NCBI RefSeq assembly: GCF_900095175.1
Contig: NZ_LT606946.1
Location: 970,058-1,034,057, forward strand
Direction of reading: 5' to 3'
Length of the DNA: 64,000 nt
From: Polynucleobacter necessarius
GTDB taxonomy: Bacteria; Pseudomonadota; Gammaproteobacteria; Burkholderiales; Burkholderiaceae
Each line of letters opens with the position of its first letter. Position 1 is the first letter of the stretch. The notes beneath the pieces were generated by a model. It saw nothing but the letters and a program-made list of their open reading frames with translations, was not told the DNA's origin and made no database searches. The translations under genes and the position numbers were made by a program. Below are positions 1-64,000 of this stretch, one piece after another.

Positions 1-1578
1 CGTAGCATCAAAGATTAGCTTTGTAAAACCTTCATCACATCCATTCGCAATCGCCCTGCCACTGGCAGCCCATGGGAATAAGCCCTTCTCATAAGCGATT
101 CCTTGAGCTTTACATTGCTCTTCAGTCAAGCCGGCCCAAGCCACTTCTGGATCGGTATAGGCAACCGATGGAATTTGCTTAGCATCGAAATAAGACTTTT
201 CACCAGCCGCTACTTCGGCAGCAACATGACCTTCATGCACAGCTTTATGCGCAAGCATGGGTTGGCCAACAATGTCACCAATAGCAAAAATATTATTCAC
301 ATTCGTGCGCATTTGATTGTCGACCAGAATAAAGCCACGCTCATCAACGATGACGCCTGCAGCCGATGCATCAATCTTTTTACCGTTAGGTGTGCGGCCC
401 ACTGCAACCAGCACTAAGTCGTAGGTCTGGGGCTCAGCGGGAGCACTCTCACCTTCAAAGCTTACCTGAATACCATCGGCCTTAACTTCAGCTTTAGATG
501 CACGAGTCTTGAGCATGATCTTTTCAAAACGGCCGGCGTTAAATTTCTCCCAAACCTTTTCTAAATCACGATCAGCTCCGGCCATCAGACCATCCATCAT
601 TTCAGCAATATCAATACGGGAGCCTAGGGTACTGTAGACCGTAGCCATTTCTAAACCAATAATGCCGCCGCCGATGACTAGCATGCGCTTTGGAATGCTC
701 TTGAGTAATAAGGCCCCAGTACTATCGACAATGCGCGGATCGTCTGGCAAAAACGGGAGTTTTACCGGCTGACTTCCGGCTGCAATGATTGCCTTCTGAA
801 AGCGCACTACTTCTTTTTGGCCGGCCAGATCCTGGCCACCACCTTTCGTTAACTCTACTTCAACGTGATTCGCATCTAAGAAGCGTCCTAATCCGCGCAC
901 CACAGTCACTTTGCGCGCTTTAGCCATGCCAGCCAATCCGCCAGTTAACTTGGCAATCACAGAATCTTTGTAGCCACGGAGTTGATCTACTTCGATTTTT
1001 GGGGCGCCATAGCTAATACCATGCTTAGACATCGTCTTGACTTCATCCATCACTGCAGTCGTATGGAGCAAGGCTTTTGATGGAATACAGCCTACGTTCA
1101 AGCAAACGCCGCCTAAAGTCGCATAGCGCTCCACCAAAATAGTACTCATATCCAAATCAGCGCTTCGGAATGCAGCGCTATAGCCGCCAGGGCCCGCACC
1201 TAATACGAGCACTTCACACTCGTGGTCGACCTTGCCGCTATATTGGCCGGCGATAGGAGCAGCAGTCACTGGCGCTGCTACTGGGGCTGGTGCCGGAGTT
1301 GGACTAGCTGAGGGTGAAGAAGCCTGAGGCGCAGATGCTGCCCCCACTTCAATCTCAGCAATCGCACTACCCTTGCTAACCTTATCGCCAGCCTTGACAG
1401 CAATACTCAGAATGGTGCCAGCAGCATCAGCCGGGACTTCCATAGTAGCCTTGTCAGACTCCAGCACAAGTAATGGCTGTTCTTTTTCAATGACATCGCC
1501 CACTTTGATGAGCACTTCAATTACTGGTACGTCTGAGTAATCGCCAATATCTGGCACGAGAATAATTTGCTTAGCCAT
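1..1578 (-). CDS. lpdA: Dihydrolipoyl dehydrogenase (E3 of pyruvate dehydrogenase) with N-terminal lipoyl domain, 3' end outside window
   Basis: FAD-dependent E3 subunit that reoxidises dihydrolipoamide and reduces NAD+ in the cytoplasmic pyruvate dehydrogenase complex. Residues 1-80 form a lipoyl domain with the acceptor lysine in ESDKATMEVP, followed by an Ala/Pro/Ser linker and then the flavoprotein: FAD motif GAGPGGY near residue 132, redox-active disulfide GGVCLNVGCIPSK, NAD motif GGGIIGLE, and the second FAD motif ending AIGD. 526 codons are visible; the C-terminal dimerisation domain with its active-site histidine lies beyond base 1. The start ATG (1576-1578) has a TAAGGAGA ribosome site that overlaps the aceF stop, so translation is probably coupled. 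Last gene seen of aceE-aceF-lpdA. Confidence 0.96.
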   Translation of the reverse strand, partial: MAKQIILVPDIGDYSDVPVIEVLIKVGDVIEKEQPLLVLESDKATMEVPADAAGTILSIAVKAGDKVSKGSAIAEIEVGAASAPQASSPSASPTPAPAPVAAPVTAAPIAGQYSGKVDHECEVLVLGAGPGGYSAAFRSADLDMSTILVERYATLGGVCLNVGCIPSKALLHTTAVMDEVKTMSKHGISYGAPKIEVDQLRGYKDSVIAKLTGGLAGMAKARKVTVVRGLGRFLDANHVEVELTKGGGQDLAGQKEVVRFQKAIIAAGSQPVKLPFLPDDPRIVDSTGALLLKSIPKRMLVIGGGIIGLEMATVYSTLGSRIDIAEMMDGLMAGADRDLEKVWEKFNAGRFEKIMLKTRASKAEVKADGIQVSFEGESAPAEPQTYDLVLVAVGRTPNGKKIDASAAGVIVDERGFILVDNQMRTNVNNIFAIGDIVGQPMLAHKAVHEGHVAAEVAAGEKSYFDAKQIPSVAYTDPEVAWAGLTEEQCKAQGIAYEKGLFPWAASGRAIANGCDEGFTKLIFDAT

Positions 1579-1587
1579 ATCTTCTCC

Positions 1588-2898
1588 TTATAGCGCTGCA
1601 CGACGGAAGTCGGACATTAACTGAGCGATATAGACATTGAAACGAGTTGCCAAAGCGCCATCAATCACGCGATGATCTGCGCTTAAGGACAATGGGCAAA
1701 TTAAGCGCGATACAAATTGCTTACCATCCCACACTGGTTTCATAGCAGCTTTACTTACCCCCAAAATTGCCACCTCAGGTGCGTTCACGATCGGTGAGAA
1801 ATACGTACCACCAATTCCACCTAAAGAAGAGATCGTAAAACTAGCGCCCTGCATTTGCTCTGGCTTGAGTTTTCCGTCTCGGGCTAGAGCAGCTAACTCT
1901 GAAGTTTCGCGAGTGAGCTCAAAGATACCTTTTTTATCTGCATCACGAATCACTGGGACTACCAAGCCATTTGGAGTATCTGCAGCAAAGGCAATGTTGA
2001 AGTATTTCTTCAACACCAAGTCATCGCCATCAATAGAGCTATTGAATTCAGGGAACTTCTTGAGTGCAGCAACAGCAGCCTTCATTAAGAAAGCCAACAT
2101 CGTGATTTTGAGACCTTGCTTTTCATTCTCTTTATTTGTGAGAACTCTGAATGCCTCTAAATCAGTGATATCCGCATCCTCGTGATAAGTCACAGCAGGA
2201 ATCATGACCCAATTACGACCCAAGTTCGCAGCAGTCAATCTCTTAATACGATTTAATGGCTGACGCTCTGTCTCACCAAACTTAGAAAAATCAACTTTAG
2301 GCCAAGGAATTAAATTCAGGCCACCTAAGCTGCCACCAGATGCATTTGATGAACTTGTAGCTCTGCCACTCATGGCGGCCTTAACAAATGCCTGGACATC
2401 TTCCTGAGTAATCCTGCCTTTTGGACCAGATCCTTTTACTTGATGAACAGTGACACCAAGTTCACGAGCAAACTTACGCACGGAAGGGCTAGCGTGACTT
2501 GCAGTGGGATCAACTTCAACTGGGGTATTGATAACAGGTGGTGGTGCAGGTGCACGCACAATCGGTGGCTCTACTTTTGGAGTCGAGGCAGCAATAGGTT
2601 CAAGTTTTGCTGCCACTGGGGCTGCAGTAGCTTGAGTCGGTGCAGGAGCTGTGGCACCACTTTCTTCAAGCACCAGAACAATGGCACCTTCTGAAATAGA
2701 GTCACCCACTTTAACCTTGACCTCTTTCACCACACCAGAATGTGATGATGGAACATCCATGGTTGCCTTATCGGATTCTAAGACAACAATAGACTGCTCT
2801 TTCTCAACACGATCACCGGCTTTCACCAATACCTCGATGACAGGCACATCTTTGTAATCCCCAATATCCGGGACTTTAATATCAATTAGTTGGCTCAT
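1588..2898 (-). CDS. aceF: Dihydrolipoyllysine-residue acetyltransferase (E2 of pyruvate dehydrogenase)
   Basis: E2 core of the pyruvate dehydrogenase complex; transfers acetyl groups from lipoamide to CoA. It has one N-terminal lipoyl domain (residues 1-75, lysine in ESDKATMDVP), an Ala/Pro linker, a peripheral-subunit-binding domain (about 135-172, ASPSVRKFARELG) and a C-terminal catalytic domain with DHRVIDGA near residue 411, where the catalytic histidine lies. Length 436 aa with a single lipoyl domain is at the short end; many proteobacterial E2s have two or three, and the extra lipoyl domain on E3 may compensate (inference). It lies 15 nt downstream of aceE, in one operon. Confidence 0.96.
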   Translation of the reverse strand: MSQLIDIKVPDIGDYKDVPVIEVLVKAGDRVEKEQSIVVLESDKATMDVPSSHSGVVKEVKVKVGDSISEGAIVLVLEESGATAPAPTQATAAPVAAKLEPIAASTPKVEPPIVRAPAPPPVINTPVEVDPTASHASPSVRKFARELGVTVHQVKGSGPKGRITQEDVQAFVKAAMSGRATSSSNASGGSLGGLNLIPWPKVDFSKFGETERQPLNRIKRLTAANLGRNWVMIPAVTYHEDADITDLEAFRVLTNKENEKQGLKITMLAFLMKAAVAALKKFPEFNSSIDGDDLVLKKYFNIAFAADTPNGLVVPVIRDADKKGIFELTRETSELAALARDGKLKPEQMQGASFTISSLGGIGGTYFSPIVNAPEVAILGVSKAAMKPVWDGKQFVSRLICPLSLSADHRVIDGALATRFNVYIAQLMSDFRRAAL

Positions 2899-2913
2899 AG
2901 TATCTGTCTCTAA

Positions 2914-5610
2914 TCAAACCATCATTGGGTTTGGTTTGGTGGTATCGATTTCATACTTCTTAATTGCTTCTGCTAGCTTTTGACGATCAAGCTGACCAGC
3001 ATCCACTAAAGAACGTAACGCGGTTAATACAACCCAGCGACGATCTACTTCAAAGAAGTCGCGCAACTTTTCTCGTGTGTCTGAACGACCAAAGCCATCA
3101 GTACCCAAAACTTCGAAGCGACGACCCATATGCTGAATTGCTGGGCGAATTTGTTCCGCAAATAAACGCACATAGTCAGTAGCTGCAATAATTGGGCCAA
3201 CCGTATCCTTTAGGTATTTCTCTACGTGAGACAAAGAAGGTGCCACAGTTGGGTTTAATAGATTGTTGCGATGTACTGCATTCCAATCACGACCTAACTC
3301 GGTAAAGCTTGGGCAACCCCACAGATCAGATGCGACACCCCAATCTTTGTGCAAGATCTCAGCGGCTTCAATCACTTCACGGAAAATCGTGCCTGAACCC
3401 AAAAGCTGAACGCGCAATTTAGCATTGGCATCACCAACGGAATTGAGCTTGTACATGCCTTTAATGATGTCTTGCTCCGCACCCTTTGGCATAGATGGAT
3501 GAGCGTAGTTCTCATTCATCAAAGTGATGTAGTAGTAAACATCTTCTTGTTCAGCTAACATGCGACGCATGCCGTCTTGAATCACCACGGCAACTTCAAA
3601 TGCAAATGAAGGGTCATAGCTAATGCAGTTTGGAATAGCCGCACTCCATACTTGGCTGTGGCCATCCTCATGCTGAAGGCCTTCACCGTTCAGAGTGGTT
3701 CTACCGGCAGTACCGCCCAATAAGAAACCGCGGCTACGCATATCACCTGCAGCCCAGCAAAGATCACCAATACGTTGGAATCCAAACATGGAATAGAAGA
3801 TGTAGAAAGGCAACATCGGGACGCTATGGGTTGAGTATGAAGTTGCAGCGGCGATCCAGTCGCACATACCGCCCGCTTCATTAATACCCTCTTGCAAAAT
3901 CTGACCAGTCTTGTCTTCTTTATAGAACATCAGTTGATCATGATCTTCTGGAGTGTAGAGCTGGCCTAACTGATTCCAAATACCGAGCTGGCGGAACATG
4001 CCTTCCATACCAAAGGTACGTGACTCGTCAGGAACAATCGGAACCACCCTCTTACCTATAACCTTGTCACGCACAATCGTATTGAGAATACGCACAAAAG
4101 TCATAGTGGTAGATATCTCACGGCCTTCAGTGGTAGCTTCAAGCAAGGGTGCAAATACCTCAAGCGCAGGGACTGCCAAACTCTCAGCCTTCATGCGACG
4201 CTGCGGCAAGTAACCGCCCAACTCTTTTCGGCGTGCCTTCATATATTCAAGCTCAGGGCTGCCATCAGCGAACTTCACCAAAGGCATTTCATCCAATTGC
4301 TCATCTTTTATAGGAATCTCAAAACGATCACGGAAGCGACGTACATCATCCGCATTCATCTTCTTGGCTTGGTGAGCAATATTCATCGCTTCACCTGATC
4401 CACCCATACCGTAACCTTTAATGGTGTGGGCCAAGATAACTGTTGGTTGATCTTTATGATTTACAGCTGAATGAAACGCTGCAAATACTTTATGGGGATC
4501 ATGACCGCCACGATTGAGTTGCCAAATTTCGTCATCACTCCAATCACTAACCAGAGACTTTAATTCAGGAGTATTGAATACGATCTCACGAACATAGGCA
4601 CCATTCTTGGCCTTCATGGTTTGGTACTCACCATCCACGATTTCACCAAGACGTTGCATCAAGATGCCTTTTTTATCGCGCGCGAATAAAGCATCCCAAT
4701 GGCCACCCCAAACAACTTTAATCACATTCCAACCAGCGCCACGGAATTCGCCTTCAAGCTCTTGAATAATCTTGCCGTTACCACGCACAGGACCATCAAG
4801 ACGTTGCAAGTTGCAATTCACAACAAAAATCAGGTTATCTAATTTTTCCCGGCCGGCCATGCCGATTGCACCGAGTGATTCTGGCTCATCAGTTTCACCG
4901 TCACCGAGGAAGGCCCAAACTTTGCGCCCTTCTGCTTTAATAAATCCACGATCCTGCATGTAGCGCATAAATCGCGCCTGATAAATAGCCATGATGGGAC
5001 CAAGACCCATGGATACAGTTGGGAACTGCCAGAAATTAGGCATCAACCAAGGATGCGGATAACTAGAGATACCCTTACCGCCCACTTCTTGACGGAAGTT
5101 ATTTAATTGCTCATCAGATAATCGGCCCAGCATATAAGCGCGCGCATAAACACCTGGAGCTGAATGGCCTTGAACAAAAATCAGATCGCCACCATGCTCT
5201 GGAGATGGCGCATGCCAAAAATGATTAAAGCCAACGTCATATAAAGTAGCGGCCGACTGGAAGGATGAAATATGGCCGCCAACGTTGGTGTCTTTGTTTG
5301 CACGAAGAACCATGGCCATCGCATTCCAGCGAGTGTATGAACGAATCCGATGCTCCACATTTTGATCGCCAGGTAAGCGCGCTTGCTGCTCTACTGGAAT
5401 CGTATTGATGTAGGGAGTTTCAGTATGGAATGCTTGATTCACTCCATTGACTCGAGCATGAGAAATTTGCTGATCAATGAGATAGGCCGCACGTTCTGGG
5501 CCTTCATTACGAATGACGCCATCTAAGGCCTGCAACCACTCTTGAGTTTCACCTGGATCCGCATCTTGCTTTCCTGCGCTACCCAAAATTTGATCTGGAA
5601 CTGCTGCCAT
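2914..5610 (-). CDS. aceE: Pyruvate dehydrogenase E1 component, homodimeric type
   Basis: Thiamine-diphosphate enzyme that decarboxylates pyruvate and reductively acetylates the lipoyl group of E2. 898 aa, the usual length for the single-chain AceE family. The ThDP/Mg motif GDGETDEPES (about residue 236) is followed by NCNLQRLDGPVRGN; the central QHEDGHSQ and C-terminal transketolase regions are present. First gene of aceE-aceF-lpdA, with a good sigma70-like promoter at 5662-5690. No frame damage in 2.7 kb, which contrasts with several accessory genes in this window. Confidence 0.97.
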   Translation of the reverse strand: MAAVPDQILGSAGKQDADPGETQEWLQALDGVIRNEGPERAAYLIDQQISHARVNGVNQAFHTETPYINTIPVEQQARLPGDQNVEHRIRSYTRWNAMAMVLRANKDTNVGGHISSFQSAATLYDVGFNHFWHAPSPEHGGDLIFVQGHSAPGVYARAYMLGRLSDEQLNNFRQEVGGKGISSYPHPWLMPNFWQFPTVSMGLGPIMAIYQARFMRYMQDRGFIKAEGRKVWAFLGDGETDEPESLGAIGMAGREKLDNLIFVVNCNLQRLDGPVRGNGKIIQELEGEFRGAGWNVIKVVWGGHWDALFARDKKGILMQRLGEIVDGEYQTMKAKNGAYVREIVFNTPELKSLVSDWSDDEIWQLNRGGHDPHKVFAAFHSAVNHKDQPTVILAHTIKGYGMGGSGEAMNIAHQAKKMNADDVRRFRDRFEIPIKDEQLDEMPLVKFADGSPELEYMKARRKELGGYLPQRRMKAESLAVPALEVFAPLLEATTEGREISTTMTFVRILNTIVRDKVIGKRVVPIVPDESRTFGMEGMFRQLGIWNQLGQLYTPEDHDQLMFYKEDKTGQILQEGINEAGGMCDWIAAATSYSTHSVPMLPFYIFYSMFGFQRIGDLCWAAGDMRSRGFLLGGTAGRTTLNGEGLQHEDGHSQVWSAAIPNCISYDPSFAFEVAVVIQDGMRRMLAEQEDVYYYITLMNENYAHPSMPKGAEQDIIKGMYKLNSVGDANAKLRVQLLGSGTIFREVIEAAEILHKDWGVASDLWGCPSFTELGRDWNAVHRNNLLNPTVAPSLSHVEKYLKDTVGPIIAATDYVRLFAEQIRPAIQHMGRRFEVLGTDGFGRSDTREKLRDFFEVDRRWVVLTALRSLVDAGQLDRQKLAEAIKKYEIDTTKPNPMMV

Positions 5611-5661
5611 AAACTGCCTCCATTAGTCACATCGGTCTGATTTATTCACTCTATAGGCAAT

Positions 5662-5690
5662 ATTCTAGGAAGGTCTATGGGTGTAAACAA
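5662..5690 (-). promoter_or_regulatory. Predicted sigma70 promoter of the aceE-aceF-lpdA operon
   Basis: Read on the minus strand: -35 TTGTTT (5685-5690), 17-nt spacer, -10 TAGAAT (5662-5667). This would start RNA near 5655, giving a leader of about 45 nt before the aceE ATG. Prediction from sequence only. Confidence 0.5.
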
Positions 5691-5698
5691 GCAATTTT

Positions 5699-5729
5699 CC
5701 ACATAATGATAATATTTTTCACTATGTGG
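5699..5729. promoter_or_regulatory. Inverted repeat in the aceE / sensor kinase intergenic region
   Basis: The 7-bp arms CCACATA (5699-5705) and TATGTGG (5723-5729) are separated by 17 nt of AT-rich sequence. It sits just upstream of the predicted aceE -35 element and between two divergent genes, where an operator would be expected. The regulator is unknown and a chance dyad is not excluded. Confidence 0.25.
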
Positions 5730-5852
5730 TATTTTGTTGCAACGCAATCCAAAAAAGCAGAACCGCCCTAATGCATTAGAAAGGGGTGCTAGTAAGGCAA
5801 AATAGCCTCATTACATGAAAAAATCGCATTTTCAATATGGCAACTCAAGCCT

Positions 5853-8328
5853 GTGAGATGGATCCGTCGAATACGGGGATTTAAGCTTGTCTACACGCCT
5901 TTAATTGCGATTGTGCTGTTTACCGTGGTGATGGGCGTCATCATGGGCACACTTCAGCTCCAGGAAAAAAGTCAACAAGAAGCGGCGCTATTTAGTGAGC
6001 TCTCTTTTGCAAAGCAACGAATTCAATTGCGTTTTGCAAACAATACCGATGTATTGCAATCCATTGGGCGGGATTATGTCAGCGCTGGAGATTCCATAAA
6101 GTTAAAAGATAACGTACTTCTTCAGGCAGAAAATCTTCTGCAAAACAATCATGAGATTACGAAAATTGTCTGGATTAATGAAACATACCATAGTGAGTGG
6201 AAGGTGCCACCACACAATTTAAAAACCGATTGGTTTAATAAAGTAAACAATGCGAACGTCATAAATAAGATGCTACAGAGAACGCTTGAGCTTAGCGCCG
6301 CCACTAATAGGCCGGCGTTTAGCAACTTCATCTCACTTGAAGTTCCAAGCAACGAAGTCATCTCCAAAGAAATTCGCAATGTGTTTTGGCAAACAGTGCC
6401 TCTACTTTCTGGTAACGAAATTAAAGACATGGTTGCCACCCTGTATACAACCCAGGGGATACTAGAAATGATCCCCGGGGAACTCAAAGCTCAATATCGA
6501 TTCACCCTCATTACAGATGATGACCAGGTCTTAGCAATCTCATCTGATAAAAATACGCCGAAACGAGCGTTTAGCAATCAAACCAGCTTAGATATTGGCG
6601 TCCTAAGCCCAAATCTCAGCCTCAGAATCGATACCTACCCTCCAGAAACCAATTTAACGTTCAGGATGTTGATTGGCGTTGTTCTGGGTTTAAGTGCATT
6701 CGTGATCTGGAGTTTATGGTCTGTTTTAAGGCAGATGCAAGTTCGGCAAGAAGTAGAAGCAAATCTTCGGGCTGAGACTAATTTTCTTAGGGCGATGGAA
6801 AACTCCACGCCAGTTGGAATTCGCGCACATGATATGAATCGGGCGATCACCTATGTCAACCCTGCTTTTTGCGAGATGACTGGCTGGTCCGCGGAAGAGC
6901 TGATAGGACTTAGCCCCCCTTTTTTTTGCGTTTTGGCCCGAGGATCAAAAGGAGGAGCTCACCAAAAAAATGAATCAGACTCTCAAGATGACCCTCAATC
7001 AAGATAAGAAGATTGGGATTGAGGGCTCAATCTTCCATCGTAATGGCTCAGTGATCCAGACCCGAACATTCATTGCTCCACTGATTGATGAAAAGGGCAA
7101 ACAAACTGGTTGGATCACTTCATTAATTGATATTTCTGAGCCAAAGAAAATTCGTGAGGAATTAGCTGCTTCACAGGAGCGATTCATTACTGTTTTAGAA
7201 GGTTTAGATGCATCTGTTTCAGTGGTCTCCAATGAAACAGGTGAATTATTATTTGCAAATCGCTTCTATCGCGAACGTTTTGGTAGCTCTGCTAAAGGTC
7301 ATTGTGATTTAGCCGGTGGCGATATTAAGCAAAACGTATCCCATGCCCCTATTGAAGCCAGTGCGGCCACTTCCTTGCATCAAGAAACAGAGTCAGAAGA
7401 AATTCAATTGCTCGATGCAACAACAGGAACCTCAAAATGGTATGAAGTCCGCAGACGTTTTGTGCCCTGGGTTGATGGGCAGTTAGCACAACTATTGATT
7501 GCTACAGATATCACGATTCGTATTGAAGCAGAGGATTTAGCGCGCCAACAAGAAGAGCGTATGCAATTTTCTAGCCGCTTAACTACTATGGGTGAAATGG
7601 CATCTTCACTAGCACATGAGTTAAATCAACCGCTTGCTGCAATCCCTAACTACTGTATGGGTGTAGCCAAACGCTTGCAAGGACAACTCGAGCCCGCTCT
7701 GCAAAAAGATATTCTTCCCGCACTAGAAAAAGCTTCGAATCAAGCGCATAGAGCCGGAACTATCATTCAGCGGATTAAAGGCTTTGTGAAGCGTAGCGAA
7801 CCGCAACGAAAATCTTGCGACATCAGTGAAATTATTAATGATGCGGTTGGCTTAGTTGAGATCGAAGCACATCGACACCGCATGAACATTACCACTCAAA
7901 TTGCTGAAAATCTCCCACCCGTGGATGTAGATCCGGTTTTAATTTTGCAGGTCCTAGTGAACCTTCTTAAGAATTCCCTGGATAGTATGAGAGAGGTCTA
8001 CCCCCTCACATCACGCTGGTCTGCCCCTCCAGTCAATATTTCGGCCGACCTAGATACCAGTACTTTTCCCGCAATGCTACGCATCCAAGTGACCGATACA
8101 GGCGCCGGAATCGCTGAATCCGTTATTGAACGGATGTTTGAGCCCTTTTTTAGCACTAAAAACGATGGAATGGGCATGGGTCTGAATATTTGCCGATCTG
8201 TGATCGAGTCCCATCAGGGTCGACTTTGGGCAAAAAATCAGATGGATACAGAACATACAAAGCTGTCGGGCTGCACCTTTACAATACTATTACCCCTAGA
8301 GTCTACGGACTCAATGGCAAATAGTTAA
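5853..8328 (+). pseudogene. PAS-domain sensor histidine kinase, interrupted by one frameshift
   Basis: Membrane sensor kinase partnered with the FixJ-like regulator that follows. N-terminal part: transmembrane segment (residues 11-35), a roughly 230-residue extracytoplasmic sensor region, a second transmembrane segment (about 268-290), then the start of a PAS domain (AFCEMTGWS). Reading continues in another frame from about 6928 with the rest of PAS1 (FWPEDQKEEL), a second PAS, HisKA with phospho-acceptor His in SSLAHELNQP, and HATPase motifs NLLKNSLDS, DTGAGI and GMGMGLN. One extra T in the T8 run at 6920-6927 explains the shift; with T7 the frames fuse as PPFFAFWPEDQ. The downstream part has an ATG at 6970 preceded by AGGAGG and could make a soluble kinase of 452 aa. 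Phase variation or a read error are alternatives. Confidence 0.85.
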
Positions 8329-8363
8329 TTTATGTATTTTGAGATTTATCTGTGAGAACTAAT

Positions 8364-9011
8364 ATGAATATCAGTGCTACTACCAAACCCAATCAAGCTG
8401 AAGTGGTTTATGTTGTAGATGACGACGAGGCGGTTCGCGACTCCCTCACCTGGTTACTAGAAAGTAATGGGTATGTTGTTCGCTGCCATGCAAGCGCTGA
8501 ACGATTCTTACAATCTCTTCAAAGCACTGATAAGTCTACGATCTCTTGCGCAATCTTAGATGTTCGAATGTCAGGCATGTCAGGCCTTGAATTACAAGAG
8601 CGTTTAATTAGCGAAAATCTACCAATGCCCGTTGCATTTATCACTGGTCATGGTGATGTCTCGATGGCAGTTTCAACAATGAAACGTGGCGCAGTTGATT
8701 TTATTGAAAAACCTTTCAAAGAAAATGATCTCTGCAGCTTGGTCGATCGCATGCTTGCAAAGGAGCGTATTGATTATTCTCAAGCAAGTCAACGGAAAAT
8801 TACTCAGAGTCTCTTAAGCAAGCTGACTGGTCGTGAGCGCCAAGTGCTCGAACGTATTGTGGCCGGCCGCTTGAATAAACAGATTGCAGATGATCTGAGT
8901 ATTTCCATCAAAACCGTTGAGGCACACCGCGCTAACATTATGGAAAAGCTCAATGTGAATACCGTTGCAGATTTACTCCGCTTAGCACTCTCAGATTCAC
9001 AACCTAATTAA
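8364..9011 (+). CDS. FixJ/TtrR-family response regulator (receiver plus LuxR-type HTH)
   Basis: Cytoplasmic transcription factor of a two-component system. The receiver domain (about residues 16-130) has the acidic pair YVVDDDEA, the phospho-acceptor Asp in ILDVRMSG and the conserved Lys in IEKPF. The C-terminal LuxR-type HTH (about 150-212) shows LTGRERQVLERIVAG and IKTVEAHRANIMEKL. I take the ATG at 8364; an in-frame GTG at 8352 would add four residues. It lies 35 nt after the kinase. The regulator frame is intact while its kinase frame is broken, so it may be orphaned or act through small phospho-donors or another kinase (inference). Target genes unknown. Confidence 0.9.
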   Translation: MNISATTKPNQAEVVYVVDDDEAVRDSLTWLLESNGYVVRCHASAERFLQSLQSTDKSTISCAILDVRMSGMSGLELQERLISENLPMPVAFITGHGDVSMAVSTMKRGAVDFIEKPFKENDLCSLVDRMLAKERIDYSQASQRKITQSLLSKLTGRERQVLERIVAGRLNKQIADDLSISIKTVEAHRANIMEKLNVNTVADLLRLALSDSQPN

Positions 9012-9017
9012 TTTCCT

Positions 9018-9872
9018 ATGCCTGCACAGCTTCTCGACGGCGTTGCCTTATCTAAAAAACTACGTACTGAAATTGCTGTCCGTGGCGCAATCGTCACTGC
9101 CAAAGGCGTTAGACCAGGCCTAGCAGTAATTGTTGTTGGAGAAAATCCAGCGAGCCAGGTTTATGTCCGCAATAAAGTAAAGGCTTGCGAAGATGTTGGA
9201 TTCCATTCGGTGCTCGAGCGATATTCAGCTGAGTTAGGTGAAGAGGAATTGCTGGCTCGAATTGCCACCCTGAATGCTGACCCATCTATTCACGGTATCT
9301 TGGTTCAACTTCCCCTTCCAGAACACATTGCAGCAGAACGCGTTCTAGAAGCAATTGCCCCAGAAAAAGATGTGGATGGCTTTCATGTAGCGAATGCTGG
9401 CGCCTTAATGGTGGGCCAGCCCGAATTTAAGCCCTGTACGCCCTATGGCTGCATGAAGATCCTCGAGAGTATTGAATACCCTATCCGTGGTGCACGCGCA
9501 GTGATTGTGGGCGCCTCAAATATCGTTGGGAAACCAATGGCGATGCTCTTGCTACAAGCCGGTGCAACTGTCACCATTTGCAATAGCAAGACTCGTGACT
9601 TGGCGCACCACACTAAGGATGCCGACATCTTGGTAGTTGCCACCGGAAAACCCAAAATGATTACCGGCGATATAGTCAAAAATGGTGCCGTTGTGATTGA
9701 TGTTGGCATCAATCGCATGCCTGATGGCAAGCTTTGTGGTGACGTTGATTTTGATGCCGCCCAGTATGTTGCCGGCTGGATCACACCTGTGCCTGGTGGC
9801 GTAGGCCCCATGACGATCACCATGCTCCTCATGAATACCTTAGAGGCGGCAGAAAAGGCAGCAAAACGCTAG
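9018..9872 (+). CDS. folD: Bifunctional methylenetetrahydrofolate dehydrogenase / methenyltetrahydrofolate cyclohydrolase
   Basis: Interconverts 5,10-methylene-, 5,10-methenyl- and 10-formyl-tetrahydrofolate with NADP+, feeding purine and formyl-Met synthesis. 284 aa, the standard length. The N-terminal catalytic domain shows [10 protein letters not shown], which holds the catalytic lysine, and [10 protein letters not shown]; the NADP domain shows [14 protein letters not shown], and the family C-terminal signature [11 protein letters not shown] is complete. The start is 6 nt after the response regulator stop, so it is probably cotranscribed although functionally unrelated. Confidence 0.97.
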
Positions 9873-9925
9873 GGAATTGACTGGGACTTTTAGCAAAATT
9901 GCCCGCAGTCCATTAAGCTAGAGGG

Positions 9926-12055
9926 ATGACTGCATCTACCCCTCTACATTCTGCTGACCTACAACAGAATCCACTCATTTCATTCGGCCGAGGTATTTGC
10001 GACTACTCTCAGGTCAAGTCTTCTGACATTAAACCCGCGATAGATTTTCTACTGGCACAGGCGGAAAAAGCAGTGGCTCAAGCAGTCGACCCAAAGACAC
10101 CAGCAAGCTGGAATGACTTAGTTGAGCCTCTCGAAGATGCCACCGAATCTCTCAGCAGATCTTGGAGGGTGATTTCACACCTCAATAGCGTTGTAGATAC
10201 GCCAGAACTGAGAGCAGCTTATGGTGAAATGATCCCCAAGGTTACTGCGTTCTTCTCAAGCCTAGGTCAAAACTTAGCGCTTTACCAAAGATTCAAAGAG
10301 CTTAGTCAAAGTACTAGCTATGCCAATCTGAGTGCTTCACAGAAAAAAGTGATTGAAAATTCTTTAAGGGATTTTCGTCTTGGCGGAGCAGAACTCAGTG
10401 ATGGTGATAAGCCACGTTTTTCCCAAATTCAGGATGAGCAAGTTTTGCTAGGAAAAGCATTTTCAGACCACGTATTAGATGCGACTGATAGCTTTGTCCA
10501 TCTCGTTACAGACAAGTCTGAGTTGGCAGGATTGCCTGAAGACGCCATTGCCGCAGCTGCAGATACAGCACAGCAAAAAGGTTTGCAAGGTTGGGCTTTT
10601 ACCCTCCACTTCCCCTCTTACTACCCAGTCATGCAGTATTCTGAGAATCGCCCACTACGTCGCTTAATGTATGAAGCTTACGTCACGCAAGCCTCGGAAT
10701 TGGCTCCCCAGTACTCACAAGGAAAGCTGGATTGGGATAACACTACAAATATGCTGAAGCAACTCAAGTTACGTGATGAAGAGGCGCGCATGCTAGGGTT
10801 TGAGAACTATGCCGCTCTAAGCTTAGCTCCCAAAATGGCTAGCAGTGTCAGCGAGGTAGATGCCTTCCTCACTACCTTTGCACAAAAAGCGAAACCATTT
10901 GCACTGAAAGATTGGAAAGAGCTTTCTGACTTCGCCAAAACTGAATTGAATATTAGCAATGGATTAGAGCCATGGGATATTGCCTTTGCCTCTGAAAGAC
11001 TAAAACAAGAGCGCTACTCTTTCTCCGAGAATGAACTCAAGCAATATTTCCCGCTACCCAAAGTGCTAGATGGACTCTTCCAAGTCATCCAGACTTTGTT
11101 TGGCGTGAAAATTGAGAGTGCCAATCTGCCAGCATGGCATGCGGATGTCCAATCCTTCTCAGTTAAGAATGCTGAAGACAGGGTTGTAGCCTACTTCTAT
11201 TTAGACCCATATGCTCGCCCTGGTAAGCGCGGTGGGGCCTGGATGGATGATGCGCGTGGTCGCAGAGAATTGCCTAATGGTGAGATTCAAGTACCGGTAG
11301 CGTATTTGGTTTGTAATTTTGCACCGCCAGTAAAAGTAGATGGCGTACTGCGTCAACCCACCATTACTCATGATGATGCCATCACCCTATTCCATGAGAG
11401 TGGTCATGGCCTGCATCACCTCTTAACCCAGGTAAGCGCTTTAGGTGTATCAGGCATCAATGGCGTGGAATGGGACGCGGTCGAATTACCTAGCCAGTTC
11501 ATGGAAAACTTCTGCTGGGAGTGGGAAGTCTTAGAAAAAATGACTGCACATGCAGAGACTGGAAAACCTCTCCCCCGAGAGCTTTATGAAAAAATTCTAG
11601 CGGCCAAGAATTTCCAAAATGGCTATATGACATTGCGTCAAGTGGTGATGTCTCTGACTGACTGGCGTCTGCATGCTAATTTTGATGTTGAAAATGCAAA
11701 AGGACAGGCGGTGCTGGAGCTATCTAAAAGCATTGCAGATGAATTCAATGTTATTCCACAACCAGCCATCTCCCGATGGATCAATACTTTTAGCCATATC
11801 TTTGCAGGAGGTTACGCAGCAGGCTATTACAGCTATAAATGGGCTGAAGTACTTTCTGCGGATGTGTACTCTGCCTTTGAAGAAGCAGCAAAACTCACTG
11901 GCAGTGTTCTGGATGAAAAAACGGGGGCTCGTTATCGCCAAGAGATCTTAGAGGTAGGCGGCAGTCGTCCGGCAGCTGAGTCATTCAAGGCATTTAGAGG
12001 CAGAGAACCAAGTATTGATGCCTTACTTCGTCACGGCGGCCTAGTAACTCAATAA
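9926..12055 (+). CDS. prlC: M3 family metallopeptidase, oligopeptidase A-like
   Basis: Cytoplasmic zinc peptidase that degrades oligopeptides, including cleaved signal peptides in studied homologues. 709 aa, near the usual 680-700. The zinc motif HESGHGLHH (HExxH) is at about residue 489, with the downstream glutamate ligand region about 25-30 residues later, NGVEWDAVELPSQFMENF. The C-terminal part FAGGYAAGYYSYKW is typical of M3. Its start follows folD by 53 nt. Gene symbol by family resemblance; a dipeptidyl carboxypeptidase (Dcp) assignment is less likely given the context. Confidence 0.93.
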   Translation: MTASTPLHSADLQQNPLISFGRGICDYSQVKSSDIKPAIDFLLAQAEKAVAQAVDPKTPASWNDLVEPLEDATESLSRSWRVISHLNSVVDTPELRAAYGEMIPKVTAFFSSLGQNLALYQRFKELSQSTSYANLSASQKKVIENSLRDFRLGGAELSDGDKPRFSQIQDEQVLLGKAFSDHVLDATDSFVHLVTDKSELAGLPEDAIAAAADTAQQKGLQGWAFTLHFPSYYPVMQYSENRPLRRLMYEAYVTQASELAPQYSQGKLDWDNTTNMLKQLKLRDEEARMLGFENYAALSLAPKMASSVSEVDAFLTTFAQKAKPFALKDWKELSDFAKTELNISNGLEPWDIAFASERLKQERYSFSENELKQYFPLPKVLDGLFQVIQTLFGVKIESANLPAWHADVQSFSVKNAEDRVVAYFYLDPYARPGKRGGAWMDDARGRRELPNGEIQVPVAYLVCNFAPPVKVDGVLRQPTITHDDAITLFHESGHGLHHLLTQVSALGVSGINGVEWDAVELPSQFMENFCWEWEVLEKMTAHAETGKPLPRELYEKILAAKNFQNGYMTLRQVVMSLTDWRLHANFDVENAKGQAVLELSKSIADEFNVIPQPAISRWINTFSHIFAGGYAAGYYSYKWAEVLSADVYSAFEEAAKLTGSVLDEKTGARYRQEILEVGGSRPAAESFKAFRGREPSIDALLRHGGLVTQ

Positions 12056-12065
12056 AGTCAAATCT

Positions 12066-12911
12066 CTAGACTGAAATCTTTGCAATGACGGGGGCGTGAT
12101 CCGAAGGCTGCTCCCAAGTACGGGGCTCTTTATCGATAATGCTTTCTGTGCATTTATCTTTAAGGGCCTCGCTTAATAGAATGTGATCAATCCGCATTCC
12201 AGCATTTCTTCTGAAGCCCATCATACGGTAATCCCACCAGCTAAAGGATTTAGGCGCCTGTTCAAACATCCGATAAGAATCGGTAAGCCCTAGATTTAAA
12301 AGCTGTTGAAACGCCTCTCTCTCAGGTGGAGAGACGAGGTTTTGACCAATCCACTTAGCGGGATCATGCACATCATCATCCGTAGGTGCGATATTGAAAT
12401 CGCCCAAAAGTGCTAAGCGACTATTCTGACCCAACTCATCGCTTAACCAATTTTCTAAAGCTTTAAGCCAAGCTAATTTGTAGACAAACTTATCACTATC
12501 GGGCGATTGTCCATTAGGGAAATAAGCTGACACCAGGCGAATGGGTTGCATCCCTTTAAAACAAACTGTAGCAGCCAAAATACGTTGCTGTTCATCCGTG
12601 CTGCCAGGGATATTTCTAATTGGCTTTAAAAAAGTTGTTTCATGATTGCTGGCAATCGGGGCCAATGCAGCTTTGCGAACAATAATAGCCACACCGTTAT
12701 AGGTCTTCTGACCAGCAGCAATGCTGAGGTAGCCCGCATCTTCGAATTCCTTGTGCGGATACTTATCATCAGTGAGCTTGAGTTCTTGAAGACAAAGAGC
12801 ATCAATCGGCTTCTTAGCCTTCTCTTGGTCCTGCAGCCACTTGAGTACATGAGGTAAACGTACCTTCAGTGAATTAACATTCCACGCAGCTATTCTTACT
12901 GACTCAGCCAT
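12066..12911 (-). CDS. xth: Exodeoxyribonuclease III
   Basis: Mg-dependent apurinic/apyrimidinic endonuclease and 3'-5' exonuclease of base excision repair. About 281 aa, an EEP-fold protein with NVNSLKVRLP near the N-terminus, LQELKLTDDKYP, LGDFNIAP and the terminal SDHAPVI carrying the catalytic Asp-His. I use the ATG at 12909-12911 because homologues begin there; an upstream extension to 12980 would run inside ntrC. The start overlaps the ntrC stop by 8 nt (ATGGCTGA), so it is translationally coupled and probably part of glnA-ntrB-ntrC-xth. Confidence 0.95.
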   Translation of the reverse strand: MAESVRIAAWNVNSLKVRLPHVLKWLQDQEKAKKPIDALCLQELKLTDDKYPHKEFEDAGYLSIAAGQKTYNGVAIIVRKAALAPIASNHETTFLKPIRNIPGSTDEQQRILAATVCFKGMQPIRLVSAYFPNGQSPDSDKFVYKLAWLKALENWLSDELGQNSRLALLGDFNIAPTDDDVHDPAKWIGQNLVSPPEREAFQQLLNLGLTDSYRMFEQAPKSFSWWDYRMMGFRRNAGMRIDHILLSEALKDKCTESIIDKEPRTWEQPSDHAPVIAKISV

Positions 12912-14355
12912 CAATACCAAGCTCCTGCAATTTACGAGTAATCGTATTGCGACCAATTCCAAGACGCTGCGCAGCCTCAACCCGTCTTCCGCGGGTTACT
13001 TCAAGAGTTGCCTGCAACACTGCCTTTTCAAATTTTGAGCATAGTACGTCATACACTTCCGCATCGCCATCCTGAAGCATTTTGGCAGCCAGGCGACCCA
13101 AACCACTCTCCCAATCTATGGCAGCACCCCGCAGCACTACTTGGGCCGAAGGATTAGATTCACCCTGCAATAAGATGGGCTGCTCACCCGCTTCAGCCAA
13201 AATATCAGCAGGCAAATCACTGACACCAATGACATTGGACGGCGTCATTACTGTTAGCCAATGGCAAAGATTTTCTAGTTGGCGGACATTGCCAGGAAAT
13301 GGCATAACGCTAATATCCTTTAATACTTCATCAGAGAGCTTTTTAGCTTCGACACCCAGAGATTTAGCGCATGACAACATAAAATGTCGCGCCAGCACTG
13401 GAATATCTTCGGCGCGCTCACGTAAGGCTGGCATCCGCAAGCGAATCACATTCAAGCGATGCAATAAATCTTCGCGGAAAGCACCAGCAGCAACTCGGGC
13501 TTCTAGCTTTTGGTGGGTTGAAGCAATGATTCGAACATTGGCCTTAATGGGGTCTTGCCCACCAACTCGATAGAAATGACCATCGGTTAAAGCGCGCAAT
13601 AGGCGAGTTTGAAGATCAAACGGAATGTCGCCAATCTCATCTAAAAATAAAGTGCCACCATCAGCCTGTTCAAAGCGGCCACGGCGCAAAGTCAAAGCAC
13701 CGGGGAAGGCGCCACGCTCATGACCAAACAGTTCGGACTCTAATAAATCCTTAGGTACTTCAGCCGTGCTAAAGGCAATAAATGGACCCTTAGCACGAGG
13801 ACTATGCTTGTGCAACGCTTGCGCGACCAACTCTTTGCCAGTACCAGATTCACCAGTAATTAAGACTGTGGAATGGGACTGAGCAAGACGGCCTATCGCT
13901 CTAAAAACTTCTTGCATGGCTGGCGCTTGACCAATAATCTCAGTGGAATCCTGTCTCCAACCATTCATCTCTTTATTGCCTGAAAGATTGCGCTCGCTTT
14001 GCTCCATTGCACGACGAATCAACTCTACAGCCTTATCGATATCAAATGGCTTAGTAAAGTATTCAAATGCGCCACCCTGAAATGATGAGACTGCTGAATC
14101 CAAATCTGAGTATGCAGTCATGATGATGACTGGGAGCATTGGATGACTTTCTTTTACATTTTGTAAAAGATCTAAACCATTGCCACGCGGCATCCGAATA
14201 TCAGAAATTAATACTTGAGGAACTTCTTTCTCCAAGGCATCGAGCACATCATTCGGATTAGAAAAGCTCTTGTGAGGAATGTTCTCGCGAGTCAATGCCT
14301 TTTCTAGCACCCAACGAATAGATTGGTCATCATCTACGATCCAAACGGGTTTCAT
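12904..14355 (-). CDS. ntrC: Nitrogen regulation response regulator NtrC (NRI), with an altered sigma54-contact motif
   Basis: Enhancer-binding activator of sigma54 promoters in nitrogen limitation. 483 aa: receiver domain (1-120, phospho-acceptor about D52 in ISDIRMP), AAA+ domain (about 140-370, Walker A GESGTGKE, Walker B FLDEIGD) and C-terminal Fis-type HTH (RVEAAQRLGIGRNTITRKL). The L1 loop that contacts sigma54 is canonically GAFTGA; here residues 215-220 read GAFPGA (Pro codon at 13702-13704). Other motifs are intact. Start overlaps ntrB stop (ATGA). Operators that suit it lie upstream of glnA. Whether the proline is ancestral in this genus or a recent change cannot be told from here. 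Confidence 0.95.
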   Translation of the reverse strand: MKPVWIVDDDQSIRWVLEKALTRENIPHKSFSNPNDVLDALEKEVPQVLISDIRMPRGNGLDLLQNVKESHPMLPVIIMTAYSDLDSAVSSFQGGAFEYFTKPFDIDKAVELIRRAMEQSERNLSGNKEMNGWRQDSTEIIGQAPAMQEVFRAIGRLAQSHSTVLITGESGTGKELVAQALHKHSPRAKGPFIAFSTAEVPKDLLESELFGHERGAFPGALTLRRGRFEQADGGTLFLDEIGDIPFDLQTRLLRALTDGHFYRVGGQDPIKANVRIIASTHQKLEARVAAGAFREDLLHRLNVIRLRMPALRERAEDIPVLARHFMLSCAKSLGVEAKKLSDEVLKDISVMPFPGNVRQLENLCHWLTVMTPSNVIGVSDLPADILAEAGEQPILLQGESNPSAQVVLRGAAIDWESGLGRLAAKMLQDGDAEVYDVLCSKFEKAVLQATLEVTRGRRVEAAQRLGIGRNTITRKLQELGIDG

Positions 14356-15488
14356 AATGCTTTCTCCTGCCTACGATAAGGAATTTGAATATGGAAGTCA
14401 GTCCGTCCAGGACGACTGTCACAGGCAATAAAGCCTTGGTGTTGCTGTACAAAAGTTTGTGCGAGAGTGAGGCCAAGACCGCTGCCACCATCCCTGCCAG
14501 AAACTAATGGAAAGAAAATGCGCTCACAGATATCCTCTGGAATACCTGGGCCGTTATCAATCACATGCAAGTCCATGGCCATTTTGTAGCGTTGCTTGGA
14601 GATGGTGACCGAACGAGCTACCCTTGTCTTCAATTCAATTTGGGCAATGCCTTGCTGTATTTCTTCTGAAAGTGCTTGAGCAGCGTTATGAGCAATATTG
14701 AGTACGGCCTGAATGAGTTGCTCGCGATCACCCAGAACTTCCGGAAGGCTGGTGTCGTAGTTACGAATAATCCGCAATCCTTTCGGAAACTCAGCTAAAA
14801 CTAGGCTACGAACTCTTTCCAATGCCTCATGGACATTAAATGATTCCATAGCGTGCGCCTTACGATGTGGCGCGAGCAATCTATCAACTAAGTTTTGAAG
14901 TCGATCCGACTCTTTAATAATGACCTGAGTATATTCACGCAAGCCCTTCTCTGGAAGCTCAAACTCTAGTAATTGCGCGGCACCTCTAATGCCGCCCAAA
15001 GGATTTTTAATCTCATGCGCTAAGTTACGCATTAACTGTTTATTTGCCTCTACCTGCTGCGTGACACGCTCATCACGCTCACTGCGTAGCTGCTGATCAA
15101 TTAGAAACCATTCCATCATGATCAGAGTCGGATCTTCAAGACTCGCTACGACTACGTGTGCAGGAATTGACTCCTGATGAATGCTACCTGGCAAAGAATG
15201 CAATACCATTTCTTGGCGTTGAGCAGATACATGCCCCGCTTTGACCTCTTCGATCATGCGCTTAATGGAAGCATTATCCCCAAAGAGGTTGTGCACAGAC
15301 CGGCCCTCAAGCGATTTTCGTGACAGATCCAGCGCAGACTCTGCGGCAGGATTCACATAAACCAATTGTTGGTTCTCAGCCTCAAATACCACGATGGCAT
15401 TGGGCATCTGATCAAGCAATGTCGGAAAAAAAGGAGCAGCCGAAGCTGCCCCTTTGAACGAATTGCGCAACAGACCTGCGCTCAACAT
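14352..15488 (-). CDS. ntrB: Nitrogen regulation sensor histidine kinase NtrB (NRII)
   Basis: Soluble kinase/phosphatase that controls NtrC, itself controlled by PII. 378 aa: PAS domain (about 20-130, MPNAIVVFEAENQQLVYVNP), HisKA with phospho-acceptor His in RNLAHEIKNPLGGIRGA, and HATPase with NIAHNAAQAL, DNGPGIP and GGSGLGLTLA. No membrane segments. The start is 11 nt downstream of the glnA stop, with GAGGGAG as ribosome site, and its stop overlaps ntrC by 4 nt: a glnA-ntrB-ntrC operon as in enterobacteria. Confidence 0.95.
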   Translation of the reverse strand: MLSAGLLRNSFKGAASAAPFFPTLLDQMPNAIVVFEAENQQLVYVNPAAESALDLSRKSLEGRSVHNLFGDNASIKRMIEEVKAGHVSAQRQEMVLHSLPGSIHQESIPAHVVVASLEDPTLIMMEWFLIDQQLRSERDERVTQQVEANKQLMRNLAHEIKNPLGGIRGAAQLLEFELPEKGLREYTQVIIKESDRLQNLVDRLLAPHRKAHAMESFNVHEALERVRSLVLAEFPKGLRIIRNYDTSLPEVLGDREQLIQAVLNIAHNAAQALSEEIQQGIAQIELKTRVARSVTISKQRYKMAMDLHVIDNGPGIPEDICERIFFPLVSGRDGGSGLGLTLAQTFVQQHQGFIACDSRPGRTDFHIQIPYRRQEKAL

Positions 15489-15499
15489 TTCTCCCTCGC

Positions 15500-16915
15500 T
15501 TACAGGGAGTAGTACATATCGAATTCGATTGGATGAGTAGTCATACGGAAACGTGTGACATCTTCCATCTTCAAAGCGATATATGCGTCGATCATAGAGT
15601 CTGTAAAGACACCGCCACGAGTCAAGAACTCACGGTCTTTGTTCAAGGCTTCCAATGCTTCTTCCAAGCTTGCACAAACGGTTGGGATCTTTGCATCTTC
15701 TTCTGGTGGCAAGTCATACAAGTTCTTGTCAGCAGCTTCACCTGGATGAATCTTGTTCTGAATACCATCTAAACCTGCCATCATCAATGCTGAGAAGCAG
15801 AGGTATGGGTTAGCCAATGGATCAGGGAAGCGAGTCTCAATACGACGACCTTTAGGGCTTGAAACGTGCGGAATACGAATCGAAGCAGAACGGTTACGTG
15901 CGGAGTAAGCCAACTTCACTGGGGCCTCAAAACCTGGAACCAAACGCTTGTATGAGTTTGTACCTGGGTTGGTAATCGCATTCAATGCTTTAGCGTGCTT
16001 AATGATACCGCCGATGTAGAACAATGCGAACTCTGACAAACCTGCATAGCCGTTACCAGCAAACAAGTTCTCGCCGTTCTTCCAAATAGATTGGTGAACG
16101 TGCATGCCAGAACCGTTGTCGCCAACGATAGGCTTAGGCATAAATGTGGCTGTCTTGCCATAAGCATGGGCTACGTTTTGAACGACATACTTCTGCCAGA
16201 TAGTCCAGTCAGCACGCTCAACCAATGTGCTGAACTTGGCACCCAATTCGTTTTGGCCTTGACCAGCAACTTCATGGTGATGAACTTCGACAGGAATGCC
16301 TAAAGATTCGAGGATCAAACACATTTCAGAACGCATGTCCTGGAATGTATCTACTGGAGCAACTGGAAAGTAGCCGCCTTTTTTACCTGGACGGTGACCA
16401 GTGTTGCCACCTTCGATTTCAGCAGCCGAAGACCATGGAGCCTCTTCAGAATCTATCTTAACGAAACAACCCTGCATGTCAGCACCCCAACGGACGCCAT
16501 CAAAAATAAAGAATTCTGGCTCTGGACCAAAGTAAGCTGTGTCGCCTAGGCCAGTGCTTTTCAAATAAGACTCAGCACGCTTTGCAATCGAACGTGGGTC
16601 ACGATCGTAACCTTTGCCATCTGAAGGCTCGATCACATCACATGTGATCACCAATGTTGGCTCTTCATAAAATGGGTCGATATAGCAAGCTGTTGGATCT
16701 GGCATTAACAACATGTCAGAAGCTTCAATACCTTTCCAACCAGCAATAGATGAACCGTCAAATGCATGACCGCTCTCAAATTTGTCTTCGTCAAATGCAG
16801 AAATAGGTACTGTAGTGTGTTGCTCTTTGCCCTTTGTATCTACAAAGCGGAAATCAACAAAAGTACACTCTTTCTCTTTAACTAACTTCATCACATCAGC
16901 GACGGTCTTCGTCAT
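15500..16915 (-). CDS. glnA: Type I glutamine synthetase
   Basis: ATP-dependent ligation of ammonium to glutamate; the main ammonium assimilation step. 471 aa, the usual length for the dodecameric GSI-beta enzyme. The N-terminal beta-grasp region is followed by DGSSIAGW, the glutamate/ATP region ([21 protein letters not shown]) and NRSASIRIP. The adenylylation site Tyr lies in [10 protein letters not shown] near the C-terminus, so covalent control by GlnE is likely. Head of glnA-ntrB-ntrC-xth, with paired NtrC-type sites and a GG-N10-GC element upstream. Confidence 0.98.
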
Positions 16916-16980
16916 GCAAATCTCCTCTATTAACTAAATTCGGAATACAAACTTAAGGTATAAATCCTTGTTCATTCCAG

Positions 16981-16994
16981 GCATCAAACATGCC
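16981..16994 (-). promoter_or_regulatory. Candidate sigma54 promoter of glnA
   Basis: On the minus strand the sequence GGCATGTTTGATGC has GG and GC exactly 10 nt apart, as in -24/-12 promoters; it fits the consensus TGGCAC-N5-TTGC only partly. It lies about 66 nt upstream of the glnA ATG, with NtrC-like dyads further upstream at the expected spacing. Consensus-based prediction. Confidence 0.5.
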
Positions 16995-17045
16995 CTTGGG
17001 ATGTATCTAATTTACTGAAGCAAACAAATGGGAATGATCATTATT

Positions 17046-17060
17046 GCACTAATTAAGTGC
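17046..17060. promoter_or_regulatory. NtrC-type operator, proximal to glnA
   Basis: GCACTAATTAAGTGC is a dyad of the form GCAC-N7-GTGC, the core of known NtrC sites. Its centre is about 84 bp upstream of the predicted glnA transcription start. Confidence 0.65.
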
Positions 17061-17097
17061 TCAAATACGTCTTAAAACCTGAAAAAATAGTGTATTT

Positions 17098-17112
17098 GCA
17101 CTAAATTAGTGC
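17098..17112. promoter_or_regulatory. NtrC-type operator, distal to glnA
   Basis: GCACTAAATTAGTGC is a perfect palindromic GCAC-N7-GTGC site. Its centre lies 52 bp (about five helical turns) from the proximal site, on the same face of the helix, which suits cooperative binding of two NtrC dimers as at enteric glnA. It abuts the stop codon of the CinA-like pseudogene. Confidence 0.65.
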
Positions 17113-17976
17113 TTACTCAGGTATTGCAATATCGTGAATCGCATAACCCAAGGCCTGAGTGCCAGCTCGCAAAGCAATCCAAGCACTTTCCAGCAGGCTT
17201 GCATTGCCTTTGATACCTAATTCGATATGGCGCTCAGCGTAAACGCCACCCCTGGAGGGATCGCCAACAGATGGAAGGCTAAAGAACCTTTACCCCAGGA
17301 AATGAAGCCTCAATACGCTCCATTAAAGGGGTGAGGGTCGACTCGATGCCCTTGGGAACGATAAAGCTTTGCTCAGCCCAGTTCTCACGATGAAAGAGGT
17401 TTTGATAATAAGTGTCGAGACACCAGGCCATCATTGGGGCTGCCATCACCGGAAAGCCAGGAACGAAGTAGTGCTCTCGAATAGAAAAGCCTGGAATCTG
17501 GTTATAGGGATTCGGAATAATGTCACTGCCCAGGGGAAACTCCCCCATCTTGAATCGATGTTGATTCTCAGGCGTATTGAGATCCGCCTTAATAGGATCA
17601 CCCTCTGCCATTGACTGAATGCGACCCGCAATTAATTCCTGCGCCGTTGGATGCAACTCGGTTTTAGTTCCGAGGGCCAAAGCAGCACACTGCCTAGTAT
17701 GGTCGTCAGGAGTGGCACCAATACCACCGGTACTAAAAACGACATCGCCACGGCAAAGCTATCTTTTAAGGTGGCTGTGATCTGCTCGGGATCATCCGCG
17801 ACATATTTGGCCCAAGACAGACTCAAGCCACGCTCATTCAGCAACTCAATGAGTTTGCTGAGGTGCTTAGCTTGACGACGACCTGACAAAATTTCATCGC
17901 CGATCACAATCAAACCAAAGCGGCGTGACTTAGTCTCAGGCAAATCAATGCCGACCTGTTTTGATGCTTCAACCAT
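17113..17976 (-). pseudogene. CinA/MoaB-like molybdopterin-binding domain protein, two frameshifts
   Basis: The N-terminal part (RFGLIVIGDEILSGRRQ, 17976 down to about 17755) continues in a second frame (RGDVVFSTGGIGATPDDHTR ... FSIREHYFVPGFPVMA) and finishes in a third (FFSLPSVGDPSRGG ... HDIAIPE), stop at 17113-17115. The first shift looks like loss of one C near 17753, the second like gain of one G near 17287. The three pieces together form one colinear protein of about 287 aa with the family motifs GDEILSGR and STGGIGATPDD. Biochemical role of the standalone family is poorly defined. The start overlaps the EI24-like gene stop by 8 nt. Confidence 0.8.
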
Positions 17977-18839
17977 GGTATGGGAGTTCCATATCAATTA
18001 CACGCGTCTCAATATTTAAAGTCTTCTCCACCTCAGACCTACGCAGCTCTTTTAATGCATCGAGCAAATAATGGGTAAACCACAGCGCAGCAAATACAAA
18101 AATTAAAGAGTAAATCCAAAGAGCAACAAAACTCACAATTGGAAATAAGACTAGAGCTAATGCCGAGGTTGCCCAAAAGAAAGTGGGCACAGCACCGAGC
18201 ATGCCTGAAACAATACCCATAGCTAAAAGTGACCAGCGATGCTGATGCAAGAGCATGTCACGCTCCTCTGCTGTGACATGTTGCGCCAACACATCGTAAG
18301 ACATCAGGCGCATCGTCAGCCAGCCCCATATCAAAGGTGGCAAGACTGCAACTAGGGGTGGAATCCACCACACCGGTAAAGTCAACATCACCAATGCAAG
18401 GCAGATTAAAGCAGACCAAATCGTGTAAACAAGGCTTCCAAAATAAACCCCCGCCGCGCTTTCTCTCGATGTCTTTATAGGCATGCTGACGAGTCACTAC
18501 CTTGACTATGGTGGGGACGGTTGTAAAGGCGATGAATACCAATAGACTGATTGCAATCAAAGGAATCAACAGCATCACGAAAAATAATGGCGCAATCCAA
18601 GCGCGCGCATTTTCAAAGCCAGCCCAAATCAAGCTGTCCTGAATCCAACTCGTAAAGATAGAGGTTGTCAAAAAGATGTTGAGCATCTCGAGGGCCGAAG
18701 TCCAAGTCAGCCAAATTAAGCTACCCCATAAAATCGAAACGATCAAAAATGGGCGCAGACTTAACCACAGCATTCTGGGATGCATTGTTCCTACCAAAGC
18801 CAAGCCAAAAGACTTGAATACTTGCTGCATGCTATCCAT
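17969..18839 (-). pseudogene. EI24/CysZ-like multi-pass membrane protein, one frameshift
   Basis: About 290 aa over two frames with several hydrophobic helices (ILWGSLIWLTWTSALEM; LFFVMLLIPLIAISLLVF; ALICLALVMLTLPVWW; WATSALALVLFPIVSFV). The N-terminal half ends correctly at KDIERKRGGGLF and resumes one frame over as GSLVYTIWSA. An extra base in the four-A run 18440-18443 (TTTT on the coding strand; three would restore the frame) is the simplest cause. EI24-type proteins are often annotated as sulfate transporter CysZ-like, but function is unproven. Its broken neighbour downstream overlaps it. Confidence 0.75.
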
Positions 18840-18872
18840 AGATTTCCATTATTAAAAAATGAACCGCTGGTT

Positions 18873-19850
18873 TTACTTTATCTTCGGGAAAATTTCTCGA
18901 ACTGAGTGGACAAGACCCTGCCACTGCTGCTGAAATACATTGGGAGAAATAGCTAAACCCCTAACGCCAGTGGGATGAACTTCCTTCGGAAAAATAGCAG
19001 TGTTGAACATCATGTCCCACCACGGGAACAAAACACCAAAATTGCAGCCACCTAAAACACCGGGCATACCTTTAGCTTCGTGACCATAGCCTACGGCGTG
19101 ATGCATGCGGTGATACATCGGAGAAACCAAAAGATACTTAAAAGCGCCAAGATGAATCTTCAGATTAGCATGCTGCCAGCTCTGAATAAATTGACTCAAG
19201 ACCACTAGCAAAATAAATTGGCTTGGGGATACACCAAACAGCAAAGCAAAGAAGGAAAACACCACTGCATGCAAGATGCTATCGAGTATGTGATTGCGAT
19301 CATCAGACCAAGCAGTCATGACGGTTTGGCTATGGTGCAAAGCGTGCAATTGCCACCACCAGTTAAATGTATGTGAAGCGCGGTGATACAAGTACTCAAC
19401 AAAATCTAATAAGACGAAGTAGATGAAAAAACTTACTAGTGGGATGGATGTTACTGGCGGCCACCATGATTCAACATTCAATCTACTAAAACGGAAATCA
19501 TGGAGCACTGAATCGATTTGAAAGAAAAATCCCGATAAAGCGAGAAAAATCAATCCGTGAAAAATACCGAGCCGATAAAACAGGGTGTAAAAAATATCTG
19601 CTTTGGAGTTCTTGGCGAAACGCTCCTGAACCTCCGCCGGCGCAAATCTTTCCCAGGTACGCAAAATGATGGCAATTAGCAAGATCTGAATACAACCGAA
19701 CAAGAACCAATCGATTCCATCAAATACATTCTCTGCCATCGACATGAGATCGAATTGATACAGAATGGGTCCAGCTACATTAGCAAACAAGAATTCTTGA
19801 GTGCTAGCATAGGCGGAAGAAATGGCGGCTATTAAAGGATTGGAATCCAT
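18873..19850 (-). CDS. Sterol desaturase / fatty acid hydroxylase family protein
   Basis: Integral membrane di-iron oxygenase family. 325 aa with hydrophobic segments around residues 45-65, 95-115 and 140-160 and the clustered histidine motifs HRASH, HALHHS and HRMHHAVGYGHE that bind the metal centre. The substrate cannot be read from the sequence; bacterial members hydroxylate lipids, sterol-like compounds or carotenoids. It precedes a polysaccharide deacetylase on the same strand (15 nt gap on the upstream side), a loose envelope-related cluster. Frame intact. Confidence 0.88.
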   Translation of the reverse strand: MDSNPLIAAISSAYASTQEFLFANVAGPILYQFDLMSMAENVFDGIDWFLFGCIQILLIAIILRTWERFAPAEVQERFAKNSKADIFYTLFYRLGIFHGLIFLALSGFFFQIDSVLHDFRFSRLNVESWWPPVTSIPLVSFFIYFVLLDFVEYLYHRASHTFNWWWQLHALHHSQTVMTAWSDDRNHILDSILHAVVFSFFALLFGVSPSQFILLVVLSQFIQSWQHANLKIHLGAFKYLLVSPMYHRMHHAVGYGHEAKGMPGVLGGCNFGVLFPWWDMMFNTAIFPKEVHPTGVRGLAISPNVFQQQWQGLVHSVREIFPKIK

Positions 19851-19865
19851 ATAGTCAATTGTGAC

Positions 19866-20636
19866 TTATTTATCTTGTTTTGGCAGAGTTGCAAAACAAA
19901 ATCCTCGGCCCTTTAAATTGATAATCAACTGCTCTAAAACTGCTGGAGCCCAAGGGTCCTTGCGCGACCAAATCCCTAAATGGGCCATGGTGATATCGCC
20001 GTCTTGGAGTTGACTGCTCGCTTTATCTAGGAGCATCTTATTGGTGTGAGTCTGCGAACTGAGCTCATCCCCCAGAAATCCCGCAGGATCCCAGCCAATG
20101 TGTTGGAAACCGCACTGTGATCCCATCCGAATTGATCGAGGCGAAGTTTTTCCTCCGGGGGCACGCCAGATTTTTTGAATATGGCTACCAGTAAGCTCTT
20201 TAAAGCGATCATCGACCCTTCTAATTTCTCGGCAATAGCTCGCTTCGTTATACAAACTCATCACGCCCGCCTTTGGGCCAAACTGTGGCTTTGCAAAGAT
20301 CTCCCCACTGGGCCCATCTTTGACAAAGTACAAATGGTCATAGGTATGGCTGCCAAAGTGATGGCCTTCTCGTAAGCGGTCCTGCCAAAAGGACTTCCAT
20401 GAATCATCGAGGGAAAAATCGCCGCGGTTAGTTTTTTCGTTTGCCAGAAAAAAAGTCGCTTTGATTTTTTGACGATTCAATACATCTGCAACAGTCTGAG
20501 CAACAGACATGTTGCCAGTATCAAATGTTAGATAAATCGTTTTCTTACATTGCGTCTCTTGAGAAAATCCAAACGAAGAGAATGTCGCTAAAAAAAATAG
20601 CGCCATTAGCCGAACCAGAGTGCTATGCAAATACAT
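19866..20636 (-). CDS. Exported polysaccharide deacetylase family protein (NodB fold)
   Basis: 256 aa with a hydrophobic N-terminus (about residues 8-25, ending near SFGFSQ), a likely signal peptide. NodB motifs: MT1-like YLTFDTGN (TFDTG where TFDDG is typical), MT2 GSHTYDH with both metal histidines, and MT3-like RAPGGK. Substrate unknown: a de-N-acetylase of cell-wall or extracellular glycan is the family expectation. It is 9 nt downstream of the YVTN propeller gene on the same strand, so probably cotranscribed. Confidence 0.87.
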   Translation of the reverse strand: MYLHSTLVRLMALFFLATFSSFGFSQETQCKKTIYLTFDTGNMSVAQTVADVLNRQKIKATFFLANEKTNRGDFSLDDSWKSFWQDRLREGHHFGSHTYDHLYFVKDGPSGEIFAKPQFGPKAGVMSLYNEASYCREIRRVDDRFKELTGSHIQKIWRAPGGKTSPRSIRMGSQCGFQHIGWDPAGFLGDELSSQTHTNKMLLDKASSQLQDGDITMAHLGIWSRKDPWAPAVLEQLIINLKGRGFCFATLPKQDK

Positions 20637-20645
20637 CTAAGCTAG

Positions 20646-21683
20646 TTACTCCCAGCCAGCACGTGGTGCAAAGAAAACACCATGCGGAGATTTTCCAACT
20701 GGGATTACGGTCATGAGCTTCATGGATGGGATATCAATCACCCCAACCTTTTTAGAGAAACGGAGAGTAACCCACATAGTTTTTCCGTCGGGCGTGATTT
20801 CCATATCATCAGGGCCCGCAGGTAAGCCAGTGATATCTCCAGTCTTTTCCAAGGTCTGCATATTAATCATGCTGATAGTGGAGGCAATACGATTACTCAC
20901 AAAAACATGTTTTTTATCACCTAATGGACGGAAATTATGAGCGCCCTTGCCAGTAAAGATGCGCTTCACTTCTTTGCGATTCTTCCAATCAATGACTTGG
21001 ACGTTATCTTCACCCGTAACACCCACTAGAAGATATTGGTCACCAGGCGTCATCCAAACACCAGCAGGCACTTTACCCGTAGTCATTTTCCAAATGACAG
21101 TCTGCGTATCTAAATCGATTGCGGCCAATTCATCGGAATCTTGCAGGGTGATAAAGGCGATCTTGCTATCAGCCGTAAATGCCACGTGACTTGGTGTCTT
21201 GCCTAGCTTAATTGACTTAGCCAACTTTAAATCTGCGCCCTGAGCGTGATAGACATCCACCCTATCGAGACGGTTGCCGTTCGCAACAAACCACTTATGG
21301 TTTGGTGAATAGCCAATTTGGTATGGATCAATGATTTCGGGGATTCTGCCAGTCAACTCACCAGTGGTGGGATTCATCAGCACCACATCATTACCTGCAG
21401 CATTGGCAATCAGCAAGATCTTTTGATCAGGGGTCATCATCAGGTGATGAGGCTCCTTACCAACAGGAACCGTCTTAATCACTTTGCGACTTGGCATATC
21501 AATCAAACTCACTGTTGCCTCGCCTGAGTTCAAAATAACCGCCAACTTGGGCTCTACCTTGGGATCCATAGGAACCGAAGTTTGGGCGCAAGTGGAAGCA
21601 ACAAACCCAAAAAGGGCTAGTACCGTGACGGCTGAAATAGTGCCAACTTTGGCTTTACTAATATAAGTATGCATAGCTGACAT
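20646..21683 (-). CDS. Exported YVTN/beta-propeller repeat protein
   Basis: About 345 aa. The N-terminal hydrophobic segment ISAVTVLALFGFVAST followed by CAQ is a signal peptide or lipoprotein-like region. Seven or so repeats follow with the pattern VPVGKxPHxLMxTPDxK ... ANxxxNDVxLMN, typical of YncE-like periplasmic beta-propellers. The molecular role of such proteins is usually unknown; some bind cofactors or partner proteins. The start is uncertain: ATG at 21683 or 21674, or a GTG at 21704; none has a clear ribosome site. Confidence 0.85.
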   Translation of the reverse strand: MSAMHTYISKAKVGTISAVTVLALFGFVASTCAQTSVPMDPKVEPKLAVILNSGEATVSLIDMPSRKVIKTVPVGKEPHHLMMTPDQKILLIANAAGNDVVLMNPTTGELTGRIPEIIDPYQIGYSPNHKWFVANGNRLDRVDVYHAQGADLKLAKSIKLGKTPSHVAFTADSKIAFITLQDSDELAAIDLDTQTVIWKMTTGKVPAGVWMTPGDQYLLVGVTGEDNVQVIDWKNRKEVKRIFTGKGAHNFRPLGDKKHVFVSNRIASTISMINMQTLEKTGDITGLPAGPDDMEITPDGKTMWVTLRFSKKVGVIDIPSMKLMTVIPVGKSPHGVFFAPRAGWE

Positions 21684-21733
21684 TGTAAGCAATTGACACA
21701 CCAATGCAGCACGCCTAATTCGGTCAATTTGAC

Positions 21734-24700
21734 CTAACGCAAGCTAGCCAAGACCTTTTCTAGCCGTTTTAAAGACATTGGGGTTGGGGTCTTTAGTTCC
21801 TGGGCGTATAAGGCCACCCTCAACTCCTCAAGTTGCCAACGAAAATCCGTCAATGCTTGGTCTTCGACCATGGCGTAGGTCGCAGACCCGCGACTACCTT
21901 GAACCAACTTTTGCCATGGCCTAGCAACCGACTCCCAATCCTTTTGACATTGGGCATCTCTAGCAGGATTGGCGCGTAATTTATCAATTCGCATCGCAAT
22001 CGCCTTGAGATATCGAGGGAAATGTACTAACTGGCCATATGGTGTGTCTGATACAAATTTCGGGAAAATCAAACCCTGAACTTGCGCTTGAATATCTGTA
22101 TATGCGCTAGCAGAAGCAACCTTAGCTTGAGCTAACTTCTTCTGGAGGTCTGCGTGAGCCTGCAAGGCCGCTAGGGCATGCTTTGAAATCTCTTGAGCAA
22201 TTAAAGCTAATCGAGGCTTGCCTGCTTGCAGACGCTCAGCAAATTGCTCTGAATTTACTGGTAACGGATCATTCATAAATGCCCGCTCAAGAGCAAGATT
22301 CAGAATTTGCTCAATCAAACTCTCTACTGAGCCTACATTGATAAATAGTAAGCCGAGCTCCCGAATTCCGGGAAGCTGCTTCTGAAGCGCCTTAAGCGTA
22401 TCTTTATTTGATAAAGCGAAAAGTCTTCGCAATCCTTGCCAGTGATATTTCCTAGCCTCGAGTAAATCATCAAAAACCTCAAGATCACATGACTCAGTTC
22501 GATCCACTAAAGCTGGATAACCGAATAAAGTGCGATTACCTTTCTGAATCTCTAGAGTTTCAGGTAACTCCCCAAAATCCCAGCTTCGATAACCACCCTG
22601 TTCTACATTTTTTACTGACGAGTTATTAATACTCTGATTGACATTGCTGGCAGTATTTGACGTGCTTGCAGGAGCTTCGGCGCCTAGCTCTTCTTGAACC
22701 GCCTGCTGGGCAATCGCCTGGAATGCAGTTCGAGCAGTTTCTCCGTGCTCGGCACGCAATTGAGATAAATTGCGCTCCAACTCAAGCTGGCGACCATGCT
22801 CATCCACCAGGCGAAAATTCATAGATGAATGAAGCGGCAGAGATTCTGGCCTGAAATCCGTACGCTTAATTTCCAAACCACGCTCTTTACGAATATCCGT
22901 AATTAAGCTATCTAAAAAGTCACCTACTCCAAACTGTTTTTCTGCCAGCATGCGCTCTAAGAAGGATTTTGCATACTCAGGCAAAGGCACACAGTGACGC
23001 CGTAATTTCTGGGGAAGTGATTTCAGTAGCAGATGGATTTTTTCCTCACACATACCTGGCACCAGCCATTCACAACGACGCCCATCGACCTGGTTCAATA
23101 GCGTCAAGGGAACAACGAGAGTGACTCCATCTTTGGGGCTACCGGGCTCAAAGTGATACGTCAGACTTAGATCAGTTCCACCAACAATCATCTTTTTGGG
23201 ATAGCGATCGACGGTAATGCCTGCAGCTTCATGGCGCATTAAATCTGCTTTAGCTAGACGCAAAAGAGAGTCTGCACTCTGATCCTCAGAATCCTTGCTC
23301 TTTGCTGCATTCTTGAGCCAGGCTTTCATGCTCTCTCTACTGAGAACATCTTTTGGAATACGTGAATCATAAAAAGCAAACAGGAGGTCATCATCCACCA
23401 AAACATCCGAGCGACGTGAACGATGCTCTAGAGCCTCGATCTCTTTAATCAGTCTGCGGTTATGCCAGAAGAATTCAAAACTACCTGGGTATTTTTTTCT
23501 TGCATCAGCCTCAGCCTCCCGTATCAATGCTGGGGTATCCATACGCCCGAACATTTCTTCCTGAACCAAGGCTTGCTTAATAAATAACTCACGAGCTTCT
23601 TCTGGATTATGAGACTCGTAACGCACTCGGCGACCGTGATATATCGGCAAGCCATACAAAGTGCCGCGCTCAAATGCCATGACTTCACCTTGACGACTAT
23701 CCCAAAAGGGATCACTCAAGGATTTAATCAGGCGCTGAGCTGCAACCTTTTCAACCCACTGAGGCTCTATCTTGGCAATCGTGCGGGCATACATGCGATT
23801 GGTTTCTAGAAGCTCGCCCGCCAAAATCCAAGCGCCGGCTTTCTTGCCAATAGTTAAACCTGGCCAAATAAAGGGACGAATCCCCCGAGCACCAATGTAA
23901 CCACCCGTCTTGCTACCGCGCTCTTGAGATTTCTCATCCTCTTCTTTTTTAGCAACATAACCTAATAGGCCGGTTAATAAAGATAGGTGAATTTGTTCAT
24001 AGGTAGCTGCGGAGGGGTTTTCTTTCCAACCCTTTTCACCAAGCATCGTATGTAGCTGTCCATGAACATCACGCCATTCACACAAGCGTCTTGGTGATAA
24101 AAACTTACTGCGGCACAGATTTTCTAATTGGCGATTGCTATGCTTATGCTGCAGGGCATCTTGATACCAATCCCAAAGCTTCACAAAACTTAGAAACTCG
24201 GAACGCTCGTCCGCAAACTGCAGGTGAGCTTGATCGGCAGCAGCAGCCTGATCCATCGGTCGATCGCGCGGGTCTTGCGTGGCTAAAGCGGAAGCAATGA
24301 TGGTGACTTCACGTAGTGCGTTTTGTTCTTTAGCAGCCAAGAGCATGCGTCCGATACGGGGATCCAGTGGAAGATCCGCCAATTGCTTGCCCGTGGGCGT
24401 CAACTTAAAGCTATTGTTAATGTCTTTGTTGTCACCTACAGCGCTCTCGTCATAGACGATGGCACCTAACTCATCTAGAAGCTGCACGCCATCGGCAATT
24501 GCTCGACCCAAAGGCTTATCAATGAATGGGAATTCTTGAACGCGAGGTAAGCGTAGAGAACTCATGCGAAGCAATACTGCCGCTAGTGAACTGCGCAGGA
24601 TTTCAGGATCGGTAAATTTGGGTCGATTTGAATAGTCTTGCTCGCTATATAGACGAATACAAATACCATCCGATACACGACCACAACGACCCGCCCTTTG

Positions 24701-25774
24701 ATTGGCTGCAGCCTGAGATATTGGCTCAATTTGTAGCTGCTCTACTTTGTTGCGATAGGAATAGCGCTTCACTCGCGCTAAGCCACTATCGACAACATAC
24801 CGAATATTGGGAACGGTTAATGAGGTCTCGGCAACGTTAGTTGTCAGGATGATGCGTCGACCATTACCCGGATTGAACACACGCTCTTGCTCTGCAACGG
24901 ATTGGCGAGCAAAGAGACTTAATATCTCCGGATGAAACCGTTGCTGCAGAACATGATCTTTGCGAAGCGCTTCAGCACAATCCCGAATCTCTCGCTCCCC
25001 TGGCAAGAACACCAAGACATCGCCCGCACCTGCAGCACCCTCTCGCCATACATTGGCGATTGCTTCAGCTACTGCATCAGGAATTTCCTTGGCCTCTTTA
25101 GACTCTTTTTTGCCGTCTGGTTTTGCATCAGGTTCCAGAGGTTCATAGCGCCGCTCTACCGGAAAGAGACGCCCACTGACCTCAATTACTGGGGTAGACT
25201 TCCCATTTAAGGCGAAATGATCTGAGAAACGCTTAGCGTCGATAGTCGCTGAGGTGATGATTAGCTTGAGATCTGGACGTTTGGGCAATAACTGGCGGAG
25301 ATAGCCCAATAGAAAATCAATATTGAGGCTGCGCTCGTGGGCCTCATCGATGATGAGTGTGTCATAGGCGCGGAGCTGAGGGTCTCGCTGGGTTTCTGCG
25401 AGCAAGATGCCATCAGTCATTAGTTTGATGGAGGCGCCCTGACTAGTCTTATCAGCAAAACGGACTTGATACCCGACGTCTTGACCGATTGGCGTGCCCA
25501 GCTCCTGGGCTATACGCTTCGCTGTGGCTGTCGCAGCGATACGGCGAGGCTGTGTATGTCCAATCAGCCGGCCGCCATTGATGGTGCCCTTACCCAAGTC
25601 TAGACAGATCTTGGGTAATTGGGTTGTTTTACCTGAACCGGTCTCACCACAGACAATCACCACTTGGTGAGAGCTCAAGGCATCCTTAATGATTTGACGC
25701 TGGCCTGATACTGGCAACTCCTCCGGAAAGCGAATTTCTAGCCGTCGCGAGGTGTTGGAAGCAGGCACAGTCAT
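21734..25774 (-). CDS. hrpA: ATP-dependent RNA helicase HrpA (DEAH box)
   Basis: Large DEAH-box helicase; in E. coli it rescues stalled or collided ribosomes and processes some mRNAs. Motif I GETGSGKTTQLPK, motif II DEAHERSLNIDF, SAT motif ITSATIDAKRF, motif VI NQRAGRCGR, then the HA2/OB region and a long C-terminal HrpA-specific domain ending SLKRLEKVLASL. About 1346 aa, close to the family length. I prefer the ATG at 25772-25774; a GTG start at 25816 would add 14 residues but would place the argA promoter inside the coding region. Confidence 0.95.
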   Translation of the reverse strand: MTVPASNTSRRLEIRFPEELPVSGQRQIIKDALSSHQVVIVCGETGSGKTTQLPKICLDLGKGTINGGRLIGHTQPRRIAATATAKRIAQELGTPIGQDVGYQVRFADKTSQGASIKLMTDGILLAETQRDPQLRAYDTLIIDEAHERSLNIDFLLGYLRQLLPKRPDLKLIITSATIDAKRFSDHFALNGKSTPVIEVSGRLFPVERRYEPLEPDAKPDGKKESKEAKEIPDAVAEAIANVWREGAAGAGDVLVFLPGEREIRDCAEALRKDHVLQQRFHPEILSLFARQSVAEQERVFNPGNGRRIILTTNVAETSLTVPNIRYVVDSGLARVKRYSYRNKVEQLQIEPISQAAANQRAGRCGRVSDGICIRLYSEQDYSNRPKFTDPEILRSSLAAVLLRMSSLRLPRVQEFPFIDKPLGRAIADGVQLLDELGAIVYDESAVGDNKDINNSFKLTPTGKQLADLPLDPRIGRMLLAAKEQNALREVTIIASALATQDPRDRPMDQAAAADQAHLQFADERSEFLSFVKLWDWYQDALQHKHSNRQLENLCRSKFLSPRRLCEWRDVHGQLHTMLGEKGWKENPSAATYEQIHLSLLTGLLGYVAKKEEDEKSQERGSKTGGYIGARGIRPFIWPGLTIGKKAGAWILAGELLETNRMYARTIAKIEPQWVEKVAAQRLIKSLSDPFWDSRQGEVMAFERGTLYGLPIYHGRRVRYESHNPEEARELFIKQALVQEEMFGRMDTPALIREAEADARKKYPGSFEFFWHNRRLIKEIEALEHRSRRSDVLVDDDLLFAFYDSRIPKDVLSRESMKAWLKNAAKSKDSEDQSADSLLRLAKADLMRHEAAGITVDRYPKKMIVGGTDLSLTYHFEPGSPKDGVTLVVPLTLLNQVDGRRCEWLVPGMCEEKIHLLLKSLPQKLRRHCVPLPEYAKSFLERMLAEKQFGVGDFLDSLITDIRKERGLEIKRTDFRPESLPLHSSMNFRLVDEHGRQLELERNLSQLRAEHGETARTAFQAIAQQAVQEELGAEAPASTSNTASNVNQSINNSSVKNVEQGGYRSWDFGELPETLEIQKGNRTLFGYPALVDRTESCDLEVFDDLLEARKYHWQGLRRLFALSNKDTLKALQKQLPGIRELGLLFINVGSVESLIEQILNLALERAFMNDPLPVNSEQFAERLQAGKPRLALIAQEISKHALAALQAHADLQKKLAQAKVASASAYTDIQAQVQGLIFPKFVSDTPYGQLVHFPRYLKAIAMRIDKLRANPARDAQCQKDWESVARPWQKLVQGSRGSATYAMVEDQALTDFRWQLEELRVALYAQELKTPTPMSLKRLEKVLASLR

Positions 25775-25795
25775 AGGGCTTGCTTTGGGTTTTTG

Positions 25796-25824
25796 TTGGT
25801 TTATAGGCTCTTGCACCCTATAAT
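25796..25824 (+). promoter_or_regulatory. Strong sigma70 promoter of argA, near-leaderless
   Basis: -35 TTGGTT (25796-25801), exact 17-nt spacer, consensus -10 TATAAT (25819-25824). Transcription would begin at about 25831-25834, at or within a few bases of the argA ATG (25834), so the mRNA may have almost no leader. Confidence 0.65.
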
Positions 25825-25833
25825 TTTCTCACT

Positions 25834-27198
25834 ATGCCAACAAATGCACCAAACCCCGGCTCAAACGCCGAAGAATCAAGCTCCAACTTTCCTTTTGTAG
25901 GATGGCTGCGTGATGTTGCGCCCTATATCCATAGCTTCCGCGAGAAGACTTTTGTTATTGCCTTTGCTGGTGAACTTGTCCAAGAAATCGGCCTTGAGAA
26001 TCTTATCGAAGATATCGCCATGTTGCATGCCATGGGGATGCGCATTGTTTTAGTTCACGGCATCCGCCCTCAAATTGAAGAGCAACTCATGCTCCGCAAT
26101 ATCAAGAGTCAATTTGGTGCTAGTGCCATGCACAGTTATCGCATCACAGATGCCGCAGCCTTGGAATGCGTCAAGGAAGCTGCTGGTGAATTACGCCTCG
26201 ACATCGAAGCGGCATTTAGTCGCGGCTTACCGAATACCCCGATGGCAGGCTCACGTATTTCAGTGATCTCGGGTAACTTTATTACAGCAATGCCTGTAGG
26301 CGTGGTTGAAGGTATTGATTACATTCATACTGGCTTGGTACGTAAGGTGGACTCCACCTCCATCAAACTCTCGCTCGACAGCAACAAAATCGTCTTGCTC
26401 TCACCACTGGGCTTCTCGCCGACAGGGCAAGCATTTAATCTTGCCTTTGAAGATGTTGCCGCATCGACTGCTGCCGCACTCAAAGCAGATAAATTAATCT
26501 TCCTCAGTCCCTACGCTGGCCTTAAAGATGAACAAGGTGATTACATTACCGAACTCTCGATGCCCCAGCTACATGAATATATAACCCAGCATCCTGAGCT
26601 TGATCTAGGCATGAAGAGCTTACTCAACATCTCTGGTAGGGCGATCCGTGCTGGCGTGAGCCGCGTGCACTTCTTACCATGCAATCAAGATGGAGCACTC
26701 TTGGAAGAGCTCTTTACCCATGATGGTATCGGCATGATGTTGGCCTCATCGGATATTGAGAATTTACGCGAAGCGAATCAAGATGACGTTGGTGGTATCT
26801 TGCAACTCACTAGCCCACTCGAAGAGGAAGGGATTTTGGCTGCCCGCGGACAAGATGTAATTGAGCGTGATATTCAGCGTTTCTCTGTTATTGAGCATGA
26901 TCGCGTTCTCTTTGGTTGTGCAGCGCTCTTCCCCTTCCCTAATGGCGTTGGTGAACTTGCTTGCCTCGCAGTAGATCCTGGTGTTCAGGGCTCCGGCGAC
27001 GGAGAGCGTTTACTGAAGCGCGTTGAGATGCGGGCAAAGCGGGAAGGCATTAAAAAACTGTTTGTTTTAACCACCAGAACCGAGCACTGGTTTTTAAAGC
27101 GCGGCTTTAAGCGCGCCTCTGTTGACGATCTTCCTGAAGAAAGAAAGCAGATCTATAACTGGGATCGCAAATCCATGGTTCTCACCAAAGATCTTTAA
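25834..27198 (+). CDS. argA: Amino-acid N-acetyltransferase (N-acetylglutamate synthase)
   Basis: First committed step of arginine synthesis: glutamate plus acetyl-CoA to N-acetylglutamate. 454 aa with an N-terminal amino acid kinase-like domain (residues about 30-290; the regulatory arginine-binding part in this family) and a C-terminal GNAT domain (about 305-450, ACLAVDPGVQGSGDGERLL as acetyl-CoA loop). There is no room for a Shine-Dalgarno site in the predicted transcript because the promoter lies immediately upstream. It is divergent from hrpA. Confidence 0.95.
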   Translation: MPTNAPNPGSNAEESSSNFPFVGWLRDVAPYIHSFREKTFVIAFAGELVQEIGLENLIEDIAMLHAMGMRIVLVHGIRPQIEEQLMLRNIKSQFGASAMHSYRITDAAALECVKEAAGELRLDIEAAFSRGLPNTPMAGSRISVISGNFITAMPVGVVEGIDYIHTGLVRKVDSTSIKLSLDSNKIVLLSPLGFSPTGQAFNLAFEDVAASTAAALKADKLIFLSPYAGLKDEQGDYITELSMPQLHEYITQHPELDLGMKSLLNISGRAIRAGVSRVHFLPCNQDGALLEELFTHDGIGMMLASSDIENLREANQDDVGGILQLTSPLEEEGILAARGQDVIERDIQRFSVIEHDRVLFGCAALFPFPNGVGELACLAVDPGVQGSGDGERLLKRVEMRAKREGIKKLFVLTTRTEHWFLKRGFKRASVDDLPEERKQIYNWDRKSMVLTKDL

Positions 27199-27259
27199 GC
27201 TTTCATAGTTATTTTTTTATTATTTGTATTTAGTACACCGTATTTGAAAGGCATTACAA

Positions 27260-27532
27260 ATGGCACGCATGGTTCAATGCATCAAACTCAATAAAGAAGC
27301 CGAAGGTATGGACTTTGCTCCACTACCCGGCGAGCTAGGTAAGAAGATTTGGAATCAAGTCTCTAAAGAAGCTTGGGCTGCCTGGTTAAAGCAACAAACC
27401 ATGTTGATTAATGAGAATCGCCTGAATATGGCTGATCCTCGTGCTCGCCAATACCTACTCAAGCAAGTTGAAAAGTACTTCTTTGAAGGTGACGCAGACA
27501 CAGCTCAAGGCTATGTACCGCCTACTGAGTAA
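27260..27532 (+). CDS. yggX: Probable Fe(2+)-trafficking / oxidative damage protection protein YggX
   Basis: 90 aa, the usual size. [16 protein letters not shown] at the N-terminus contains the conserved Cys, followed by [17 protein letters not shown] and the family motif [19 protein letters not shown]. The family protects Fe-S proteins from oxidation and works with MutY in enterobacteria. It follows argA by 61 nt, with an AAAGG ribosome site. The sRNA candidate begins about 50 nt after its stop. Confidence 0.95.
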
Positions 27533-27548
27533 TTTTTTTAAGTATCTC

Positions 27549-27577
27549 TTGACGAGTCAAATCCAGAGGCATAGGAT
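27549..27577 (+). promoter_or_regulatory. Predicted sigma70 promoter of the intergenic small RNA
   Basis: -35 TTGACG (27549-27554), 17-nt spacer, -10 TAGGAT (27572-27577). The predicted start falls at about 27584, the first base of the first perfect stem of the RNA. Confidence 0.55.
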
Positions 27578-27583
27578 TGAAGC

Positions 27584-27750
27584 GTAGTCGGTCAGATCTT
27601 GTGATTGGCTACATTGGCGAAAGCCACTACTTGTAAGCATATCTATGTGCTTATGGGCACTGGGAACTAAATCTCTTCCATTTGCCTGCGCCATGAAGAG
27701 TCATGGCAAACAAACCCGATGGATCAGCTTGCTGCCCCGTCGGGTTTTTT
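27584..27750 (+). ncRNA. Candidate structured small RNA of about 167 nt, function unknown
   Basis: No coding potential, own promoter and own terminator. Stem-loops: SL1 11 bp with wobbles (27584-27594 with 27602-27612, 7-nt loop), SL2 UGGC-GAAA-GCCA with a GNRA tetraloop (27615-27626), SL3 8 bp (27634-27641 with 27646-27653, UCUA loop), SL4 7 bp GCCAUGA/UCAUGGC with an AGAG loop (27690-27707), then the terminator hairpin. GUAGU at the 5' end can alternatively pair with ACUAC at 27626-27630. Several hairpins in series argue against a 6S-type rod, and no riboswitch core was recognised. Possible identities: an Hfq-dependent sRNA, or a lineage-specific family. Hfq is encoded elsewhere in this window. 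Confidence 0.6.
27712..27750 (+). terminator. Rho-independent terminator of the small RNA
   Basis: AAACCCGA (27712-27719) pairs with TCGGGTTT (27740-27747) over a 20-nt loop that can itself fold, followed by a T run. It ends just before the convergent rpiA stop and may also serve rpiA in the opposite direction. Confidence 0.8.
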
Positions 27751-27753
27751 AAT

Positions 27754-28464
27754 TTAGAAAGTAATTCTGCTCACGCCAGACGCATTGCTAACTAACAGGG
27801 TATTAGCTTTCTCTTTTGCAAATAATCCAACCGTAATCACGCCGGCGATTTGATTGATTTGCGTCTCAAGCGCAATTGGATCTGCAATCTTCAGGCCTGC
27901 TACATCCAGAATCCACCCGCCGTTATCTGTGACAAAAGGCTGACTTGGCGTCTGCCCTAAATCTGAACGAGTCTCTTTGGTCATTCTCAGAGTGACTGTA
28001 CCGCCCAGCTTAGCCAGCCCTTGAGTCACAACCCCTTTAGATAAAGGAATAATCTCCACCGGCAAAGCAAAGTTACCCAAGACCGGCACCTGCTTAGAAG
28101 AGTCACAAATGCAGATAAATTGCTTTGCCATCGAGGCAATAATCTTTTCACGAGTGAGCGCGCCGCCTCCACCCTTAATCATGTGACCAGCAGGATCAAT
28201 TTCATCGGCACCATCGACATAAGCAGGAAGTTGATCCACATCACTGGGATCCAGGACCTTAAAGCCGTGTTTCAACAAGCGCTCAGTTGTAGCATTAGAG
28301 CTTGATACCGTTCCGGCAAAATGATCCTTATGGGGTGCCAAAGCGTCAATAAAGCAGTTAGCGGTTGATCCAGTTCCAATACCCAGAATCTGACCAGTAG
28401 GCAGCTTTAACACCTCATCCCGCGCTGCTTCACCCACTAATTGCTTTAGTTGATCTTGATTCAT
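27754..28464 (-). CDS. rpiA: Ribose-5-phosphate isomerase A
   Basis: Interconverts ribose 5-phosphate and ribulose 5-phosphate in the pentose phosphate pathway. 236 aa, typical. Signatures: GTGSTANCFIDAL (phosphate loop), DGADEID with catalytic acids, and GGGGALTREKI containing the catalytic lysine region. It is divergent from transaldolase, another enzyme of the same pathway, with a 109-nt shared control region. Confidence 0.96.
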   Translation of the reverse strand: MNQDQLKQLVGEAARDEVLKLPTGQILGIGTGSTANCFIDALAPHKDHFAGTVSSSNATTERLLKHGFKVLDPSDVDQLPAYVDGADEIDPAGHMIKGGGGALTREKIIASMAKQFICICDSSKQVPVLGNFALPVEIIPLSKGVVTQGLAKLGGTVTLRMTKETRSDLGQTPSQPFVTDNGGWILDVAGLKIADPIALETQINQIAGVITVGLFAKEKANTLLVSNASGVSRITF

Positions 28465-28573
28465 GATCTTGCCCGATATCCTTATCTAAACTGGAACAGC
28501 CTTATTTATGCATCTATCATATGATATTCAATCTGCTTTACTGATTAATTAAATAAGAGCATTCAAGATCCTC

Positions 28574-29542
28574 ATGACTTCATCCCCTACCGCGCTGAGC
28601 CAACTCAAGCAACTGACTACCGTCGTAGCCGATACCAGCGACTTTGAGCGCATGCAGGAATACCAGCCCCAGGATGCGACTACTAATCCATCTCTGATAC
28701 TGAAGGCTGCACAGCAAGCTAACTATCAGGCCTTGGTAAACCGGGTCAAATCAGCCCATCCTGGTATGAAGCCAGTCGATTTGGTTGACCATATCCTAGT
28801 GGCTTTCGGCCTTGAGATTTTGAAAATCGTCCCAGGTCGAGTTTCGACCAAGGTCGATGCCCGCCTATCTTTTGATACTCAGGCAACCATTCACAAAGCA
28901 AAGCACCTCATTGCCCTATATGAGTCTCATGGGATTGATCGCAAACGCGTCTTGATTAAATTAGCCGGCACTTGGGAAGGCATTCAGGCAGCCAAAGCTT
29001 TAGAGGCAGAAGGCATTCATTGCAATATGACATTGCTTTTCTCTTTGGTGCAAGCTGCAGCCTGCGGCGCAGTCAATGCGAAATTAATTTCACCCTTTGT
29101 GGGACGCATTACCGATTGGTACAAAGCCAAACTTGGCAGTAAATGGAACGATGTCAATAATGGTGGTGCAAATGATCCTGGCGTTACCTCCGTCAAGCGC
29201 ATATTCCACTATTACAAGCACTTTGGCGTTGCCACTGAAATTATGGGTGCCAGCTTTCGCAACACCAGCCAAATATTAGAACTGGCTGGATGCGACTTAC
29301 TCACTATTAGTCCAGAGCTTTTGGGTGATCTTCAGAACAGCGCGACTGTAGTTGAGAAGAAGCTCAATTCCAGCAATGCAGCAAGTGCTCTTGCTAGCGA
29401 AAATATCTCAGCTCTCAAGTTAGATGAATCTCACTTTAGATTACAGTTAAATAATGATGCTATGGCCACAGAAAAGCTCGCAGAAGGCATACGCAATTTC
29501 TGTATCGATACCGAGAAACTAGAGACCTTATTAAGCAGCTAA
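28574..29542 (+). CDS. tal: Transaldolase
   Basis: Transfers a dihydroxyacetone unit between sugar phosphates in the non-oxidative pentose phosphate pathway. 322 aa (TalB class). TTNPSLIL near residue 38, the Schiff-base lysine in [18 protein letters not shown] and the [12 protein letters not shown] phosphate region are all intact. Divergent partner of rpiA; trxC follows 29 nt downstream. Confidence 0.96.
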
Positions 29543-29571
29543 GTCCTAAGCTAAGTCACTAAGGAGTCAAA

Positions 29572-29994
29572 ATGATCATTCATTGTCCACATTGCAATAA
29601 AGGCAATCGTGTTCCCGCTGAAAAACTCAATCAGACACCAGTTTGTGGCGCCTGCAAACAGGAGCTTCTTTCACTCCCGATCAATGCCTCTGCGGCAAAC
29701 TTTAGCGAACTAGTGACTCAATCAGCAATGCCTGTAGTAGTGGATTTCTGGGCACCCTGGTGCGGGCCATGCAAGATGTTTGGGCCAACTTTTCAGGCAA
29801 GTGCTATCAGCCACGCAAATCAAGTGCTGTTTGTGAAAGTGAATACCGAAGCAGAACAATTGCTCGGATCCCAGCGGAATATCCGCTCAATACCAACACT
29901 AGCGGGATTCAAAAATGGCAAAGAAGTTCACCGTATTAGCGGCGCACTACCGCCAGCTCAGTTAGAGCAATTCATTAAGCAACTCATCGCTTAA
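29572..29994 (+). CDS. trxC: Thioredoxin 2 (TrxC) with N-terminal zinc-finger
   Basis: Cytoplasmic disulfide reductase. 140 aa: the N-terminal zinc module carries CPHC and CGAC cysteine pairs (residues 5-30), then a thioredoxin fold with active site WCGPC near residue 64 and the cis-proline region SIPTLAGF. TrxC members are often under OxyR control; I see no clear OxyR site here. Ribosome site AAGGAG precedes the ATG. Downstream of tal, same strand. Confidence 0.95.
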   Translation: MIIHCPHCNKGNRVPAEKLNQTPVCGACKQELLSLPINASAANFSELVTQSAMPVVVDFWAPWCGPCKMFGPTFQASAISHANQVLFVKVNTEAEQLLGSQRNIRSIPTLAGFKNGKEVHRISGALPPAQLEQFIKQLIA

Positions 29995-30017
29995 TGTTTT
30001 GTTAACCCATTACCAAA

Positions 30018-30203
30018 TTACTTCTTAGCAGTACTAATACCCAAAATACTGTAGGCGGGACAATTGCCCATCATCCCAGTCAGCAAGGGGATGATGCCAA
30101 TCCAAGCCCAAGGTCCGGTAATTCCAAAACCTGCAAGACCCATCAAGGTGACGCCAACAGTCATTCGTAGAACGCGGTCAGTATGTCCGATATTGCATTT
30201 CAT
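30018..30203 (-). CDS. Small DUF2892-type inner membrane protein
   Basis: 61 aa. MKCNIGHTDRVLRM start, two short hydrophobic segments (about 14-30 and 33-45) and the terminal GNCPAYSILGI motif match the YgaP-type transmembrane domain family (DUF2892). Function unknown; in some proteins this module is fused to a rhodanese. The upstream AAGGTG could serve as ribosome site. Confidence 0.85.
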   Translation of the reverse strand: MKCNIGHTDRVLRMTVGVTLMGLAGFGITGPWAWIGIIPLLTGMMGNCPAYSILGISTAKK

Positions 30204-30237
30204 AGAAGCACCTTAAATAGATAGACGGAATTGCAAC

Positions 30238-30993
30238 TTATTGAGACTCTTTAGCCAAACGCTGCCTTAGTGCCTCGTATAAGCATACGCCACTAGCTAC
30301 GGAAACATTCAAACTCTCAACAACACCCTTCATCGGAATACGCACCAACTCATCACAAGTCTCACGAGTTAAGCGGCGCATGCCCTCACCCTCCGCACCC
30401 ATGACTATGCCAATAGGGCCAGTGAGATCGAGGTCATAAATTGATTTTTCAGCTTCGTCGTCAGTACCAATTAGCCAAACACCGGCCTCTTGCATCTCTT
30501 TCATGCTACGAACCAAGTTAGTAACGGTAATTACCGGCATTACTTCGGAGGCACCACTGGATACCTTGCTAACCGTCGCATTGATAGAAGCTGAACGATC
30601 CTTAGGAATGACTACCGCATCAACACCGGCACCATCAGCCACACGCAAGCATGCGCCGAAGTTATGGGGATCGGTTACACCATCCAATACCAAAAACATC
30701 ACCTTGCTTTGATTACCTTCCGCATCCTCTACCACTTCGGTAATGGTGCGGGCAATCGTCATCTTTTCCGCCAAAGCTACTACGCCTTGATGGCGATCAT
30801 GGCCAGCGAGTTTATGAAGGCGCTCAGCATCAGCTGCGTGTAATCGTTCACCTAAAATCTCTTCGGCCTGCTTGAGAAAATCACCCATACGACGATCACG
30901 TTGACTAGGATCAAAATAGACCGACTTCAAACTTGCCGCATCTACCCGTAAGCGCGCTTGCACTGCATGAAAACCTACCAATATTTGCTTCAT
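30238..30993 (-). CDS. rlmB: 23S rRNA (guanosine(2251)-2'-O)-methyltransferase RlmB
   Basis: SPOUT-class methyltransferase for Gm2251 in the peptidyl transferase region. 251 aa: N-terminal substrate-binding domain (1-80), then the knotted domain with DGVTDPHNFGACLR, GAEGEGMRRL and VESLNVSVASGVCLYE forming the AdoMet-binding knot. It follows rnr closely (29 nt), the conserved rnr-rlmB order of many proteobacteria. Confidence 0.96.
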   Translation of the reverse strand: MKQILVGFHAVQARLRVDAASLKSVYFDPSQRDRRMGDFLKQAEEILGERLHAADAERLHKLAGHDRHQGVVALAEKMTIARTITEVVEDAEGNQSKVMFLVLDGVTDPHNFGACLRVADGAGVDAVVIPKDRSASINATVSKVSSGASEVMPVITVTNLVRSMKEMQEAGVWLIGTDDEAEKSIYDLDLTGPIGIVMGAEGEGMRRLTRETCDELVRIPMKGVVESLNVSVASGVCLYEALRQRLAKESQ

Positions 30994-31022
30994 CTTTACT
31001 TATCTCGATTCTGTGTTGCTCA

Positions 31023-33408
31023 TTATTTACGACGTGCTTTAGTGCTACGAACGGGTGGCTTTGTGCCAGCAGGTTTGCCAGTAGGCCTAGAGGGCTTACC
31101 GGGCTTACCAGACTTGGCGACTTTACTTGCTGTTCGTCCAGCTTGATTCTTCGACTGATTGGCACCAAGATTACCAGCAGACTTAGCGGCATTGACGTTG
31201 ATGCCAGAGTGCTTCTGCGGCTCTTTGCTGCCAGGGCGACCTTTTTTTGGGGCAGCCTTTTTATTAGGTCTACCAGTGTCGCTAGCCAAAATAATTTGAC
31301 GACGATTCGTAGTTCCACCTGGCCCCAAGCCAACAGACTTGACGAGACTAAATTCAATCTTACGAGCATCCAGATCAACGCGGTTGACTAAAACATGCAC
31401 GCGATCACCTAAGCGATAACGAATACCGGTTCTTTCACCACGCAGCTCTTGTCGGGCTTCGTCATACTGGAAATAATCGCCACCCAATTCCGTAACATGA
31501 ATCATGCCCTCAACAAAAAGATTTTCTAACTGTACGAATAAGCCAAATGAAGCTACACCAGCAACCGTGCCCGCATACTCCTGACCCAAATGATCCCGCA
31601 TGTAGTAGCACTTAAGCCATGCCTCTACATCACGAGATGCTTCATCTGCACGACGTTCATTAGAGGAGCAATGCACACCCAATTGACCCCAAATAGGCAA
31701 AGCAGCATTGGCACCCTTTGGTGATTTGGGTAAGCGTGTACCTTTAGCGGCAGCTTCTTTAGCATCGCTATGAGACTTCTTGGTATTTACCGCATTCTCA
31801 CGACCCTTACCTTTGCGTGGCAAAGTTAAGTTGAGTGGAACAGTAGGTGGTAATACAGGCGTATAAGGTTTCTTGGCCAGAATCGCTTTAATAACTCGAT
31901 GGGTCAATAGATCGGGATAGCGTCGAATCGGGCTAGTGAAATGCGAATACGCAGGATAGGCAAGTCCAAAGTGGCCCTCGTTATCAGGCTGATACATTGC
32001 CTGTTGCATCGACCGCAAAACAACCGACTGAAGCATATTGGCATCAGGACGCTCTTTGATTTCACGCATGAGCTTGGCATAGTCTTTTGGCTTTGGCTTT
32101 TCACCACCACCCAATGACAAACCAGAGGTGCGCAATACTTGGCGCAAGGTGACTAACTTTTCTTCAGAGGGTTCGCCGTGAACGCGATACAAGCTGAGAT
32201 GCTTGTTCTGATCAATAAAGTCAGCAGCACACACGTTAGCCGTCAACATGCACTCTTCAATTAAGCGATGCGCATCATTACGCAAACGCGGCTCAATACG
32301 CAGAATCTTACCCAGCTCATTACTGATGATTTGGGTTTCAGTGGTTTCAAATTCGATAGCGCCCCGTTTTTGGCGTGCGTCTAATAGAATTTTGTATAAG
32401 GAATAGAGATTAGTCAGTAAAGGCCTGAAGTCAGCAAAACACGTTGCTTCAGGACCCTTGCTATTGGACAGAATCTCCCACACCGTATCGTATGTAAAAC
32501 GTTGAGCAGAATGCATCACTGCTGGATAGAACTGATAAGCCAGCACCACTCCGTTGTTATCCACAACGGAGTCACACACCATACATAGTCGATCAACACC
32601 AGGATTCAAAGAGCAAAGGCCATTAGAGATCTTCTCTGGCAACATGGGTATTACCCGTCTCGGGAAATACACTGAGGTTGCGCGCAGAAGACCTTCATCG
32701 TCCAAGGGCTGGCCCGGCTTGACGTAATGGGATACGTCAGCAATGGCAACAATCAGGCGCCAAGCCTTACTCTTGCCATACATGACTGGCTCGCAATACA
32801 CCGCATCATCAAAGTCACGAGCATCAGCACCATCGATGGTAACTAAAGGGACGTCACGCAGATCAACACGGCCTTCAAGATCAGATTGCTGAACTGTATC
32901 GGGCAAGGCGGCCGCTTCTTTTTTAACAGCCGCTGAAAATTCATGAGGAACGCCATACTTGCGAGCAGCGATTTCAATTTCCATGCCAGGATCATCAATC
33001 TCGCCCAGCACCTCAACAACACGACCAACGGCTTGACGATAGCTATCTGGATAGTCGATGATCTCAACGCTGACCACCTGACCTAATTTAGCGTTACCCT
33101 GACCTTTTGGCGGAATCAGAATATCGTGACCGATACGCTTACCTTCTGGCGCAACAATCAACACACCATTCTCATTTAAGAGACGACCAATAACGACTTT
33201 ATTGGCGTGCAAAATCACATCGACGATCTGTTCCTAATACTCTGACATTCACTCTATCGCCGTGCATGACGCGGGACATTTCTCTTTCAGAAAGAAAAAT
33301 GTCTTCACCACCGTCATCCGGGATCACAAATCCAAATCCATCTCGGTGACCTTGGACTGTACCTAAGCGGTCAGCCTCTCGTGGCACCAAGTTTTTTGCT
33401 TTACGCAT
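31023..33408 (-). pseudogene. rnr: Ribonuclease R, disrupted by a deletion between short direct repeats
   Basis: Processive 3'-5' exoribonuclease that degrades structured RNA. The first 69 codons (MRKAKNLVPREADRLG ... NVRVLGTDRR) end in frame 1; the cold-shock, RNB (DARDFDDAVYCE acid cluster) and S1 domains follow intact in another frame from about 33234, with a Lys-rich tail. The same 14 bases (33220-33233) encode GTDRR's end in one frame and EQIVD in the other, so a repeat copy plus the intervening bases was lost; E. coli alignment from memory predicts 26 nt. A GTG at 33218 could start a 731-aa product coupled to the upstream stop. TAA directly precedes the ATG at 33408, so no HTH domain is lost at the N-terminus. 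Confidence 0.8.
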
Positions 33409-33537
33409 TTAATTCCTTCGGCAATCCATGCCTTATATATCAATGATTATTCTTGCTTAGGCTACTGTATCAAACCACTAAGTCTGAAGGGAAAAAGCCA
33501 AAAGGGGTTAGAAAGTGGGCCAAAAGGCGCATACCTT

Positions 33538-33543
33538 TATAAT
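33538..33543 (+). promoter_or_regulatory. Predicted -10 element of tRNA-Leu
   Basis: Perfect TATAAT 8 nt before the first base of the tRNA. I cannot see a convincing -35 hexamer at the right spacing. The gap to the mature tRNA is almost nil, so the 5' leader would be very short. Confidence 0.45.
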
Positions 33544-33551
33544 AACGGCAT

Positions 33552-33638
33552 GCCCAGGTGGCGAAATTGGTAGACGCACCAGCTTCAGGTGCTGGCGATC
33601 GTAAGGTTGTGGGGGTTCGAGTCCCTTCCTGGGCACCA
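33552..33638 (+). tRNA. tRNA-Leu (anticodon CAG)
   Basis: 87 nt including an encoded CCA. Acceptor arms GCCCAGG and CCTGGGC pair; the D arm contains the A/G-rich loop AAATTGGTAGA; the anticodon stem CCAGC/GCTGG encloses TTCAGGT with CAG as anticodon; a long class II variable arm follows and the T loop is GGTTCGAGTCC. Long variable arm and anticodon agree on leucine. Confidence 0.97.
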
Positions 33639-33692
33639 AATACACCTACAAAGACCTATATGGGGACTAAACAGCCTCTTTTCAATAGGCGA

Positions 33693-34196
33693 TTAAATTC
33701 CCATGGTTCGATGCAAGATCTTGGGTTTCATTTCCTCCCAAAGACTTTCAAACTCCTCTGCCCTATCCTCTGATAACTTGATTGGATTAAAGAGGCCGCC
33801 AAAAAAGATCGTCTTTTTGGGTGCCAGGGTCTTTTCAAACTCGGTAAGTCCAACCGGCTTATCGTCAATGTCGCGCGTTAACTGAGCGGAGCAGACTATA
33901 GCCTCGTCGTCATCTTGGTCGATTACCGCAAATTCGATCAATTGCTGAGACTTTTCCAGGATAACTAGAGTTCCTCGCGCGTAACAAACTGCCTCATGCT
34001 CTTGCACGATATAAGCCAAGAACTGATCTTCCTTGGCCTTCTCCATGCGTAGATCATCAATAAAAAAGAGATATTGATCACCCGAACCATTCACTAAAGT
34101 AAAAATCTTAGGAATGACACCATGAGCTAGAGCGAGATTTCGGTAATAGGAAGAAATTTCAACAGCGAGGTTTTCGGCAAAAAGATGCATGGGCAA
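33693..34196 (-). CDS. Hypothetical protein, 167 aa
   Basis: I do not recognise the family. Soluble, acidic protein without signal peptide or membrane segments; notable stretches are GSGDQYLFFIDDLRME, VILEKSQQLIEFAVIDQDDDE and a C-terminal KKTIFFGGLFNPIKLSEDRAEEFESL that looks like an amphipathic helix. Open through its whole length with ordinary codon use, so probably a real gene. It sits between tRNA-Leu and the damaged dienelactone hydrolase gene. Confidence 0.65.
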   Translation of the reverse strand: MPMHLFAENLAVEISSYYRNLALAHGVIPKIFTLVNGSGDQYLFFIDDLRMEKAKEDQFLAYIVQEHEAVCYARGTLVILEKSQQLIEFAVIDQDDDEAIVCSAQLTRDIDDKPVGLTEFEKTLAPKKTIFFGGLFNPIKLSEDRAEEFESLWEEMKPKILHRTMGI

Positions 34197-34241
34197 TAAA
34201 AAATTGAGATGGGTTATTCAGTAAAGATGATGAGCGGCTAA

Positions 34242-34932
34242 TTAATTACCAAGCGCACTTCCTAAGAAGGTCATAGTCCGCCCCCATGCTAAATCAGCTG
34301 CAGCAGAGTTGTATTGCAAAGGTGGAAGATGCCTGGATGGAGTCTGCCTTAGGGTTAGCAAAGGCATGCTTAGCGTCATAACGCTGGAAATCATAGCTAG
34401 CTCCAGCAGCTTTGAGCTTTTCTTCAAGTTGATCAACACCAGCAATCGAGAAAAATTCATCGTGAAGCGCCCAATGCCCTAGCATGGGTTTTTTAATGGC
34501 AGATGCGTCAACATACTCGAGTGGCGGATAGCCATACCAAACTACGGTGCCATCACATTCTGGAACGAGCCCGGCAGACAATACTGTGAGAGCTCCACCC
34601 ATACAAAAACCTGTAACAGCTACTTTGGCACTACCAGTTGCTTTGAGATATTGAACGGCACCGCGGATATCTTGACTAGCAGCATCACCAAAATTCAAAT
34701 CATTCATAAGGTGCTCCGCCTCATTTGCCTCTAGAGCCAACTTGCCTCGATAAAGATCTGGTACCAAGGCGCGGTAACCTGCTTTCGCCAAACGATTAGC
34801 GACATTTTTAATTTCATCATCTAAACCCCACCACTCCTGAATCACCACTATGCCAGGAGCATTTTTTGGATTGGCGGGCTCAACTAAATAGCCTCCCACT
34901 GAAGCGCCGTCAGGTCTTTGAAATGTAATCAT
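34242..34932 (-). pseudogene. Dienelactone hydrolase family protein, frameshifted near the C-terminus
   Basis: Alpha/beta hydrolase. The catalytic triad is visible: Cys in GFCMGG, Asp in LHDEFF, His in KHAFANP. After NPKADS the reading frame is lost and stops at 34294; the true tail RHLPPLQYNSAAADLAWGRT...FLGSALGN continues in another frame to 34242. A tandem TGGATGGA (34334-34341), a 4-nt duplication, is the exact difference. Because the triad precedes the lesion, a truncated enzyme with a short foreign tail might keep some activity. Start taken at ATG 34932, with GGAGA upstream. Confidence 0.8.
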
Positions 34933-34969
34933 GACTATCTCCAATCTCTCTTTTAAAAATGAATGAGGC

Positions 34970-36184
34970 TTATTTCGCCTGTTTATCGGTATGAATATAT
35001 CCCACTAAGCAAAAGGTAAGCAAGCCGCACAGAGCTGCTCCATAGCCAACGAGGTTGTAATGCTCCATCCTCCCATCAACCCCAATAGTTACGACCATAC
35101 CCGCAATAACTGAGGCCAACCCAGATGCCAGCATCTGTACTGAACCCACTAGACTCATGAAGGTACCGCGGACTTTGGCTTCGACCACTTGACTCACAAT
35201 GGCCATCGCCGGAATCATTCGTCCAGAAACCAGAACAAAAAAGGCGGTGGAGTTAATTAACACCACCCAAAGTGGTACCGGTATGAGGTTGGTTGTTACC
35301 ACCAAAGGAATTAAGCTAATCACCGCAAGTACTCTGAATACCTTGACCTTACCGTAACGGTCGGCCATATGACCAATCACCCGAGAACTCATGAGCGTCG
35401 CAATACCGCCGCAAAGGTATATCAATGAAATGTAGGAGTTATCAATGCCAACGTTGGAAGTTAAATAGAGTGCGATATAGGGAATGACAGAAAATCCAGT
35501 CAACATAATCAACGCCATAAAAACAAATGCACGCAAGTGTTGATGAGCAAAGAATATGCTCCAGATTTGACTCAGGCGGCTTCCCTCATGGGTCTGACCA
35601 AGATGTCCGGTGATCTTAGGAATATTGCGGTAGCCCACATACAAAATCAGGCTCGATATCAAAGCAATAAAGATAAATGGCGCGCGCCAACCTAAGTATG
35701 GGATGTTGTTGGCCAGGAATAGACTTAGGGGAACTCCAGCCACTGTTGATATGGAGAATGCTGACATCACAGTACCCAATGCCCTCCCTCTACGCTCAAA
35801 TGGAATGGAATCGGCGACGATCGTTTGAACCAATGAGCCCAGGATGCCACCAAAAGCTCCTGCAAATGCTCGTGCAATAAAGAGTGAATGGTAATCAGGA
35901 GCTAAGCCACAAAACAAGGTGGCAATAATGAAGCAGGCATACAAGCTCAGAAGTAGAACTCGTCTTTCAAAGCGATCTACAAAGTAGGTAGCAAAAATGC
36001 CGGCAATTGCTGCTGCAAAAGTATATGAAGAGAGCAGTAGGCCGAACTCATGTGTATTGATATTGAGTTCTCGAATAAATTCAGGACCCAAAGGCATCAT
36101 GACCATGAAGTCCAGGATATGTGTGAACTGAATTCCGGCCAGGGAGAATAAGAAAAATTGCTCTTTCTTCTTTCCGCCTGGCAT
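34970..36184 (-). CDS. MFS transporter
   Basis: About 404 aa with 12 predicted transmembrane helices (for example FVLVSGRMIPAMAIVSQVV and LLSSYTFAAAIAGIFATYFV). The loop 2-3 region FVDRFERRVLLLS matches the MFS signature. It resembles the AraJ/drug:H+ antiporter group with HILDFMVMMPLG in helix 1. Substrate unknown. I prefer the ATG at 36184 (MPGGKKKEQFF) over the longer reading from 36256, which would leave almost no promoter space before the divergent channel-like gene. Confidence 0.85.
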   Translation of the reverse strand: MPGGKKKEQFFLFSLAGIQFTHILDFMVMMPLGPEFIRELNINTHEFGLLLSSYTFAAAIAGIFATYFVDRFERRVLLLSLYACFIIATLFCGLAPDYHSLFIARAFAGAFGGILGSLVQTIVADSIPFERRGRALGTVMSAFSISTVAGVPLSLFLANNIPYLGWRAPFIFIALISSLILYVGYRNIPKITGHLGQTHEGSRLSQIWSIFFAHQHLRAFVFMALIMLTGFSVIPYIALYLTSNVGIDNSYISLIYLCGGIATLMSSRVIGHMADRYGKVKVFRVLAVISLIPLVVTTNLIPVPLWVVLINSTAFFVLVSGRMIPAMAIVSQVVEAKVRGTFMSLVGSVQMLASGLASVIAGMVVTIGVDGRMEHYNLVGYGAALCGLLTFCLVGYIHTDKQAK

Positions 36185-36283
36185 ACGATGCTCGACCAAA
36201 GGGGTTTCTTTACATGAAATTAGAGATGTGCCATTATCAACCCACCAAGAAATCAATGCCTGAGCCCACTTAATATCAGCCCC

Positions 36284-36778
36284 ATGAACAACACCATCAC
36301 CGCCCTAATAGATTTTCCTTTTGCACTGCTAGCTCGGGATACCGTCTGGGGAATCACTTGTCTGGTTGTCATTCTGATATTCCATGGCAGCGCCATTAAC
36401 CATGTCTATATGCGCTTTGAGCGGCTCACTCGCCAAAATCTAGCTGCACATCAATACAACCGAGTTTTCTTTCATTTCTATGCAACCTTTGTATTTCTTG
36501 CCTTAATTCACTTGTTAGAAATTCTCTTTTGGGCGGTCTTCATTCTTTTCCTTGGAATCATGGCAACCCCCCTTGCCGCAATTCTCCTGGCGGGCAGCTG
36601 CTATACAACCGTAGGTTTTGAGTCTGACACCTTGATTAATGGCTGGAAAACCTTTGCCTTCTTCATTTCGCTCAGCGGCCTCTTTTCATTGGCGTGGACT
36701 ACTTCAATCATGATTGGCATGACTACCGCCTATAAAAATGCTTGGGACCAAAAGTACCGTCATACCAGCTCGTACTAA
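36284..36778 (+). CDS. Small membrane protein with ion-channel-like pore motif
   Basis: 164 aa, about four hydrophobic helices. Between the last two lies SCYTTVGFESDTLINGW, which resembles the pore helix and selectivity filter of potassium channels (TTVGY-like, here TTVGF). Bacterial two-TM Ion_trans_2 proteins share this layout. No cytosolic RCK domain or sensor domain follows. Function as a K+ channel is an inference from the filter-like motif only. Confidence 0.7.
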   Translation: MNNTITALIDFPFALLARDTVWGITCLVVILIFHGSAINHVYMRFERLTRQNLAAHQYNRVFFHFYATFVFLALIHLLEILFWAVFILFLGIMATPLAAILLAGSCYTTVGFESDTLINGWKTFAFFISLSGLFSLAWTTSIMIGMTTAYKNAWDQKYRHTSSY

Positions 36779-36825
36779 ACAATTTGAATTAATTGCTGCA
36801 ATGCAGGAAGATTGGGTGTATCATT

Positions 36826-36837
36826 AGGGTTAACCCT
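36826..36837. promoter_or_regulatory. Perfect 12-bp palindrome before a small gene
   Basis: AGGGTTAACCCT is self-complementary and lies 13 nt before the ATG of the 51-codon gene, directly before its AAGGAG ribosome site (36839-36844). Possible operator or RNA hairpin covering the ribosome site; could be chance. Confidence 0.3.
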
Positions 36838-36850
36838 TAAGGAGCTCACC

Positions 36851-37006
36851 ATGGCACATGCAAAATCAGTACAGTTTCACCAAGCACCAACCTTTAGCTT
36901 GAAGCCTTTATTGACAGTTAAGAACTTCTTTGCCATACTGGCATCTGCCTTTGTAGAAGCTAAAGCAATGGAATACAAATCACGTAAAACTAGTGGAAAT
37001 TGGTAG
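36851..37006 (+). CDS. Small hypothetical protein, 51 aa
   Basis: Starts at ATG 36851, preceded by a clear AAGGAG at a good distance; a longer reading from 36812 lacks such a site. The product begins MAHAKSVQFHQAPTF, has a moderately hydrophobic helix (LLTVKNFFAILASAFVEAKA) and ends basic (MEYKSRKTSGNW). Family not recognised. A strong rho-independent terminator stands 50 nt downstream, so it is a well-delimited transcription unit. Confidence 0.7.
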   Translation: MAHAKSVQFHQAPTFSLKPLLTVKNFFAILASAFVEAKAMEYKSRKTSGNW

Positions 37007-37055
37007 TTTATTGCTGAATTAGCCTGTTTTTTGACTATTTTTGGTCATTTTTGAG

Positions 37056-37085
37056 AAAAAGCCCCTGAATTTTCAGGGGCTTTTT
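37056..37085. terminator. Bidirectional rho-independent terminator
   Basis: GCCCCTGA (37061-37068) pairs with TCAGGGGC (37073-37080) over a 4-nt loop, flanked by five A before and five T after, so it can stop transcription from either side: the 51-aa gene on plus and the broken gene on minus. Confidence 0.9.
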
Positions 37086-37103
37086 CTTTTCCAACCCAAG
37101 TGA

Positions 37104-37534
37104 TTAGCGTTTAATGTAATAACCATAAACACAGCGCGAACCACCTCGCGAGGGGTTGTGCGTATCTTGAATTATTCCATCAACTACAGCGCTTAAGTGC
37201 TTGAAAACCTTCACAATTAATCTACCTTCAGGCAGCTCACTAGCCAATAGATGAACCTGGCAGCCAGCCCCAATCTTCATCGTCGGAACCCAATCAAAGC
37301 CATGACCCAGAATATAGTCATGAAAGACATTGCGATGATTGCCATTGCGGGGCGAAGATCTTCATAGACCTCCATATATGGCAATTCTGCTGCAATCGCG
37401 ATGGCGCGCACAACACAGTCTCCAGCTCCACCCTTAAAGCCTGCCGCTTCCCTGCCCCCATCATTAAATTCAAAGCCCAGCGCTTGCCTACGAGCAGTAG
37501 CCAGTTTGGCAAAGGGATTTAAAAAGCTAAACAT
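37104..37534 (-). pseudogene. Remnant of a conserved hypothetical gene, internal deletion with frameshift
   Basis: N-terminal piece: FEFNDGGREAAGFKGGAGDC, VVRAIAIAAELPYMEVYEDL. After a junction at about 37350-37360 the family-like C-terminal piece continues in another frame: NGNHRNVFHDYIL, GFDWVPTMKIGAGCQVHLLA, HNPSRGGSRCVYGYYIKR, stop at 37104. I recall similar uncharacterised proteins in Burkholderiales with these two conserved halves joined by roughly 20-30 more residues, so a stretch seems lost (inference). Function unknown. No clear ribosome site at the ATG (37534). Confidence 0.65.
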
Positions 37535-37627
37535 GGGATGGGCGAGGACTTAAGTAAGTTTTGAGCAAAAGAAAAATGGACTTGCCTTGCGACAAATCCA
37601 TTTCTATTTGAGGCAAAAAATGAAGAT

Positions 37628-39841
37628 TTAAGCGTGAGCCTTCTTCACTTCTAAGCGCCATGCATGAAGCAAAGGCTCTGTATAACCATTGGGCTGCTCT
37701 AGACCTTTGAAAATGAGATCGCTTGCAGCTTTATAGGCATAAGAGTCTTTGTAATTTGGCATCATAGGCTGATACAAAGGATCACCAGCATTTTGGCCGT
37801 CAACTACTTTAGCCATACGCTGCAAAGTCTCATTCACCTGAGCTTCAGTCACAATGCCATGCAATAACCAATTGGCAATATGCTGACTAGAAATACGCAA
37901 TGTTGCGCGATCTTCCATCAAGCCAACGTTATGAATATCCGGCACTTTAGAACAACCAACACCTTGGTCAATCCAACGCACAACATAACCTAATATGCCT
38001 TGGCAGTTGTTATCCAATTCTTGCTGAATCTCTTCTTTAGACCAGTTGGCTTTTTCTACTACCGGAATCGTCAACAAATCATTGATCAATGCTTCAGCTT
38101 CGGCAGCTGTATCTAACTGCTCCATCTCTTTTTGCAATTGCGCTACGTTAACCTGATGGTAGTGCAAAGCATGCAATGTTGCTGCTGTAGGTGAAGGCAC
38201 CCAAGCAGTGTTTGCACCTGCCTTTGGATGAACAATCTTTTGCTCGACCATCGCCTTCATGAGGTCTGGCATTGCCCACATACCCTTACCAATTTGGGCG
38301 CGACCACGCAAGCCGCAATCTAAACCAGCCAGAACGTTACGACGCTCATAAGCAGACAACCACTTACTGGTCTTCATATCACCCTTACGCATCATTGGGC
38401 CTGCATGCATTGCTGTATGCATTTCGTCACCAGTACGGTCGAGGAAGCCAGTATTAATAAAGGCTACACGAGCACCCGCAGCCGCAATTGCCGCCTTGAT
38501 ATTGGCGCTCATACGACGCTCTTCATCCATGATGCCAAGCTTCACAGTGTCTGCAGGCAAGCCAAGCAACTTCTCAACACGGCCAAAGAGTTCGCCAGCA
38601 AAAGCAACTTCTTCCGGGCTGTGCATTTTTGGCTTAACAATATATACGGAACCTTTACGGGTATTGCCGATTGCTTGAGTTGCTGGGCGATTGATGTCGT
38701 ACAAGGCGATTAGTACAGTAACCACTGCATCCAAGATACCCTCGTAAATCTCTTTACCATCGCCAGTAATGATCGCTGGATTAGTCATCAAGTGGCCAAC
38801 GTTACGAAGGAATAATAAAGAACGGCCGTGCAAGGTGACTACGCCATCTTTTGCATCAAGTGCACCAATGCCAGCCTTGTATTTACGATCTGGATTGAGG
38901 GTGCGAGTAAAAGTTTTTCCACCTTTGCTCACTTCTTCAACCAAGGTACCCTTGAGAATACCTAACCAGTTTTCATAGGCAACAACTTTGTCGTCACCAT
39001 CAACGGCTGCAATCGAATCTTCCAAATCCAAAATAGTAGAAAGAGCGGCTTAGAGCACAACATCGTTAACGCCAGCAGCATCGCTTGCACCAATCGTTTT
39101 AGTCTTATCGATTTCGATATCAATGTGCACGCCGTTATTACGCAGAAGCACTGAAGAAGGTGCAGCGGCATCACCCTTGATAGCCAACAAATTGCTTTTC
39201 ATCAGCAAGACCTGTTTTGCTACCATCTTTAAGACTGACAACTAACTTATTGCCATCCACTGCATAAGCGGTAGCATCTGCATGCGAACCTTTAGCTAGC
39301 GGTGCAGCTTGATCTAAGAATTGACGAGCAAAAGCAACGACCTTAGCCCCACGAATTGGGTTATAGCCACCTGCTTTAGTTGCGCCATCTTCTTCAGAGA
39401 TAACGTCAGTGCCGTAGAGCGCATCATACAAAGAGCCCCAGCGAGCATTTGCAGCATTCAGTGCGTGCGTGCATTAAGCACTGGAACGACCAATTGTGGG
39501 CCAGCTTGGAGAGCTAGCTCATCATCGACATTCTTGGTAGTGCCTAAAACTTTTCCCGGCACTTCATCTAGATAACCAATTTCCTTAAGATGCTTGCGAT
39601 AAGCAGGCATATCCTTAATTGGGCCGGGATTAGCCTGATGCCATTTATCTAAATCCGCCTGCAAACGATCACGCTTTGCCAGTAATGCTTCATTTTTTGG
39701 AGTGAGGTCTTTAACGATCTCGTCAAAACCCTTCCAAAAATCGGCACTTTTAATACCAGTACCAGGCAAAACTTTATCTTCAATAAAGCGATATAAGGGT
39801 GTAGCCACTTGTAGGCTATTGCATTGTGTACGTGCAGTCAT
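37628..39841 (-). pseudogene. glcB: Malate synthase G, two frameshifts and one nonsense codon
   Basis: Would condense glyoxylate and acetyl-CoA to malate. Colinear pieces of the approximately 725-aa enzyme are present: N-terminus ([20 protein letters not shown] ... VVPVLNAR), [13 protein letters not shown] region, [15 protein letters not shown], and the long catalytic C-terminal part ([36 protein letters not shown]). Lesions: loss of one base at about 39466 ([12 protein letters not shown] expected), one extra G at 39174-39176, and TAA at 39050-39052 where Glu is expected in [16 protein letters not shown]. Three independent hits, one a substitution, make this a real pseudogene, not a read artefact. 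Confidence 0.93.
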
Positions 39842-39901
39842 CTATAAACTCCGGAGCAAATAGGTAAGTTAAATAAATAAAAGTTAATTGCTAATAGCTT
39901 A

Positions 39902-41269
<1,368 letters not shown>

Positions 41270-41291
41270 TTAGTACGTTATTAATGAAGCT

Positions 41292-42455
41292 TTACTTCTT
41301 TTTTACTTCCCATGAGCTGCCCTGCTTTACTAGCTCTCGATCACAAAGATATTCAGCGATTTCTACGGCATCACCATTCATTGCCTGAATAACCACTTCA
41401 CCAGCCTGACGCAGCTCAGCAATCTTGCTAGCTAAGCTTGCATCGATAATCCAGGGCGCTACGATGGCAGACTTTCTTTGCGCAGCAGGCGCTAGATTAG
41501 CCAAGGTCAATAGATCCATTGAAAAACCAGTCGCAGGACGAGGACGTCCAAATGCTTGACCAACATGATCGTATCTACCACCACGAGCTATGGGCTGAGG
41601 CAACTTATCGACATAAGCCGCAAACATCACGCCGTTGTGATATTGATAACCGCGTAAGTCTGCTAGATCAATACTAAGCTCAACATCATTGGGTAGTGCG
41701 GCAGTTGCAGCAACTAGCTTTTCTAATTGAGTTAGGGCATCGTCAATAAGGGGGTGTTTCGACAGTGCATTTTTAGCGCTCGCCAATACTTGCGCACAAG
41801 CGCCATTCAACTCAGAAAGCGCCATCAAGGCTTCGGCTGATTTAGCAGGTAAAGATTTAGCCCAAATCGCTAAACGTGGACGATCTTTACTTTGCAATAA
41901 GCCATAAAGAGTTTCGATATCACCCCTATCCAAGTTTTGCCCATCAAGGATGCCCTCGAGCACACCTGCATGAGAAAGATCTAGATACACCTTATTTAGA
42001 CCGGCAACAGCCAAAGTCTGCAAGAGCAAGGTGACCGCCTCAAAATCAGCCTCCCATCCTGCGCAGCCATAAATTTCAGCGCCAATTTGTAACTCTTCAC
42101 GAGCTGAGCTGCCAACAGGTGTACGAGCATGTGCAACTGAGCCTGCATAGCAAAGACGGGTTACACCTTGGCGATTCAGTAAATGCGCATCAATTCGAGC
42201 AACTTGTGGAGTCATATCAGCGCGTAGACCCAATGTACGACCAGACAGCTGATCGACCAACTTAAAGGTTTGTAAGTTGAGATCTGAACCAGTGCCAGTG
42301 AGCAGCGAATCTAAAAACTCCAGAATCGGAGGGGCAACAAGCTCATAGCCATAGGACTGATACAAATCCAGAATGGCACGACGCAGAGACTCTACTTTTC
42401 GAGCCTCAGCCGGTAAAACATCGGCAATATCTTCAGGAAGCAACCAACGATTCAT
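41292..42455 (-). CDS. hisZ: ATP phosphoribosyltransferase regulatory subunit HisZ
   Basis: Histidyl-tRNA-synthetase-like regulatory subunit needed by short-form HisG in histidine synthesis. 387 aa with class II aminoacyl-synthetase core motifs (YELVAPPILEFLDSLLTG; LGLRADMTPQVARIDAHL) and IARGGRYDHVGQAFGRPRPA. Lacks the tRNA anticodon-binding domain of HisS. Conserved between hflC and purA in betaproteobacteria. The presence of HisZ predicts a short HisG elsewhere in the genome. Confidence 0.95.
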   Translation of the reverse strand: MNRWLLPEDIADVLPAEARKVESLRRAILDLYQSYGYELVAPPILEFLDSLLTGTGSDLNLQTFKLVDQLSGRTLGLRADMTPQVARIDAHLLNRQGVTRLCYAGSVAHARTPVGSSAREELQIGAEIYGCAGWEADFEAVTLLLQTLAVAGLNKVYLDLSHAGVLEGILDGQNLDRGDIETLYGLLQSKDRPRLAIWAKSLPAKSAEALMALSELNGACAQVLASAKNALSKHPLIDDALTQLEKLVAATAALPNDVELSIDLADLRGYQYHNGVMFAAYVDKLPQPIARGGRYDHVGQAFGRPRPATGFSMDLLTLANLAPAAQRKSAIVAPWIIDASLASKIAELRQAGEVVIQAMNGDAVEIAEYLCDRELVKQGSSWEVKKK

Positions 42456-42473
42456 GATCTGAAATATTCACTC

Positions 42474-43346
42474 TCAATTTTTCTTGTGTAAGAACTTAAA
42501 GAACTCACCATTTGGTTCGACCACCATGACATCCCTCTTATCCTTGAATGAGCTACGGTAAGCCTGAAGACTTTGGTAGAACTGTGCGAACTGTGGATCA
42601 CGCCCAAATGCCTCTGCATATAGCGCAGTAGCTCTTGCATCACCAGAACCCTTAATCTTCTGGGCTTCACGATAAGCTTCAGCCAAAATGGTGTCGCGTT
42701 GACGCTCGGCGTTTGCTCGAATCTTGTCAGATTCCGCAGCACCAGTTGAACGTAGCTCGTTGGCGACGCGTTTACGTTCAGCTTCCATACGTCTATATAC
42801 GGAGTCACTAATTTCAGCCAAGAGGTCAACACGCTTGAGGCGCACATCGACGATTTCAACACCAATGTCAGAAGCATCATCAGCTACTTTTTTACGAATA
42901 CCCTGCATTACCTGCTCGCGTTGATCCGAAATAATCTCTCTGACAGTTCGCTTAGTGAACTCTTCGTTTAGCGCTGAACGCACCAATTGTGTAATGCGAT
43001 CTTGCGCTAAACGTTCGTCACCTTTGAAGCTGACGAAGAATTTACGAGGATCAACAATTCGCCATTTAACGTAAGAGTCAACTAGGAGATTTTTCTTTTC
43101 AGCTGTAATAAAGCGCTCAGCTTCGGGGGTATCAATCGTCAAAATACGACGATCAAAGAAGCGTACATTTTCAAATGGTGCTGGGTATTTCAATTGCAGA
43201 CCAGGCTGCTCAATCACCCTAACAATTTGCCCGAAAGCAAACACCACAGCAAAGTTGCGCTGATCTACAACAAAAATACTGGAAGCCAGCACATACCCGA
43301 GAGCAATCAGACCAGCGATAGCAGCTAAGAGACGATTTGCGTTCAT
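42474..43346 (-). CDS. hflC: HflC, SPFH-domain modulator of FtsH protease
   Basis: Inner-membrane protein that forms the HflKC cage around FtsH and regulates its proteolysis. 290 aa with one N-terminal transmembrane anchor (residues 7-27, IAGLIALGYVLASSIFVVDQ), the SPFH/band-7 domain (FAVVFAFGQIVRV ...) and a long coiled-coil rich in Arg, Glu and Ala (RMEAERKRVANELRSTGAAE). Start overlaps the hflK stop by one base (TAATG), indicating coupled translation and fixed stoichiometry. Confidence 0.96.
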   Translation of the reverse strand: MNANRLLAAIAGLIALGYVLASSIFVVDQRNFAVVFAFGQIVRVIEQPGLQLKYPAPFENVRFFDRRILTIDTPEAERFITAEKKNLLVDSYVKWRIVDPRKFFVSFKGDERLAQDRITQLVRSALNEEFTKRTVREIISDQREQVMQGIRKKVADDASDIGVEIVDVRLKRVDLLAEISDSVYRRMEAERKRVANELRSTGAAESDKIRANAERQRDTILAEAYREAQKIKGSGDARATALYAEAFGRDPQFAQFYQSLQAYRSSFKDKRDVMVVEPNGEFFKFLHKKN

Positions 43347-44848
43347 TATCTTGCATCCCCTCTATCACGGCTTCTTAAGCCGTCGCGTTTTTCGGCAGCA
43401 CCAATGCTCGGCGCATTACTTGAGCTTGGGCTAGTTGCGTTGTTACTAAATGGGGCGGCTGGGTTACCTGTCGCGCCACCCACTGTTACTGATCCGGTAG
43501 GTGTAGAAGCCGAGGTCTGACCAGCAGCAACCTGCGCGCTTTCAGCACTCACTTGCGCAATGATCTTATCTAAGGGTAGATAGAGCATGCTGTTGCTCTT
43601 AGTGGTATCGACCAACACTTTGGAAACATTGTTGTACATCTCGCGCATGCTATCAATGTACATACGGTCACGAGTTACACCAGGCGCCTTTGCATACTCA
43701 GTCAAAACTTGCTTAAAGCGATTCGCATCACCCTCTGCAGTTGCAACCACCCTAGCCTTGTAACCTTCAGCCTCTTGAATGAGTCGATCAGCAGTACCTT
43801 TTGCGCGAGGAATGATGTCGTTAGCGTATGCCTGACCTTCACTCTTAAGACGTTCTTGGTCTTGCCCTGCTTTTACAGCATCATCAAATGCTGCTTGCAC
43901 TTGCTCTGGAGGTTGAACGTTTTGTACGGTCACGCTTGTAACGTAGATACCAGTTTTATAGCTATCTAGAATTTTTTGTATCGAGGCAGCCAAATCAATC
44001 GCAATCTTTTCACGGCCTTCGTACAAAACAGTATCCATCTTGCTACGCGCAACAATTTCACGGACTGCAGTTTCTGCGGCCTGGACTACAGTCATATCAG
44101 GGTCACGATTATTAAATAAATAATCTGTTGGATCTTTTAAGCGGTACTGAACCGCAAAACGCACATCAATGATGTTTTCGTCTTCAGTCAGCATTGAGGT
44201 GTCTTTTTGATTAGTCGCCTTAATCAAAAGTGAGCGCCCCACTTCTACAGAACGCACTCCTGAGACATTCACGGTTTGCTCAGCCTGCACAGGCCAAGGC
44301 ATGCGCCAGTTAATACCGGGACCAGCCGTGTAAGAGTACTTCCCGAAGGTAGTCACCACCCCAGACTGACCCTCTTGGATCATGTAAAAGCCACTCAAAA
44401 GCCATACCAATCCCACGCCACCAGCAATCAGAATCACACTAGGTCTGGAGCCAAAGGGGTTACTGAAATTGAAATTAGGTGCACTCATGCCACCACCGCC
44501 ATTATTGCCACCACCATTGCCACGCTGGGATGGAGGGGGAATGTCGCTGCTGTTTGGTTTATTTGCGGGTCTGCTAGATGCGCCTGGTTTTTTCTTACCA
44601 CCAAATAATCCACCCAGGCGATCATTAAAGTCACGCCATAGTTCATCTAAGTCTGGAGGACCATCTGGTCGTGCAGGCCGATTCTGCGGTTGAGTTTCAA
44701 CGGGCTTATCAGCCTCCGGATTAGCCGGATCGACTTTAGGATTTTGGTCAGAACTTGGACCCTCTTTCGCATCTTTAGATCCGCTGCCTGGGTGACTATT
44801 GCCCCAGCCTGGATCATTGACCGAGAACAGCTCAAGAAATTTACGCAT
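43346..44848 (-). CDS. hflK: HflK, SPFH-domain modulator of FtsH protease
   Basis: Partner of HflC. 500 aa: a Pro/Gly/Asn-rich cytoplasmic N-terminus (about 1-130), a transmembrane segment (about 137-157, VILIAGGVGLVWLLSGFYMI), SPFH domain (GVVTTFGKYSYTAGPGINWR), coiled-coil and a Ser/Thr/Pro/Gly-rich C-terminal tail. The ATG overlaps the hflX stop by 8 nt (ATGCGTAA), continuing a chain of coupled genes. Confidence 0.96.
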   Translation of the reverse strand: MRKFLELFSVNDPGWGNSHPGSGSKDAKEGPSSDQNPKVDPANPEADKPVETQPQNRPARPDGPPDLDELWRDFNDRLGGLFGGKKKPGASSRPANKPNSSDIPPPSQRGNGGGNNGGGGMSAPNFNFSNPFGSRPSVILIAGGVGLVWLLSGFYMIQEGQSGVVTTFGKYSYTAGPGINWRMPWPVQAEQTVNVSGVRSVEVGRSLLIKATNQKDTSMLTEDENIIDVRFAVQYRLKDPTDYLFNNRDPDMTVVQAAETAVREIVARSKMDTVLYEGREKIAIDLAASIQKILDSYKTGIYVTSVTVQNVQPPEQVQAAFDDAVKAGQDQERLKSEGQAYANDIIPRAKGTADRLIQEAEGYKARVVATAEGDANRFKQVLTEYAKAPGVTRDRMYIDSMREMYNNVSKVLVDTTKSNSMLYLPLDKIIAQVSAESAQVAAGQTSASTPTGSVTVGGATGNPAAPFSNNATSPSSSNAPSIGAAEKRDGLRSRDRGDAR

Positions 44849-46115
44849 CGTTTGGTGAACATTTTCGGTTAGGAAGTGGGTTAAATTCGGAAGTCTCTGG
44901 TCGTTCGGGTAAAGGAGCTAAAAACTCGTCTGGATCCATTTGGACCTTAGCGCGATTCTGCTCGACCCTCATTCTATCAGTCATTTGGGAGCATTCAGCC
45001 AGCGCTGAACGCAATAAATCAAGGCCAAGGCCAGTCTTAGCGGAAAGGAAAACCTGGCTCGGGATTCCCTCGGAATCTCGGACCAAGACAGCCCCTTCCG
45101 TAAAGGTCTGGGGCATCTGGTCAATCTTGTTCATTACCTCAATTCGAGGGATGTCATCCGCCCCAATTTCCCTCAAAACCGCCTCTACTTCAGCCTTTTG
45201 CTCCCTGGCTACAGGGCTACAGGCGTCTATGACATGCAAAATCAAGTCCGCATGGATGGTTTCATCCAAAGTCGCCCTAAATGCCTCCACCAATTGATGG
45301 GGTAATTCACGTATAAAGCCGACCGTATCAGAGACCACAATAGACCCTACGCCATCCAAATGGACTTTCCGGGAGGTCGTATCTAACGTCGCAAACAGCT
45401 GGTCGGCGGCATAAGTCCCTGCTTTTGTAAGGGTATTAAATAAGGTGGATTTACCCGCATTGGTATATCCAACCAAAGATACAGAAAAGACATCTTTGCG
45501 ATTACGGGCTCTTCTTTGGGTTCTTTGCTGGCGCTGGAGCTTCTCCAACTCCGTTTCCAAGCGCTTAGCTTTGGTTGCTAACATACGTCTATCGAGCTCC
45601 ATCTGGGTTTCGCCAGGACCGCCACGAACACCAATACCGCCTCGTTGACGCTCCAAGTGGCTCCAAGCTCGCACCAATCTAGACATGCGATAACGTACTT
45701 GGGCTAGCTCAACCTGAGTTTTACCAATATGACTTTGTGCTCTCTGGCTAAAGATATCCAAGATCAGGCCTGTGCGGTCCATCACATGAAAACCAATATG
45801 ACGCTCAAGGTTGCGTTGCTGAGTTGGGGATAAGGGATGATTAAAGATGACTAATTCAGCACCTTGCTCTTCCATCACTTTTTTGACTTCATTTGCTTTG
45901 CCAGAGCCAATAAATAAAGCAGGATCGGTTTTGCCCTTCCGAGCAATCACACTAGCAGTGGGTATAGAGCCGGCACTGTCGGCAAGTAGGCTGAGTTCAG
46001 CCATGCTGTCCGCAAAATCCTCGCGGCCCGTATCAACCCCAACCAGAACGGCACGCGCCGCATCTACACCTGTTTTATACAGAGCTAACTTCTTCCGTAC
46101 GGAACTCCACTGCAC
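44841..46115 (-). CDS. hflX: GTPase HflX
   Basis: Ribosome-associated GTPase that splits stalled or heat-damaged 70S ribosomes in studied bacteria. 424 aa: N-terminal HflX domain ([44 protein letters not shown]), then a G domain with G1 [10 protein letters not shown]3 DTVGFI and G4 NKID. The ATG at 46115 lies inside the hfq reading frame, about 40 nt before the hfq stop; the true start may be a few codons later because conserved sequence begins at RAVLVGVD. Confidence 0.95.
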
Positions 46116-46317
46116 GTGCAGGGACGATTGTAGAAATAGCGTGCTTGTAGACCATCTGCGTTACGGTATTGCGCAACAGGACTACATACTGATCAAATGA
46201 TTCAATATTGCCTTGCAGCTTAATGCCATTAACAAGATAGATGGACACAGGGACATGCTCTTTGCGCAAGGCATTCAGGAATGGATCCTGTAGTAATTGG
46301 ATTTTGCTGTTATTCAT
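46075..46317 (-). CDS. hfq: RNA chaperone Hfq
   Basis: Hexameric Sm-like RNA chaperone for sRNA-mRNA pairing. 80 aa: Sm1 ([29 protein letters not shown], shortened here as [16 protein letters not shown] and [11 protein letters not shown]), Sm2 [10 protein letters not shown] with the conserved His, short C-terminal tail as usual in this group. Good ribosome site AAGGAG before the ATG. Relevant to the sRNA candidate at 27584. Confidence 0.97.
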
Positions 46318-46509
46318 ACTGCTCCTTATTGATTTTTATTCGCTGCTTCTTTTTTGGGAGTCTTGCTTTTTTATTAAATGCTCTACTGCACGCTACTACT
46401 GTCTACCTCCTACATAAGGGGTCTGATACTCAAAAATCAAGCCCCCTAGCTAAAACTTAGCTAAAACATACTTAAACCATATCAAAACTGTACCGCTATT
46501 TTTAACTTT

Positions 46510-47874
46510 TTACTTCTTTTTGCCTTTTTTACCCTTGTCCGCATCAACATAGGGGTTTTTGGCAGTATTCATCTGAATACGCAATGGCGTGCCGCGTAAC
46601 TTGAACACATCTCTAAAGCGGCCTTCTAAGTAACGTTTATAGCTATCGGTCACACCACTCAAGGATGTTCCATGAATCACCACAATAGGTGGGTTCATGC
46701 CACCCTGGTGTGCATAACGTAATTTTGGACGACCCATACCTACTCGCTTAGGCTGTTGATGCTCAATTGCCTCTTGCAAAATACGAGTGAGTTTTGGTGT
46801 TGGTAATTTCGCCATGGCTGCAGCATAGGCAAGATCAACATCTTTAAACAACTCTTTCAGGCCAGTGCCCTTTTTTGCAGAGATGGGGTGTACGTTTGCA
46901 AAATCGAGGAAGCGCAGTTTTTGAGCAATCTCTAAACGTGCACGCTTTTTAACGTAAGCATCCAAACCATCCCACTTATTCACGGCGACAACCAATGCAC
47001 GCCCTGCTTCCACAATAAATCCAGCGATATGCGCATCTTGCTCTGAAATATCTTGCTGAGCATCCAGCATCAAGATCACGACATTGCAATCAGCAATCGC
47101 TTGCAATGTTTTGACAACCGAGAACTTCTCGATCGCTTCAAATACTTTGCCACGACGGCGCAGACCAGCGGTATCAACCAAAATGTATGGCTTGCCGTTA
47201 CGCTCAAAAGGAACTTCAATCGCATCACGTGTAGTGCCTGGCATATCGAATGCAATTACGCGCTCTTCACCAATCAATTTATTAATCAGGGTAGATTTAC
47301 CAACGTTAGGACGACCCACTACCGCAATTTTCATTGGACGATTAGGATCGTTTTCTTGCTCTTCTGGCTTAGGCTCTGGAACACCTAAAGAATCCAAGGC
47401 GTCATCAATCAAACCACGAACACCATCACCATGAGCAGATGAAATCGGGAATGGCTCACCTAAACCTAATTCATAGAAGTCTGCCGTAACAACGCCAGCT
47501 TGCATCCCTTCTGTTTTATTGACTGCCAGGATGACAGGTCGACCAGTCTTGCTTAAGAAATCAGCAATCACGCGGTCTTGTGGCGCCATACCCAAACGAC
47601 CATCAACTAAGAAAATCACGATGTCAGATTCAGCAACCGCTTGTTTAGTTTGCTTGGCCATCTCGGCAACAATGCCGGTCTTTGCTACTGGCTCAAAACC
47701 TCCAGTGTCCACACAAATAAATGCGCGCTCACCGATGCGACCTTTGCCGTAGTGACGATCGCGAGTTAAACCCGAGAAGTCCGCAACCAAGGCATCGCGT
47801 GAACGCGTTAAGCGATTAAAGAGCGTCGATTTACCAACGTTAGGACGACCGACAATGGTAATTACTGGATTCAT
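46510..47874 (-). CDS. der: Ribosome biogenesis GTPase Der (EngA)
   Basis: Essential GTPase with two tandem G domains for 50S assembly. 454 aa: first domain [18 protein letters not shown] and DTGG, second domain [32 protein letters not shown]-terminal KH-like domain ([18 protein letters not shown]) and Lys-rich tail. Start overlaps the bamB stop by 4 nt. 192 nt separate it from hfq downstream; that stretch holds the hfq promoter region and an 11-bp tandem repeat at 46447-46467, but no gene. Confidence 0.97.
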
Positions 47875-49028
47875 TTTGGACTGTACGCCGCTAGTTTTCC
47901 ACCTTGAGACTGAACCAAGATGAGGCCGTTCACCGCAATCGGTGCGGCTGTGATTGGACTGCTGTCATGACGAATGCGGGCCAGCATTTCACCACTCGCT
48001 TGTGATAGTGCATGCACATAGCCTTGTGCATCACCTAAGAGGAGAACCTTGCCAACGGCCAAAGGTTCGCCAACATCTCTAAAAGTTAGTTGTGTATTTT
48101 CCCAAAGCTGAGAGCCATCCTTTACGGCAAATGCAGTGACATAGGATTTTTCATTTGAAGAAAAAACAAGGTCGGGGCTTTGTGCTGTCCCGGTAAAGCT
48201 TGAGTAATCTTTAAACCATAATAAGTTACCCGTACGCGCCTGAGCACACCCAATGCGGCCCTGATAAGAAACAGCGCAAATAGTCTCGCCTACCATACTC
48301 GGCTTGGAAGTCACGTCATTCAGACGTTCAATTTCAGAAAACCCTTTTGGAAATGAAACTGGAGTCTCCCAAACTAAACCGCCATTGGCAATCGCAATCA
48401 TGCCGAAACGACCGCCAGCAAATCCAGTCACGATCACCTCATTGCCAATTGCGAGCATGCCATAACCAACACGCAAAGATAAGGCTGATTGTTGACGTTG
48501 ATAAGTCCACTTCCGTGTTCCAGTCTGGGCATCTAGACCAATAAAACGGTTATCCAGCGTACGAATGATGACAACTCCACCGGCAACAACAGGCTCAGAG
48601 AGTACTTCACTGGCAACATTGACATTCCAGCTTGGCTTGCCAGTATCGTCGTAGGCGTAGACAACACCTTTAGTGGTAACAACTACAGTAGTGCGTCCAT
48701 CAGACCCAGGCCCGATAGAAAGTCGATCTGGTACAGAGACTTCCCAGAGCTTGTTGCCAGTCATTAAATCAATTTTGACAAGATTGCCGCGATGAGATGC
48801 TGCATAGACTGCATCACCCACCACTGCAGGGTCAAAGTTAAAGGGTTCAGATGAGCCAATACTGGTTGACCATACTGGCGCCAATTCAAACTGGTTGCTA
48901 ACTGTTACAAGCTCAGCGGGTTTGCGTACACGCGAGCCACCAGAGCAGGCTACCAAAGCAACTACTACAGAGCCCAATACAAGAGCTGTGCTTATTAGTT
49001 TTGCGACGCGTTTGCAATCCATCATCAC
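47871..49028 (-). CDS. bamB: Outer membrane assembly lipoprotein BamB
   Basis: Beta-propeller lipoprotein of the BAM complex, which inserts outer-membrane proteins. 385 aa with an N-terminal lipoprotein signal ([12 protein letters not shown] with lipobox Cys at about residue 28) and PQQ-like repeats ([40 protein letters not shown]). Its start overlaps the yfgM stop and its end overlaps der, so yfgM-bamB-der are coupled, the conserved order in betaproteobacteria. Confidence 0.95.
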
Positions 49029-49684
49029 TGAGCAACTCCTCCGACGGCGTCTAATTTAACCTTCAAAAGGCGGCGAGCCTCTTCAGGGAATTCTTTTGCA
49101 TCATTCAACTGCTTCCATGCTGCTTCATAACTCTTACGCGCATCAGCAGTATTTTTTTGTGCCAAATACCAGTCGCCACGTCGCTCTAGCCACAATGCCT
49201 CAAAGCCTGCGACAGGCTTATCTTTTAAAATCGCATCAGCTTCGGCTAAATCTTTTTCTGTACCAAGCTCAATTAATTGAGCACTCAAGCGTAACTTAGC
49301 TAGAGCTAAGTAGCCCTGGTCAGATGAGTTCTTGGCAGCCCAGCGCAAATATTCCGTCGCTTTGGCAGAATCGCCTGCATCAGAAGCAATCTTTGCAGCC
49401 ACTAGACTCGACATTGCAGCATAAGGCGTACCTGAATACTGTTTTTGCAAATCATCAGCGGCACGTAAGGTTTGATCTTTATCAGCCTTACCAATTGCTG
49501 TCACCATTGTTTCGTAAAGTTGAGATGCAGAAGCGGCCTGACTTGTGCGCCACCATTGATATCCACTATAGGCTGCATAGGCAAATAAGGCGGCGGTGAT
49601 GACAGCAGTAATCAGGTTGCGATACTTTTGCCAAAATGCTTTAAGTTGATCTAATTGTTCTTGTTCTTCTAGGTCTAAAGGCAT
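49025..49684 (-). CDS. yfgM: YfgM-like tetratricopeptide inner-membrane protein
   Basis: 219 aa. A short cytoplasmic N-terminus (LDLEEQEQLDQLKAFWQKY) typical of the family is followed by one transmembrane helix (about 21-42, LITAVITAALFAYAAYSGYQ) and a TPR-rich periplasmic domain. YfgM associates with the Sec translocon and periplasmic chaperones in E. coli. It lies between hisS and bamB as in most betaproteobacteria. Confidence 0.9.
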   Translation of the reverse strand: MPLDLEEQEQLDQLKAFWQKYRNLITAVITAALFAYAAYSGYQWWRTSQAASASQLYETMVTAIGKADKDQTLRAADDLQKQYSGTPYAAMSSLVAAKIASDAGDSAKATEYLRWAAKNSSDQGYLALAKLRLSAQLIELGTEKDLAEADAILKDKPVAGFEALWLERRGDWYLAQKNTADARKSYEAAWKQLNDAKEFPEEARRLLKVKLDAVGGVAQ

Positions 49685-49731
49685 GTCAATCCAGGCTAAT
49701 AAATACAGTATTAATCATTAATGTCTTAATT

Positions 49732-51057
49732 CTATTCGGTGGCGCCAACTATGGCATCAATTACCGCCTCCACCACACTATCTAGGGCTACCGCCTTCTG
49801 GTCGCCAGTACCCCGTAAATCCTTAAGCTGAGCCTCATTCTTAGCCAGCTCATCTGGCCCAATAATGACAGCATAGGCCGCCCCGCTGGCATCCGCTTTC
49901 TTCATTTGGGACTTAAAGCTGGCGGTTTGACCATCTGGAGAAAAGAGGATGACGTCGATACCGGCATTGCGCAGGCGTTCAGCAATAATCATGGCCGATG
50001 TGAGGGTCTCACCTCCTTGGTGAATCACAAAGACATCGCATTGAGCCTGAGGCTCTGGCAAGGAATCAGACACCTTCATGAGCTCTAGGACGCGCTCCAT
50101 CCCCATTGCCCAACCACAGGCCGGGGTAGCTTTACCACCCATGCGCTCAATTAAAGGATCATAACGACCACCGCCAGCAATCGTGCCCTGCGCACCCAAC
50201 TCTTCGGTGATCCACTCAAAAACAGTCAGGTTGTAGTAATCCAATCCACGAACTAGGCGCGGATTGATCTTGCAAGGAATGTTATTTGCCTTGAGTAAAG
50301 CCTGAACCGCCTCGAAATGCTTCAGCGACTCTTCACCCAAGAAATCCAATAATTTCGGAGCACCCTCAATCAAATCTTGCATTGCTGGATTCTTGGAATC
50401 CAAGATGCGTAAGGGATTAGTCAATAAGCGACGCTGCGAATCTTCATCAAGCTGTTCTTTGTTTTTTTCAAAGTGCCTTACCAAAGCAGCACGATGCTCA
50501 GCACGCTCAGGGGCTTGCCCTAAAGAATTGATTTCTAGACGAACGCCCTTCAATCCAAGCTCGTCCCACAGACGTTGACCCATCAAAATAATTTCTGCAT
50601 CAATATCCGGTCCGGCAAAACCCATCGCCTCAATACCAAATTGATGAAACTGGCGATAGCGACCACGTTGTGGACGCTCATGACGGAACATCGGTCCTGT
50701 ATACCAAAGACGCTTTGGTCCTTCGTACAGCAAATTGTTTTCAACTACAGAACGAACTACAGCGGCAGTGCCTTCAGGTCGTAATGTGAGCTGCTCACCA
50801 TTGAGGCGATCCTCAAAGGAATACATTTCTTTTTCAACAATATCGGTTACCTCACCAATGCCACGCTGAAACACTGCAGTTGCCTCCACAATCGGAGTGC
50901 GCAAGAACTCATAGCCATAGGCGCGAGTGAGATCACGCAAAACATGCTCAAGATGCGTCCACTGCGCAGCATCGGCTGGCAAGAGATCATTCATACCGCG
51001 AACGCCATTAATTTTTTGGATCTTTTGAGCTTTAGAGGAGTTGATCTGGTCTGTCAT
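49732..51057 (-). CDS. hisS: Histidyl-tRNA synthetase
   Basis: Class II aminoacyl-tRNA synthetase. 441 aa: motif 1 region ([20 protein letters not shown]), motif 2 ([19 protein letters not shown]), HisA motif [23 protein letters not shown], motif 3 [10 protein letters not shown], and a C-terminal anticodon-binding domain ([20 protein letters not shown]). Essential gene, no defects seen. It is 63 nt downstream of ispG. Confidence 0.97.
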
Positions 51058-51120
51058 GTTGTACGTTTGCTTTGTAGTTCTTTTATTGTTCTTGTTTTTT
51101 ATTCTTACTAGGTTTTGCTC

Positions 51121-52389
51121 TTACTTAGGGGCGTAATGTTGATTGACGTATTCATCCACAATCACCTGAAATTCTTGGGCAATGTTATCGCCACGTAGAG
51201 TCTTTACTTTGACGCCATCAACAAAGACGGGCGCAGCAGGCGTCTCTCCAGTTCCAGGTAATGAAATGCCGATATTAGCGTGCTTACTTTCGCCTGGGCC
51301 ATTCACGATACAACCCATAACCGCAACGTTCATTGCCTCAACACCAGGATGGGTTTTTTTCCAGACTGGCATTTGCTGGCGCAGATAGGATTGAATGTTG
51401 GCAGCTAACTCTTGGAAGGTGGTGCTAGTTGTTCTTCCGCAACCAGGACATGCAATCACCATCGGCGTGAAATTACGCAATCCCATGGTTTGCAATATTT
51501 CTTGCGCAACAATAATTTCATTCTCGCGTGGTGCTCCTGGATCAGGAGTGAGTGAGACTCGAATCGTGTCGCCAATACCCTCTTGCAACAAGATTCCCAT
51601 AGCTGCTGTTGAAGACACAATACCTTTGCTTCCCATCCCTGCTTCGGTGAGACCTAAATGCAATGGGTAATCAGAACGACGAGAGAGATCGCGATACACG
51701 GCCACTAAATCTTGCACATTGCTGACCTTGCAAGACAACAAAATTTGATTGGGGTTCATGCCGAACTCTACAGCCTTTTCAGCTGACTGCAATGCCGACT
51801 GAATCAATGCCTCAATCATGACTTCTTGTGCAGTCTTAGGAACTGCCAGTGCAGCATTCGCATCCATGATGCTGGCCAGTAAGTCTTGATCTAAGCTGCC
51901 CCAGTTCACACCAATCCGAATTGGCTTGTCATATTTGCAGGCGGCTTCGATCATTTGCGCAAATTGAGGATCGCGCTTAGCACCCTTACCGACGTTGCCA
52001 GGATTAATGCGGTACTTGGATAAAGCCTTGGCACACTCCGGGTAATCATTCAGCAAGGTGTGGCCGTTGTAATGGAAGTCACCAATCAATGGCACCAAGA
52101 CATCCATCTTATCCAACTGCTCACGAATATAGGGCGCTGCTTCTGCTGCGGCTGGTGTGTCTACCGTGATACGCACCATCTCTGAGCCGGCACGTGCCAA
52201 CTCTTTCACCTGAATTGCAGTAGCGACTGCATCAGCAGTATCGGTATTGGTCATGGATTGGACGCGAACTGGCGCATCGCCACCAACAGTAATGATGTTC
52301 GTTTTCCAGGCAACGGTTGCCTGACGTGTAGCTCTCTTAGGCGATGGGCCTAAGGGTAGCTTTGGAAGATTATTAGATGAATTACTCAT
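51121..52389 (-). CDS. ispG: 4-hydroxy-3-methylbut-2-enyl diphosphate synthase (flavodoxin)
   Basis: [4Fe-4S] enzyme of the MEP isoprenoid pathway. 422 aa: TIM-barrel N-terminal part ([17 protein letters not shown]) and C-terminal Fe-S domain with CPGCGRT and the third Cys in [15 protein letters not shown]. Length matches the proteobacterial type without the plant-type insert. It lies 18 nt downstream of rlmN; the rodZ-like and pilF genes often found between these two in related genomes are absent. Confidence 0.96.
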
Positions 52390-52407
52390 TGGACTTGTTT
52401 GATGTAA

Positions 52408-53646
52408 TCAGTCGTCTAATCTTTTGAGCCACTGTACTGAGTGCTCAGGCTGATACTCTTGCTCATCTTCTTCATCATCAAGACTTTCAACACCATCTTG
52501 ATCGAGATTAATCTGCTTGTCATGCACGGCGCGCTCGCGCACTCTAGTGCGATCAACCACATCACCAGCTAACTGGCCACAAGCTGCAGCAATATCATCT
52601 CCACGGGTTTTTCGAACTGTAGCTACCATGCCTGCATCCAACAAAATGCTGGCGAATGCATGAACACGTTGAGCAGTTGAACGCTTCAATCCAGATTCTG
52701 GGAATGGATTAAATGGAATGAGATTAATCTTGCATTTGATGTTTGCCAATAAGCGCACCAACTCTTTCGCCTGAATATCAGAGTCATTCACACCATCGAG
52801 CATGCAGTATTCAAAGGTTAAGAAATCCCTTGGGGCAAACGGCAAATACCGTTCACAGGCGGCAAGCAATTCTCTTAAAGGATATTTTTGCTTTAGCGGA
52901 ACGAGTTGGTCATGCAGTTTGTCATTCGGTGCATGTAGCGACACTGCCAATGCAACTGGGCAATCTTGCGCTAAGCGATCAATCATCGGCACAACGCCAG
53001 AAGTGGATACGGTCACACGGCGACGCGATAAACCGTAGGCTCTGTCATCAAGCATTAAACGCAAAGCAGTGACAACGTTGTCGTAGTTGAGTAATGGCTC
53101 ACCCATACCCATTAAGACCACATTGGAGATCACGCGACCGGTGTGCTCCCAGCCTGGCGTTGGATATTTCTCAATACGGCGAACGGCATTTGGATCCGTG
53201 CGCAGCAAATGCTCTGCAAACCAGAGTTGACCAATGATTTCACCGGCGGTGAGGTTGCGGGAGAAGCCTTGATGCCCTGTTGAGCAAAAACGGCAATTAA
53301 CCGCACAACCAGCCTGAGATGAAATGCACAAGGTGCCACGATCATCCTCGGGAATAAATACGGACTCCACAGCATTACCAGCACCAACGTCCAGCAACCA
53401 CTTACGGGTGCCATCTGCTGCATGCTCATCTTTAATCACTGGGAGAGAGAGGACTTCTGCTTTATCGAGCAGGGTTGCTCTGAAGCTTTTTGCTAAGTCA
53501 CTCATGTCATTAATGTCAGAAACACCGCGCTGGTGTATCCACTGCATGAGCTGCTTGGCCCTAAAGGGCTTTTCATTCAACCCCGCGACATACGCTGCCA
53601 TTTGGTCAGCGTCAAAATCTAAGAGATTTACGCGCGGGGAGGTCAA
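52408..53646 (-). CDS. rlmN: Dual-specificity 23S rRNA / tRNA adenine C2-methyltransferase RlmN
   Basis: Radical SAM enzyme forming m2A2503 in 23S rRNA and m2A37 in tRNAs. 412 aa; radical SAM cluster Cys in [16 protein letters not shown], downstream GMGEPLLN and the methyl-carrying Cys region [13 protein letters not shown]. The last 40 residues form an unusually acidic tail ([16 protein letters not shown]) beyond the usual end. It is 46 nt downstream of ndk. Confidence 0.95.
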
Positions 53647-53692
53647 TGCGCCTACTTATGTATTAAATAGGTTATTCGTTTGCAATCGTGAA

Positions 53693-54118
53693 TTAACGAT
53701 TGAAAACGTTCATGCCAGCGAAAAAGAATGCAACTTCGACAGCAGCAGTTTCAGGAGCATCAGAGCCATGAACAGCGTTTGCATCAATGCTGTCAGCAAA
53801 ATCAGCACGGATAGTGCCTTTGTCGGCCTTCTTAGGATCAGTGGCGCCCATTAGGTCACGGTTCTTAGCAATCGCGCCTTCGCCTTCCAATACCTGAATC
53901 ATGACAGGACCAGAAATCATGAAGCTCACCAAATCTTTAAAGAAAGGACGTGCAGCATGTACAGCATAGAATTGCTCAGCTTCAGCTTGTGACAAATGCG
54001 CCATTCTGGACGCAACAATCTTCAAACCAGCAGATTCGAAACGGTCGTAGATCTTACCGATCACGTTTTTTGCAACAGCATCAGGTTTGATAATAGAAAG
54101 GGTGCGTTCGATAGCCAT
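53693..54118 (-). CDS. ndk: Nucleoside diphosphate kinase
   Basis: Balances NTP pools by ping-pong phosphate transfer. 141 aa; [15 protein letters not shown] start, active-site His in [10 protein letters not shown], terminal [11 protein letters not shown] use ATG 54118; the frame is open 49 codons further upstream but that stretch has no similarity to the family and contains the probable promoter (-10 TATAAT on the minus strand, 54230-54235). Confidence 0.97.
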
Positions 54119-54411
54119 GTAAAACTCCAATAGTGATTTCAAAGATTTTGCTAAATTACTGCCAATTTGGATCCAGGGAGAAGCCTCTCCCCAATTCCTA
54201 CAAGGCGCCAGGAATTCAGCGACCCCCAAATTATACATCGGCCGACCGTATTTACCCTGATCCAAGCCTTGCTAAGCCCTTGAATTTACAGGGCATAACC
54301 CTTTGATTTGTAGTCTTTTTCATGGGGGGCTTGAAATTACCCCATTTTGTCTATACTTACTGTCAACAGCCCCATGTGGGCTCGTGTATTTACTATTAAA
54401 AAGGAGTTAAT

Positions 54412-55113
54412 ATGAGTGATCTCAACTCTTACGGCTTTGGGCAAACAAGCTCGATCAGCACACCACAGATACGCAACCGCGTTCTGCGCAACACCTACGC
54501 CCTTTTGGCGCTCTCAATGATCCCTACTGTCATTGGCGCATGGCTTGGCGTTGCTTTTGGACTCAACTTTATGGCGAGTAACCCTTTCATGGGTTTCATT
54601 GTCTTTATGGCAATCGCTTTTGGTTTTTTCTGGGCCATTCAAAAAAATAAGGACAGTGGCTTAGGCATTCTGCTGCTGCTAGGCTTCACCTTCTTTATGG
54701 GCATCATGATGTCCGGTCTAGTTGGCTACACACTCAATAGCTACAGCAATGGCGCTACCTTGATCATGCTGGCCTTTGGCGGCACTGCGGCAATTTTTGC
54801 CGTGATGGCCTCCATTGCTACTATGAGCAAGAGCGAGTTCTCGGGAATGGGTAAATGGTTGATGGTAGGCGTACTGCTCTTGATCGTAGCCTCATTAGCC
54901 AATATCTGGCTGCAGTTACCAGCCTTGATGTTGACTGTGATGGTCTTAGCCATCGGAATCTTCTCTGCCTTTATCTTGGTTGATGTTCAGCGCATTATCA
55001 ACGGCGGTGAAACTAACTATGTAATGGCTACTTTAGCTATCTACCTTGACGTATATAACATCTTCACCAACTTGCTCGCACTATTGGGCATTATGGGTGG
55101 CGACAGAGACTAA
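54412..55113 (+). CDS. Bax inhibitor-1 / YccA family membrane protein
   Basis: 233 aa with seven hydrophobic helices (for example YALLALSMIPTVIGAWLGVA and ILLLLGFTFFMGIMMSGLVG), ending with the family motif IYLDVYNIFTNLLALLGIMGG. The E. coli homologue YccA modulates FtsH activity, a link with HflKC in this window (family knowledge plus inference). AAGGAG ribosome site; the upstream region holds a possible -10 TATACT at 54352. Followed by a clear terminator. Confidence 0.93.
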   Translation: MSDLNSYGFGQTSSISTPQIRNRVLRNTYALLALSMIPTVIGAWLGVAFGLNFMASNPFMGFIVFMAIAFGFFWAIQKNKDSGLGILLLLGFTFFMGIMMSGLVGYTLNSYSNGATLIMLAFGGTAAIFAVMASIATMSKSEFSGMGKWLMVGVLLLIVASLANIWLQLPALMLTVMVLAIGIFSAFILVDVQRIINGGETNYVMATLAIYLDVYNIFTNLLALLGIMGGDRD

Positions 55114-55134
55114 GAAATTAGTTTTAAGCTTAAT

Positions 55135-55160
55135 AAAAAGGCACCTGCGGGTGCCTTTTT
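55135..55160. terminator. Bidirectional rho-independent terminator
   Basis: AAAAAGGCACC (55135-55145) pairs with GGTGCCTTTTT (55150-55160) over a TGCG loop: an 11-bp stem usable in both directions between the convergent BI-1 family gene and rlmD. Confidence 0.92.
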
Positions 55161-55204
55161 CTTTGCTTCAATATCTTGATTTGCCGATCTTTTAAATCAT
55201 TGAA

Positions 55205-56647
55205 TTACTGGAGTCTTTCAAACACTGCTATTGACTCTACATGGGAGGTATGGGGGAACATATTAATGGTACCCGCACTCTTGAGAACATAGCCTGCCTG
55301 ATGACAGAGAATATCCGTATCCCTAGCTAAGGTCTTGGGATTACAGGAGACATACACAATGCGTTGCGGCGGTAGATCACTGCCTTGCTCATGGAGTTGA
55401 GCTAAGGCCTGGCAAATCTCCATAGCGCCCTCACGCGGGGGATCCATTAGCCAGTGCTCAGCTTTGCCCCATGAAGCGATTGTTTCCGTGCTCACTCCGA
55501 ATAAATTGCTTTGCATGAAGCTGACTTTATCTGCGAGCTGATTATGCTCAGCGTTAGCTTTAGCCCTAGTTGTGAGACTTTCTAAACCCTCAATACCTAG
55601 AACTTTGCTTGCCCTTCTTGCCAGTGGTAATGTGAAATTACCAATGCCACAGAATAAGTCGAGTACACGATCGCTTGACTTCACTTCCAGCAAGCGAATC
55701 GCCCTACTGACCAAAGCCCGGTTCATCATATGATTCACCTGCGTGAAATCCGCTGGCTTAAATGGCATCTCGATTTCAAACTCAGGCAGACGGTAGCAAA
55801 GCTTGCCTGCTAAAGGATAGAACGGCGCAACCGTTTCTATGTCCTTGGGTTGTAGCCATATCCAGACTTGATGCGCATCCGCAAAATCTCTGAGCAACTG
55901 TTCATCTGCAGGCGTTAGTGGCAGGAGATTCCTGAATACCAATGCCGTGACTGGCTTTAACTTTTTAGGGTCTTCTGAATTGGGATCCTCGGGCTCACCT
56001 ACCGCGATTTCAATTTGTGGCATACGATCGACAATAGAAAGGGCCATTACCAATTTACGCATCTCGGGCAACAAGTCAGAAACATGCTTAGGCAAAATCT
56101 CACAAGCAGTCATGTCAGCAACATAGCCACTCTTACCTTCATGAAATCCAATCAGCACGGTGCCTTTTTTGATAGAGCGATTAACCGCACTTAAGCGCGC
56201 GCGATGACGGTATTCCCAAGCGGGGCCACCCATGGGGCGAAGAATTTCTTCAGGGGCTACTTTAGCTATGTACTTGAGATCATCCTCAAGCACGCGCTGC
56301 TTCATGGCAACCTGCGCCCTAATATCCAAGTGCTGCATCGTGCAACCACCACAAACACCAAAGACTTTGCATTTAGGTTCCGCTCTAAATACAGCTGGCT
56401 TGAGGACATCGAGTACTTTGGCTTTACTAAAGCGGGCTTTGTCACGCGTAATGACATAAGTGACAAGCTCGGTTGGCAATGCCCCCTGAATAAAAATGAC
56501 CTTGCCGCTTTGACCAGAATCTAGCTCAAGCCCAGCCTCTTCTTCACTAGGCGCTAAGCGCGCAATGCCTTGTGCGTCCAGATCAAGGGAGTCAACTCGT
56601 ACCGGCTCAGTCACAACGATGTGGACTGGCTTTTCTCCTCTACGCAT
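55205..56647 (-). CDS. rlmD: 23S rRNA (uracil(1939)-C(5))-methyltransferase RlmD
   Basis: TRAM-domain, Fe-S containing methyltransferase. About 480 aa: TRAM (VTEPVRVDSLDLDAQGIARL), the [4Fe-4S] cysteines in CKVFGVCGGCTMQH, AdoMet motif VLDLFCGIGNFTLPLA, catalytic Cys in YVSCNPKTLARD. Start at ATG 56645-56647 (MRRGEKPVHI); it overlaps the stop of the upstream exonuclease gene by 8 nt. An upstream extension to 56689 lies inside that gene. Confidence 0.95.
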   Translation of the reverse strand: MRRGEKPVHIVVTEPVRVDSLDLDAQGIARLAPSEEEAGLELDSGQSGKVIFIQGALPTELVTYVITRDKARFSKAKVLDVLKPAVFRAEPKCKVFGVCGGCTMQHLDIRAQVAMKQRVLEDDLKYIAKVAPEEILRPMGGPAWEYRHRARLSAVNRSIKKGTVLIGFHEGKSGYVADMTACEILPKHVSDLLPEMRKLVMALSIVDRMPQIEIAVGEPEDPNSEDPKKLKPVTALVFRNLLPLTPADEQLLRDFADAHQVWIWLQPKDIETVAPFYPLAGKLCYRLPEFEIEMPFKPADFTQVNHMMNRALVSRAIRLLEVKSSDRVLDLFCGIGNFTLPLARRASKVLGIEGLESLTTRAKANAEHNQLADKVSFMQSNLFGVSTETIASWGKAEHWLMDPPREGAMEICQALAQLHEQGSDLPPQRIVYVSCNPKTLARDTDILCHQAGYVLKSAGTINMFPHTSHVESIAVFERLQ

Positions 56648-57458
56648 CGGGGGCGAAATCCAAGAGATATTCTTGCCACTGCTCACCATGTGGCTCTTTT
56701 GACTCTTTCTCTAAATAGGCTTTAACGAAAGTGATTTCTTCTTTGTACTCTTCTAATGAGAAGCCGCCACGCATCAACTGAAAGCGGCAGTACATCAGAT
56801 AGGTATTCACTACATCGGTTTCACAATAGCGACGAATCTCGTCAATCCTGCCTTCTTGATAGGCCGGCCATACTTGACTACCATCCACTCCCATCTTGCC
56901 TGGGAAACCACAGAGTTTTGCCAGGCCATCCAAAGGTGCATTAGCGCGACCATTAAATTTAGCCAGAAGATCCATCAAATCAAGATGACGCATGTGATAA
57001 CGACTGATGTAGTTGTTCCACTTAAATTCACGACTATCGTTTTCTTGCCCCCCCATCTCCCAATAGCGAGGGGCTTGCACATGGTTTGCTAATGCACGGT
57101 AATGGAGCACTGGGAGGTCAAAACCACTGCCATTCCAAGACACTAGCTGAGGGGTGTATTTTTCCACCAACTCAAAGAAGGTTTGAATCAATACCTTTTC
57201 ATCATCCTGCGCTGTGCCTAGTGCGCCGACCTTAATTTGGGGTGAGCCCTCCTTGGTGGTTCTACGGATGACGCAGGAGATCGCGCAGATGCGCTGCAGA
57301 TAAAGGGGTAGAAAGTCACTACCGGTTTTCTCGGCCCGCTCTGCCATTGCTTTAGCTGCAACCTCACTGCCAGATAAGGTATCAGGATAGTCATTGAGGC
57401 GACGCAATCCTGCAACATCAGGAATGGTTTCAATATCGAAGACGAGAACCGTTGCCAT
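56640..57458 (-). CDS. PolB-like 3'-5' exonuclease (DEDDy)
   Basis: 272 aa, standalone exonuclease domain. FDIETIPD (ExoI, Asp/Glu metal ligands near residue 7), SWNGSGFDLPVLHYRAL (ExoII) and RRYCETDVVNTYLMYC (ExoIII with Tyr region). Family members are annotated as predicted 3'-5' exonucleases related to the proofreading domain of PolB; the substrate is untested. It is 31 nt downstream of nlpD and coupled to rlmD. Confidence 0.9.
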   Translation of the reverse strand: MATVLVFDIETIPDVAGLRRLNDYPDTLSGSEVAAKAMAERAEKTGSDFLPLYLQRICAISCVIRRTTKEGSPQIKVGALGTAQDDEKVLIQTFFELVEKYTPQLVSWNGSGFDLPVLHYRALANHVQAPRYWEMGGQENDSREFKWNNYISRYHMRHLDLMDLLAKFNGRANAPLDGLAKLCGFPGKMGVDGSQVWPAYQEGRIDEIRRYCETDVVNTYLMYCRFQLMRGGFSLEEYKEEITFVKAYLEKESKEPHGEQWQEYLLDFAPDA

Positions 57459-57489
57459 ACTTAAATCACTAGCAATTGATCGCGAGCAA

Positions 57490-58260
57490 TTACTGCAAGT
57501 ATGGCGTTGGATCTACTGGCTTGCCATTCATACGTAATTCAAAGTGGAGTTTTACTGAGTTCGTATCGGTATCACCCATCTCGGCAATCTTCTGACCCTT
57601 CTTCACCGTATCACCCTCTTTTACTGAGAGTATCCGGTTATGGGCATAGGCTGTGAGATAAGTATTGTCGTGTTTAATGATGACCAGGTTGCCGTAGCCA
57701 CGCAAGCTATTACCAGCATAGACCACCTTGCCATCGGATGCTGCGGTAATCGGCTCACCTAACTTACCGGCAATATCAATCCCTTTGGTTTTTTCACTGA
57801 ACTCTTCAGTGACTTTACCTTTAGCTGGCCATGACAAACGAATGCCTGGCTCTGCAATGACTTCTTTAGGAGCCCCTTTGGCAGCATCGATCTTTGGTGC
57901 ATCCGCTTTTGGGGCATCACTAGCCGTTTTCGGAATTGGCTTAACAGTCATTCTGCTGTTAGCTGGAGGCTTTACCAAAATTAGGTCGTCCACTTCAATT
58001 AAGTTTGGGTTAGATAAATTATTCCACTGCGCTAAATCACGTGGGGACTGCCCATTATCTAAAGCAATGCGGGCTAAGGTGTCACCACGCTTAACGCGAT
58101 AGTAACCAGGAGGTGCAGGCTCATTACCACCACCACTTCGATCAATGACATTTGCTGGCTTAGTCCTAGGAGTGGTTGAGCAACCGACATTAAATGCCAA
58201 AGAGGCGATTGCCAGAAGTAATAGAAGATATCTAGACATAGGGTTTATTGGGTTTTTCAT
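57490..58260 (-). CDS. nlpD: NlpD-like LysM/M23-domain lipoprotein
   Basis: 256 aa. Lipoprotein signal with lipobox Cys (LAFNVGCS, about residue 27), LysM domain (about 53-97, YYRVKRGDTLARIALDNGQS), an Ala/Pro/Asp/Lys linker, then an M23/LytM domain (TKGIDIAGKLGEPITAASDG ... LHFELRMNGKPVDP). The first metal-binding His expected before GIDIAG is missing, as in E. coli NlpD, so it likely activates amidase (AmiC) instead of cutting peptidoglycan itself. Start overlaps the pcm stop (ATGA). The usual downstream gene rpoS is not here. Confidence 0.92.
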   Translation of the reverse strand: MKNPINPMSRYLLLLLAIASLAFNVGCSTTPRTKPANVIDRSGGGNEPAPPGYYRVKRGDTLARIALDNGQSPRDLAQWNNLSNPNLIEVDDLILVKPPANSRMTVKPIPKTASDAPKADAPKIDAAKGAPKEVIAEPGIRLSWPAKGKVTEEFSEKTKGIDIAGKLGEPITAASDGKVVYAGNSLRGYGNLVIIKHDNTYLTAYAHNRILSVKEGDTVKKGQKIAEMGDTDTNSVKLHFELRMNGKPVDPTPYLQ

Positions 58261-58913
58261 ACTACCCCTGATTGTAAGGGGACAAAAAAGACCTCGTCCA
58301 GAACCGTTCTTTGATAGCGCTGGGAGCTCATCCGCTCAACCATGATCAATTGCTGCTCTTTTTCATTTTTGGCAACTGGGGCCACAAGGCGACCACCAAT
58401 AGCCAATTGGTCCAATAAGGCGTCCGGAATACCTAATCCAGCTGCAGCTAGAATAATTCCATCAAATGGGGCCGCTTGAGGCAAGCCTAGGATCCCGTCC
58501 CTATAAATGAGGCGCAGGTTTTTAATCCGAAATGGGCGCAGCTTCTCTCTGGCCATGTCGTGCAAAGGACGAATGCGCTCAATTGAATAGACTTCATCAG
58601 AAAGCAAACTCAAAACTGCTGCTTGGTATCCGCAACCAGTGCCGACTTCTAATACTTTGCCCAACTGTTGTTTGGGCTTATGTAAAAGCTCAATCATGCG
58701 AGCAACTACCGACGGCTTCGAAATCGTTTGTGAATGACCGATTGGCAAAGCAGTATCTTCATAGGCCTGGGGATGCATGCCTGCATCCATAAATGCATGA
58801 CGAGGAACTGTAGCAATCGCTTCCAAGGTTTTGCCGTGTTTGACCCCAGCAGCGAGGACCTTCGCAGCTAGCGCTTGCCGATGACCAGCATTACGTTCTG
58901 CGGATGACCTCAA
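58257..58913 (-). CDS. pcm: Protein-L-isoaspartate O-methyltransferase
   Basis: Repairs isoaspartyl residues in aged proteins with AdoMet. 218 aa: [30 protein letters not shown] region, motif [19 protein letters not shown]. Start is apparently a TTG whose bases overlap the surE stop (TTGA), again coupled. Part of the conserved surE-pcm-nlpD order. Confidence 0.95.
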
Positions 58914-59704
58914 CCGCGGGTCCAGCCGTTAGCTCGCATGGCAGCCAAACGGGCATGATGCGTTAAATCCAATTGCATTGGCGTGATCGAGATACAGCCC
59001 TCATCAATTGCATGAAAGTCAGTGCCTTCAGAGCTATCTTTTGCATGTCCAGCAGCACCAATCCAATAAATGTCATCACCACGTGGACTTTTTTGCATAA
59101 CCACTGGTTGAGAATGATGACGATTGCCCAAGCGAGTAACACGCCAGCGATATAAATCAGCATAAGGACGATTTGGGATGTTCACGTTCAGCAAAGTTGC
59201 AGGGCCTTCGCTGTGCGCCATCTTCGACACCAGCATTTGCGCGACGATATCGTGCGCAGCTTTTGCAGCATCTTCAATGCGATTCCAGCCCTTATCGATT
59301 TGTGAAAAAGCAATGCCAGGAACACCAAACATGACGCCTTCAATTGCAGCAGCTACAGTGCCCGAGTACAGAGTATCTTCACCCATGTTCTCGCCTTGAT
59401 TAATTCCAGAAACCACGAGATCTGGTTTTTCATCTAAGAATCCGGTCATCGCGATATGAACACAATCAGTTGGGGTGCCATTAATGAATAAAAAGCCGTC
59501 TCGCTCACCACCGGCTACGCGATGAATCGATAGTGGTCGTGAGAGTGTTAAAGAGTTTGATGCGCCACTATGATTTTGTTCGGGAGCAATCACAGTGACC
59601 CGCCCCAATGGACGAATGGCGTTGACTAGAGCCAAAAGACCAGGAGCAAGATAGCCATCATCATTAGAAATCAGAATGTGTGGCTGTTTTGTGTTTTCAC
59701 TCAT
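58910..59704 (-). CDS. surE: 5'/3'-nucleotidase SurE
   Basis: Metal-dependent phosphatase active on nucleoside monophosphates and short polyphosphate in E. coli. About 264 aa: [12 protein letters not shown] with the metal-binding Asp pair, [22 protein letters not shown] and [25 protein letters not shown] 59704 chosen; a GTG three codons upstream (59713) is possible. It follows the damaged efflux permease on the same strand. Confidence 0.95.
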
Positions 59705-59729
59705 GAATTTCACTGCTTTTTATATAGCC

Positions 59730-62700
59730 TTAGGCCTTTGCCATCTGGGTCAACGCTCGACCTCTGAACCACCCATATATTACTGGTAATACCAAGAGGG
59801 TCAAAATAGTTGTCGTCACTATACCCCCCCACAATGACCAGGGCCAAGGGGCGTTGAGCCTCGGAGCCAATCGAATGGGATAAAGCGGCAGGCAATAGCC
59901 CTAGGCCAGAAAGTGCCGCAGTCATCAGCACTGGGCGAACGCGTAAGGAAGCACCCTCCACCATGGCATCCTTCATCGCACGATGCTCAGTCGCTGCCGT
60001 CTTGTTGATAAAGGAGATCAAAATCACCCCATCCTGAATCGCAATACCAAATAAAGACAAGAAGCCAAAGAAGGCAGAAATACTCAAGGTCTCACCCGCG
60101 AGATGCAAGGCGATTACACCACCGATAGCTGCAAACGGTACGTTAATCATCACAATGACTGCATCACGGAAATTACCAAAAGCACTAACGAGCAACAAGA
60201 AGATTCCCAGCAATGCCAATGGAACGATCAGCAAGAGTTTTTCTGTGCCTGTTTCATTTGATTGAATTGACCATCCCAGCTAATGGAGTAGTTTGGCGGC
60301 AAAGTAATATTTTTCTCAACCAAAAATTGCGCATCCTCTACGGCACTACCTAAATCGCGGTTACGTACGCTGAACTTAATTGCAATGTAACGCTTACCTG
60401 CTTCGCGATAAATAAAGAATGGTCCGTCAGACAATTGGACAGTAGCAACCATCGATAAGGGAATGGCGGCACCGCTAGGGGAGTCTACTAAGAGATGTCC
60501 AGTATCAGCGATGTCATTACGACTTCCTTCATTTAGGCGAATTGCTATACCAAAAGTCTTTTCATCCTCCAAGAGATTTGTCACCGCTGCACCACCAATG
60601 GCGTTAGCAACTACCGTCTGAATATCATTCACATTGATGCCGTAACGCGCAGCTCGCTCCCGATCGATCTGGATGTTTAAAGTCGGTTGACCCAACTCTT
60701 TCAAGATGCCTTCATCTGCAACGCCACGCACCTTTTTAAGTTGATCGATGACTTCATGGGATTTTTGATCCAAGATCTCTAGATCGGTTCCATAAATCTT
60801 GACAGAGTTCTCACCCTTAACACCTGAAAGCGCTTCATTAACGTTATCTTGAATATACTGAGAAAAGCTATAGGTAACGCCCGGGATTTTATTGAGTTCC
60901 GCTTCAAGATGAGTGATTAGGCCTTTTTTGCTAGAGCCACTTGGCATCTTGTCAGGGCCTTTTAAATAGAGTCCGTACTCTTGGTTAAATATTCCGGTGG
61001 AGTCCGTGCCATCATCAGGGCGACCAATTTGGGCAGCTACCTTCTCAATCTCAGGCTGCCTTAAGAACGTCTCGCGTAACTGATTAGTCACCTTGACCGA
61101 ATAATCCAAATCCACTGTATTGGGTAAAGTGACTCGCAACCAAATATTGTTCTCTTCTAGCGTTGGCAAGAAGGCCGTTCCCAAACGGGTAATGCTCGAT
61201 AAGGTGAGACCCAATACAAATACCGCCACTGGATACCACGGTTAATGGGCGATCCATCCACTTTCTGAGTAAAGGCTTATAGCCATCCAAGAGCTTGGTG
61301 ATAAATCCAGGCGGCTTGTGATGCAAGTTCTCACCGAAGACCAAAGAGATCATGGCTGGCAAGAATGTCAGACTTAAGATCATTGCCGCGATCAAGGCAA
61401 AGCCCATGGTGAAGGCCATTGGCTTAAAGATGATGCCCTCTACTCCGCCCATAAAGAACAATGGAGAGTAGGCAACAATAATGATGCCGGTGGAATAGAT
61501 AATGCTTTGATTAAGGCGCTTGCCACCCTCCTCTAGGTGGCGCATCACGTTCTCCGTCAGGATGACCGCAGAATCCACGATTACACCGAAGTCAATCGCG
61601 CCTAAAGAAATTAGGTTTGCTGGAACACTCCATAAATGCATCTGAATAAACGATACGCATAGCGCTAATGGAATTACTGCAGCCACTACAGCCGCCGCAC
61701 GTAAATTACCCAAGAAGAAAAACAGCACTGCAAGGACCAAAGAGATGCCAAAGAACAGCGTGTGCTTTACTGTGCCAATCGTGATATCTAGCAAAACTTG
61801 ACGATCATAGAATGGCACTACCTCAATGCCTGGCGGCAGTATTTGCTTATTGATATTCTCAACAGTATTGCGCACACGTGCCAGGACTTCGGTAGCATTC
61901 TCGCCACGACGTAAGTAAACAATACCTTCAACAGAGTCCGGGTTGTCATTAAACTGGAACATACCCAAACGTGGTGCGTTGCCAATCACAACACTAGCAA
62001 CATCACCAATGTGAATTGGTACGCCATTGTGAGTTGAAACAACAACGCGCTTAATATCATCAATACTTTTTAAAAGCCCTACCCCACGAACTACAAACTG
62101 TTGTTCGCCACTGGGTAATAGTCCGCCACTGGTATTGCTATTCGCATTAGTTAAGGCGGTAATCAATTCAGTAACAGTGACGCCCTTTGATTGCAGGCTT
62201 TCTGGGCTAACAATCACTTGATATTGGCGAACCTTGCCGCCAAATGAAGATACGCCTGCAACCCCCGGCGTTTGCTTAAGCTCTTTATAAATCTCGTAGT
62301 TCTGCAATGTCTTTAGATCAGTCGACGAAGCGCAATCTGACTTCACCTCATAACGCATGATCTCACCAGTCGCATCAGAATCTGGACTGACGCTGGAAGT
62401 GACTCCATCTGGAAAGTTCACGTTAGACAGGCTAGTAATAAAACGTTGACGCGCTTGAAATGGATCCGTTGTGTCATTGAATTTCAAAGTCACAACAGAT
62501 AAGCCAAATAAGGATACGGAGCGGAAAGCCTGCAGACCAGGAATACCTGCCAAGGCATTCTCAACCGGAATCGTAACCTGCTGCTCTACCTCAGTTGTGC
62601 TTCGACCAGGCCATTGAGAAATTGCCTGGATCGTTAATGGTGCCACCCCAGGGTAAGGCTGAATCGGCAACTTAGAAAGGCTATACATCCCCAAACCGAG

Positions 62701-62775
62701 CAGCACAATTGAACCAACGATGACAAGCACGCGTTTTTCAAGTACACCCCGAATAAAAGAAGTAAAGGCGCTCAA
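59730..62775 (-). pseudogene. CusA/CzcA-type RND efflux permease, three frameshifts
   Basis: Inner-membrane pump of heavy-metal RND class. About 1014 codons over four frames: RGVLEKRVLVIVGSIVLLGL at the N-terminus, GAIDFGVIVDSAVILTENV in the transmembrane proton relay region, and a C-terminal ALGLLPAALSHSIGSEAQRP segment. Lesions: one extra G near 61226-61227 (VVSSAVFVLGLTL expected), loss of one A in the run 60238-60242 (QAQKKLLLIVPLALL expected), and one extra base in the seven-C run 59824-59830, after which the family tail GIVTTTILTLLVLPVIYGWF reads in another frame to a TAA at 59730. Two of three are in homopolymers. Pump activity should be lost. Confidence 0.88.
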
Positions 62776-63981
62776 TTAATCTTCCTGCTTTGCAAATCGA
62801 TCATTTAATAGCGCTGCACCTTCCGCGAGAATGCGCGACCCAGATCCAACACCATCGGTAATTGCAAAGGCCTTGCTATTCAAATCGTAACCTTTGATAG
62901 GAATACGACGATACACTTCGTCTCCTGCTTTAATAATCACATAACGCATCTCACGTATGCGCACTACTGCTGTTTGCGGCACAACGATGGCATCAGTCAT
63001 GCCAGTAGTGAGCTTGGCAGAGGCGTACATGTCAGGACGCAAAAGGTCATCATGATTATCTATATCCGCACGAATCAATAAAGCTCGAGTTTGCGGATCT
63101 ATTGTTGGAGCAACATAGTTTGCATAAGCTACGAACTCTTTATCCGGGTAAGTCTCAACCTGCAAAACTAACTTCTGACCCGGTTTAATCAAGCGCAAGT
63201 CTTGTTCAAATACATTACCCAGGAACCACAGTTGTTTTGGATCTGCCAAGGTGGCAATCACATCACCAGAGTTCAAAGCAGACCCTGGCTCCACATTTCG
63301 CTTAACTACAACACCCTTTAGAGGTGATCGCATCACTAAATTACTTTGAGTTTTACCGGTAGCTTCAATGGTCTTGATATCACCATCGCCAGCACCAAGA
63401 TTACGCATACGATTTGCGGCTGCTTGTTGGGTAATGCGAGCATCCCCAAGCAAGTCACCCATAGTTTTGCTTGACTCCAATACCTGGGCTGTTTTTGAAG
63501 AGAGTAAGTATTCTTGCTGGGCTGAGACAAATTCTGGGCTATAGAGCTCCACTATTGGGGAGCCGATATTGACCTCGGCGCCATCAAAAGCATAAATACG
63601 CTCTACTCGTCCTGGCGCACGCGCAGATAGCACCTTGGACTTTTCGGCGTTAAACGCTAAGCGGCCCGGTACTTTGATATCTACTGGTACCTGTACTTTT
63701 TCTGCTGTTTGGAAGATATAGATTTCTGGGTTCAGTTTGACACCAGGAAGTCTTAACTCCAAGACACCACTCTTCTCTATCTTGAGAGCTTTATCGGAAG
63801 CTTCAATCTTGACATTGCGATTGACATTGGTAATTCGACCCAAAACAATACCCATCGACAAGATGGCAAAAGCAAAGGCAGCCAAGCGAATGCGATAGCG
63901 ATTTTGGGGGCTGAGCTTCCAGTACAGCGCAGCAACACTAGCAATAGCTACATACAGTTTATGGCCGCCAAAATGTAACAC
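62776..63981 (-). CDS. Efflux RND transporter periplasmic adaptor (CusB/CzcB-like), 5' end uncertain
   Basis: Membrane-fusion protein linking the permease to an outer-membrane channel. At least 401 aa: N-terminal membrane segment (RLAAFAFAILSMGIVLG), lipoyl/barrel-sandwich halves (GRVERIYAFDGAEVNIGSPI; MRSPLKGVVVKRNVEPGS), beta-barrel part (DPKQLWFLGNVFEQDLRLIK) and membrane-proximal domain. It ends at the base before the permease start, as in cus/czc operons. The frame stays open upstream to the window edge (64000), so the GTG at 63981 may not be the real start. This partner is intact while the permease is broken. Confidence 0.88.
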   Translation of the reverse strand: MLHFGGHKLYVAIASVAALYWKLSPQNRYRIRLAAFAFAILSMGIVLGRITNVNRNVKIEASDKALKIEKSGVLELRLPGVKLNPEIYIFQTAEKVQVPVDIKVPGRLAFNAEKSKVLSARAPGRVERIYAFDGAEVNIGSPIVELYSPEFVSAQQEYLLSSKTAQVLESSKTMGDLLGDARITQQAAANRMRNLGAGDGDIKTIEATGKTQSNLVMRSPLKGVVVKRNVEPGSALNSGDVIATLADPKQLWFLGNVFEQDLRLIKPGQKLVLQVETYPDKEFVAYANYVAPTIDPQTRALLIRADIDNHDDLLRPDMYASAKLTTGMTDAIVVPQTAVVRIREMRYVIIKAGDEVYRRIPIKGYDLNSKAFAITDGVGSGSRILAEGAALLNDRFAKQED

Positions 63982-64000
63982 CTTATCAGCGATAGGCTTT

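Follow-up and report, generated by a model that had tools for sequence, protein, structure and literature searches.

The window, which is the whole 64,000-nt stretch of Polynucleobacter necessarius DNA analysed here, carries yggX (Iron_traffic, PF04362) at 27260..27532 on the + strand and, convergent with it, rpiA (Rib_5-P_isom_A, PF06026) at 27754..28464 on the − strand, both assigned by Pfam. The spacer between them holds a predicted small RNA gene of ~167 nt on the + strand (27584..27750), delimited by fold, alignment and covariation. It is preceded by the promoter TTGACG-N17-TAGGAT (27549..27577, + strand), which was read in the window sequence and recurs in relatives; the −35 box lies at 27549–27554, the −10 box follows a 17-nt spacer at 27572–27577, and 6 nt separate TAGGAT from the first base of an 11-bp stem at 27584. 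The first base of the RNA was placed at G27584 from the promoter together with this first stem.

The predicted fold comprises five hairpins followed by an intrinsic terminator, all on the + strand. Hairpin 1 (27584..27612) pairs the extreme 5′ end in the 11-bp stem, which is closed by a 7-nt loop of the form G-N5-G. Hairpin 2 (27615..27626) is UGGC-GAAA-GCCA and has a GNRA loop (GAAA, GCAA or GTAA) in most aligned members; in one subclade (L050, L076 and L077) a longer stem stands in place of this GNRA-capped hairpin. Hairpin 3 (27633..27654) has 9 bp and the loop UCUA, which is UCUN or UUCN in relatives. Hairpin 4 (27655..27687) consists of two stacked helices beneath an open apical loop, CUAAAUCUC, a candidate contact site, and hairpin 5 (27690..27707) takes the form CCAUG...CAUGG. 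The terminator hairpin and its U6 tail occupy 27712..27750; this feature is supported by sequence and fold, and was absent from the list of a simple terminator scan of the window copy. The promoter, the 11-bp stem, the UGGC-GAAA-GCCA hairpin and the terminator are all present in the window as claimed by the original prediction, which counted four compact stem-loops; the hairpins are compact, but five of them precede the terminator.

The window fold has a free energy of −68.9 kcal/mol, compared with −44.2 ± 3.8 kcal/mol for 200 dinucleotide shuffles, none of which was as stable (z = −6.53). The promoter alone is not clearly beyond chance, since the surrounding 2.4-kb region contains 6 promoter-like sites against 3.4 ± 1.9 in shuffles. 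It is this fold, the covariation and the recurrence of the promoter, both presented below, that bear out the coincidence of promoter and structure which had been thought hard to dismiss. We also found no conserved forward ORF, as the three forward frames carry a stop in 33, 34 and 35 of the 35 aligned members, in agreement with the claim that no protein is encoded.

In context and architecture the element fits the HRC-28-1 motif, which was published with 33 examples, mostly from Polynucleobacter, having a PRK05408 gene upstream, rpiA downstream in invariably opposite orientation, and six stems of which the last is apparently a terminator (Brewer et al. 2021, RNA Biol., PMC8632094). The HRC-28-1 section of that paper suggests that the motif may be a structured 3′-UTR element of the upstream mRNA, and names neither a promoter nor unlinked copies (PMC8632094). 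The window element likewise lies between a PRK05408-type gene and a convergent rpiA and has six stems, the last being the intrinsic terminator; our consensus structure splits hairpin 4 in two and consequently has seven helices. We take yggX to be the PRK05408 gene of the HRC-28-1 context. The two were compared by description rather than by alignment columns, and agree in the points that the published text gives; the published account differs from ours in its number of examples and in its 3′-UTR suggestion. Describing the RNA as undescribed was accordingly wrong. A literature search found no second paper that uses the name HRC-28-1 and, among the matches listed, no other description of this Polynucleobacter RNA.

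The original prediction had been unable to match the element to 6S, RNase P, tmRNA, SRP RNA or a riboswitch core, and the Rfam covariance models (Rfam 15, 4227 families) likewise left it unassigned. At gathering score the only match in the window is a tRNA at 33552–33635, and neither nine diverged loci nor two further loci gave any. Up to E = 10, the surroundings of the feature matched SpF36 and CRISPR-DR7 alone, both at chance level. 6S RNA (RF00013) is of similar size and is also intergenic and highly structured. Its architecture is one long bulged hairpin, whereas the Polynucleobacter RNA is a row of hairpins; the 6S covariance model gave no match to the element, and a separate 6S gene is present in the same genome (G000:C1:377735-377953). 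A riboswitch or other cis-regulator was rejected because the element is not 5′ of a sense gene, the next gene being the convergent rpiA. Anti-hemB, also called Burkholderia RNA 7 (RF02837), was rejected as well: a single diverged copy (L067, introduced below) shows a weak likeness to it of 18.1 bits (E = 0.038–0.054, against a gathering score of 49.5), which on viewing the alignment rests largely on the terminator, and the window copy is unmatched up to E = 10.

Using blastn, we found matches in 118 of 186 Polynucleobacter genomes, and the yggX-rpiA placement was seen in 50/50 loci fetched from these matches, including L047, where all that survives is the terminator plus the end of hairpin 5. 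From the 49 full loci we then picked 35 RNAs at more than 5% difference and aligned them with MAFFT (alignment A1). In A1, 98.7% of cells are paired and changes on both sides occur at 21 of 47 pairs (shuffled mean 6.2), with a covariation score of 0.233 against 0.136 in shuffled alignments; 0/500 shuffles reached any of the five measures used. When the pairing partners were slid, pairing fell to 34.5–39.4% and only 2–6 pairs showed double changes. Double changes are found at 6/10 modelled pairs of hairpin 1, 5/9 pairs of hairpin 3 and 4/6 modelled pairs of hairpin 5, hairpin 4 is also backed by covariation, and 8/10 stem pairs of the terminator are invariant in A1. A model-fitted alignment of 28 sequences (A4), which leans towards the structure, has double changes at 27/36 pairs and a covariation score of 0.540 against 0.235 shuffled, with 8–15 such pairs when slid. 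The check proposed by the original prediction, covariation in the yggX-rpiA spacer of relatives, came out in its favour.

The reach of the family was extended with three covariance models. R1, which includes the terminator, matched 119/186 genomes of the genus (E up to 0.001), and R2, built without it, matched 126/186 (E up to 0.01); their union is 127/186, G136 being found, as a partial match, by R1 alone. R3, also built without the terminator, was run on 40 genomes of the genus, comprising 38 previously matchless genomes, G087, whose blastn match covered only the terminator, and G145, and it matched G145 only. Each matching genome has a single copy with the exception of G134, leaving out of the count seven opposite-strand matches in the genus that overlap a sense match.

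Beyond the genus, R2 and R3 were run on 249 and 150 genomes of the family, respectively, and found nothing in 24 other genera, with stricter filters in searches of more than 40 genomes. Five weak matches obtained with R1 (G338, G216, G291, G379 and G272) were rejected when read out: that in G379 looks like a tRNA-like stretch and the others like the ends of genes, and a terminator follows every one of them. In titled genome records, an exact pattern occurred at 45 loci, 44 of which are Polynucleobacter, Burkholderiaceae or unclassified betaproteobacterial; the remaining one, on a Lachnospiraceae contig, was taken as chance. Viral contigs, searched with one exact pattern, and phages and plasmids, searched with blastn, gave no match. 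As far as found, the family thus appears specific to the genus Polynucleobacter, and more diverged relatives may escape these searches.

These results bear on the reading that the element is a chance fold or a selfish repeat with no cellular function. Repeated loss and relocation, both described below, would suit such a repeat; covariation over diverged lineages, the fold z of −6.5, the single copy per matching genome bar G134 and the lack of a viral, phage or plasmid match speak against it, and we consider it very improbable.

The promoter is also conserved. All 36 yggX-linked copies compared carry TTGAC followed by A, G or T as −35 box and TAGGAT or TAGCAT as −10 box, with a spacer of 17 nt in 33 and 16 nt in 3; as the −10 box served to place the RNA start in these copies, the independent evidence lies in the −35 box and the spacer. 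Among 49 loci, 14 to 74 nt separate the stop codon of yggX from the −35 box, and by eye the stretch between yggX and the promoter is unalignable between subclades, whereas the promoter and the RNA remain alignable. Between yggX and the RNA promoter, four loci (L035, L038, L039 and L048) have an inverted repeat, TGCTG-N2/5-CAGCA, with A+T-rich DNA behind it; this is possibly the end of the yggX mRNA or a regulator site.

Diverged copies of the RNA are found at six other kinds of site that are unlinked to yggX, and here too the promoter spacing is kept. Five of these copies lie in G182 (L066), G130 (L068), G134 (L069 and L070) and G145 (L086, a weak match of 35 bits), and eight form a second clade, found in G001, G126, G127, G128, G054, G049, G019 and G047 (L067 and L079–L085), whose members are close relatives and were counted as one site. 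In the second clade the RNA has a same-strand PIN-domain gene upstream and a convergent gene of the Polyketide_cyc type; the two proteins of G001 were assigned by Pfam and the rest by appearance, and the convergent gene of G047 is absent from the printed frames. Six of the eight genomes are single contigs and their yggX loci lie elsewhere. A short yggX-rpiA spacer that lacks the RNA is present in 7/8 second-clade genomes, including 5/6 single-contig ones; in the remaining one, G128, no rpiA turned up within the stretch read. Among the genomes with unlinked copies, G130, G134, G145, G019 and G047 are multi-contig assemblies. The two diverged copies of G134 lie on different contigs of an assembly with 2% contamination listed, and are either paralogues or the product of a mixed assembly. 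None of 9 loci searched has a tRNA next to the RNA, which would have hinted at integration.

In the unlinked copies the RNA start is fixed by the covariance model and not by the promoter. Each of the 13 copies has a promoter-like pair that scores 9–11 of 12, with a spacer of 17 nt between its boxes and 6 nt from the −10 box to the first stem. Scores of at least 9 were reached at 0.54% of 5000 random window positions and by 339/13000 (2.6%) sequences obtained by shuffling the 60-nt upstream stretches of the 13 copies. The pairs resemble the yggX-linked ones in 8/8 second-clade and 5/5 other unlinked copies, that of G145 being TTGCCA/CAGAAT. By eye and folding, the order of hairpins is kept, except that hairpin 1 of G145 is not separate when this copy is folded alone. 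Folds from four kinds of unlinked site have z between −3.9 and −6.5, and that of G145 has z = −3.2, with 2/200 shuffles as stable. A conserved promoter and terminator of its own therefore characterise the family, with a weak U tail in four unlinked copies (L066, L068–L070). Because the stems covary and the promoter recurs with the same spacing at unlinked loci, we regard the feature as real. Two further observations concern the DNA upstream of these promoters. In L068, TTGATTTTTATCAA, which resembles an FNR/ANR-type box, precedes the RNA promoter, ~70 nt before the first base of the RNA. In L067 and L079–L085, much the same A+T-rich block, GATAAATAAATTTCATGA or a variant of it, is found ahead of the −35 box and may represent an UP element or a binding site.

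Next, we considered the gain and loss of the gene using a tree of yggX and partial rpiA (77 rows, a quick method with SH-aLRT only). The yggX-rpiA copies group in a single clade of 59 rows, of which 51 have the RNA. The other 8, RNA-less rows occupy six places in the tree (L047; L087, L088 and L091; L089; L090; L092; L097), and in these genomes no model finds the RNA elsewhere. The yggX-rpiA spacer thus seems to have lost the RNA on about six occasions, a count that depends on some weak separating forks. With several open forks and some long-branched rows in the tree, the direction of relocation can be read either as one move to yggX-rpiA or as moves away from it in other lineages.

A rival reading follows the published suggestion (Brewer et al. 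2021, PMC8632094) and takes the RNA for a structured 3′-UTR element of the yggX mRNA, which would stabilise or terminate the message or be cut from it. There is no T-run terminator between yggX and the RNA, judging by eye and from a scan of the window copy, and transcription of yggX may well continue into the RNA. The terminator hairpin after yggX is kept in four of the eight RNA-less spacers (L047, L090, L092 and L097), which suggests that the terminator of the RNA probably also serves yggX and ends its readthrough. Sharing of this kind would suit a 3′-UTR element; copies unlinked to yggX, however, keep the promoter spacing and hairpin order, and the promoter is kept at 14 to 74 nt from the yggX stop. 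We hold the 3′-UTR reading to be unlikely. The covariation, the unlinked copies with their promoter spacing, the genus distribution and the repeated loss favour instead an independent, dispensable sRNA gene that relocates. The original prediction had already proposed an independent sRNA gene, complete with promoter and terminator, and this is supported by covariation, promoter conservation and, above all, the unlinked homologues.

Collectively, the motif is real, conserved and already published, and the comparisons argue that it most likely represents a family of stand-alone, dispensable sRNA genes in a single genus. What is new here is the covariation, the unlinked copies, the genus-wide distribution and the repeated loss. 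As the motif is in print, the addition consists in correcting its tentative 3′-UTR reading to what looks like an independent sRNA gene family, which points experimenters to a primary transcript and targets in trans and away from effects on yggX. Related freshwater bacteria, named strains among them, differ in whether they carry the gene and at which site, and so provide a natural experiment. By itself, the finding opens no large question.

With regard to function, folding of 10 members shows 64–67% of bases paired, the 5′ end within a stem and no long unstructured seed. The sole stretch open in 10/10 is the apical loop of hairpin 4, of 8–10 nt, which begins with C, is variable and for the most part A/U-rich in its middle, and as a rule leads into CUC and further pyrimidines; the variable middle is unlike a classical conserved seed. 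In the mechanism that we propose, a sigma-70 promoter would fire, transcription would begin at the first base of the 5′ hairpin and end at the RNA's own terminator, and the 5′-terminal hairpin would shield the RNA from 5′-dependent decay. The RNA would then act in trans, its hairpin-4 loop contacting target mRNAs, for example at purine-rich ribosome-binding sites or leaders. We give roughly even odds to this reading as a whole, that of a stand-alone gene for a stable, structured, ~165-nt trans-acting RNA with hairpin-4 loop contact and Hfq as its likeliest helper.

The chief rival is a stand-alone RNA that binds protein, as a CsrB- or 6S-like decoy or scaffold, instead of pairing with mRNA. 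Compact separate hairpins with short loops and no long seed would fit this reading, as would stems that compensate while loops persist (G-N5-G, mostly GNRA, UCUN/UUCN and the hairpin-4 flanks). No repeated motif such as a loop GGA was noticed by eye, however, and loss in about six places would not be expected of a global protein regulator; we rate protein binding as a serious but minority possibility. A related and somewhat more tentative thought is that the family represents a new genus-specific class of structured RNA with a relocating gene, in which the five hairpins would serve as a platform for one protein or for several partners. Such an RNA would act by binding, through its persistent loops, and not by antisense, and its stems would be left to drift by compensation. 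A stand-alone sRNA might also work in another mode, by sponging sRNAs or by acting on the mRNA of its convergent neighbour. The downstream genes are convergent at the yggX-rpiA and second-clade sites, but neighbours differ by site and are not convergent everywhere (e.g. L068 and L069), and this mode appears improbable.

For the trans-acting RNA that we prefer, Hfq would be the likeliest helper if one is needed, because Hfq is encoded in 8/8 genomes tested (five with the RNA and three without, G000 included) and ProQ in 0/8; its presence is compatible with the putative status of Hfq client and goes no further. Hfq-associated trans-acting sRNAs of Proteobacteria are intergenic, with their own promoter and an intrinsic terminator bearing a U tail. 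The Polynucleobacter RNA is like them in its own promoter, U-tailed terminator, intergenic position and restriction, as far as found, to one genus, and unlike them in being almost fully structured, with a paired 5′ end and no unpaired seed outside the loops. The hfq gene itself (PF17209) lies in the same window, at 46108–46293 on the − strand (G000:C1:1016165-1016350).
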